36,720 nt of DNA. Source: Paracoccaceae bacterium (GTDB lineage: Bacteria > Pseudomonadota > Alphaproteobacteria > Rhodobacterales > Rhodobacteraceae). Below are positions 1-36,720 of this stretch, one piece after another. Within the stretch, counting starts at the first letter, position 1. Every line of letters starts with the position of its first letter. A model generated the notes under the pieces. It was not told the DNA's origin, ran no database searches, and saw only the letters and a list, made by a program, of their open reading frames with translations. Position numbers and translations under genes: made by a program. The stretch covers positions 1 through 36,720 of the forward strand of contig JAHQVS010000039.1 of assembly GCA_019634215.1 (NCBI GenBank), written 5' to 3'.

Positions 1-97
1 AACTTTCGAACGGTTGGTCGAGGTGGTGCGGGCGATCGGCGCGTATTGGATCGAAATCGTCGCGCTGCCAACCGAATGCAGCTCGCGCGTTTATTAA
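1..97 (+). CDS. Response regulator receiver protein, C-terminal end (partial)
   Basis: Only the last 31 residues are inside the window; the frame is open to the left edge and stops at TAA 95-97. The residues FERLVEVVRAIGAYW are typical of the last helix of small Rcp1/CheY-like single-domain response regulators. Such proteins receive a phosphate from a histidine kinase in the cytoplasm. The next gene, a receiver-histidine kinase hybrid, starts 7 bases downstream, so the two are probably co-transcribed and may exchange phosphate. The phospho-acceptor Asp is outside the window, so the family call rests on the C-terminal signature and the neighbour. Confidence 0.7.
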   Translation, partial: TFERLVEVVRAIGAYWIEIVALPTECSSRVY

Positions 98-103
98 CTT
101 GGC

Positions 104-1606
104 GTGGCGGCTCCAATGCTCCGACTGCTTCTGGTTGAAGATGACGAGGATGATTATCTGATCACCTCGGAGCTCTTAGAGGAGCTGCCTTACCCTGTCG
201 ATCTGACGTGGGTAGAGTCCTACGATAAGGGCTTTGAGCATCTTGATCAGCATAGCTGTGATGTTTGTTTTGTCGATTATCGCATTGGCGGACAAACCGG
301 TTTGGAGTTTATCGCGGCGGCTAAAGCGAAGAATATCTTCACGCCGCTCATCCTGCTGACCGGGGTTGGCCAGAGAGATATCGACATCGCCGCCACTGAA
401 GCCGGAGCTGCGGATTTTCTCGATAAATCTGAACTCACCGGTGATATGCTGGAGCGCTCGATCAGGTATTCGGTCGCGCACGCTCGGGCGCTGCAAGCGC
501 TGTCCGAGCAATCCTCTTTGCTGGAGACAACGCTGGAGCACACCGGAGCTGGCATTGGCGCTGTTGATCGCGAGGGGCGGATCATCACCAGCAACGCGGA
601 TTTTCAGGTGTTCCTGGGTGCTTTTGAGCGTTCGGAGAATGCGGCCTCTGCTGGCGAAGGCGGTGGCGCCGAAACCGCATCGCTATTGCTGGAGCTTCTC
701 TCTCGGATAGAAGCCTCTACGACGGGGTACATCGAATATATTGGCGATCAGGGCCGTGTATTCGAAGCCCGCTCCAACGCCACGCCGCGCGGAGATGCGG
801 TGCTGTTTATCGTCGACATCACCGGACAGAAGAAGCTTCAGACCGACTTGCTGCGGGCGCAGCGTGAGACGGAGGCCACCAGCCGAGCGAAATCATCATT
901 TTTGGCGACCGTTAGCCACGAGTTGCGCACGCCCCTTAATGCTGTGATTGGATTTTCCGAGGTCTTGATGATCTCGGCGGATGATCCGGAAATGATTAAA
1001 GAGTATGCTGGAGAGATCCGATCAGGCGGCCATAATTTGTTGAAAATGGTGAATAATATCATCTTCTACTCTCAAATTGAGTCCGGTGAATATTCTTTCG
1101 AAAAAGACTCCGAGTGTTATTTGGAGGAGGTCGCAGCGCAGGCCAAGCGCGATGTCGGTGATGACATCAGCAGTAAGTCGATCGAGGTTAGTATCGCCAT
1201 CGACCCTAAGATTGAGTACGTCCGTTTTGATGAGATTTCGCTTCGCCGGATTGTGGCGAATTTACTCTCCAATGCGGTGAAGTTCTCACTACCGTCAGCC
1301 AAGGTTGAGATAGATATGGCCATGGCCACTGACGGCGGCGCCCGGATTTCTGTACGCGACTGGGGCGATGGCATGAGCGCGGACCAGATTGCTGAGGCGT
1401 TTAACCCGTTTTGCCGTGGTCAGGCGCGTTTGGACCGCTCACATGATGGGCTCGGGCTAGGGCTGCCGATTGCAGGCACTCTCGCGGAGAGCCATCAATG
1501 TTCTATCAAGCTGGAGTCTGCGCCTGAGAATGGGGTGACGGCTGTCCTGATTATGCCGCCGGACCGGGTGGCGCGCGCACCGTCCTCCTCTGCCTCAGTC
1601 GGATGA
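104..1606 (+). CDS. Hybrid sensor histidine kinase with N-terminal receiver domain
   Basis: A 500-residue cytoplasmic signalling protein with no membrane segment. Residues about 6-125 form a receiver domain: acidic pocket E12/D13, phospho-acceptor D58, T86 and K108. Residues about 135-245 look like a PAS-type sensory domain ending in the FIVDITGQKKLQ linker. A HisKA dimerisation domain follows, with H-box SHELRTPLNAVIGFS (His272). A HATPase_c domain ends the protein, with the N-box around NLLSNAVKFS and the G-boxes DWGDGM and GLGLGLP. The putative start is GTG 104; ATG 116 is an alternative. The receiver-first order suggests that a separate kinase or phosphotransfer partner switches this kinase. 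The input signal is unknown. It follows a response regulator and is separated from the acyltransferase cluster by 264 AT-rich bases, so a link to that cluster is not shown. Confidence 0.92.
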   Translation: MAAPMLRLLLVEDDEDDYLITSELLEELPYPVDLTWVESYDKGFEHLDQHSCDVCFVDYRIGGQTGLEFIAAAKAKNIFTPLILLTGVGQRDIDIAATEAGAADFLDKSELTGDMLERSIRYSVAHARALQALSEQSSLLETTLEHTGAGIGAVDREGRIITSNADFQVFLGAFERSENAASAGEGGGAETASLLLELLSRIEASTTGYIEYIGDQGRVFEARSNATPRGDAVLFIVDITGQKKLQTDLLRAQRETEATSRAKSSFLATVSHELRTPLNAVIGFSEVLMISADDPEMIKEYAGEIRSGGHNLLKMVNNIIFYSQIESGEYSFEKDSECYLEEVAAQAKRDVGDDISSKSIEVSIAIDPKIEYVRFDEISLRRIVANLLSNAVKFSLPSAKVEIDMAMATDGGARISVRDWGDGMSADQIAEAFNPFCRGQARLDRSHDGLGLGLPIAGTLAESHQCSIKLESAPENGVTAVLIMPPDRVARAPSSSASVG

Positions 1607-1870
1607 GATCCCTTTGGTTGAGCGCCGGCCCCTTTTCATGCCTGCTTTGATTGGCTGGAAGCCGATGCACTGAAGCATCCTTGTTTTCTTGGTGTGGTAA
1701 GTCTCAATCAAGATCTGTTTGGTCAAGGTGAATTATATCAATCTGATTTTGTTTTGATTTTATTTATTATGATTGTAGAAAAAGCGTTTTATTTTTTTGA
1801 TTTACGCATGGATAAGAGATTTTGCGTAAAACTCAACATTAGAACCAACAACTCTGGTTGAGATTTAGCG

Positions 1871-3154
1871 ATGACCACCACAATGGATGGCGACCAGCGC
1901 AGCGGCTCCGCAGATCGGCGGCTGTTGCCTCGTGACGATCTCGGACGGCGGCGGGATGATCTGGCCGGGTCTGGAATCTTGAGCGAGGAAGAAGAAAGCG
2001 CGCTGAGGTTGAAGCGGTTGTCGCTGCATTATGTGCTGATGTTTGCAGCGGTGTTGATGGTTAGCGTTGTGACTGTGAGCACAGGCAATCACAAGTATGC
2101 GCCGATGCTGCACGATACGCAGCGCATCAGTGAGGCCGCCGAGGTGCTCAGCGAGGGGCGCGCCTATCTCACCTATGATCTGAACATTGAGACGCGCCAA
2201 TTGCGCGAGGAGCATATCAAGAGCCTGAAGCGCACCCCGGAGCTGGCTGTGATGGGCGCTAGCCACTGGCAAGAGGGCCACGAGGTGATCGCCCCTGGCG
2301 TCGACTACTACAATGCTCATATTCATCGGGACTATTACGAGGACATCGTTGGCGTGGTCGGCTCGTTTTATGAGGCAGGCCGTTTGCCCGAAACTCTAGT
2401 GATCTCCATCCGGGATAACCAGTTTCTCCCTGTTTCCGCGCGCACGGACTTTCTGTGGACGCCGGGCTTGGAAGCGTATCGACGGATGGCGCGCCGGTTG
2501 GGGCTGCCCCACCATGTCGCCTATGCGCATGGGCTCACACCGCAACTGCGTCAGGAGCTGTCGCTACCCTTGCTGGCGGCCAATCTGGAGCGTGACTTTG
2601 CATCGCCAGTGAAGCCCGGCCCCAGGCCAGCGGACGCCGCAACGGCGCCGCATCCCACCCTGTCAACCCTGCTGCCGGATGGCTCGATTCTCTGGTCGGT
2701 GATCCAGGAACAGTCGTACACACAGGAGCGCACCCGTCGCCTTTCGCTAGAGTTCGCGGCAGAGAAGCGTCACCAGCAGCTTGTTGTCGATCCGCTCGGG
2801 CTGCGTTCGGTTGACAGAGTGTTGGCGTTCTTGGCGGAGCGCGGCGTGAAAGTCTATCTAGCCCACCCTCCCTTCAACCCTACTTATTGGGCTGCGGTGC
2901 AGGGCTCGCCCTACATGGAAGGCCTCAAGAACATTGAGCGGATTACGCAGGATCTGGCGGCCAAGTATGGCTGGAAGGTGGTTGGTTCGTTCAATCCACA
3001 TGATCTGGGCTGCGTCGATGAAATGTACATCGACGCCGAGCATAGCGGTCCTGAGTGCTTAAAACGCATAATTGATCAGGTGTTGGAAGACCAGAACAAG
3101 CTAGCGCGGAATGCGCCAACTGGAGAGCGGTCGAATGACGTTTTCTTCCTATGA
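1871..3154 (+). CDS. SGNH-hydrolase-like membrane protein, DltD/AlgJ-like partner of the MBOAT
   Basis: A 427-residue protein with a cytoplasmic N-terminus of about 50 mostly polar residues, one membrane segment at about 52-70 and a large domain expected on the periplasmic side. Two sequence blocks fit an SGNH (GDSL-like) catalytic fold: the nucleophile region VMGASHWQEG with Ser131, and DAEHSG near the end with Asp388 and His391 as the D-x-x-H pair. SGNH proteins of this topology (AlgJ/AlgX, PatB, DltD) take an acyl group delivered by an MBOAT and place it on a polysaccharide or other envelope polymer. The MBOAT gene starts inside this gene's last 20 bases, so the two are translationally coupled. 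The ribosome-binding site before ATG 1871 is weak. It could instead be a hydrolase, but the context favours a transferase. Confidence 0.75.
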   Translation: MTTTMDGDQRSGSADRRLLPRDDLGRRRDDLAGSGILSEEEESALRLKRLSLHYVLMFAAVLMVSVVTVSTGNHKYAPMLHDTQRISEAAEVLSEGRAYLTYDLNIETRQLREEHIKSLKRTPELAVMGASHWQEGHEVIAPGVDYYNAHIHRDYYEDIVGVVGSFYEAGRLPETLVISIRDNQFLPVSARTDFLWTPGLEAYRRMARRLGLPHHVAYAHGLTPQLRQELSLPLLAANLERDFASPVKPGPRPADAATAPHPTLSTLLPDGSILWSVIQEQSYTQERTRRLSLEFAAEKRHQQLVVDPLGLRSVDRVLAFLAERGVKVYLAHPPFNPTYWAAVQGSPYMEGLKNIERITQDLAAKYGWKVVGSFNPHDLGCVDEMYIDAEHSGPECLKRIIDQVLEDQNKLARNAPTGERSNDVFFL

Positions 3155-4706
3155 ATTCATTCTGATCTTCTTACCGCTCTGTTATCTCGGCTTTCTTGCA
3201 GTCCATCGCGGATTCGGCTGGGCGGGCGTATATCCGTATCTGGCTGCGATGTCGTTACTCTTCTATGCCATGTTCAGCGCAACATTGACCTTAGTGCTGG
3301 TTGGGTCCGTGTTGGTGAATTTCGCCTTGGGGCGGCTGATCGTGCAACTTCGCGAAAGCGGGCAGGCGACCGGCTGGTTCACCGCTGGCGCCGTCGGGGC
3401 AAACTTGGCGATGCTGGGATACGCCAAGTACGCGAATTTCTTCATTGACATCACCAATTCGGCTTCCGGGGCTGGCTTCTCCCATATCGATCTGATTGTG
3501 CCGGTGGGGGTGTCTTTTTTCACCTTCACCCAGATTGGCTTTTTGTTGGAGGCCAATAGCGGTCAGGTCGGGCGGGTGCCTTTCTCGCGATACGCCTTGT
3601 TCGCCACCTTTTTCCCTTGCGTCACTGCCGGTCCGATCCTTCTGCAACGTGAGATTTTCGGGCAGATGGAGGAGAAGCAGGGGCCGGCCTACTCAACTGT
3701 TGCTCTCTCCATTGGGTTGACCATCTTCGCAATGGGGCTGTTCAAGAAAGTCATCTTAGCGGACAGTATCGCGCCCTATGCCGACACCGCCTTTGACGGT
3801 GTCGCCGCCGGAGCGACGATCGGGGTGCTCGAAGCTTGGGCTGGCGCATTGGCGTACACCTTCCAGCTCTATTTTGACTTCTCAGGCTATACTGATATGG
3901 CGATTGGGCTTGGCTATATCTTCGGCTTGAAGCTGCCGCTCAATTTCAATTCGCCGTTTCGCGCCACCAGCATCTCTGAGTTCTGGCGGCGTTGGCATAT
4001 GACCATGACGCGGTTCTTCACCACCTATCTGTACACGCCGTTGGCGGTACGTGGCACGCGCACAGCGATGCAGGCGGGGTATTCACCTGTACAGCGTTGG
4101 CTGATCGCCTCGGCGATACCGGTGGTGTTCACCTTCTTCATCGCCGGTATTTGGCACGGCGCGGGATGGACCTTCGTGGTTTATGGCCTGATCCATGGCG
4201 CGGCGTTAGCGGTCAACCATGGCTGGCGTCAGTTCAAGGGCGCGGACCTGGGCCCTCAGGTGGGCTGGGTGTTGACGATGTCAGTCGTCGTCACAGGATT
4301 GGTGGTGTTTCGCGCACCGGATATGCAGGTCGCAGGGACAATCATCGCCAGCATGTGGGGCTATGAGTTCTTTGGTGAGGCTCTGCGCGGCGAGTGGAGC
4401 GGCGCCGTTTTGGTGGTGAACGGCGCTGTCGCCGCCGACTATCTGGGTGATCGGGTCAAGTTAGATTTGCAGTCGGCGTTTTTACTGATCGCAGCATATG
4501 GCGGATTGGTGCTCTCGGCGCCGAACACCCAAGAGGTGCTGCGCAACTATTGGGTTAGCTGCGATCCGCAGCCGGAAGAAGACCAAGACACGGCATGGCT
4601 GCGCTGGCGGCCAAACCTCGCCTGGGGGATGGCGGCTGGCTTGGTGTTTGTGATCGCTCTGAGTTCAATGGGGGATCACAGCCACTTCTTGTATTACAAG
4701 TTCTAG
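3135..4706 (+). CDS. MBOAT family O-acyltransferase (AlgI/DltB-like)
   Basis: A 523-residue polytopic inner-membrane protein. I chose ATG 3135 because MTFSSYEFILIFLP matches the usual AlgI-family N-terminus and a GGAG lies 9-10 bases upstream; an in-frame ATG at 3111 would add eight atypical residues. MBOAT landmarks are present: YFDFSGYTDMAIGLG, the block SISEFWRRWHMTMTRFF, and the catalytic histidine in AGIWHGAGW (His341). The family moves an acyl group across the membrane from a cytoplasmic donor. AlgI and PatA use acetyl donors; DltB uses D-alanyl-DltC. Here a carrier protein and an aminoacyl:carrier ligase follow directly, which points to an aminoacyl donor. The protein ends in HFLYYKF, resembling the C-terminal tyrosine motif of DltX and of AlgI-like MBOATs. 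It overlaps the SGNH gene and lies 21 bases before the ligase. Confidence 0.93.
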   Translation: MTFSSYEFILIFLPLCYLGFLAVHRGFGWAGVYPYLAAMSLLFYAMFSATLTLVLVGSVLVNFALGRLIVQLRESGQATGWFTAGAVGANLAMLGYAKYANFFIDITNSASGAGFSHIDLIVPVGVSFFTFTQIGFLLEANSGQVGRVPFSRYALFATFFPCVTAGPILLQREIFGQMEEKQGPAYSTVALSIGLTIFAMGLFKKVILADSIAPYADTAFDGVAAGATIGVLEAWAGALAYTFQLYFDFSGYTDMAIGLGYIFGLKLPLNFNSPFRATSISEFWRRWHMTMTRFFTTYLYTPLAVRGTRTAMQAGYSPVQRWLIASAIPVVFTFFIAGIWHGAGWTFVVYGLIHGAALAVNHGWRQFKGADLGPQVGWVLTMSVVVTGLVVFRAPDMQVAGTIIASMWGYEFFGEALRGEWSGAVLVVNGAVAADYLGDRVKLDLQSAFLLIAAYGGLVLSAPNTQEVLRNYWVSCDPQPEEDQDTAWLRWRPNLAWGMAAGLVFVIALSSMGDHSHFLYYKF

Positions 4707-4727
4707 TGGGGACTGGGGGGAGAGACG

Positions 4728-5942
4728 ATGAACCAGATGGTCACGGGCGCGATCAACGTCACGATCGCGTTGCCAAAGCAGCTTGAGCAGGAGATCGCCG
4801 ACGATATCGAGAAAGAGTCGGTGTTCGTTTCTCCTTACCTAGAGAAAATCAAGGTGGCGGCGGACCGCATGTCGGCCGAGCTATTCATCCGCGACGCCGC
4901 CAAGGCGGAAGAGGTGGTGGACAAAGCGACCCGTTATGTCGAGGTGATGGCGAAGCAGCGCACTGGCTTTGACATCAAGCTGTTCCTGCAAAATAAGCGC
5001 CAGGATGTCGGGCCGTTTCAGCCGGATGTCAACGCCGAGCTGGTGAGCCGTGGCTGGGTGCATGATTACGGTGAGGGGCAAGTCGCGTATCGCGGGCCTG
5101 TGTTGAAACTGGCGCAGCTTGTCAACGCCAAGGCGGTTGAGTTGTACGCGCGGGCGTTTGATCTGGTTGATGGGCATTTCCCGTCCTTCGTCAGCGCAGA
5201 GACGCTGCATAAGTGCGGTTATTTCGACTCCCACCCCAATCAAGCATCGTTCGTGGCGACGGTTATAGAAGATTTCGACGCCATTGAGGAGTTCCGCCGG
5301 GCGAACTCCTGCGCCGAGGGGGCGGTGCTGCCACCACAGGAGCATATGCACCATGGCGGCATGTGCCTGAACCCCGCTGCTTGTTTTCCGGCCTATCCGA
5401 CCTTCGCTGGCGAGACATTGCCGGAGGAAGGCCATGTGGTGAGCTGGCAGGGCCGGGTGTTCCGCTATGAGTCGCGCAACATCACCGGCTTGGACCGGCT
5501 GTATGAATTCAATGTGCGCGAACTGGTGTTCCTGGGCTCAGAGGAGTTCGTCGCGAACTGTCGGCAACGGGTGATCCCGGTGATCGGCGGGCTGGCGGCG
5601 TTCTTCGACTTGGAGATGAAGCTCCAAACCGCCACCGATCCGTTCTTTGCGACGGTCTCCGCCGCCAAGAAGTTCTTCCAAGCCTCGCAAGAAGTGAAGA
5701 GCGAGATTCTGATCCCTGTGCTGAAGGCGGACGGATCAGTGAAAGAGATGGCTTGCGGATCGGTAAACCTGCACGGCGCATTCTTTGGCGAGCGGTTTGA
5801 TATTACGGCTGTCGACGGCGCCGCCGCACATACCGGCTGCGTCGGGTTAGGGGTGGAGCGCTGGGTGCTGGCCGCCTTCACCCAGCATGGTTTCGATCCG
5901 GCGCGGTGGCCGCAGCCGGTGCGTGAGGCGATTTTTGCTTAA
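4728..5942 (+). CDS. Amino acid:[carrier protein] ligase, seryl-tRNA synthetase-like (class II aaRS paralogue)
   Basis: A 404-residue cytoplasmic protein. From about residue 100 it matches the aaCP ligase family known from Bradyrhizobium and Agrobacterium. Those enzymes resemble the catalytic core of archaeal SerRS but load glycine or alanine onto the phosphopantetheine of a carrier protein instead of tRNA. Visible landmarks are TLHKCGYFDSHP, LNPAACFPAYPTF, the motif-2-like VFRYESRNITGLDRLYEF, the SVNLHGAFFGERFDI block, and a motif-3-like HTGCVGLGVERW. The Cys and Glu residues in these blocks are candidates for the family's zinc site. The first roughly 95 residues form an extra N-terminal region not expected in the short (about 320-residue) relatives. 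A strong GGGGGGAGAG lies before ATG 4728. A carrier protein gene follows within 50 bases, matching the known ligase-carrier pairing. The amino acid used cannot be read from sequence. Confidence 0.9.
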   Translation: MNQMVTGAINVTIALPKQLEQEIADDIEKESVFVSPYLEKIKVAADRMSAELFIRDAAKAEEVVDKATRYVEVMAKQRTGFDIKLFLQNKRQDVGPFQPDVNAELVSRGWVHDYGEGQVAYRGPVLKLAQLVNAKAVELYARAFDLVDGHFPSFVSAETLHKCGYFDSHPNQASFVATVIEDFDAIEEFRRANSCAEGAVLPPQEHMHHGGMCLNPAACFPAYPTFAGETLPEEGHVVSWQGRVFRYESRNITGLDRLYEFNVRELVFLGSEEFVANCRQRVIPVIGGLAAFFDLEMKLQTATDPFFATVSAAKKFFQASQEVKSEILIPVLKADGSVKEMACGSVNLHGAFFGERFDITAVDGAAAHTGCVGLGVERWVLAAFTQHGFDPARWPQPVREAIFA

Positions 5943-5985
5943 TTAGGAATAGCCCTTTCAGGGGCAGGGAAGCTTGGGGGAGCAA

Positions 5986-6216
5986 ATGAAGAAACTAGAA
6001 ACCATCGTCGCCGATATTTTGTCCGTCTCTGAGGACATCATTCATGACGAGTCAAACGCGAAGAACACGCCGAATTGGGACAGCGCACGCCATATCGATC
6101 TGATGATGGCGGTGGAGTTGGCCTATCAGGTCCAGTTCTCGATGCCAGAAATTACTGGACTTCAGAACCTCGGCGATATGCGGCGCTTGCTGCAGCAAAA
6201 GGGTGTTGAGGTTTAG
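5986..6216 (+). CDS. Small acyl/aminoacyl carrier protein (DltC/ACP-like)
   Basis: A 76-residue acidic helical protein with the phosphopantetheine attachment site in WDSARHIDLM. Ser33 is the predicted modified residue; the usual DSL is DSA here. The length and the motif near position 33 fit free-standing carrier proteins. I prefer ATG 5986 (MKKLETIVADILSV), preceded by GGGGGAG at short spacing; an upstream TTG at 5974 would add four residues. It sits 43 bases after the SerRS-like ligase, the arrangement known for aminoacyl:carrier ligases and their partner carriers. Inference: it carries an amino acid as a thioester from the ligase to the MBOAT at the inner face of the membrane, as DltC does in Gram-positive bacteria. 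A 4'-phosphopantetheinyl transferase encoded elsewhere would be needed. Confidence 0.9.
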   Translation: MKKLETIVADILSVSEDIIHDESNAKNTPNWDSARHIDLMMAVELAYQVQFSMPEITGLQNLGDMRRLLQQKGVEV

Positions 6217-6231
6217 GCCGGACATCGGCCT
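6215..6231 (+). terminator. Short intercistronic hairpin between the carrier protein gene and dctP
   Basis: AGGCCG and CGGCCT form a perfect 6-bp stem around a 5-base loop, overlapping the carrier stop codon and ending 20 bases before the dctP start. No T-run follows, so it is more likely an mRNA stability or partial attenuation element than a true terminator. Confidence 0.35.
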
Positions 6232-6251
6232 ATGAGACAGGAGCAAATAGT

Positions 6252-7253
6252 ATGAGATGGTTTGGGATCGCCGCCGCGTCGTTGATTGTTGTCGGCGCCG
6301 CCTTCACCGCGACGGTTGAGCGGAAGTATGAATGGGATATGGCGAACGAGTACAACGCCACGTCCATTCACGCCGAAGGCGATAAACTGTTTTCGGAGAA
6401 GCTGGCGGAGCTGTCGCACGGCGTGATCACCATCACGCACCACTTTGGCGGCTCGATTGGCTTTAAGTCGAAGGATCAACTTGACGCCGTTGGCGATGGC
6501 GCCTTGCCGATCGCCGACACCTTTGTCGGTCCTCTTGGCGGTGTCGAGTCGGTGTTCTTGTTGCCGACGCTGCCGTTCTTGGCGTCGACATCGGAGCAGG
6601 CGCGGGAGCTGTATGAGATCGCCAAGCCGGAGTACGAGGCGGCGTTTCTGAAGCACAATCAGAAGCTGCTGTACTCGTCACCTTGGCCTCCGTCAGGCTT
6701 CTGGGCAAATGCGCCGATCGACAGTGTGGAGTCATTGGAAGGGTTGCGGCTGCGGACTTATGACGCCAATGGCACCGTCACCTTGAAACAGGCAGGCGCT
6801 GCCCCGATTCAACTTTCATGGGCCGACGTCGCGCCGCAGTTGGCGACGGGCGGGATTTCCGGCGTGCTGACGTCAGCCGAGTCGGGCGTGAATGGCAGCT
6901 TCTGGGAGCATCTGTCGCATTTCACTGAGGTGAACTATGCGGTGCCGCTAAACATGGTGACGATCAATCTCGATGTCTGGAACAGCCTCAGCCCGGATCT
7001 GCAACTGGCGGTCCGTGAGGCGGCTCATGCGACTGAGAACCATAACTGGCAGGAAGTGAAGCGCCGGGTGGCGCAGAACTACGCTGAGATGAAAGAGAAC
7101 GGCGTCACCGTGGTGGACCAGACCCCGCCGGAATTTCTGAAGGCGCTGCGTACGGCCGGTCAGGAAGCCCGAGCGACTTGGCTGGAGAAGTTCGGCGAGC
7201 CCGGTGAAAAGATCCTGGCGGAGTATGAGGCGCGTCGCGCGGCGGTGAACTAG
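6252..7253 (+). CDS. TRAP transporter substrate-binding protein (DctP family)
   Basis: A 333-residue periplasmic binding protein. Residues 1-20 are a hydrophobic export signal ending AAFTA. The mature part starts WDMANEYNATSIHAEG, typical of DctP proteins. The segment LEGLRLRTYDANG carries the conserved arginine (about R168) that usually pairs with the carboxylate of the ligand, followed by the PIQLSWADVAPQLATGGISG block common to the family. An AGGAG lies upstream of ATG 6252. It is followed by both membrane subunits, so this is a complete tripartite sodium-driven importer. The ligand is probably an organic acid or acidic sugar derivative. It is separated from the carrier protein gene by only 35 bases, so it may belong to the same transcript as the acyltransferase cluster. 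Confidence 0.93.
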   Translation: MRWFGIAAASLIVVGAAFTATVERKYEWDMANEYNATSIHAEGDKLFSEKLAELSHGVITITHHFGGSIGFKSKDQLDAVGDGALPIADTFVGPLGGVESVFLLPTLPFLASTSEQARELYEIAKPEYEAAFLKHNQKLLYSSPWPPSGFWANAPIDSVESLEGLRLRTYDANGTVTLKQAGAAPIQLSWADVAPQLATGGISGVLTSAESGVNGSFWEHLSHFTEVNYAVPLNMVTINLDVWNSLSPDLQLAVREAAHATENHNWQEVKRRVAQNYAEMKENGVTVVDQTPPEFLKALRTAGQEARATWLEKFGEPGEKILAEYEARRAAVN

Positions 7254-7284
7254 ATCGTCTTTCGCTGCTGCCTGTTAAACCTGA

Positions 7285-7312
7285 GCCGCGCCTGCTAGGC
7301 GCGGCCTTTCTT
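7285..7312 (+). terminator. Attenuator-like hairpin between dctP and dctQ
   Basis: GCCGCGCC (7285-7292) pairs perfectly with GGCGCGGC (7298-7305) around the loop TGCTA, and CTTTCTT follows. The 8-bp GC-rich stem with a short T-rich tail looks like a partial intrinsic terminator. Placed directly after the binding-protein gene, it would give more DctP than membrane subunit transcript, as is common for binding-protein transporters. Confidence 0.6.
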
Positions 7313-7346
7313 CATCTCCAGACGGATTGAACAGGGGCGAGCGCCG

Positions 7347-7895
7347 ATGGCCCAGCTTGACAAGATTGCGCGTGGACTCAACGCCGGTTCGGCGGTGATT
7401 GCAGCGCTGCTGCTGGTGTATATATTGGGCCATATACTGCTGGAGATTTGCTTCCGCGCCTTTTTCAGCAGTTCCACCTACGTGCTGGATGAGTTCGTCG
7501 GCTATGCGGTGGCGGCCATGACCTTCTTTGCGCTTGGGCCTGCATTGCAAGCAGGCAGTTTGATCCGGGTGAATGTGATTGTCAGCCGGTTGGAAGCCGA
7601 GGCGCGGCGGCAGGTGGAGATGGCTGGCGTCGTGGCCACCTGCGGGATGACCTTATTCGCTGGTTTTTGGGTTGGCAGGGACGCATGGCGGTCCTTTCTA
7701 CGCGGGTCGGTGAGCGAGAGCGTCGCCGAGGTCCCGCTTTGGCTGCCCTTGGGAGCGGTATGGCTCGGGCTGATGCTGTTTGGGTTTCAGCTTGCGGTGT
7801 ATTTTCTGAGGCTGTCACACGGCGGGGCAGTGATCGGCGGGGAAGAGGCAGAGATCGTCGAGCCGACAGCCGCTGCGCCTCCAGTGAAGGGCTGA
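7347..7895 (+). CDS. TRAP transporter small permease (DctQ family)
   Basis: A 182-residue inner-membrane protein with four hydrophobic segments, starting at about residues 13-36, 46-70, 89-110 and 128-150. The central EFVGYAVAAMTFFALGPALQAGSLIRVNVI region is typical of DctQ subunits, which form the small membrane half of TRAP importers and associate with DctM. The last roughly 25 residues are a polar tail rich in Glu, Pro and Ala. It lies 93 bases after dctP, beyond the hairpin, and 3 bases before dctM, so translation with dctM is likely coupled. Confidence 0.92.
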   Translation: MAQLDKIARGLNAGSAVIAALLLVYILGHILLEICFRAFFSSSTYVLDEFVGYAVAAMTFFALGPALQAGSLIRVNVIVSRLEAEARRQVEMAGVVATCGMTLFAGFWVGRDAWRSFLRGSVSESVAEVPLWLPLGAVWLGLMLFGFQLAVYFLRLSHGGAVIGGEEAEIVEPTAAAPPVKG

Positions 7896-7898
7896 GCC

Positions 7899-9218
7899 AT
7901 GGAAGCGCTGCTTGGCGGGTTGATCATTCTGGTGCTGATCCTGCTCGTGCTGGGCTCGGGAGTGTGGGTGTTCTCCGGGCTGCTCCTGGTGTCTAGCTTC
8001 GGGATGGCGCTGATGTTGGGCTTCGGGCCTGAGCGTATCGGCGTGATCCTTGGAAAGATCATCGTCGGCGCGGCGTCGTCTTGGGAGCTGGCGGCCATAC
8101 CTCTGTTCATTTGGATGGGGGAGCTGATCTTTCGAACGGATATCTCGGAACGCCTTTTCAAAGGCTTGGCGCCGGTGGCCTCGCGGATACCCGGCGGGTT
8201 GATCCACACCAATGTGTTTGGCTCAGCGCTGTTCGCAGCGGTCTCTGGATCAAGCGCGGCCACCACGGCCACCATCGGCAAGATCACCACCGTGGAGCTA
8301 AAGCGGCGTGGGTATGACGAGCAGCTCTCTATCGGATCGCTGGCCGGGGCGGGGAGTTTGGGGCTGCTGATCCCACCATCGATTGTGATGATTATTTACG
8401 GCGTGCTGGCGGAAGTTTCGATTGTGCGGTTGTTTGCAGCGGGAGTGCTGCCGGGGCTGTTGGTGGCGGCGTTATACTCGACCTATGTCGCCGCGCGCTG
8501 CGTGGCCAATCCGGCATTGGCGCCACGCGGGGTGGATCGCGACGATGCAGACTCGATGGGGCAAGCGCTGGGCAATCTAGCGCCGGTGTTGACGTTGATC
8601 GGCTTGGTGCTGGGGGCGCTGTACACAGGATTGGCGACGCCGTCTGAGGCGGCGGCGGTTGGGGTGGCGGCAACCCTGGCGATGGTGGCGCTGACTGGGC
8701 AGTTGACGGTTGCGGCGTTGACGGAGTCGCTTTTGGGGGCGGTGCGGACCTCTTGCATGGTGTGCTCGATCCTGGTGGCGGCCTCGTTCCTGTCTACGGC
8801 GATGGGCTATATGCATATCCCGCAGGATGTCGCCGGGTATATCGCTGGGCTGGAGCTTTCGCCCGCCGGGCTGATTGCGATCTTGGCGGTGTTTTTTATC
8901 GGTCTTGGGCTGTTCCTGGATGGGGTGTCGATCACTGTCATGACATTGCCGATCACCTTGCCGTTGACGACGTCTATGGGGATAGATCCGATTTGGTTTG
9001 GGGTGTTTTTGGTGTTGATGGTGGAGATCGGACAGATGACGCCACCGGTGGGGTTCAATCTGTTTGTGCTGCAAGGGCTAACCGGCACTTCGCTCAACCG
9101 GGTGGCGCTGGCCGCCGCGCCGTTTTTCGCACTGATGTTGGTGGCGGTGGTGTTGATTTATATCTGGCCGGAGATTGTGTTATGGCTACCAGGCGTGCTG
9201 TTTGACCGACCTGTATGA
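7899..9218 (+). CDS. TRAP transporter large permease (DctM family)
   Basis: A 439-residue inner-membrane protein with about 12 hydrophobic segments and the family length. Recognisable DctM blocks are AIPLFIWMGELIFRT, NVFGSALFAAVSGSSAATTATIGK, GSLAGAGSLGLLIPPSIVMIIYG, the ATPSEAAAVGV loop and EIGQMTPPVGFNLFVLQG. DctM is the transport subunit that couples uptake to the sodium gradient. It follows dctQ after 3 bases. The next gene starts after 250 bases that contain no clear terminator. Confidence 0.95.
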   Translation: MEALLGGLIILVLILLVLGSGVWVFSGLLLVSSFGMALMLGFGPERIGVILGKIIVGAASSWELAAIPLFIWMGELIFRTDISERLFKGLAPVASRIPGGLIHTNVFGSALFAAVSGSSAATTATIGKITTVELKRRGYDEQLSIGSLAGAGSLGLLIPPSIVMIIYGVLAEVSIVRLFAAGVLPGLLVAALYSTYVAARCVANPALAPRGVDRDDADSMGQALGNLAPVLTLIGLVLGALYTGLATPSEAAAVGVAATLAMVALTGQLTVAALTESLLGAVRTSCMVCSILVAASFLSTAMGYMHIPQDVAGYIAGLELSPAGLIAILAVFFIGLGLFLDGVSITVMTLPITLPLTTSMGIDPIWFGVFLVLMVEIGQMTPPVGFNLFVLQGLTGTSLNRVALAAAPFFALMLVAVVLIYIWPEIVLWLPGVLFDRPV

Positions 9219-9468
9219 TCAAGAATTCAGGGCTTTGTCCCGTTTGATTATTTGAGAATTGCGACAAACTGTCCGTCGATATGCCGACGCATCGTAATCT
9301 AATTTCCGCCATACTGTAATGTTCCCCATGTCTTGGGCGCGGATGGAGCTTTTGGTATTGTGGGAGTTTGATCTGAATAGTTGTTGACTGCCTTCATTGG
9401 TGTGCGATTCGTGGTCAATATTTTCTATTCTGACTGAATTCTCCCAGTAATTATCGGAGAGCAGCGCG

Positions 9469-11745
9469 ATGAATGGTGAAGATTTGTTTCTGCAAAATAG
9501 TGATGGAAACTTTATTCTAAGTGTTGAAGACGTTCCGGCCAGTGATGATTGGCAGAGAACCACAAAATATCCCGGGTATGAAGGCGATGCGGCTTATGTG
9601 TATACAGGACCGAATACATATGGCGTGAATAGAAACGCAGATACACTCGATTCTACCTTAAGCTTTCAGATCGATGTTGAAGATCCAGGGAATTATTTTC
9701 TTGGGCTCAGCATGGGCCGCACGCATGATTTCAACAGTGAGCTGCGTGGCGACGAAGGCAACGACGTCTGGGTTCGTGTTGATGATGGGCCCTGGACGAA
9801 GGTGTTTGCGAGCGGCATGCCCTGGGAAGAGGCGAGTTCGAAGTTCGGCGCCACCTTTGATGTCAATCACCAAAAGTCTAACGCCGCTTATGATCTTTCG
9901 GCGGGCATCCACACAATCGAAGTCGCAGGCCGGTCGACTGGCCTGATTCTTGATCAAATTCAGCTGTCGCAAAATCGCGGCGAGGCGACCTCGAAGGGGC
10001 AGCCGCTGTCGCCGGTTGACAGTATGCCGCCGTCGACCCCGGTGGAGCCTCCAGTTGTCGAGCCTCCTATTGTCGACGAGCCGCCGGTTGTTGAGGGTGG
10101 TGGAGATACTGACGCGCCCGTTGATCCGAATGGCCTGTTCGCCCAAGCAGATCATGTGGTGTTCCACTTCGACGGCAACAACAATGACCCAGACGACATT
10201 GCTGCGCTGCCGGTGGCGGCGTTGCTGGCGAAGGCGGCCGGCGCGGAAGACAAGATCGACCTGTATTTCGGCAATAACCTTGCTGAACCGAACAACAACA
10301 CTCTGTTGAACAATTTGCGAGATAGCGCTGACTTTGCGGAGTCCATCGGTATCAACACCGTTGACTATCAGAGCAATGTCCAAGGGGCGACGGAGTCGCT
10401 GGTCGATCTGATCAATTCCGGCCAACAGTTGCTGTTCATCGAGGGCGGGCCGATGGAGGCGGTGTATCGCGCGCTCGAAGGCTCTAATCCGGCGATGCAT
10501 GACAACGTGACGTTGCTGTCGCATTCAGGCTGGAACGAAAACCGGTCGGTGGTCTCGCGTCCGGGTGAAACTCAAGCGCGCACCTGGTCCGATATCGACC
10601 AAGACTTTCCTTTAGTCACATTGGTTGAGATCGACGACCAGAACGCGGGCTCCAACAACACCAACGGCTTCAACAACCGCGACTGGAGTTGGATGGACCA
10701 GAGTGACGATCCAGTGATTCAGGATGCGCGCGACGCGATGAAGGGCGCGGGGGGCAACAAGGCGAACGATCCCTCAGACGCCGGTATGTTGCTTTACGCG
10801 CTAACAGGTGAGGAGAACGGCAAGCCTGCGGATGCGAAAGCTTACCTCGAAAGCTCGACCGTATTTGGCGATGCGCCAACTCCGCCGGCTGTCGACCCTG
10901 ATCCGGCGCCCATAGATCCTGCGCCCATAGATCCTGCGCCAGTGGACCCCGCGCCAGTTGATCCGCCGAGCGGCGACGTCGCCCTCAATTTCTATCTCGC
11001 CGATGTCCAGACCGATGAAATCATCATGGCGCTGGAGCCTGGGGCCAAAATTCCGGCATCGGTGTTGGAGAATCGGGATGTCACTGTTTTCGCGGAGACG
11101 GCGGATGGTTCGGCGGCGCCCGGCAGTGTCGAAATCAGCATGAACGGGGCGACTTCGCTAGAGAATATCACGCCTTACGCACTGTTTGGCGACAAGAATG
11201 GGGACTTCCTGAAAGGAGCCGCCTTCGCCTCAGGGGACAATGCGATCGATGTGTCGGTGTTCTCCGGCAAGAACGGCACTGGTTCGGTGTTGGAGCAATC
11301 GACCCTGAGCTTTGAAATCGTGGCGGATGACGAGGTTGCGGATGAGCCGACCGTTCCGGACGCGCCAGTGAGCGGTGACGCTGACCTTCTTGACCTGTTT
11401 CTCGTTGATATGGAGACCGGCCAGACGCTGGGCGAAATTCGTCAAGGCGAGACGCTGGCGGTCGACAATTTGACGGACCGCAGGGTGAAGATCGAAGCTA
11501 GGCTTGAGGGAGACGACGCTGGACTGGTTGAGAGCGTCGCGTTGTCGCTCGATGGCGGGAAAGCTGTCCAGAATGTCGCTGGCTATAACTTTAAGGCTGG
11601 CGGGGAGAACTGGGGCAACTCAAAATTCTCCTCGGGCCAGCATGAGCTTGAGGTCGCGGCTTACGATCAGAATGGCGCGAAAGGGGAACTGCTCCATGAG
11701 GAGGAGTTCAGCATTACGATCACTGAGGATGGCCTGATCGCGTAA
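9469..11745 (+). CDS. Large modular protein: glycan-binding-like, nucleoside-hydrolase-like and Ig-like domains
   Basis: A 758-residue acidic protein. Residues about 10-170 form a beta-rich, carbohydrate-binding-like domain ending GIHTIEVAGRSTGLILDQIQLS. A Pro/Val-rich linker follows at about 183-215. Residues about 224-465 resemble the inosine-uridine nucleoside hydrolase/DUF1593 fold: HFDGNNNDPDDIAAL fits the metal-binding Asp cluster, and FIEGGPMEAVYRALEG fits the later family block. A linker of P-[IV]-D-P-A repeats leads to two related Ig-like units at about 504-620 and 637-755. There is no Sec signal peptide. The acidic composition, linkers and beta-rich C-terminus suggest export by a type I system, which is inference. 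GGAGAG precedes ATG 9469. Its substrate is unknown; a role on an extracellular polysaccharide is possible given the upstream cluster. Confidence 0.7.
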   Translation: MNGEDLFLQNSDGNFILSVEDVPASDDWQRTTKYPGYEGDAAYVYTGPNTYGVNRNADTLDSTLSFQIDVEDPGNYFLGLSMGRTHDFNSELRGDEGNDVWVRVDDGPWTKVFASGMPWEEASSKFGATFDVNHQKSNAAYDLSAGIHTIEVAGRSTGLILDQIQLSQNRGEATSKGQPLSPVDSMPPSTPVEPPVVEPPIVDEPPVVEGGGDTDAPVDPNGLFAQADHVVFHFDGNNNDPDDIAALPVAALLAKAAGAEDKIDLYFGNNLAEPNNNTLLNNLRDSADFAESIGINTVDYQSNVQGATESLVDLINSGQQLLFIEGGPMEAVYRALEGSNPAMHDNVTLLSHSGWNENRSVVSRPGETQARTWSDIDQDFPLVTLVEIDDQNAGSNNTNGFNNRDWSWMDQSDDPVIQDARDAMKGAGGNKANDPSDAGMLLYALTGEENGKPADAKAYLESSTVFGDAPTPPAVDPDPAPIDPAPIDPAPVDPAPVDPPSGDVALNFYLADVQTDEIIMALEPGAKIPASVLENRDVTVFAETADGSAAPGSVEISMNGATSLENITPYALFGDKNGDFLKGAAFASGDNAIDVSVFSGKNGTGSVLEQSTLSFEIVADDEVADEPTVPDAPVSGDADLLDLFLVDMETGQTLGEIRQGETLAVDNLTDRRVKIEARLEGDDAGLVESVALSLDGGKAVQNVAGYNFKAGGENWGNSKFSSGQHELEVAAYDQNGAKGELLHEEEFSITITEDGLIA
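10909..10968 (+). repeat. Four 15-bp tandem units encoding P-[IV]-D-P-[AP]
   Basis: Four consecutive 15-base units encode PIDPA, PIDPA, PVDPA and PVDPP. The first two are identical (CCCATAGATCCTGCG) and the other two have diverged mainly at third positions. They form a flexible interdomain linker in the modular protein and are prone to copy-number change. Confidence 0.85.
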
Positions 11746-11767
11746 TCGTGTAAGGCCATTCAAAACA

Positions 11768-11802
11768 AGCGCCCCCCTCGTGGGTTTTATTTGGGGGGCG
11801 CT
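11768..11802 (-). terminator. Strong intrinsic terminator between convergent genes
   Basis: AGCGCCCCCC (11768-11777) pairs perfectly with GGGGGGCGCT (11793-11802) over 10 bp with a 15-base loop. Read on the minus strand the stem is followed by TTGTTTTG, so it best serves the altronate dehydratase gene that stops at 11812. It may also slow plus-strand transcription coming from the modular protein gene. Confidence 0.8.
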
Positions 11803-11811
11803 GTGGTCTTG

Positions 11812-13323
11812 CTACATTACAGCGCCGATTTGCCAGGGGACGAACTCGTCGTCGCCGAGGCCCTGGGCTTCAGATTTTGATGTTTCGCCCGAGGCGATGC
11901 GGAGCAGCAGGTCGTAGATTTCGCGGCCCTTGTCCTCAACGTTGACCTCGCCGGAGAGGATGTCGCCGGTGTTGATGTCCATGTCATCGGTCATGCGGGC
12001 GTACATTTCGCCGTTAGTGGCGAGTTTGATCGTTGGGGCGGGTTTCGAGCCGAAGGCGGAGCCGCGCCCGGTGGTGAAGGCGACGAGGTTGCAGCCGGAG
12101 GCGATTTGGCCGGTGACGGAGGCGGGGTCGTAGCCGGGGCTGTCCATGAAGCCGAAGCCGGGTTTGGTTAGCGGCTCGGCGTATTTATAGACGCCGGTGA
12201 GCGGGGTGGAGCCGCCCTTTGCCGCCGCGCCCAGCGATTTCTCCAGGATGGTGGTGAGGCCGCCCTTCTTGTTGCCAGGGGAGGGGTTGTTGTCCATTGA
12301 GCCGTGGTTGCGGGCGGTGTAGTCGCGCCACCAATCGATCAGGCCGACCAGCTTTTCGCCAGTGGCGCGGTCGACGGCGCGGCGGGTGAGGAGATGTTCT
12401 GCGCCGTAGATCTCGGGGGTTTCGGCCAATAATCCTGCGCCGCCTTGAGCGACGAGCAGGTCGCAGGCGCGGCCTAAGGCGGGATTGGCGGTGACGCCGG
12501 ACCAAGCGTCCGAACCGCCGCATTGCAGCGCGAGTTTCAGTTCTGAGACGGGGCAGGGCTCGCGGGTGAATTCGTTCGCCAGCGGGAGCATGGCGCGGAT
12601 TTTCTCGATGCCGAGGTCGATGGTGCGCTGGAGGCCGGCGACGTCCTGGATGTTCATCACCTGGAACAGGGGGGATTGCTTCAGGCCGTACGCCTCCAGC
12701 AACCAATCGATCTGGTTCATCTCACAGCCCAAGCCGACCATCAGCACGCCGGCATGGTTGGGGTGCTTGGCGTAGCCCCACATCACCCGTTGCAGAGCCG
12801 CGAAGCCGTCGCCGTCGCCCGCCATGCCGCAGCCGGTGCCGTGGACGAAGGCGGCGACGCCGTCGATATTGGGGTAGGGGGCCAATTCCTCTGGCCCGAA
12901 GGCGCGGGCGATGCGGCGGGCGGCGGTGGCGGAGCAGTTCACCGATGTGACGATGCCGATATAGTTTCGGGTGCCGACCGCGCCGTTCTCTCGTTGGTAG
13001 CCCATGAAGCTATCGCGCGACGCTTCCGAGATCATCTCGACCGGGTTGAGATGGGTGGCGAAAGCGTAGTCGGCTTCGGTGTCCCGAAAGGAGAGGTTGT
13101 GGGTGTGGACATGGGCGCCGGGGGCGATGTCGGCGGCGGCGTAGCCGATCACCTGGGCGTATTTGCGCACCGGCGCGCCTTCGGCGACGGCTTGGGTGGC
13201 GATCTTGTGCCCACGCGGGATTAACGCCGTCGCCGTGACGCCGTCGATTTGGTCGCCAACCGCGAGCGGTTGGGTGACAGTGACGACATTGTCGGTGGGG
13301 TCGAGACGGATAAAGCGGCGCAT
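11812..13323 (-). CDS. uxaA: Altronate dehydratase (UxaA family)
   Basis: A 503-residue cytoplasmic enzyme, close to the usual 495-500 residues of UxaA. It converts D-altronate to 2-keto-3-deoxygluconate in hexuronate (galacturonate) breakdown. Residues about 10-75 form the SAF domain (PRGHKIATQAVAEG and related). The catalytic part contains the Cys-bearing blocks GYQRENGAVGTRNYIGIV, VHGTGCGMAGDG, GLGCEMNQ and LQCGGSDAWSG, and near the end SGCNLVAFTTGRGS; these match the iron-dependent UxaA/GarD superfamily. The start is ATG 13323 (MRRFIRLDP), with GGGAG about 8 bases upstream; the longer open frame beyond it runs antisense over the xylulokinase gene. It is divergent from xylB across 159 bases, suggesting shared control. 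Related galactarate dehydratases are the main alternative. Confidence 0.9.
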   Translation of the reverse strand: MRRFIRLDPTDNVVTVTQPLAVGDQIDGVTATALIPRGHKIATQAVAEGAPVRKYAQVIGYAAADIAPGAHVHTHNLSFRDTEADYAFATHLNPVEMISEASRDSFMGYQRENGAVGTRNYIGIVTSVNCSATAARRIARAFGPEELAPYPNIDGVAAFVHGTGCGMAGDGDGFAALQRVMWGYAKHPNHAGVLMVGLGCEMNQIDWLLEAYGLKQSPLFQVMNIQDVAGLQRTIDLGIEKIRAMLPLANEFTREPCPVSELKLALQCGGSDAWSGVTANPALGRACDLLVAQGGAGLLAETPEIYGAEHLLTRRAVDRATGEKLVGLIDWWRDYTARNHGSMDNNPSPGNKKGGLTTILEKSLGAAAKGGSTPLTGVYKYAEPLTKPGFGFMDSPGYDPASVTGQIASGCNLVAFTTGRGSAFGSKPAPTIKLATNGEMYARMTDDMDINTGDILSGEVNVEDKGREIYDLLLRIASGETSKSEAQGLGDDEFVPWQIGAVM

Positions 13324-13482
13324 GTTCAGGGCTCCCGGGGGAAACAGGCGGTGGCGAAGGCGGCGGCGGAGGTGCACAGTTAACGCGCATTCTCGTCCGC
13401 GCCGCAGCGAACGGGGATAAGTGACGGGCGGCGGCCGGGTTTGGCAAGCGGTCGCGGGCGTTTGACGGCGGGGAGGCGGCCG

Positions 13483-14976
13483 ATGAGCATGTATCTGGGA
13501 ATTGATCTCGGCACCTCGGCGGTGAAGGCGTTGCTCATCGACGACGCGCAGAAGCTGATCGCCTCGGCGACGGCGCCGCTGGAGGTGTCGCGCCCGCATC
13601 GGGGATGGTCGGAACAGGACCCGGCGGATTGGGTGACGGCGACCGGGGCGGCGCTGGATCAACTCAAGGCCGAGTCCCCAGCGGCGCTGGTGGCGGTGCG
13701 GGGCATTGGATTGTCGGGTCAGATGCATGGCGCGACGCTGGTTGACGCCGAGGATCAGGCGCTGCGGCCTTGCATCCTGTGGAACGACTCGCGCAGCGCA
13801 GAGCAGGCGGCGCGGTTGGACGCCGATCCGAAGTTTCGGGCGATCTCCGGCAACATCGTGTTTCCGGGCTTCACCGCGCCTAAGCTGACATGGGTTAAGG
13901 AAAATGAACCAGCGTTGTTCGCCCGGTTGTCGAAAGTGCTGTTGCCGAAGGATTATCTGCGGCTGTGGCTGACTGGGGAGAAGGTCGCTGATATGTGCGA
14001 TTCCTCAGGTACCGGATGGCTCGACAATGGCGCACGGCGATGGTCGTCGGAATTGGTCGAAACGTCGGGCGTCTCCCTCGATCATATGCCGCCGCTGGTG
14101 GAGAGCACCGAACCGACCGGGATGATGCGGGCGGCGTTGGCGGCGCGCTGGGGAATGCGGGCGGACGTAATTGTCGCGGGGGGCGCAGGGGATAGCGCGA
14201 CGTCGGCGCTGGGCGTCGGCGCGGTGGCGGCGGATACGGGGTTTGTGTCGCTTGGGACCTCTGGCGTGTTGTTGGTGGCGAACAAGGGGTATCAACCAGC
14301 GCCTGATACGGCGGTGCACACCTTTTGCCATGCGATCCCTGAGCGGTGGCATCAAATCGGGGCGATGCTGTCTTCGGCGTCGGCGTTGAATTGGTTCGCC
14401 GGTGTGGCTGGGCGCTCGCCGGGGGAGCTGGTCGCAGAGGTTGGCGAGGGGCTCAGGGAGCCTGGGGCGGTGATGTTCCTGCCCTATCTCTCTGGGGAGC
14501 GCACACCTCATAACGACACTGAGGTCCGCGGCATGTTCGCCGGCCTTGGCCATGATACTGACCGCGCGGCGATGACACGGGCGGTGATGGAGGGGGTAGG
14601 CTTCGCGTTTCGGGACAATTGGGACGTGATGCGCGACGCTGGGGCAGGGCTGACGCGGGTGACGGCGGTTGGCGGCGGATCGCGGTCGCGCTATTGGCTG
14701 GAGGTGTTGGCGACCGTTATGGGCATGCCGGTCGATATCCCCGCCGATGGCGAGGTCGGGGCGGCGTTTGGCGCGGCGCGGTTGGGGATGGTGGTCAGCG
14801 CTAGGGCTGATCCGATGGCGGTGTGTGCGCCGCCTGCGATCCAGGCGGTGATTGAGCCGCGCGGCGACGCACGAGGGGCGTTTGAGGAGGCCTATCAGCG
14901 GTTTCGAGAGCTGTATCCACTGGCGCGGCAGGTAAAGGCGCCGGCGAAAGCGGCGATGGGATTGCACGAGCCTTAA
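13483..14976 (+). CDS. xylB: Xylulokinase (FGGY kinase)
   Basis: A 497-residue cytoplasmic kinase, the normal length for XylB, which phosphorylates D-xylulose to feed the pentose phosphate pathway. ATG 13483 is preceded by GGGGAGG with 6-base spacing. Landmarks are the N-terminal LGIDLGTSAVKALLID phosphate loop, GLSGQMHGATLVD (typical of xylulokinase within the FGGY family), ILWNDSRSAEQA, the catalytic aspartate in VAGGAGDSATSALG, FVSLGTSGV, and the C-terminal AVGGGSRSRYWLEVLA. It is divergently transcribed from uxaA. Together they suggest a sugar-acid/pentose utilisation spot, although the isomerase and transporter are not here. Confidence 0.93.
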   Translation: MSMYLGIDLGTSAVKALLIDDAQKLIASATAPLEVSRPHRGWSEQDPADWVTATGAALDQLKAESPAALVAVRGIGLSGQMHGATLVDAEDQALRPCILWNDSRSAEQAARLDADPKFRAISGNIVFPGFTAPKLTWVKENEPALFARLSKVLLPKDYLRLWLTGEKVADMCDSSGTGWLDNGARRWSSELVETSGVSLDHMPPLVESTEPTGMMRAALAARWGMRADVIVAGGAGDSATSALGVGAVAADTGFVSLGTSGVLLVANKGYQPAPDTAVHTFCHAIPERWHQIGAMLSSASALNWFAGVAGRSPGELVAEVGEGLREPGAVMFLPYLSGERTPHNDTEVRGMFAGLGHDTDRAAMTRAVMEGVGFAFRDNWDVMRDAGAGLTRVTAVGGGSRSRYWLEVLATVMGMPVDIPADGEVGAAFGAARLGMVVSARADPMAVCAPPAIQAVIEPRGDARGAFEEAYQRFRELYPLARQVKAPAKAAMGLHEP

Positions 14977-15331
14977 GACACTCCCCATCAGTGCTAATGT
15001 TCGCAGATGTTTGCATCTCTTGGCGGTAGTTTTCGTTTACGTAAATCATTTTTACCAGAAGATCGGAATATTAAAGGAACATCTGAGCGATTTTGTTGCG
15101 AGTTACCTAACGTCGCCTAGAAAAAGCCGCTCTTAATTGTGTTTTTTCAACCTATTGAATGGTGTTTGCCTGCGTATCACGTTCCTTTTGGGAGGCGCTG
15201 CGCCGTTCTGCCGTTGGGGCATGTTCAACGGGGTGTTTTCGACGTTCTGATTTTCGGCTTTGTGGCGCAACTTATCCGATCTTCGTTTCATTACGGAGGA
15301 GTTGCGCTGGTGCACGGTGTTGGGGAGCGTA
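14977..15331 (+). other. Intergenic region without a recognised gene
   Basis: This 355-base stretch after xylB is clearly more AT-rich than its neighbours up to about 15170. It holds a 10-base perfect palindrome TTTACGTAAA at 15036-15045 and a short AGATG/CATCT hairpin just before it, but no convincing terminator. It probably contains the promoter of the DUF2339 gene. Open frames across it lack protein-like composition and a good start. Confidence 0.5.
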
Positions 15332-18157
15332 ATGGATTTGGAGTTCGTATTGTTTTTCTTATTGGCGTTGGTCTTCATTCTCGGAATCCCAATCGCGGTG
15401 GTGGCGCTGATCGTCTCATCGGTTCGGTTGGGTCAGAGGGTGGCGTCGCTGGAGACAGCGATAGAGCGGATGTCCAGGCCGGTTGCGCCCGTCACGGCGC
15501 CGCGTGCGCCACCTCCCTTGCCGGAGTGGAGACCAGCGTCAGAGCGGCAAGAACGGCTCTCTCAAGAACCGCCGCCGGAACAAACTCCTGAAAAACCGCA
15601 AGAAACGCCGCTGGGAGCCTCCCAAAGCCCTCCCTCGGAACGGCCATCAGTTCAACCTCCGGGCGCAGAGCCGCCGCGTCCTCCCGAGGGGGCTGAGGCT
15701 CCGCCTCCGAGGGATGTTGAAGCAGCGATTGTCGGCGGTTGGTTTGTTTGGATCGCGGCGGCGGCTTTGGCGCTGGCCGGGGTATTCCTAGTGCGGCACG
15801 CCATCGACGAGGGATGGCTGACGCCTTGGGCGCGAGTGGCTACCGGATTGGGGTTAGGCGCGGTGTTGTTGGTGGCGGCGGAGTGGTTGCGCCAGCGCGC
15901 GCTTCAGGAAGAGGCGGCGGCGAACGCCGCTGAAGGGGCCCGTGCGGCGTGGACGCGGCGGTTGCCGTTCCAGGCTCCGGCGGCGTTGGCGACTGGCGGG
16001 GTGTCGGCGCTGTTCGCGGCGATTCTAGCCGCGCGGCATCTTTATGATCTGATCGGGCCGGAGATGGGCTTTGTCGGCATGGGGTTGGCCTCGATCGTCG
16101 CTATGGGGTTCGGTTGGGTGCATGGGCCGATCTTGGCGGGAATCGGCCTGCTAGGCGGATATGCGACGCCGTTGCTGGTGGGCGGCTCCTCGGAGGGGCC
16201 GGCGTGGTTGACGGCCTATCTGCTGAGTTTGACGGTGGCTTGTTACGGCGTTGAACGGTTTAAGCAATGGGGTTGGGTGGCTTGGAGTGCGATGGGAGCG
16301 ATGGCGGCGTGGTCGTTTCTGCTCGTCACTGGTTATGCGGACATCGCCTCGGCTGAGACCGGCGCGACGTTTATGATCGCCGCGCCGATTTGGGCGGCGG
16401 CGGCTGTTATTGCGCCGGGCTACGGCTGGCCAATCCTGAGCACCGAGGCGCGGCCTGGGCTGGCGGCATGGGTGTGGGGGCGGCAGGTATCAGTTCCCGC
16501 TTTGCTTGCGCTTGTGGGGGTCACAGTGGCGGCGGCGGTATTGGCCTTAGCTGTGGCGATGACGGAGCAAACTATTCTTGGCCTTGCCGGGTTCGCGGCG
16601 TTGATCGCCTTTACCTTGATCGCGCTCCGGCGGGCGCAAGTGCTCGATGAGGCGGCGCCGATTGTGGTGCTAGCGGCGAGCGCGGGGCTGCTGTTCGGCG
16701 GTGGCGGGTTCGGGTCCTGGGACCCGCGTGACGCAGCGCTGTTGGCGGAGAGCTGGAGCGCAAGCGTTACTCTGGCGTTCTTGGCGCCGTTGTTGATCGG
16801 CCTCGTGCTCTATGGTGGGCGATGGCGGGCGGAACTCGCCTCCGGGCGGGCTGCGACGTTGATGTTGAGGCCGCTGTATTGGACAGCTGTCGCCGTGTTT
16901 GGATCGTTAAGCCTGTATTTCGGGTTCTACCTTGGCCACTGGGATGTGCTGCCGTCAGGGATCTGGGCCAGTGGCGCGGTGGCGCTGGCGGCGCTGTTCA
17001 CCTCGGAGGCGACGCGGGCGGCGCATCTGGACGGGGCGGATAAGGGGCGGGTCTCTGTGTACGCGCTGGGGGTGTTCGCCGCGCTTGCTGGGGCGGCGGG
17101 AACGCTGTTTGCTGGCGCGCCGTTAACGTTGGCGCTGTCGGCGTTGACGGCGGCTGCGGTGCTGCTGGATCGCCGGTTCGAGTTGCCGAGTTTGTCATAC
17201 GCGACTCAGGTCGGCGCTGCGGTGCTCGGGGTTCGGCTCTTGGCGTGGCCGGGAGTGCCGGAGGCGCTGGAGATGTCACTGGGGTCGTTGTGGTTGGCGT
17301 ATCCGCCGGCGGCGGCGGGATGCGCTGTCGCGGCGGCGGTGTTGGCGGGGATGCCGACTGTTGGCGCGCGCTTGCCGGCGCGGATGGCCGCAGAGAGTGG
17401 CGCCGTGGTGCTGACGGCGGCGTTTTTGAGCATCTTGGCGCGGCGGGCTTTCGCCGAGGCGGACACCACCCATTCCGGCCTTGGCGATTGGGATTTGGCG
17501 GAATTCGCCGTGTATGCCCTGGTTTGGGGCATGGCGGCGCTGGCGCAACTGTACCGGGCGGGGGCGGGAGGGCCGTTGCGGCGGGCGCGGTTAACCTTGG
17601 CGACCATCAGCGGCGGCGCAGCGGCTTTGGCGCTGGCGGCGTTGCTGGGGCCAGCGAACCCGGTGATGTCCGGCGTGTTGGTTGGATCGGTTCCGATCCT
17701 GGACAAGCTCGCGTTAGCCTATCTCGCGCCAGCGGCGTTGTTGGTTATCGGCGCCGTGATCGCGCGAGCCGCAGGCTATCCGCGTTTGCGGGCGTTTCTT
17801 GGCGGCGGCGCTGGGCTTTATGGGTTGCTCTGGGCGTTGTTGGAGACCCGGCGCTTATGGCAGGGGCCGGATTTGTCGCTAGAAGGCGTAAGTTCCGGAG
17901 AGCTGTACAGCTACTCGGTGGTGCTGTTGGCGGCGGCGATGGCGTTCAGCCTGATCGGGGTGTCGCGTGGGTTGTCCTGGGCCCGCCGTGCCGGGTTGGC
18001 CTTGGCGGCGGCGGCTATTGTCAAAGTGTTCTTCATCGATATCGCCGGGCTCGACGGATTGTGGCGCGCGGCCTCGTTCTTGGGGCTGGGCCTTGCCTTG
18101 GTGGGGCTGGCCTGGGCCTATCGCAAGCTGGAGGCGGCGCGGCCTGTGGCGGGGTGA
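15332..18157 (+). CDS. DUF2339 domain-containing polytopic membrane protein
   Basis: A 941-residue protein. The start ATG 15332 (MDLEFVLFF) has GGGGAG just upstream. Residues about 4-30 are a membrane segment followed by a short coiled-coil-like stretch (LGQRVASLETAIERM). Residues about 50-130 are a Pro/Glu-rich soluble linker. The rest is almost entirely hydrophobic with twenty or more predicted membrane segments. This layout (N-terminal helix, proline-rich linker, long multipass region starting IVGGWFVWIAAAALALAGVFLVRHAIDEGWLTPWAR in pieces) is the hallmark of DUF2339 proteins, whose function is not established. A cell-envelope role is often assumed but is not shown here. It appears to be a single-gene unit. 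Confidence 0.85.
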   Translation: MDLEFVLFFLLALVFILGIPIAVVALIVSSVRLGQRVASLETAIERMSRPVAPVTAPRAPPPLPEWRPASERQERLSQEPPPEQTPEKPQETPLGASQSPPSERPSVQPPGAEPPRPPEGAEAPPPRDVEAAIVGGWFVWIAAAALALAGVFLVRHAIDEGWLTPWARVATGLGLGAVLLVAAEWLRQRALQEEAAANAAEGARAAWTRRLPFQAPAALATGGVSALFAAILAARHLYDLIGPEMGFVGMGLASIVAMGFGWVHGPILAGIGLLGGYATPLLVGGSSEGPAWLTAYLLSLTVACYGVERFKQWGWVAWSAMGAMAAWSFLLVTGYADIASAETGATFMIAAPIWAAAAVIAPGYGWPILSTEARPGLAAWVWGRQVSVPALLALVGVTVAAAVLALAVAMTEQTILGLAGFAALIAFTLIALRRAQVLDEAAPIVVLAASAGLLFGGGGFGSWDPRDAALLAESWSASVTLAFLAPLLIGLVLYGGRWRAELASGRAATLMLRPLYWTAVAVFGSLSLYFGFYLGHWDVLPSGIWASGAVALAALFTSEATRAAHLDGADKGRVSVYALGVFAALAGAAGTLFAGAPLTLALSALTAAAVLLDRRFELPSLSYATQVGAAVLGVRLLAWPGVPEALEMSLGSLWLAYPPAAAGCAVAAAVLAGMPTVGARLPARMAAESGAVVLTAAFLSILARRAFAEADTTHSGLGDWDLAEFAVYALVWGMAALAQLYRAGAGGPLRRARLTLATISGGAAALALAALLGPANPVMSGVLVGSVPILDKLALAYLAPAALLVIGAVIARAAGYPRLRAFLGGGAGLYGLLWALLETRRLWQGPDLSLEGVSSGELYSYSVVLLAAAMAFSLIGVSRGLSWARRAGLALAAAAIVKVFFIDIAGLDGLWRAASFLGLGLALVGLAWAYRKLEAARPVAG

Positions 18158-18370
18158 GCTGAGCGGGCGCTGGGATGTGTTGCCTGGTTGGCGCATCCCG
18201 GCCCTGCAGGGCGGCTCATGCAAATGTAAGGTGACGTGAAGATCAAGCGCCGCATCTTATCTGGTCATTGATTTGGCTCCATAAATTGGTCGGGATGTCT
18301 GACGGAGCGCGATTGAGTGGAGTTGGCGATGCGGCGGCTTGTGAAGGTGCAATGGGGAGGTGAGCATGGT

Positions 18371-20077
18371 GTGCAGAACCGAGGCGCGCGCCGGGCCATT
18401 GCTGCCCTCAGTGTCGCGTTGGTGGGCGCTGGCTGTGCCGCCAGCGCGCCGCAAACGCCAGATCTCGCGGCCTTGTATGAAGAGGCCGCCGCCACCGGCG
18501 CGGATCAACGCAATCCGCTGGTGGTGACGCCCGGCACCCTCGGTTCTCAATTGATTTACAAGCCGACCGGTGAGCTGGTGTGGGGCGGCGAGGGGTTCAG
18601 CGTTGACCCTGACACACCGGAGGGGTTTGCGAAACTGGCCTTGCCGATTGGAGATGGCAAGCAACCATTGGCGGCGTTGCAGGATGAGGTCTCCGCCGGT
18701 GGGTTGTTGGAGACCGCCAAGGTGAGTTTCCTCGGCGCTGTGATTGAGGAGGGGGTTTACGACGGCATCGTCAGCACCCTTCGGATCGGTGGTTATAGCG
18801 CCACTTCCCCTCTGCGTGTGCTCGACACTCTTGAGGGGCGGCTTGAGCGGACCGTCGCTACGCCGGGGACCTTGGCTATTGTGTCGGGCGCCGCTGGCAG
18901 CGCAACTCTGACAGGCGGAGTCGGTTCGAAGACGGTGGGTGTCGAAGGCCCCGTGGTGATTTCGGCTGACGCTCCTGCTGAGGGAATGCCGCCGGGATCG
19001 GCTGATGTGACAGCGCAGAACGGCGTGGTGTTCGCTTATGATTGGCGCCGTGATTTGTCGGAGACGGCGGCGGATCTGTATCGGACACTTTCCGCCCGGC
19101 GCGAGGCCTTGTTGGCGCGTGGGCTCGGGCCGGACGACAAGCCTTTGAAATTCGACTTGATCGCCCATTCCATGGGCGGACTCGCGATCCGCTATTTCCT
19201 GATGTACGGCGATGCGCCTTTGCCGATGTCTGGCCCGCTGCCGCCAATCACTTGGAAAGGCGCGGAGTTGGTGGAGAAGGTGGTGATTGTCGGCACGCCC
19301 CATGGCGGTTCGGTGACGGCTTTTGAGAATCTTGTGAATGGCAAGGCGTTCAGCCCGCTGACGCCGGAGTTTCCCGCTCCCCTAATCGGAAGTCACCCCT
19401 CGGTGTATCAGTTGATGCCGCGCGACCGGCACGCCCGAGCGTGGTGGAATGGCGACCCGGAGCGGCCTTTAAAGACACTCTATGACGCCGAACTTTGGGA
19501 CCGGTACAATTGGGGGCTGCTCTCGCCCGAGGCGGACGACGCCTTTGCGCCGCTGTTGCCGCAAGGGCTGACTGTAGAGGGGCGCCGCATGCGGTTAAAG
19601 GCCCATTTGGCGCATTTGCTGCGGCGGGCGTTTTGGTTCCATCGCGCGATTGACCGGCCCACTGACCCGCCACTGGGGTTGGATATCTTCTTGGTGGTCG
19701 GTGGCGGGTTTGAGACGCCAGCGGCGGTGGCGGTCGATGAAGAGTCCGGCGAAGTGGTTATCTCTGCGCGTGAAGAAGGGGATGGCGTCGTGTTGCGATC
19801 CAGCGTGCTGCTGGACGAGCGGGTTGGGGCCCAGTTTGAGCCGGGGTTGCGCTCGCCGCTGCGTTTTCGGGCCACGTTGTTGTTGCCGGACGAGCATGTC
19901 GAACTGACCAAGAGCAAGGTGTTCGGTGATAATTTGCTGTTCTGGCTATTGGAGGAACCGCGCCGGGCGCCGCGTGGACCTCTGTCGAGACCGCGCCTCG
20001 CCGCCAGCGGCCTAGGAGCGCCTAATCCCGTAACTGTCGGAGCCTATGACGGGTTGGCGCGGGAATACGAGCGTTAG
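18371..20077 (+). CDS. Lecithin:cholesterol acyltransferase-like alpha/beta hydrolase, probable lipoprotein
   Basis: A protein of about 568 residues. From GTG 18371, preceded by GGGGAGG, it begins with basic residues and the hydrophobic run IAALSVALVGAGC, a probable lipoprotein signal ending in an imperfect lipobox. GTG 18317 and ATG 18329 are longer alternatives without such a site. Alpha/beta-hydrolase features are VVTPGTLGSQLIY (oxyanion region), FAYDWRRDLSETAADLY, the nucleophile elbow LIAHSMGGLAIRYF and GTPHGGSVTAFENL. The order matches the LCAT/PDAT group, which moves acyl chains between or cleaves lipids at the envelope. Natural substrate unknown. It stands alone between the DUF2339 gene and an AT-rich gap. 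Confidence 0.75.
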   Translation: MQNRGARRAIAALSVALVGAGCAASAPQTPDLAALYEEAAATGADQRNPLVVTPGTLGSQLIYKPTGELVWGGEGFSVDPDTPEGFAKLALPIGDGKQPLAALQDEVSAGGLLETAKVSFLGAVIEEGVYDGIVSTLRIGGYSATSPLRVLDTLEGRLERTVATPGTLAIVSGAAGSATLTGGVGSKTVGVEGPVVISADAPAEGMPPGSADVTAQNGVVFAYDWRRDLSETAADLYRTLSARREALLARGLGPDDKPLKFDLIAHSMGGLAIRYFLMYGDAPLPMSGPLPPITWKGAELVEKVVIVGTPHGGSVTAFENLVNGKAFSPLTPEFPAPLIGSHPSVYQLMPRDRHARAWWNGDPERPLKTLYDAELWDRYNWGLLSPEADDAFAPLLPQGLTVEGRRMRLKAHLAHLLRRAFWFHRAIDRPTDPPLGLDIFLVVGGGFETPAAVAVDEESGEVVISAREEGDGVVLRSSVLLDERVGAQFEPGLRSPLRFRATLLLPDEHVELTKSKVFGDNLLFWLLEEPRRAPRGPLSRPRLAASGLGAPNPVTVGAYDGLAREYER

Positions 20078-20413
20078 CGTCCTTCTCGCAGTTTGATATC
20101 TCCTGGAAAGTGTTTTGGTATCCTGGGATGTCTCTTTCTAGGAGGGTTTATGGATTTTATTTGATCATTCTTTTTGAATACGCATAATGTTTTCGTAAGA
20201 TGTATTAACTGCAAGCCGTTGTTAAGTTTCCGTTAATATGTGGCGTTTCGACACAGGGGCGATTTGTAGCTATTACTTTGAGTTGCGAAACGAATTACCT
20301 GGGTGTTCTTTTTTTGTTTTAATCCTGTTGCAGTCACTGTCCTCTGAACGGAAACGGAGAACATGACTTGAAACCAACGGTGATCAGCCCTCGCAAGCTG
20401 ACCACCGTTGGAT
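20078..20413 (+). other. AT-rich intergenic region, convergent side of the MAPEG operon
   Basis: This 336-base gap is strongly AT-rich at 20100-20330. It includes a promoter-like pair on the plus strand (TTGAAT at 20174-20179 and TAAGAT at 20196-20201, 16-base spacer) with no protein gene downstream on that strand, and it ends in the hairpin at 20371-20415. A four-codon frame at 20150 with a good ribosome-binding site is too short to call. An untranslated small RNA is possible but unproven. Confidence 0.4.
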
Positions 20414-20415
20414 TT
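20371..20415 (-). terminator. Long hairpin directly after the MAPEG gene, likely operon terminator
   Basis: CCAACGGTGATCAGC (20374-20388) faces GCTGACCACCGTTGG (20397-20411): 15 bp with one mismatch, which becomes a G-U pair in minus-strand RNA, and an 8-base loop. A/T triplets extend the stem beyond a one-base bulge. It begins at the stop codon of the MAPEG gene. The T-run after it is short (TTT), so termination may be incomplete. Confidence 0.6.
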
Positions 20416-20818
20416 AAATGACGAGAGACGCGTAATAATGAAGCAGCCAGACGCCTGACCAAAGGCAGATGACATGCTGCGAGATGATTGAAAACAGCCC
20501 GACAAAGGGATTGCCGACATACATCCGAAGGGCGTGCAAAAGCCGCCCAAGCAGAAAGACGCCGGCGAAGCAGAGCAGCAGTATTTGCGAGGCGCCGGAG
20601 ATTTCCATCAGCGCCATGGCGATCAGGACAATTGGCGCGATCTCTACAAGATTCGCATGGGCGCGAATGCGGGCCCGCAGGGTCGTGTCGTCAGCGTCTC
20701 CGAACTGCACTCCGCCGAGACGCGCCCGGCGCTCGGTCACCATTGCGCTGAGCAACACCAGCAGGATCAGGAGCGCCCCGGTCAGAGATGCGGTGATGGG
20801 AAGAGACATAGCGTTCAT
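20414..20818 (-). CDS. MAPEG family membrane protein
   Basis: A 134-residue inner-membrane protein with four hydrophobic segments. The loop with TERRARLGGVQFGDADDTTLRARIRAHANLVE in pieces is the hallmark of bacterial MAPEG (YecN-like) proteins: conserved Arg/Asn and the R-A-H-x-N-x-x-E motif between helices 1 and 2. The C-terminal half contains LLGRLLHALRMY. Family members include glutathione-dependent transferases and peroxidases; the bacterial role is mostly undefined. Its ATG overlaps the stop of the AHSA1 gene by 4 bases, so it is the third gene of an ArsR-controlled operon. A terminator-like hairpin follows. Confidence 0.9.
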   Translation of the reverse strand: MNAMSLPITASLTGALLILLVLLSAMVTERRARLGGVQFGDADDTTLRARIRAHANLVEIAPIVLIAMALMEISGASQILLLCFAGVFLLGRLLHALRMYVGNPFVGLFSIISQHVICLWSGVWLLHYYASLVI

Positions 20819-21306
20819 TCTGGGCTGCTTTCTGCTGGAGCATCCGTTTTAAGCCAGTGGTTGAGGCCGCTTAGCGTCTGCCGCCAGCCGGAGAGGTGCC
20901 GCGATCTCTTATCTTCCGTTGCAAGCCGATGATGGACGAGCAGGATTTCGGTCTCGCTGCCTCGTTGGAGGAATTGGATCTCAACAAACGTCTCGATATC
21001 GGCGTGAGGATCAGGCGCCTCCCACCTCCACGTGAAGGAGAGTTCTGAGGGCAGGTTGATTTTGGTGTATTGGCCAAGAACGGACTGCAGCTCACCGCTG
21101 GGCATGACATACTGGATGCGAAACTCACCGCCTTCGCGAAACACGAAGGTGGTGACGTCAATGACAATTGCAGGATCTGGTGCAAACCATCGTTCCAGAG
21201 CTTCGGCGGATGCAAAGGCGCGGGCGACGCGATCTCGATTTGCCGGATATCGCCGCCTGATCTCGATCGAGTCAGTTCGGTGAGATGTCTGAAGGCCGGG
21301 CATCAC
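20815..21306 (-). CDS. SRPBCC/AHSA1 domain protein
   Basis: A 163-residue cytoplasmic protein of the START-like SRPBCC superfamily, AHSA1 branch. The pattern is SIEIRRRYPANRDRVARAFASAEALERWF, then an F-R-E-G-G-E-F-R block, LSFTWRWEAPD, EIQFLQRGSETEILLVHHRL, and a C-terminal helix with SGWRQTLSGLNHWL. These proteins form a hydrophobic ligand cavity; the ligand is unknown. The gene is linked to the arsR-type regulator by a 4-base overlap upstream and to the MAPEG gene by a 4-base overlap downstream. ArsR-AHSA1 pairs recur across bacteria, suggesting a regulator and small-molecule-binding partner. Confidence 0.9.
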   Translation of the reverse strand: MMPGLQTSHRTDSIEIRRRYPANRDRVARAFASAEALERWFAPDPAIVIDVTTFVFREGGEFRIQYVMPSGELQSVLGQYTKINLPSELSFTWRWEAPDPHADIETFVEIQFLQRGSETEILLVHHRLATEDKRSRHLSGWRQTLSGLNHWLKTDAPAESSPE

Positions 21307-21638
21307 TCGCCCTCCTCTTCCAAGAGCTGACCAAGGTTGTCGAGGGTTCCAGTCCAGAATTTTCTATGGCGCGAGATCCACGCCTCCGCGTCATCCAACG
21401 GTGCGCTGATAAGTGTGAAACGTTGGGTTCTTCCTTGTTTGCGGCGTACGACGAGGCCTGCGCTTTCCAGGACCTTGATGTGCTTTGAAATCGTCGGTTG
21501 CGCATAGCCGAACGGATCGCCCAGCTCGCCCGCAGTGCATTCCCCCTGCTCTGCAAGCATGGCGAGCATCGCCCGCCGTGAGGGATCGCCCAGCGCGTGA
21601 AAGGTTCGATCAAGCGGTGTGGAATATTGTATAGCCAT
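21303..21638 (-). CDS. ArsR/SmtB family transcriptional regulator
   Basis: A 111-residue winged-helix repressor. HALGDPSRRAMLAMLAEQ is the usual first helix pair, and QPTISKHIKVLESAGLVVRRKQGRTQRF contains the recognition helix and wing. No cysteine metal box (ELCVCDL type) is visible; the equivalent region reads TAGELGDPFGYAQPTISKH. It therefore probably does not sense arsenic and belongs to the non-metal ArsR group found with AHSA1 partners. It heads the three-gene minus-strand operon. The start codon lies inside a perfect 18-bp palindrome and no ribosome-binding site precedes it, consistent with autoregulation and a leaderless message. Confidence 0.93.
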   Translation of the reverse strand: MAIQYSTPLDRTFHALGDPSRRAMLAMLAEQGECTAGELGDPFGYAQPTISKHIKVLESAGLVVRRKQGRTQRFTLISAPLDDAEAWISRHRKFWTGTLDNLGQLLEEEGE

Positions 21639-21647
21639 ATGGCTATA
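21630..21647. promoter_or_regulatory. 18-bp perfect palindrome, probable ArsR-type operator
   Basis: TATAGCCATATGGCTATA reads the same on both strands and contains the arsR start codon (21636-21638). Its size and symmetry fit the site of a dimeric winged-helix regulator, and its position at the predicted transcription start would block polymerase. Confidence 0.75.
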
Positions 21648-21674
21648 ATTATGATGCAGCCGTTACGGCGTCAA
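21646..21674 (-). promoter_or_regulatory. Predicted sigma-70 promoter of the arsR operon
   Basis: On the minus strand TTGACG (21669-21674) and TAATTA (21646-21651) are separated by 17 bases. Transcription starting 7-8 bases after the -10 box would begin at about 21638, the A of the arsR ATG, giving a leaderless transcript. The -35 box matches consensus in five of six bases; the -10 box is weaker. Confidence 0.55.
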
Positions 21675-21836
21675 CAGCGTTTTCAACCGCAGCGCTAGGC
21701 CCATAAAGCTGCCGCGTTTAGTAAAGTGTCCTTGCGTATGGAAATGTACTCAGATCGTAGCTCCATTTTCCGTCCCATTTTAGGTGAAATTCCGTTAACC
21801 CTAGAAGCAGCTTTCAGCGGTGGATCTGAGGGGATC

Positions 21837-22070
21837 ATGGCGGGTGAGTGGGCGAGCGGTGCGGCTGCGTTGGTGGCGGCGATGGAGGCTTACGGTTGGA
21901 CCGGCCTCGTCGTTGCGGCGGGGTTCCTGTTGGTTGGGATCGACCGGATCGACCCCTCCGCGCGGGGTTCTTATGCTTTTCGGATTGCGGTGTTTCCCGG
22001 CGTGGTGGCGCTGTGGCCGGTGGTGCTGATCCGTTGGGGGCAGCTTGAGATCCGCCGGAGCCGGCAATGA
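21837..22070 (+). CDS. Small membrane protein, first gene of the ferric-reductase/Rieske cluster
   Basis: A 77-residue protein of unknown family. ATG 21837 (MAGEWASGAAAL) has GAGGGG just upstream; the open frame extends further left but without a comparable site. Two hydrophobic segments are visible, GWTGLVVAAGFLLVGID and RIAVFPGVVALWPVVLI, with a short polar loop and a basic tail. It precedes another tiny membrane gene and the ferric-reductase-like gene on the same strand, so it is probably a small subunit or assembly factor of that membrane system. No homology is claimed. Confidence 0.65.
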   Translation: MAGEWASGAAALVAAMEAYGWTGLVVAAGFLLVGIDRIDPSARGSYAFRIAVFPGVVALWPVVLIRWGQLEIRRSRQ

Positions 22071-22083
22071 CCAGGGGGCTTAA

Positions 22084-22248
22084 ATGAGGGCGAGGCATCG
22101 GCGGGCGCATCGAACGCTCTGGATGCTGCTGGCGGTGTTGCTGCCGGCGATTTTGATCGCGGCGTTGGCGTTGCGGCAGGATTTCACGCGTGAGATCGCC
22201 CCGGAGCGCTTGGATGGCTCCACCGGAACCGAAGGAGGCGCCGGGTGA
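22084..22248 (+). CDS. 54-residue single-pass membrane protein
   Basis: ATG 22084 opens a 54-codon frame: a basic N-terminus (MRARHRRAHR), one hydrophobic helix (LWMLLAVLLPAILIAALAL) and a polar acidic tail ending in GGAG. Its TGA overlaps the GTG start of the ferric-reductase-like gene by 4 bases (GTGA), so the two are translationally coupled. It starts 13 bases after the previous gene, with GGGGG a few bases before its ATG. The positive-inside charge pattern, the start/stop overlap and the tight packing together argue for a real gene despite its size. Function unknown. Confidence 0.7.
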   Translation: MRARHRRAHRTLWMLLAVLLPAILIAALALRQDFTREIAPERLDGSTGTEGGAG

Positions 22249-23303
22249 GCGTTCAATACAAGCCGGTTTTGTGGGACCGCTCAAAGATGGTGTACGACGC
22301 GGTGCTGATCGCGGCGGTTGGGGCCTATCTGCTGCTGTATCTGAAGCTCGCGCCTAGCTTGGCCGATTGGTCGCGGGATGTGGATTATAATATCCAACGC
22401 ATGCGCGCCTTCGGCACCTGCGCGTTTCTGATGTTGAGCTTTATTCTCACCATCGGCCCGCTGGCGCGGTTGAATCCGGCGTTTTTACCGTTGCTGTATA
22501 ACCGCCGCCATTTCGGAGTGCTGACCTGTGTGGTGGCGGCGGCGCACGCCGTGTTTGTACTGGATTGGTATTTCGCCTTTAGCGACACGGAGCGTTATAC
22601 GGCGCTGTTGGCGGCGAACACCAGTTATGGGCAGGTGCTAGGCGTTCCGTTCGAGGCGTTTGGGATCGCTGCGTTGGGGATTTTAATTATCCTCGCCGTG
22701 ACCAGCCACGATTTCTGGATGAGCTTTCTGACCCCGCCAGTCTGGAAGGCGATCCATATGTCGGTATACGCCGCTTACGCGCTGGTCGTGGCGCATGTGG
22801 CGTTTGGTTATTTGCAAAGCGAGCGCTCGCCTGTGATCGCCGCGATTGTGATCGGAGCCGCTGGGATCGTGACGCTGCTGCATGTGGCGGCGGCGCGCGG
22901 CGAGGCGCGGATTGACCTGAGCAACGCCGCCGAAGCGGCTGAGGAGGAGTGGGTAGATGTTGGGCCGGTCTGCAGTTTTATGGAAGGCCGGGGACGGGTG
23001 GTAGTGTTGCCGGACGGCGAGCGGGCGGCGGTGTTTCGCCATGACGGCAAGCTGTCGGCGCTGTCCAACGTTTGCGCCCACCAGAACGGGCCGCTCGGCG
23101 AAGGGCGGATCATCGACGGCTGCGTCACCTGCCCCTGGCATGGCCACCAATTTCGCCCCGAGGACGGCTGCGCGCCAGCGCCCTTCACCGACAAGGTGCC
23201 GACTTATCGGCTGAAACAGGTTGGCGACCGGGTGTATCTGAACGCGGAGGCGCTTGCGCCTGGAACCTATGTCGAGCCGATCCAGTTGGAGGAGGCGTCA
23301 TGA
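22245..23303 (+). CDS. Ferric-reductase-like membrane protein fused to a Rieske [2Fe-2S] domain
   Basis: A 352-residue protein in two parts. Residues about 15-215 form a six-helix ferric-reductase/MsrQ-type membrane domain with histidines suited to haem binding (candidates H101, H171, H184). Residues about 235-335 are a Rieske domain: CAHQNGPLGEG (C277, H279) and CPWHGHQF (C296, H299) provide the four cluster ligands. The fusion suggests electron flow between a membrane haem and an iron-sulphur centre, with the Rieske domain most likely cytoplasmic if the standard topology holds. GTG 22245 overlaps the previous stop; its own stop overlaps the next ATG. Partners are unknown small membrane proteins, so the terminal acceptor cannot be named. 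Confidence 0.88.
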   Translation: MSVQYKPVLWDRSKMVYDAVLIAAVGAYLLLYLKLAPSLADWSRDVDYNIQRMRAFGTCAFLMLSFILTIGPLARLNPAFLPLLYNRRHFGVLTCVVAAAHAVFVLDWYFAFSDTERYTALLAANTSYGQVLGVPFEAFGIAALGILIILAVTSHDFWMSFLTPPVWKAIHMSVYAAYALVVAHVAFGYLQSERSPVIAAIVIGAAGIVTLLHVAAARGEARIDLSNAAEAAEEEWVDVGPVCSFMEGRGRVVVLPDGERAAVFRHDGKLSALSNVCAHQNGPLGEGRIIDGCVTCPWHGHQFRPEDGCAPAPFTDKVPTYRLKQVGDRVYLNAEALAPGTYVEPIQLEEAS

Positions 23304-24073
23304 GTGAGGTTCATCGTGAGAAGGATGATTTCTTCGTCGGGTATATGGGACGTTTGCCAGAGGCGACGCGGGGCGCGATAACGGCGTTTGTCGTCTGCTT
23401 TCTGGCGGCCTTCGTGGGGGGCGCATTGGCCTTGGGCGCGGCGCAGGGCGATCCGGGCGAGGCTGGCCCGGCAGGGGCGGTCACGCTGCGGGGGGTGATC
23501 TACGCCCAGCCCTACCCGCATCTGCGGATGCCACCCGAGGCGGGCCGTCCTCTGGGACGGACCATCGCCCTGAACAGCGCGCGCGGCAAACGCGGGGTGC
23601 AGGCGGAGGCGACGGAGTTGTTTGGTCAGACGGTCGAAGTGACTGGCGGGCGATTGCTGCGCGGCGAGGTCGAGACCCTGCAAGTGGGGTGGCGTCGGGG
23701 GGCGCACCGCATCGTTGCGGTTGAGGAGGAGATGGCGTCGCGGCTGACGCCTGTGGAGCCGCTTGGGCGTTGGCGGATCGCCGGAGAGATCTGCGATAGC
23801 AAATGTTATCTCGGGGTGATGCGCCCGGGCCGGGGGCTGGCGCATAAGGCTTGCGCCAATCTCTGCGTCATCGGTGGCGCGCCGGCAGTGTTTGTGGCGG
23901 CGGGGCCGATCGAGGGCGATGAGTTTCTGTTGCTCGCTGACGCAGGCGGCGGGCCGTTGCCGCCCGCCTATCGCGACCTCACCGCCTTGTTGATCTCGGT
24001 GGAGGGCGAGCTGGAGCGGCGGGGGGAGCTTCTGGTGTTTAAGGTCGATCTCTCGACCGCAGAGACACTGTGA
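23300..24073 (+). CDS. Membrane-anchored protein with paired CxxxC motifs
   Basis: A 257-residue protein starting at ATG 23300, which overlaps the previous stop (ATGA). One membrane segment lies at about 25-48. The following domain carries two spaced cysteine pairs, CDSKC (C165/C169) and CANLC (C185/C189), within GEICDSKCYLGVMRPG and GLAHKACANLCVIGG. The pairs are 15 residues apart, with a histidine (H182) between them. This arrangement could bind a metal, iron-sulphur centre or redox disulphides. Because it is translationally coupled to the Rieske/ferric-reductase fusion, an electron-transfer role is a reasonable inference. I do not recognise a named family. Confidence 0.72.
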   Translation: MSEVHREKDDFFVGYMGRLPEATRGAITAFVVCFLAAFVGGALALGAAQGDPGEAGPAGAVTLRGVIYAQPYPHLRMPPEAGRPLGRTIALNSARGKRGVQAEATELFGQTVEVTGGRLLRGEVETLQVGWRRGAHRIVAVEEEMASRLTPVEPLGRWRIAGEICDSKCYLGVMRPGRGLAHKACANLCVIGGAPAVFVAAGPIEGDEFLLLADAGGGPLPPAYRDLTALLISVEGELERRGELLVFKVDLSTAETL

Positions 24074-24300
24074 CGGGGGCGGTGATGGCGCGGCATCTTC
24101 TGGGCTTGGCGTTGGTGATGGCATTGGCTGCAGCCGGGTATTGGGCTTGGACGCAAGTGGGCGGTTGGCTACGCATCCCACCATTCAGGGACTTGCGGAT
24201 TGCTCTTACCGATTTGCGCCTCCCATTGCAGGTGCTGGCGGCGTTTTTGGTGGTCAGCGGCGCTGATTGGGTTTGGCGAAAGCTGTTCCCCGGTGCTTAA
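24070..24300 (+). CDS. Small membrane protein, last gene of the Rieske cluster
   Basis: A 76-residue protein starting at GTG 24070, overlapping the previous stop (GTGA); ATG 24085 is an alternative start. Two hydrophobic stretches are visible, HLLGLALVMALAAAGYWAW and PLQVLAAFLVVSGADWVW. It completes a run of five genes joined by very short gaps or 4-base overlaps. Function unknown; its place suggests a small subunit or anchor of the same membrane complex. Confidence 0.68.
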   Translation: MTGAVMARHLLGLALVMALAAAGYWAWTQVGGWLRIPPFRDLRIALTDLRLPLQVLAAFLVVSGADWVWRKLFPGA

Positions 24301-24488
24301 CCTTATCTGCGGGCGCGCGCGGGATATCTCACCGCACTGCCTGAAAACGACTCCCAATCGCCGTCTCTAGGCGCGACTGTGAGCGGAGTTGCGCTAGCTT
24401 GATGCCGCCGCCGCCAGCTCGATGTAACGATTTCCCTAGAAATGCATCGGATAGTTTGGGGTCGCTTTATTCAGGGGGCGAGGCCTTC

Positions 24489-25661
24489 ATGCAGTCTGGT
24501 GTGTTCTTCGCAGCGCCGCGCACGGCGGAGATTGAGTTTGGGGCTGGGCGTCTCGCCGGAATCGCCGAAGATGTGGCGCGAGTCGCTGGGGCGGGTGCGC
24601 CTGTTGTGGCGGTGGTGGACGCCGCGCTGATGTCGATTGGCCCGGGCGCTGATCTGGCGTCGGCTTTGGAAGCGGGCGGTTCGCCGGTGGCGCTGTATGT
24701 CGAAATTGCAGGGGAGCCGAAGGAGGCGCAGGTCGACGCCATCGCCGAAATTGCGCGAGCCATCGGTGCGCGGGCGGTGGTGGCCATGGGCGGTGGCGCC
24801 GCGCTGGACGCGGGGAAATTGGCGGCCTGTGTTGCGGCTGATGAGGCGCCAGCGCGGGGCTATGCGCTGGGGGCTGCGCCGCTGCCGTCACCCCGCCTGG
24901 GTTTGATCTGCATCCCGACCACGGCGGGCACTGGCTCAGAGGTCACACGCACGGCGGTGATCTCGACGGAGGATGGCGCAAAATTATGGTATTGGGGCGA
25001 GGCCCTGCAGCCAGATCTCGCGCTGCTTGATCCGTTGCTCACGCTGTCTCTGCCGCCGCACATCACCGCTTGGACTGGGCTGGACGCGTATGTTCATGCG
25101 CTGGAGGCGACAACCAATCATCACCGCTCCCCGGTGTCGGCGCTGCATGGCCACGCCGCATTGCGGCTGTTGGCTGCGCATTTGCCGGATGCGGTGGCCC
25201 GTCCGGACGATCTTGCGGCGCGCAGTGCGGTTCTGTGGGGCGCGACTCAGGCTGGTTTGGCGATCAATGTCGGTTCTACGGCTATCGCTCATTGCGTTAG
25301 CCACGCGCTGGGGACACTGGGGCCAGTGCACCATGGCTTGGCGACGGTGTTGGCGCAGGAGGCGGCGTTGGCATGGCAGGTCGAGGGTGAATTGAATGCG
25401 GGCGGCGAAGGGCCGTTTGCTGCGGTTGCTGCGGCTTCGGGGACGTCGCTTGCCGAGTTTCCGCAGTGGTTCAGCGACTTCATCTCCCGCTGCGATGTGG
25501 CGCGCCGTTTACCGCCCGGTTTCGCGGCGATCGGCGCGGAGGCGCTGGCGCGGGAGATGCTCGCCCCGGCCAATGCGCCAATGAAAGAGGCGACGTTACG
25601 CGTATTCGGGCCTGGTGAGGTCGAGGCGTTAGCGGCGCGGGTTATGGCGCTGGCGGCGTAA
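24489..25661 (+). CDS. Iron-containing (group III) alcohol dehydrogenase
   Basis: A 390-residue cytoplasmic dehydrogenase of normal family length. I chose ATG 24489 (MQSGVFFAAPRTAEIEFGAG) because alignment-like features begin there; an upstream ATG at 24399 adds 30 unusual residues. The nucleotide-binding loop is VAMGGGAALDAGK, a variant of the usual GGGSxxDxAK. CIPTTAGTGSEVTRTAV is the conserved substrate/nucleotide block. Metal ligands are likely the Asp and His of TGLDAYVHALEA and the histidines of IAHCVSHALG and VHHGLATVL. These enzymes reduce or oxidise small alcohols and aldehydes with NAD(P); some relatives are maleylacetate reductases. The substrate cannot be assigned. The ribosome-binding site is weak. 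Confidence 0.88.
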   Translation: MQSGVFFAAPRTAEIEFGAGRLAGIAEDVARVAGAGAPVVAVVDAALMSIGPGADLASALEAGGSPVALYVEIAGEPKEAQVDAIAEIARAIGARAVVAMGGGAALDAGKLAACVAADEAPARGYALGAAPLPSPRLGLICIPTTAGTGSEVTRTAVISTEDGAKLWYWGEALQPDLALLDPLLTLSLPPHITAWTGLDAYVHALEATTNHHRSPVSALHGHAALRLLAAHLPDAVARPDDLAARSAVLWGATQAGLAINVGSTAIAHCVSHALGTLGPVHHGLATVLAQEAALAWQVEGELNAGGEGPFAAVAAASGTSLAEFPQWFSDFISRCDVARRLPPGFAAIGAEALAREMLAPANAPMKEATLRVFGPGEVEALAARVMALAA

Positions 25662-25779
25662 ACTAAGGGTTTACGGGATCGTTGCGTTTCGCGCGCCAGA
25701 CTGTCTCTTCCAAAAGGGGTAGTCGATTGGTTTAGTCGGCTTAGTTTCCTTGGCATCAACACTGTCACTGGAGGCTGTT

Positions 25780-26718
25780 ATGAGCTGGAATCCTGCTCTC
25801 GATCCACACTGCCCCACCGGCGACGAGGTCGACGCCATCGAGACCATGATTGTCCCGCGCGCCCGCGATCTCGGCGAATTCGAGGTGCGGCGGGCGTTGC
25901 CGTCACCGAAACGGCAGATGGTCGGGCCGTTCATCTTCTTTGACCAGATGGGCCCGGTTGAGTTTCTGACCGATCAGGGCATCGACGTTCGTCCGCACCC
26001 ACATATCGGCCTCGCCACCGTCACCTACCTGTACCAAGGCGCGATCCGGCATCGCGACAGCGTGGGCTCGAATCTGGAGATTGAGCCGGGCGCAGTGAAT
26101 TGGATGATCGCTGGCAAGGGAATTACCCATTCCGAGCGGACCAGCGCCGAGCGTCGGCAGGCGGAGCGGAATCCGCTGTATGGCATTCAGACCTGGGTGG
26201 CGTTGCCCGAGGGTGATGAAGACACCGATCCTGGATTTGAGCATCAGCCCAAGGACTCGCTGCCGTTTCTGGAGGGGGAAGGCAAGCAGGTCCGGCTGAT
26301 CCTGGGCTCGCTCTATGGTGAGCGCGCGCCGGTTAAGACCTTTTCAGAGATGTTCTACGCCGATGCGGTGCTAGAGGCGGGCGCCAAGCTGCCGCTGCCG
26401 CCCGAGCATGAAGATCGCGGCGTCTACATCTCGTCAGGCGCAGTAGAGATTGCAGGGCAGCGTTTCGAAGCAGGGCGGATGATGGTGTTCCGGCCTGGCG
26501 ATGAGATCACGATCACGGCGCTGGAGTCGTCGCGATTGATGCTGCTCGGCGGGGAGACGCTGAACGGACCGCGGTACATCTGGTGGAACTTCGTCGCGTC
26601 TAGCCAGGAGAAGATCGACGCCGCCAAGGAGGCCTGGCGCGCCGGAGATTGGGAGCATGGCCGCTTCCAATTGCCGCCGGACGATCATGACGAGCATATT
26701 CCGCTGCCGGAGAAGTGA
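25780..26718 (+). CDS. Pirin family protein (bicupin)
   Basis: A 312-residue cupin protein. ATG 25780 has CTGGAGG 6 bases upstream; an in-frame TTG at 25750 is less likely. The N-terminal cupin shows the pirin metal site: VRPHPHIGLATVTYLYQG supplies two histidines, and GKGITHSER adds a further histidine. FFDQMGPVEF and QTWVALPEGDEDTDP are characteristic pirin blocks. A second cupin follows (ALEAGAKLPLPPEHEDRGVYI region in pieces) and ends with GPRYIWWNFVAS. Bacterial pirins bind iron or other metals and some act as quercetinases or metabolic modulators. It is a stand-alone gene. Confidence 0.93.
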   Translation: MSWNPALDPHCPTGDEVDAIETMIVPRARDLGEFEVRRALPSPKRQMVGPFIFFDQMGPVEFLTDQGIDVRPHPHIGLATVTYLYQGAIRHRDSVGSNLEIEPGAVNWMIAGKGITHSERTSAERRQAERNPLYGIQTWVALPEGDEDTDPGFEHQPKDSLPFLEGEGKQVRLILGSLYGERAPVKTFSEMFYADAVLEAGAKLPLPPEHEDRGVYISSGAVEIAGQRFEAGRMMVFRPGDEITITALESSRLMLLGGETLNGPRYIWWNFVASSQEKIDAAKEAWRAGDWEHGRFQLPPDDHDEHIPLPEK

Positions 26719-26788
26719 GTCGCAGCATCTATGCGCCTGAACAAGCGGCGTGTTGGGTGGGAATCGATCCGTCTGGCGCGCTCACCCT

Positions 26789-27508
26789 TTATGCAGTGCT
26801 GCGCTCGCGTCCCGCGCGGTAAATGCCGACGAGTTCGTCGTACCAGTTGGCGGAGTCGATTCGAGCTGAGAGGCGTTCGGGAGGCAAAGGCGATGAGGTG
26901 ATGACGGTGAGCTCCGGCGCGGCGACACAGCCGGCGATCTCGGCTATTCGTCGCCGCGCCCAGGCTGCGTCGATGGTTTTCACCGCGCCCCGCGCTTTTG
27001 GGTGTTTGGGGTCTAGCTTTTTGGCAAACCCCTTCGGCGCTGAGGGCGACATCGCCGCAAGGCTGGCGGCGAAGCGCTCCTCTCCCAATTCAGTGCGCAG
27101 CGCCGCCAGTTTGGCGGGTGTGCGCTCCTTGGCAGGGAGCAGCTTGTCGAGCGGCACGGCCTGTTCGGTCGGCTCCGCGCCTTGGGCGATTTCGAGGATG
27201 CGCTGCTTCGCCCAGGCGGTGTTCACCTCTTTAGCGGCAACCTTCGCCTTAGGGTGATTCGGGTCGAACTTCTTCACCAAGGCGCACAAAGTCGCCGCCT
27301 TGAAGCACCCCAAACTCAGCACGAATTGCTTTTCACCAATATGTTTCAGCGTTGCGCGTAAAGCTTCGGCCGTGAAGGCTTTGCTTTTCATGGCCTTTTC
27401 GAACAACGAAACGGCTTGCTTGCGCAGTTCAACACGAATGCCAGCAAAAGCGGCGGGTTCAACCGCCATGAACTTGAAGATTGCCGTCGGGCTGAAAACC
27501 GCATCCAT
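26789..27508 (-). CDS. Uncharacterised protein with an internal duplication
   Basis: A 239-residue basic, alanine-rich helical protein that I do not recognise. Two similar units of about 62 residues are visible at about 49-110 and 133-194. Each ends in the same pattern: KKFDPNHPKAKVAAKEV then TAWAKQRILEIA, and KKLDPKHPKARGAVKTI then AAWARRRIAEIA. Its start overlaps the 3' end of the ParA-like gene by 50 bases, with GAGGAG inside that gene about 11 bases upstream, so translation is coupled. The charge and repeated helical units would fit nucleic-acid or protein binding, which is inference only. It is the last gene of the minus-strand cassette. Confidence 0.65.
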   Translation of the reverse strand: MDAVFSPTAIFKFMAVEPAAFAGIRVELRKQAVSLFEKAMKSKAFTAEALRATLKHIGEKQFVLSLGCFKAATLCALVKKFDPNHPKAKVAAKEVNTAWAKQRILEIAQGAEPTEQAVPLDKLLPAKERTPAKLAALRTELGEERFAASLAAMSPSAPKGFAKKLDPKHPKARGAVKTIDAAWARRRIAEIAGCVAAPELTVITSSPLPPERLSARIDSANWYDELVGIYRAGRERSTA

Positions 27509-28385
27509 TTGGTAAAATTCTCCTCACTTCTTCACTCAGCGCATGAAGCGGCTGTGCGAAGTCTCTCCACTTTGCATTGTAAGACATCCGCCCGGTGTTC
27601 GTAAACGTGACTGACTGACTCATTGCCTCCGGCACATGAACCATCTCAGGCATTTCGACCTGAAAGACACGATAAGTCCCACCCGGCTTGTTGGCGTTCT
27701 CACGCAGCAGCGACTTGTAAGTGCGCTGATGCCGGGAACGCGCTTTTACGCGTGTGAAGAGCACCCATGGTTTCTTATTATCATCGGGTTCGCCGAAGAT
27801 AGAATCAATAAAGGCTGGAACTCCTTGAGTCGATACGAAATCTGGGATCGTTGGCATGATCATCAGGTCAGCTAATTTAATCGCTGCTTCTGTTGCGGCT
27901 GAAATTCCCGGCGCGCAGTCAAATAAAATATAATCGAACCGCTTACGCAGATTCGTTATGTCTCGCGCTAAGATCTTGCGGATCTCGCCTTCGATTTCCT
28001 CCCAACTTATGCCAGCCTTTGTAAGCTGCACAATTATTTTCTGCTCAACGTGGCGCAAGTTTGGCGTAGCGCAGATTATGGAAAGGCTGAGTTGTTCATC
28101 ATCATGCAAGACGCTGGAGACGGACCGGCGGATGATGTCTGAGATGCGCCTAGACTTACGCTCAAGCAGCCTGGCGTTGAGGTAGCTTTCAATTGTTCGG
28201 CCTGTTTCACTAAGATTTTGCAGAATTCTTGGGCCAGCGATTGAAAAGCTGGTGTTGCCCTGAGCGTCCAAGTCAATGATCAGAACTTCCGCGCCTTGGG
28301 TGGCGAGCGTTTCTCCTAAAGCGATGGCGGTTGTAGTCTTGCCGACGCCGCCCGTCATATTCGCGATGGCGATCACTGCGCTCAT
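27459..28385 (-). CDS. ParA/MinD-like P-loop ATPase (atypical)
   Basis: A 308-residue protein of the ParA-MinD ATPase group. The Walker A region reads NMTGGVGKTTTA: the catalytic K16 is present, but the signature lysine that normally opens the deviant motif (KGGVGKT) is threonine. Further landmarks are LIIDLDAQGNTS and YILFDCAPGISAATEAA. The segment between about 60 and 150 is longer and more charged than in plasmid ParA. There is no ParB gene nearby, so classical partitioning is unlikely. The gene is visibly more AT-rich than the rest of the window. It lies 14 bases after the PD-(D/E)XK-like gene with a poor ribosome-binding site. Positioning, regulatory or defence roles are all possible. 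Confidence 0.85.
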   Translation of the reverse strand: MSAVIAIANMTGGVGKTTTAIALGETLATQGAEVLIIDLDAQGNTSFSIAGPRILQNLSETGRTIESYLNARLLERKSRRISDIIRRSVSSVLHDDEQLSLSIICATPNLRHVEQKIIVQLTKAGISWEEIEGEIRKILARDITNLRKRFDYILFDCAPGISAATEAAIKLADLMIMPTIPDFVSTQGVPAFIDSIFGEPDDNKKPWVLFTRVKARSRHQRTYKSLLRENANKPGGTYRVFQVEMPEMVHVPEAMSQSVTFTNTGRMSYNAKWRDFAQPLHALSEEVRRILPNGCGFQPDGNLQVHGG

Positions 28386-28399
28386 TTTTGTTTCAACCG

Positions 28400-29209
28400 C
28401 TAGACTCCGAGTAACCTTGCCAACCGTTTCTGATTTTCATCAGTCAGGCGGGCTTCCAGGAAGCCGTCTACAATGGCCAGAGGGGTGTTTTTGCGGCGGG
28501 CGTCGACCAGAATCTCATAGCTCTCCGGGTCGCCGGGCTCTCGCATCAGGATTAGACCCACCCCATGAGAGATGCATTGCGCGCGAATATCCTCAAGACG
28601 CACGGTGTGAGGCGAATTCTCAGGCAGATGCCAAACCAGGTGGCCGTAATGGGTGAAACGGGTCTGGGCTAAGGCTTCGTGTACGGCCTGGACGTTGCAG
28701 CCGTTTTCGGTTTTTAACTCAAAGGCGTGCAGATCCAGTTGTTTTTGCGGCTGAAACCGATAGCGCAGCAGCGTGACCAGGATAAAGTCGGGCCGGGCCC
28801 ATTGGCCGCGCCTGGGGCCGCGCTGGGAGGTGTCTTCCAGGATGAAATGGCTGCCTGAGGGCAGGTCGAGGCCGGTTTGAAATGCGGTTTCCAGATAGTT
28901 CTCCAGAAACGGCATTAAATCGGCTTCGGTGATGGGGAGCGTTTGAGAGATGAGCGGGTGCGGCGGATCGTCTGGATCTTGGATCAGATAGACTTGTCCC
29001 CCGGGGCCTCGGGCGCGGCCGATTTTGCCATCTGCGATCAGCTGATCCCGGATCTTGAAATATTCTTGTTGGGTGACGCGACGCTCGACTGTTCGAGATA
29101 GGGAGAGGCGCACCATGCGATTCAGCACTGGCGCGCCGTCGTCCGGCAGCAGGCTAAGCATCTGCTCATCCAGCATCATATCCTCACTGCGCAGTGGTGA
29201 TTGATCCAT
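28400..29209 (-). CDS. Predicted PD-(D/E)XK-fold protein with an N-terminal winged-helix-like region
   Basis: A 269-residue protein without a recognised name. Residues about 28-80 look like a winged helix (SRTVERRVTQQEYFKIRDQL followed by a short beta wing). The central part has the layout of a PD-(D/E)XK nuclease-like core: RPDFILVTLLRYRF supplies the Asp, DLHAFELKTENG the E-x-K, and EALAQTRFTHYGHLVW the following helix with Gln. This core is shared by restriction-type endonucleases and many DNA-repair proteins. It is the first gene of a three-gene minus-strand cassette with the ParA-like ATPase. A nuclease in such a cassette could act in defence or DNA processing; this is inference. Confidence 0.6.
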   Translation of the reverse strand: MDQSPLRSEDMMLDEQMLSLLPDDGAPVLNRMVRLSLSRTVERRVTQQEYFKIRDQLIADGKIGRARGPGGQVYLIQDPDDPPHPLISQTLPITEADLMPFLENYLETAFQTGLDLPSGSHFILEDTSQRGPRRGQWARPDFILVTLLRYRFQPQKQLDLHAFELKTENGCNVQAVHEALAQTRFTHYGHLVWHLPENSPHTVRLEDIRAQCISHGVGLILMREPGDPESYEILVDARRKNTPLAIVDGFLEARLTDENQKRLARLLGV

Positions 29210-29348
29210 AGTAACCTATTCCTGCCCATTAAGACAGCGGGCGGTGTGCGCAGGGGAAAGGGCTGACTAGATGTTGGGAGCAATTGCTGGTGAAGACGGC
29301 CCGCTTTCTGACACGGGATCAGCTTAACCGTAGTTTTTGACGTTTATC

Positions 29349-30911
29349 TTACAGTAGCGGCCCGGTTTCGAGGTCTTCGGCGGACAGGGGCTGTTTCGGG
29401 CGGCTCATGGCGTAGCGGGTGACCCAGAGCAGCCGCTCCTGGGCGCGGGTGATCGCGACATAAGCCAAGCGGCGCCAGAGCGGGACGCCGGCCTCGATCC
29501 GCCCAGCGCGGGCTGCGGCGAACAGATCGGGCGCGAACACCTGCACAGTCTCCCATTGCGAGCCCTGAGCCTTGTGGATGGTGCAGGCGGCGCCGTGCAG
29601 GAACGAGGCGCCCATGCGGGCGGCGGTGGGGATGAACGGCTCCTCCTCGCCCGGCTTCTCAATCTGAATGATTGCCGAGACCCCGATTTTCGGCTTTGGC
29701 GCGCCGACGATATAGAGATTAGCGAAGCCGGGCTTTTTCCCTGGCCCGCGCCAGAACGCCTGGGCGCCCTTTACTAGCCCGGCGGCCTCCAGGTCGATGC
29801 GTTTGTTGCGCTGCTTCGCCGGCAGCTCCAGCCCGTCACAGATCAGGGGTTCGCCGGGGGCCAGCTCGTCTTCGGCGAGGCCATGGGTGGCGCGGAAGGC
29901 GTGGATCAGGCGGATGCGGGTGGCGTTGCGCCAGACCAGGACCGGAGAGCGGGCCATCACGTCGGCGTCGACCCGGGGGGCTACCTGCACCCGCTCGTCG
30001 TGGGCGGCGGCGTCGCGCACCAGATCCTCGAAGGCGTTGAAGGCTATGTCCTCCTGCAACGCGTAGGCGAGGTCGATGATCGGGTTGCCTTCGGCTTGGC
30101 GATGCACGCGGGAGAGGCGTTTGATGTCCGGCGCGGGGAGCTTGTCGAACGGCATAGCGCCGTCTTGACCGACGGGGGCGAGTTGGGCCGGGTCGCCGAA
30201 CAGGATGACGAGGCCGAAAATCTCGCGCAGATCGGCGAGCTGTTGATCGTCCAGCATCGAGGATTCGTCGACGAGGCCGATGGCGAGGGCGTCATCGCGG
30301 CGTTTCCAGCCTGTGATGAAGTTAGAGCCGCGCACGCCGATGGTGGCGAGGGCGCCAGGGACGGAGTTGGTTTCCTTGAAGAAGGCCAATGCGCGGTCAA
30401 GCATCTCGTCAGTGACGTTTGCGGCGCCGGTGGGGCGGCTTGAGGCGGTGGGCTCGGCGAGCCATTGCGCGATCGCCTCATAGTCCGGGTCGTAGACCGG
30501 GGAGTAAATGATGCGGTGAATCGTGGTTGCGGCGACGCCCCGGGTGCGGAGCACGCTGGCGGCTTTGTTGGTGGGGGCCACGACAGCGAAGGTGACGCGG
30601 GGCCGTTTGGAGCGCCGCCCCTCCCATTCATGCGCCACTTGTTTCGCGCCTGCCGAGATCAATCGTCCCACCAGCCACGCCAGAAGATGGGTTTTGCCGC
30701 TACCGGCCTTGCCGAGCACGGCGACGATGCGGCCCGGACCGTCCTGCTCGACGGTGTCGGCTGTCTCGGCGGCCAGATCGACCCCGGCGGTTTCCAGCGC
30801 CTCGGCGACCAGCGCCAGGGCGTCGCGCTGATCGTCGGAGAAATCCGCCGGGGCGATGTCGGCGATATCTGGCGAAGCGGCGGAGGTCGGGTCGAGGGGG
30901 AGAGCGCACAT
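29349..30911 (-). CDS. RecD-like superfamily 1B DNA helicase
   Basis: A helicase of about 520 residues. ATG 30911 is used; GTG 30926 would add five residues, and neither has a clear ribosome-binding site. Motif I is VLGKAGSGKTHLL, motif II is LVDESSML, motif III is LFGDPAQLAPVGQ, motif IV is near SRVHRQAEGNPI, motif V is TIHKAQGSQW, and motif VI is YVAITRAQERLLWV. The order and the UvrD_C_2-like end match RecD/TraA-type helicases that move 5' to 3' on single-stranded DNA. No RecB/RecC partner is present. It lies downstream of the pentapeptide-repeat gene on the same strand with a 58-base gap. Confidence 0.92.
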   Translation of the reverse strand: MCALPLDPTSAASPDIADIAPADFSDDQRDALALVAEALETAGVDLAAETADTVEQDGPGRIVAVLGKAGSGKTHLLAWLVGRLISAGAKQVAHEWEGRRSKRPRVTFAVVAPTNKAASVLRTRGVAATTIHRIIYSPVYDPDYEAIAQWLAEPTASSRPTGAANVTDEMLDRALAFFKETNSVPGALATIGVRGSNFITGWKRRDDALAIGLVDESSMLDDQQLADLREIFGLVILFGDPAQLAPVGQDGAMPFDKLPAPDIKRLSRVHRQAEGNPIIDLAYALQEDIAFNAFEDLVRDAAAHDERVQVAPRVDADVMARSPVLVWRNATRIRLIHAFRATHGLAEDELAPGEPLICDGLELPAKQRNKRIDLEAAGLVKGAQAFWRGPGKKPGFANLYIVGAPKPKIGVSAIIQIEKPGEEEPFIPTAARMGASFLHGAACTIHKAQGSQWETVQVFAPDLFAAARAGRIEAGVPLWRRLAYVAITRAQERLLWVTRYAMSRPKQPLSAEDLETGPLL

Positions 30912-30969
30912 GTAGCGGTGATACACCGCGCGCGCCTCGGCGGAAACCGCCGGGACGCGCTTGGAAAAG

Positions 30970-32598
30970 CTATTCGGCTTGGCGGTTGGGCGTGCGGCGC
31001 CATGCGCGCCAGGCTTCAGCGTGGCGATCAGCGGCGGTTAGAACCCCAGAGGCCCAATGCCCTGGCCGTGTGAGGCCAGCGGGCAGGCGGGTGGCGCCGT
31101 CACCGAAGGCCGCATTGATTTGCGTTTGGGTGAGGTCGCGCGCCCGGCTGAGGTCGGCCCCGGCGAGGCTGGCGCCGGACAGGTCGGCGTCACGGAAGGC
31201 GGCGTCGGCGGCGGAGGCCTCATGCAGCGACGCGTCTGTTAGGTTGGCCGTCCACAGACGCGCACCGCTTAGGTCTGCGCCGCGGAGGTGTGCGCCATTG
31301 AGGCGCGCCCGGTAGCCGATCACGCCGGTCATATCAGCGCCAGCGAAGGAGGTTCTTTCCGCTCCTGCTCGGCTGATCAGCGCATTGGCGAGGTCGGCTC
31401 CGGTAAAATCCGCCCGTTCCATTCGCGCGCCAGTGAGGTCGGCCCCGGAGAGATTGGCTGATACGAAGCGCAGGCCGGCGAGGAAGCTGTCGGAAAGATC
31501 GGCGCGGCGCAGGTCCGCCCCCAGGTCCGGTTGATAATTCGCCGGGTCGGCTTCAAACGCTGCAAGATCGACCAAGCCGCCGAAGTCGCGGCCCGGGATG
31601 GAGTCGATATAGGCGGCGCGCCGCAGGTCGAACTCCTCGGCGGCGAGCAGACGCCAATCCTGCGGGATGGGCGCCTCTGGTCCTTTCACGTCACGAAGAC
31701 GGCGGGCCCAGGCGGCTTCGAAGTCGCGGCGGGCGAGGTCGTAATCGACCCAATCCGCCGGGCGTTGCGCCAATTCGGCGCCAGTCAGGCGGGCGGAAGC
31801 GGTCCAACCGGTTGGGGAGGGGGAGGCGGCGTCGAGGATCTCCGCCGCTGGGCTGGGCAGGTGGCCGGTGCGCGCCAGCGACAGCCCCGCCACAACAGCC
31901 AATGTCAGGCCGCCCACGATTAGCGGCCCCGCTGGAGACGCCGTTTCACGCTGATTCAGCATTCGCCGCGCTGTCGACCAACTGCGCAGGCCAAAGGCGA
32001 GGGCGGCGACGAAGCAGACCCCGAGGCCCAAGGTGAGCACCGCGTCATGGGTGGGGGCCGCCCGCAACCAGAACCACCCGAGCACCGCAGGAGTGGCGAT
32101 CCAGGCGGCGGCGACGCCGAGCAGTGTGGCGATGCGGGAGAACGGGCCGCTGGCGTCCCCCCTCCAGCGCATGGCGGCGTCGGAGAGAATCCAAGGGAAG
32201 ATTGCTTTACGCAGCGGTTGGCCGCGAATCTCGCTGGGGGCGTCGCCGATGGCCTCCCAGAGCTTTGACAGCAGAATGTGTAAATAGACATACAGCGCGA
32301 TCAACATCACCGGCGCGCCTAAGAAGAAGCTGCCGGTCGGGATCGCGACGCCGACCAGCGGCAAATCGGTGTCGGCGCTGGCGACGAAGAAATCCGCGTC
32401 TTGCACGCCCATCAGGGTGATGGTGCAGAACAACAAAACGCCGAGGAGAAGCAACCAGGTGGTTTGCGCACTGCGGGAGAGTTCGGCGATATGGGCGAGT
32501 GCGATCTGTTCGCCAGCGCGGCTGTCCGCGTCGCGTTGGTCGCGCATATAGGCCATTTGCGCGTCCATGCGGCGGCGCGTCTCGTCAGCCATGCTCAT
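30970..32598 (-). CDS. Membrane-anchored pentapeptide-repeat protein
   Basis: A 542-residue protein. ATG 32598 (MSMADETRRRMDAQ) is chosen because GGGAG precedes it by 7 bases; the frame extends further upstream. The N-terminal half has a charged helix and then about five hydrophobic segments (starting TTWLLLLGVLLFCTITLMGV). Residues about 370-505 are pentapeptide repeats of the A(D/N)Lxx type (NLSGADLTGARMERADFTGA and later units), which fold into a right-handed quadrilateral beta-helix. The repeat domain follows the last membrane segment. Such fusions may present the beta-helix at the membrane; their function is unknown. It is divergent from argS. Confidence 0.88.
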   Translation of the reverse strand: MSMADETRRRMDAQMAYMRDQRDADSRAGEQIALAHIAELSRSAQTTWLLLLGVLLFCTITLMGVQDADFFVASADTDLPLVGVAIPTGSFFLGAPVMLIALYVYLHILLSKLWEAIGDAPSEIRGQPLRKAIFPWILSDAAMRWRGDASGPFSRIATLLGVAAAWIATPAVLGWFWLRAAPTHDAVLTLGLGVCFVAALAFGLRSWSTARRMLNQRETASPAGPLIVGGLTLAVVAGLSLARTGHLPSPAAEILDAASPSPTGWTASARLTGAELAQRPADWVDYDLARRDFEAAWARRLRDVKGPEAPIPQDWRLLAAEEFDLRRAAYIDSIPGRDFGGLVDLAAFEADPANYQPDLGADLRRADLSDSFLAGLRFVSANLSGADLTGARMERADFTGADLANALISRAGAERTSFAGADMTGVIGYRARLNGAHLRGADLSGARLWTANLTDASLHEASAADAAFRDADLSGASLAGADLSRARDLTQTQINAAFGDGATRLPAGLTRPGHWASGVLTAADRHAEAWRAWRRTPNRQAE

Positions 32599-32828
32599 AG
32601 AAAAGCTCCCTTCATCCCCATTGCCATCCCGCCCGTTGTCATCACGCGAGCGACACGCCAACTTAAGCGTTTAAGCGGCTGTCGTCGCCTTTCCCTTACA
32701 GCTTTGGCGGCATTGCGGCGTCAGGCTCGGTTCCGGCGAGAGGAATGAGCCTTATCGCCCAAAGACGCCGTTTCACGCCACGCCCCGCCGTGCTATCGGC
32801 CCTCGCAAACAAGCGGAGACGCGGACTG

Positions 32829-34577
32829 ATGAATATATTCTCCGATTATCGCGACAAGGTGCTCGCGGCGCTGACGGCGTTGAGCGTCGATGGGGCGCTG
32901 CCGGAGGGGTTGGACTTTAGGAATGTCACTGTTGAGCCGCCACGCGATCCGGCCCACGGCGATCTGGCGACCAATGCGGCGATGGTGCTGGCCAAGTCAG
33001 CGAAAATGAAGCCCCGCGACATCGCCGAGAAATTGGCGGCGAAGTTGACCGAAGGGGAAGAGGTAATTTCGGCTGAGGTGGCTGGGCCGGGGTTCCTGAA
33101 CCTACGGCTCGACCCGGGTGCGTGGCGCGGCGTGGCTCTGGCGGCTTTGGCGGCCGGGTCCGATTGGGGGCGCTCTAACCAGGGCGAGGGGCGGCGGGTG
33201 AATGTGGAGTTTGTTTCCGCCAACCCGACCGGGCCCCTGCATGTCGGGCACACCCGAGGCGCGGTGTTCGGTGATGCGCTGGCGGGGTTGCTCGCCTTCG
33301 CCGGGTGGGAAGTGACGCGGGAATATTACATTAACGACGGTGGGGCGCAGGTCGACGTGCTCGCCCGCTCCGCTTATCTGCGCTATCGTGAGGCGCGGGG
33401 GGAGAGCATTGAAATTCCGGAAGGTTTATACCCGGGAGATTATCTTGTCTCCGTGGGCCAAGCGCTATCGGAGAGTTTCGGGGACAGTCTGATCGAGGCC
33501 CCCGAAGATGAGTGGTTGCCAAAGGTTCGCGAGGTGGCGGTTGCCCGGATGCTGGATCTGATCCGGGAGGATTTGGCGCTTCTGAACGTGCGGATGGACG
33601 TGTTTTTCTCGGAAAAGTCGCTTTATGGCACCGGTCTGATCGAATCGGCGATCAAGGCGCTGACCGACAAGGGGTTGATCTACACCGGCGTGCTGGAGCC
33701 GCCCAAAGGCAAGACGCCCGACGATTGGGAGCCGCGCGAGCAGACCTTGTTCAAGGCCACTGATTTCGGAGACGACGTCGACCGGCCAATCAAGAAGTCT
33801 GACGGCGCTTGGACCTATTTCGCCCCCGACATCGCTTACCATTATGACAAGGTCGAGCGCGGCTTTGACCTACTGATCGACGTGCTTGGCGCTGACCATG
33901 GCGGTTATGTGAAGCGGCTGAAAGCAGTGGTGGCGGCGCTTTCGGGGGAGAAGGTGGCGCTCGATGTGAAGCTTTGCCAGCTGGTGAAGCTCTTCAAGAA
34001 TGGCGAGCCGTTCAAAATGTCGAAGCGCTCCGGATCGTTTGTGACGTTGCGGGACGTGTTAGATGAGGTCGGGCCTGATGTTACGCGCTTTGTGATGCTC
34101 ACACGCAAGAACGACGCGCCATTGGATTTTGACTTCGCCAAGGCGCTGGAGCAGTCGAAGGACAACCCTGTCTTTTACGTGCAATACGCCCACGCCCGTA
34201 TCGCATCGGTGGTGCGAAACGCCGCAGAGGCGCATGGCGAGTCTGAGGTGACGGATTCGGCGTTGGCGAAAGTCGATCTCTCTGGTTTGACGCACCCCTC
34301 GGAAATCGGCCTGGCCCGGCGCCTCGGCGAGTGGCCACGCTTGGTTGAGGCCGCAGCGAGCGCGTCCGAGCCGCATCGGGTGGCGTTTTATCTTTATGAT
34401 CTGGCGTCGGATCTGCATGCGCATTGGACGCGCGGCAAGGAGGAGGACAGTCTGCGCTTCCTTCAAGGCGACCGTACGGGAGATCTGGCGCGGGTGGCGT
34501 TGATCCGGTCCGTGGCGATCACGTTAGCGGCTGGTTTGGGAATTTTAGGTGTCACGCCTTTGGAAGAAATGCGTTAA
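32829..34577 (+). CDS. argS: Arginyl-tRNA synthetase
   Basis: A 582-residue class I aminoacyl-tRNA synthetase that charges tRNA-Arg in the cytoplasm. ATG 32829 ([11 protein letters not shown]) matches the family N-terminus. The N-terminal tRNA-recognition domain contains [17 protein letters not shown] and GPGFLNLRL. The HIGH-type motif is [16 protein letters not shown], followed by [11 protein letters not shown]. The KMSKS-type loop is [14 protein letters not shown], and the C-terminal anticodon-binding domain ends the protein. Followed 53 bases later by a SPOR-domain gene and then nagZ, a gene order common in Alphaproteobacteria, which supports the taxonomic placement. Confidence 0.98.
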
Positions 34578-34630
34578 CCTTTCTCAATAATATATAAGTC
34601 GAACATAAGCAGCTGGCGGGGTCGCCCAAG

Positions 34631-36172
34631 ATGTCGACAAATGTAACCTGGAATGATGAACCGACGGATCGTCGGGGAGTATTCAAACTATTAACAGCCA
34701 CTGCTTGGGCAGCTGGCTCACTCGGCGGTTTCGTCGTGGTAGTGATGTGGGCTTATCATCTGGGCGCGAGTAGCCCGGCGGATATTCCAGCGATCAGCGC
34801 CAAGGGCGACTATCGGATTGAGCCGATCGTTCCAGGCGGCGATAACGTCAGCGGCCAGGAGCTGGCCGCCTATGGTGATATTGACGGGCACGCCTCTGCT
34901 GAGGAGCAGAGAGCGGTGTTGTCGGCTGTGGCGGAGCGCCCCAAGGTGGAGGACAGGCCGGTCGCTGTGGAGCAGATCGAGACCGGCGCGCTGACCTCGT
35001 ATGTTTCACGCGGAGCATCGGGAGATGGCGAAGTCGCGTCTCGGCTGGTGGCATTAGACACCATGCGCCCCCGCTTGAACGAAACGACGCCGGGATTTGC
35101 CGGCGCGCCGCAGAATATTAGTGCTGATGGACAGCAGATGGCGGGCTTTGTGACGCCCGGAGCGTCTCAAAAGGCGGAGACGGGTGAGCAGGTCGCCTCG
35201 GCGCAACCGGTCCAGCCACAGCCGGAGATCCCGTCTCAAACGCCGCAGGCGGCGCCAGTGGAGCCTCCTCAGGCCGTTGAGGCCGTGAATGGTCAACCTG
35301 CAGCGGAGGTGGCGCCGGTAGCTGCTGAACCGCCGTCAAATCAAGAACTTGCGGTCGAGGCGCCATCAATCCCGGCGGTTCCGCCAGTAGAGACACAGGG
35401 GGGTGAGTCTCGGCGGCTCAATATTGGCACGCCGCGAGACTCCGGGAATGTACAGGCGGATGATCTGGGCGGTCAAACGCCTGCCACCCAGGACAATGGC
35501 CGTCCACTGGCGGCGGCGCCGGCGCCGGCAAAGCGTCCGCAACGCGAAGTCGCAGAAGCGCCAGCGCCTGAGCGAACACCTGAGGTCGTGCAACCTTCGC
35601 CGGAGGTGGTCGAGGCGCCTGCTCCGGCAGGTGGCCCGGTTACCCTTGGCGTACTGGGGCAAGTGTCTGGCGCAGAGCCATTGAATGAGCAGGCGAAGCC
35701 TTCAGCGCCAGCGCCTTATGCTCCGGCTCCCTCCGCGCCCGTGTCAACGCCGCAACCTCAGCAAACGACGCAAGTTCCGCCTGCTCAAGCACAGCCTACA
35801 CAAGTTCCGCCAGCCCAAGAACAGCCTGCGCAGGCTCCGCCAACGCGAACTGCGCTGGGGCCAGCGTCGATTCCCGCCCCAGTGGGGCAGAACGCGTCTG
35901 GGCTGGCGCCGTTTGCGGTGCAGATCGCCGCGTTGGAGACGCCGGATGCGGTCGCTGCACGGTGGGGAGAGTTGCAAGTGCGGGCGCCGGACCTGTTGTC
36001 CAAGCGCGATCTGGTGATCCAGGAGACCGCCTTGCTCGATCCCGCCTCCCAGAAGCCGAAAACCATGTATCGCTTGCGGGTCGGCTTTCCCAGCGCGGTC
36101 AATGCCCGGAACTTCTGCCTGAAGTTACGGGAGCGTGGGATTGATTGTTACTCCAGTCCGATGAATAGATAG
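34631..36172 (+). CDS. SPOR domain-containing membrane protein
   Basis: A 513-residue bitopic protein. A short cytoplasmic N-terminus is followed by one membrane segment at about 24-45 (WAAGSLGGFVVVVMWAYHLG). The long periplasmic part from about 190 to 420 is rich in Pro, Ala, Gln and Glu, with short repeats such as PPAQ-x-QP-x-QVPP. The last 75 residues (PFAVQIAALETPDAVAARW to NFCLKLRERGIDCYSSP) form a SPOR domain, which binds glycan strands lacking stem peptides at the division septum. The neighbouring nagZ acts on peptidoglycan fragments, so both concern cell-wall metabolism. The alphaproteobacterial argS-SPOR-nagZ context supports the call. Confidence 0.92.
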   Translation: MSTNVTWNDEPTDRRGVFKLLTATAWAAGSLGGFVVVVMWAYHLGASSPADIPAISAKGDYRIEPIVPGGDNVSGQELAAYGDIDGHASAEEQRAVLSAVAERPKVEDRPVAVEQIETGALTSYVSRGASGDGEVASRLVALDTMRPRLNETTPGFAGAPQNISADGQQMAGFVTPGASQKAETGEQVASAQPVQPQPEIPSQTPQAAPVEPPQAVEAVNGQPAAEVAPVAAEPPSNQELAVEAPSIPAVPPVETQGGESRRLNIGTPRDSGNVQADDLGGQTPATQDNGRPLAAAPAPAKRPQREVAEAPAPERTPEVVQPSPEVVEAPAPAGGPVTLGVLGQVSGAEPLNEQAKPSAPAPYAPAPSAPVSTPQPQQTTQVPPAQAQPTQVPPAQEQPAQAPPTRTALGPASIPAPVGQNASGLAPFAVQIAALETPDAVAARWGELQVRAPDLLSKRDLVIQETALLDPASQKPKTMYRLRVGFPSAVNARNFCLKLRERGIDCYSSPMNR

Positions 36173-36180
36173 AAGCTCTC

Positions 36181-36196
36181 GCGCCACCTTTGGCGC
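36181..36196 (+). terminator. Small hairpin between the SPOR gene and nagZ
   Basis: GCGCCA and TGGCGC form a 6-bp stem with a CCTT loop, 8 bases after the SPOR gene stop, followed only by TTAT. It is too weak for a confident terminator and may only modulate the transcript. Confidence 0.3.
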
Positions 36197-36214
36197 TTAT
36201 GAGGGCTTTGCATC

Positions 36215-36637
36215 GTGACTACGATGGCGGCATCCGACTCAACGGCGCGTTCGCCGTCTGAGCGGCGAACGCCTCCGGACGCCACTGCCGCGATCTTCGG
36301 GTGCCGAGGATCGCGGTTAACGCCGGAAGAATGCGCTTTTTTCGCCGAGTCGAAGCCCTGGGGCTTCATCCTGTTCGCACGAAACATCGAGACCCCTACC
36401 CAGGTCGGCGATTTGGTCGCCGAGCTGCGTGAAACGGTCGGGTGGCGTGCTCCGGTTCTGATCGACCAAGAGGGGGGCCGGGTGGCGCGGTTGCGCGGCC
36501 CGCATTGGCGGGAATGGCCGCCTGCGGGGGCTTGGACCGACGCAGCCGAGAGCGGCGCATGGTCGGAAGAGGCTTTATGCGCGGCGCTGCGGTTGCGGTC
36601 CAGGGTGACGTCGATCAGCTCTTCCGAGTCTCCGTAG
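36215..36637 (+). pseudogene. nagZ: Beta-N-acetylhexosaminidase NagZ, broken after about 127 residues
   Basis: The first roughly 127 residues match the N-terminus of NagZ (GH3 family), which releases GlcNAc from muropeptides during cell-wall recycling. Visible blocks are IFGCRGSRLTPEE, WGFILFARNIETPTQV and PVLIDQEGGRVARLRGPHW. The start is GTG 36215 or ATG 36224. NagZ proteins are normally about 330-340 residues. Here similarity ends around EEALCAALRLR (about 36595), and the frame then reads through unrelated residues to a TAG at 36635-36637. The catalytic histidine and aspartate regions are absent. The following sequence is coding on the other strand. Either the chromosome is rearranged here or the contig end is chimeric. 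Confidence 0.8.
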
Positions 36638-36720
36638 AGCCGGACCAGCTCGGTGCCCGGAATGTCGCGGAGCCGATCGGCAAGCTCCCGGCCGAGGCGG
36701 GAGCTCAGGCCCGGTAAGGG
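36598..36720 (-). CDS. Fragment of an RND-type efflux permease (partial, edge of window)
   Basis: Read on the minus strand, the last roughly 123 bases give an open frame with RELADRLRDIPGTELVRLYG and then DSEELIDVTLDRN. This resembles the porter-domain segment of HAE-1/RND efflux permeases, where a helix ending in IPG is followed by a strand and a G-x-x-E-E-x-x-V-x-x-D pattern. The frame is open to the right edge and runs into antisense nagZ at the other end. Only about 40 residues are available, so the family call is tentative. The fragment is in the wrong place for the expected nagZ-scpA order. Confidence 0.5.

Follow-up and report, generated by a model that had tools for sequence, protein, structure and literature searches.

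A SerRS-like carrier protein ligase linked to MBOAT and SGNH genes: a putative Dlt-like envelope aminoacylation system in Pseudomonadota and Bacillota

The four-gene cassette

The window, i.e. the whole stretch of 36,720 nucleotides that was analysed, is contig C324 of a fragmented genome assembly that is 82% complete. Four close-packed genes, all on the + strand, occupy positions 1871-6216 and encode an SGNH membrane protein, an MBOAT, a SerRS-like amino acid:[carrier protein] (aaCP) ligase and a carrier protein. The SGNH and MBOAT genes overlap by 44 bp, gaps of 21 bp and 31 bp separate the MBOAT gene from the ligase gene and the ligase gene from the carrier gene, and a 264 bp AT-rich gap lies 5' of the SGNH gene. 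The first-pass annotation, made from the letters of the window, had described four adjacent, tightly spaced genes of these families, and this description held for all four ORFs, coordinates and strand included. PADLOC gave no match in the window, and no relatives were found in the viral contigs searched.

Ligase and carrier

The ligase (4728..5942, + strand; 404 aa), a candidate for the role of DltA, was identified using NCBIfam, a structure model and an alignment. The NCBIfam models for aaCP ligases (NF005479, 7e-52) and methanogen-type SerRS (NF002120, 8e-47) both match it below their cut-offs. Its structure model (pLDDT 90) matches methanogen SerRS, and superposes on the Bradyrhizobium Gly:CP ligase with a TM-score of 0.87 over the target. 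The catalytic core of methanogen-type SerRS is present with its Cys/Glu/Cys zinc site: Cys219, Glu265 and Cys371, which the alignment to methanogen SerRS places in the site, do not vary among 42 homologues, and neither does the motif-2 residue Arg246. The ligase also keeps some 100 residues at its N-terminus, and a portion of these aligns to the methanogen SerRS N-domain. A separate housekeeping SerRS is encoded elsewhere in the genome, and no match to DltA (TIGR01734) over the cut-off was detected in this 82% complete assembly.

An attempt to read amino acid specificity from the pocket residues was dropped, since the positions compared are common to the Gly:CP ligase and M. kandleri SerRS. 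As the substrate is not readable from the sequence in this way, it could be argued that the ligase has ceased to form aminoacyl thioesters, having turned to another acid or to a regulatory role, and that what the MBOAT takes from the carrier is some acyl group not derived from an amino acid. The chance of this is judged to be exceedingly slim, given that the zinc-site and motif-2 residues, which serve amino acid activation in characterised relatives, are invariant across the 42 sequences.

The carrier (5974..6216, + strand; 80 aa), which would correspond to DltC, has ACP-type NCBIfam matches and a match to PDB entry 2lml (9e-8). Its phosphopantetheine site, WDSARH, conforms to the WDSxxH motif, with the serine codon at 6082-6084, and the conserved start is probably the ATG at 5986 rather than 5974. 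The role of carrier aminoacylation by aaCP ligases was given as unknown in a 2022 review (PMC9437257).

MBOAT and SGNH proteins

The MBOAT (3111..4706, + strand; 531 aa, with a start at either 3111 or 3135) was assigned from Pfam (PF03062, 2e-21), NCBIfam, alignment and PDB relatives. Its best NCBIfam model is that of DltB (TIGR04091, 1e-53, below cut-off), and the only solved structures related to it by sequence are those of DltB (8jem and 6bug, 1e-29). His349 (codon 4155-4157) is conserved. The last hydrophobic segment spans residues 503-521, and is followed at the C-terminus by the sequence FLYYKF (4686..4703, + strand), which includes Tyr528. This fits F.Y..F, which serves as an acyl shuttle in DltX and, within the MBOAT itself, in fused forms such as PatA; the tyrosine of the motif becomes acylated (PMC12148441). 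A separate DltX microprotein was not found in the window, where the motif is instead fused to the MBOAT. The first-pass annotation had proposed the four roles of DltA, DltB, DltC and DltD; candidates for all four are present, but the list was incomplete, as the function of DltX appears to be represented as well.

The SGNH protein (1871..3154, + strand; 427 aa) has one N-terminal transmembrane helix followed by the catalytic domain. No Pfam match over the cut-off was obtained, and this is the least firm of the four family calls; with Pfam and NCBIfam alone giving no identity, fold prediction was required in addition to homologue alignment. The first Foldseek matches of the structure model (pLDDT 88) are DltD structures, at an E-value of 1.5e-4 and a low global TM-score. 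A candidate triad of Ser131 (codon 2261-2263), Asp388 (3032-3034) and His391 (3041-3043) is invariant in 26 homologues, as are Cys381 and Cys396. The fold, the Ser/Asp/His triad and the single transmembrane helix are those of a membrane-anchored SGNH protein like DltD, and the window thus contains both the C-terminal F.Y..F and the SGNH partner that characterise MBOAT-SGNH acyltransferases.

A fused F.Y..F motif and a PatA-like layout are also typical of acetyl-CoA systems (PMC12148441), and the MBOAT, which falls under the DltB cut-off, has the extended AlgI/PatA-like form whose studied members use acetyl-CoA. The MBOAT and SGNH proteins could accordingly be read as catalysing ordinary acetyl transfer of the AlgI/AlgJ or PatA/PatB type, with the ligase and carrier engaged in something else, such as making a peptide or metabolite, and merely co-regulated. 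However, no carrier is present in MBOAT-SGNH systems supplied by acyl-CoA, whereas one accompanies Dlt (PMC12148441). Further evidence on this point comes from the distribution of the cassette and from the ligase phylogeny (see below).

Recurrence of the cassette in proteobacteria

An alignment of MBOAT-linked ligases was used to scan 84,980 species genomes, and the best 80 of 131 relatives were used. Among these are 34 proteobacterial loci (L037-L070) with ligase identities of 42-70%, including loci from Phyllobacterium leguminum and a Ramlibacter MAG. All four genes are present in order in 27 of the 34, and two more have SGNH, MBOAT and ligase genes that reach the contig end. Two others break off short of the upstream genes and are therefore uninformative, which leaves 32 informative proteobacterial loci among the best 80 of 131 relatives, and in 29 of them the order SGNH-MBOAT-ligase(-carrier) is preserved. 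The adjacency, for which the first-pass annotation had proposed a co-occurrence survey, is thus not limited to the window genome, and conservation of the cassette in dozens of genomes argues that the four-gene set is not a product of chance. F.Y..F ends all 33 of the proteobacterial MBOATs checked, and each MBOAT whose end is reached has it.

Any relative of the ligase was detected in 17 of 385 genomes from the class of the window organism. A genome from another family, G220, has an identical four-gene order, with 47-63% identity for the SGNH, MBOAT and ligase proteins; this locus and L057 appear to be one and the same. A locus in a same-family MAG, Tabrizicola (L022/L072), was considered as a working relative and rejected, its partial ligase being a fragment.

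There are departures from the full cassette. In L046 and L061 the ligase and carrier occur without SGNH or MBOAT genes and with no gap in the sequence, in L065 the MBOAT is truncated, and in L071, a more distant sister sequence, ligase and carrier have no MBOAT nearby. These four loci may indicate that ligase and carrier can serve otherwise, and L046, L061 and L071 lend some support to the acetyl-transfer reading.

A second ligase clade and a contrast group

The ligase tree contains three well-supported groups: group A, with the window sequence; group B, with the Paenibacillus sequences and two alphaproteobacterial loci (L023 and L024); and group C, of the Bradyrhizobium/Azospirillum/Rhizobium type. 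The tree is unrooted, and is silent on whether the link to MBOATs arose once or twice. In L023 and L024, the group B ligase is followed by an MBOAT that ends in FIYFRF. L024 additionally encodes a carrier and an SGNH-like protein; no good match to the L024 type was obtained within its own order.

The Paenibacillus-type operons are arranged differently. All 44 loci contain, in order, genes for a carrier, the ligase, a DltD-like SGNH protein and a DltX-like microprotein, usually of 36 residues, that ends in FIYE.F, and in 42 of the 44 a DltB-like MBOAT without the motif comes last. F.Y..F ends only 45 of 46,139 stop-terminated segments in these loci, and 44 of the 45 are the DltX-like microproteins. 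The best models for the MBOAT and for the carrier (the latter also in L024) are those of DltB and DltC respectively, in each case below cut-off. The first-pass annotation had placed the system in a Gram-negative setting, but it is not confined to that.

A close relative of the ligase was found in 71 of 79 genomes of the Paenibacillus family. DltA was detected over the cut-off in two of the 79, alongside the ligase in each case; the B. subtilis and L. lactis controls were positive, and in NRPS-rich genomes only 16 candidates were scored, so that a few DltA sequences could be missed. When more candidates were scored in 16 genomes, none passed the cut-off, with P. filicis just under it. On these counts, the synthetase paralogue seems to have taken the place of DltA in this family. 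Together with the F.Y..F motif, the Paenibacillus operons and the near-absence of DltA strengthen the earlier proposal of a class II synthetase paralogue in the place of DltA, within a Dlt-like division of labour.

Group C provides a contrast, as none of the eight ligases examined has an MBOAT nearby within the flanks read. The Azospirillum and Rhizobium ligases adjoin genes for acyl-CoA dehydrogenase, DUF1839 and GH2 proteins. Since group C lacks MBOAT neighbours, the predicted Dlt-like role would be a property of groups A and B rather than of all such ligases. The same comparison bears on acetyl transfer with an unconnected ligase and carrier: MBOATs are found with ligases in two clades with different gene orders, one of which includes operons with a DltX-like protein, while they are missing from the group C loci examined. 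Because carrier and ligase accompany the MBOAT in both arrangements and acetyl systems have no carrier, this reading is considered very unlikely, and aminoacyl transfer is preferred.

Neighbouring genes and regulation

In many relatives, the cassette is preceded by genes for a histidine kinase with three PAS domains, a single-domain response regulator and a receiver-PAS-histidine kinase. The last of these has an orthologue in the window (104..1606, + strand; Pfam Response_reg, HisKA and HATPase_c), and the C-terminal end of a single-domain response regulator (...TFERLVEVVRAIGAYWIEIVALPTECSSRVY*) is encoded at 2..97 (+ strand). What appears to be the front half of the regulator lies at the end of another contig of the same genome, C207, beside the 3xPAS histidine kinase, and this split gene suggests that C207 and C324 adjoin. 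The assignment draws on both contig ends, domain content and kinase identity: the C207 kinase and the one that precedes the cassette in L021 share 54% identity. The resemblance of its partner regulator to Rcp1 had raised the suspicion that the C207 kinase was a phytochrome; that was rejected, as Pfam identifies three PAS_7 domains and no phytochrome domains. The first-pass annotation was correct about the cassette, but had limited the locus to four genes, and the conserved two-component relay upstream belongs to it too.

Other loci have related signalling genes. The SGNH protein of L021 carries a fused receiver domain, and the carrier gene is followed by one for a receiver-GGDEF-EAL protein in several loci from Hyphomicrobiales. 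Together with the relay, these arrangements suggest that a predicted surface modification is signal-controlled. On the other side of the cassette, a TRAP transporter (DctP-DctQ-DctM; 6252..9218, + strand; identified using Pfam and neighbourhood comparison) adjoins the carrier gene. TRAP genes are also near the cassette in approximately nine related loci, and it is uncertain whether the transporter is tied to the pathway.

No polymer biosynthesis genes were seen to be consistently linked to the cassette among the loci compared. This lack of linked polysaccharide genes, and a related Streptomyces plasmid ligase that lies among ketosynthase, carrier and condensation-domain genes in a metabolite-like cluster, would be in keeping with genuine aminoacyl transfer to a small molecule, lipid or secreted metabolite in place of an envelope polymer. 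Such an acceptor is nevertheless thought highly improbable: the parts are exactly those of a polymer acylation set, the Paenibacillus operon is Dlt-like, and no recurring biosynthetic cluster was seen around the alphaproteobacterial cassettes.

Proposed pathway and significance

Transfer to the envelope thus remains the favoured reading, and the four genes very probably constitute an aminoacylation pathway that works like Dlt. The proposal draws on the genes present and their order, on motifs and folds, on conservation, and on the Paenibacillus operons, a parallel case that includes a DltX-like microprotein. We infer loading, transfer, amino acid, acceptor and regulation as follows. The SerRS-derived ligase would adenylate a small amino acid, most likely glycine, alanine or serine, and attach it to the phosphopantetheine of the neighbouring carrier. 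From there, on the cytoplasmic face of the membrane, the MBOAT would collect the aminoacyl group and pass it to Tyr528 in its own periplasmic C-terminal F.Y..F, with this fused tail doing the job of DltX. The SGNH protein, anchored in the membrane, would next receive the group from Tyr528 on its Ser131 and use it to esterify an acceptor in the periplasm or on the surface, for instance a polysaccharide, LPS or a lipid. The linked histidine kinase/response regulator relay probably sets expression or activity.

Taken more broadly, there is a good likelihood that these loci represent a distinct class of envelope aminoacylation system, powered by a tRNA synthetase paralogue and present in Pseudomonadota and Bacillota. 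It would replace DltA in the otherwise Dlt-like Paenibacillus operons, be wired to a phosphorelay in alphaproteobacteria (with a receiver-SGNH fusion in one genome), and constitute the physiological role of two aaCP ligase clades. The locus and its relatives would then offer a concrete role for aaCP ligases, as donors for envelope aminoacylation, and may answer what these enzymes are for. A literature search, outside the subscription articles on Bll0957 and on how the Dlt acyl shuttle works, found no paper joining an aaCP ligase to MBOAT, SGNH or Dlt proteins, and the link is probably new.

Surface aminoacylation commonly changes charge and cationic peptide resistance. If the proposal is true, a class II tRNA synthetase paralogue stands in for an NRPS-like enzyme in a cell-surface pathway, amino acid esters are to be expected on alphaproteobacterial surfaces, and DltA-based searches for Dlt miss most of the sampled Paenibacillus family.

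Comparison with known systems

AlmEFG, which is responsible for lipid A glycylation in Vibrio, resembles the proposed pathway in transferring a carrier-bound amino acid to the envelope of a Gram-negative bacterium. However, it relies on the NRPS-like AlmE and the acyltransferase AlmG and includes no MBOAT, SGNH protein or aaRS paralogue, whereas the window has all three of these. The Bradyrhizobium aaCP ligase Bll0957 shares with the window ligase a SerRS-like core, zinc-site cysteines and a small adjacent carrier. The window ligase belongs to a different clade and has kept its approximately 100 N-terminal residues, and the Azospirillum and Rhizobium relatives of Bll0957 are without MBOAT or SGNH neighbours.

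PatA/PatB and AlgI-type O-acetylation systems likewise combine an MBOAT bearing a C-terminal F.Y..F with an SGNH partner, but their donor is acetyl-CoA and they have neither carrier nor ligase, both of which are conserved in the window cassette. With Dlt (DltA, DltX, DltB, DltC and DltD), the window shares a putative activating ligase, a carrier, an MBOAT, an F.Y..F shuttle motif and a putative SGNH transferase. The window ligase is a class II SerRS paralogue where that of Dlt is an NRPS-like adenylation enzyme, and its MBOAT carries the shuttle motif as a fused tail; with no DltA detected and DltX fused, the window system is not Dlt by strict definition. Dlt in Gram-positives places D-alanine esters on teichoic acid; the window host, judged by its relatives, appears to be an alphaproteobacterium. 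In the Paenibacillus relatives the likeness goes further, and extends to a separate DltX-like microprotein.

Gene fusions and genomic context of the cassette

In the related cassette locus L021, a single open reading frame (9313-11031) joins a response-regulator receiver domain, at the N-terminus, to an SGNH transferase, a fusion that could place envelope acylation under direct phospho-control. In three proteobacterial loci (L045, 5959-8436; L047, 5952-8429; L066, 2577-5036) the SGNH protein carries a fused N-terminal region that is long and hydrophobic; in L045 this region spans about 330 residues and has no Pfam match.

A receiver-GGDEF-EAL protein, its domains read in the Hyphomicrobiales locus L048 (11533-13584), lies beside the cassette there, and a similar protein adjoins it in L052, L053, L055, L059 and L068; this neighbour in Hyphomicrobiales loci points to cyclic-di-GMP. 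In the window, a TRAP transporter (6252-9218) is located immediately downstream of the cassette, and about nine further loci have TRAP genes close by. The window also encodes a 758-residue protein (9469-11745) with proline-rich linkers (DPAPVDPAP) and a weak C-terminal GH115 match.

Ligase and carrier are retained without SGNH and MBOAT in L046 (6195-7751) and L061 (950-2533), and neither sequence contains a run of N. In a Tabrizicola MAG (L022, the same locus as L072), a 6.3 kb contig holds a ligase fragment (4814-5380) that covers ligase residues 128-274 and then continues into an unrelated frame; the fragment is either a relic or a misassembly. Finally, on a plasmid of Streptomyces sp. NBC_00557 (L120), a SerRS-like ligase lies among ketosynthase, carrier, acyl-CoA dehydrogenase and condensation-domain genes, possibly a metabolite cluster.
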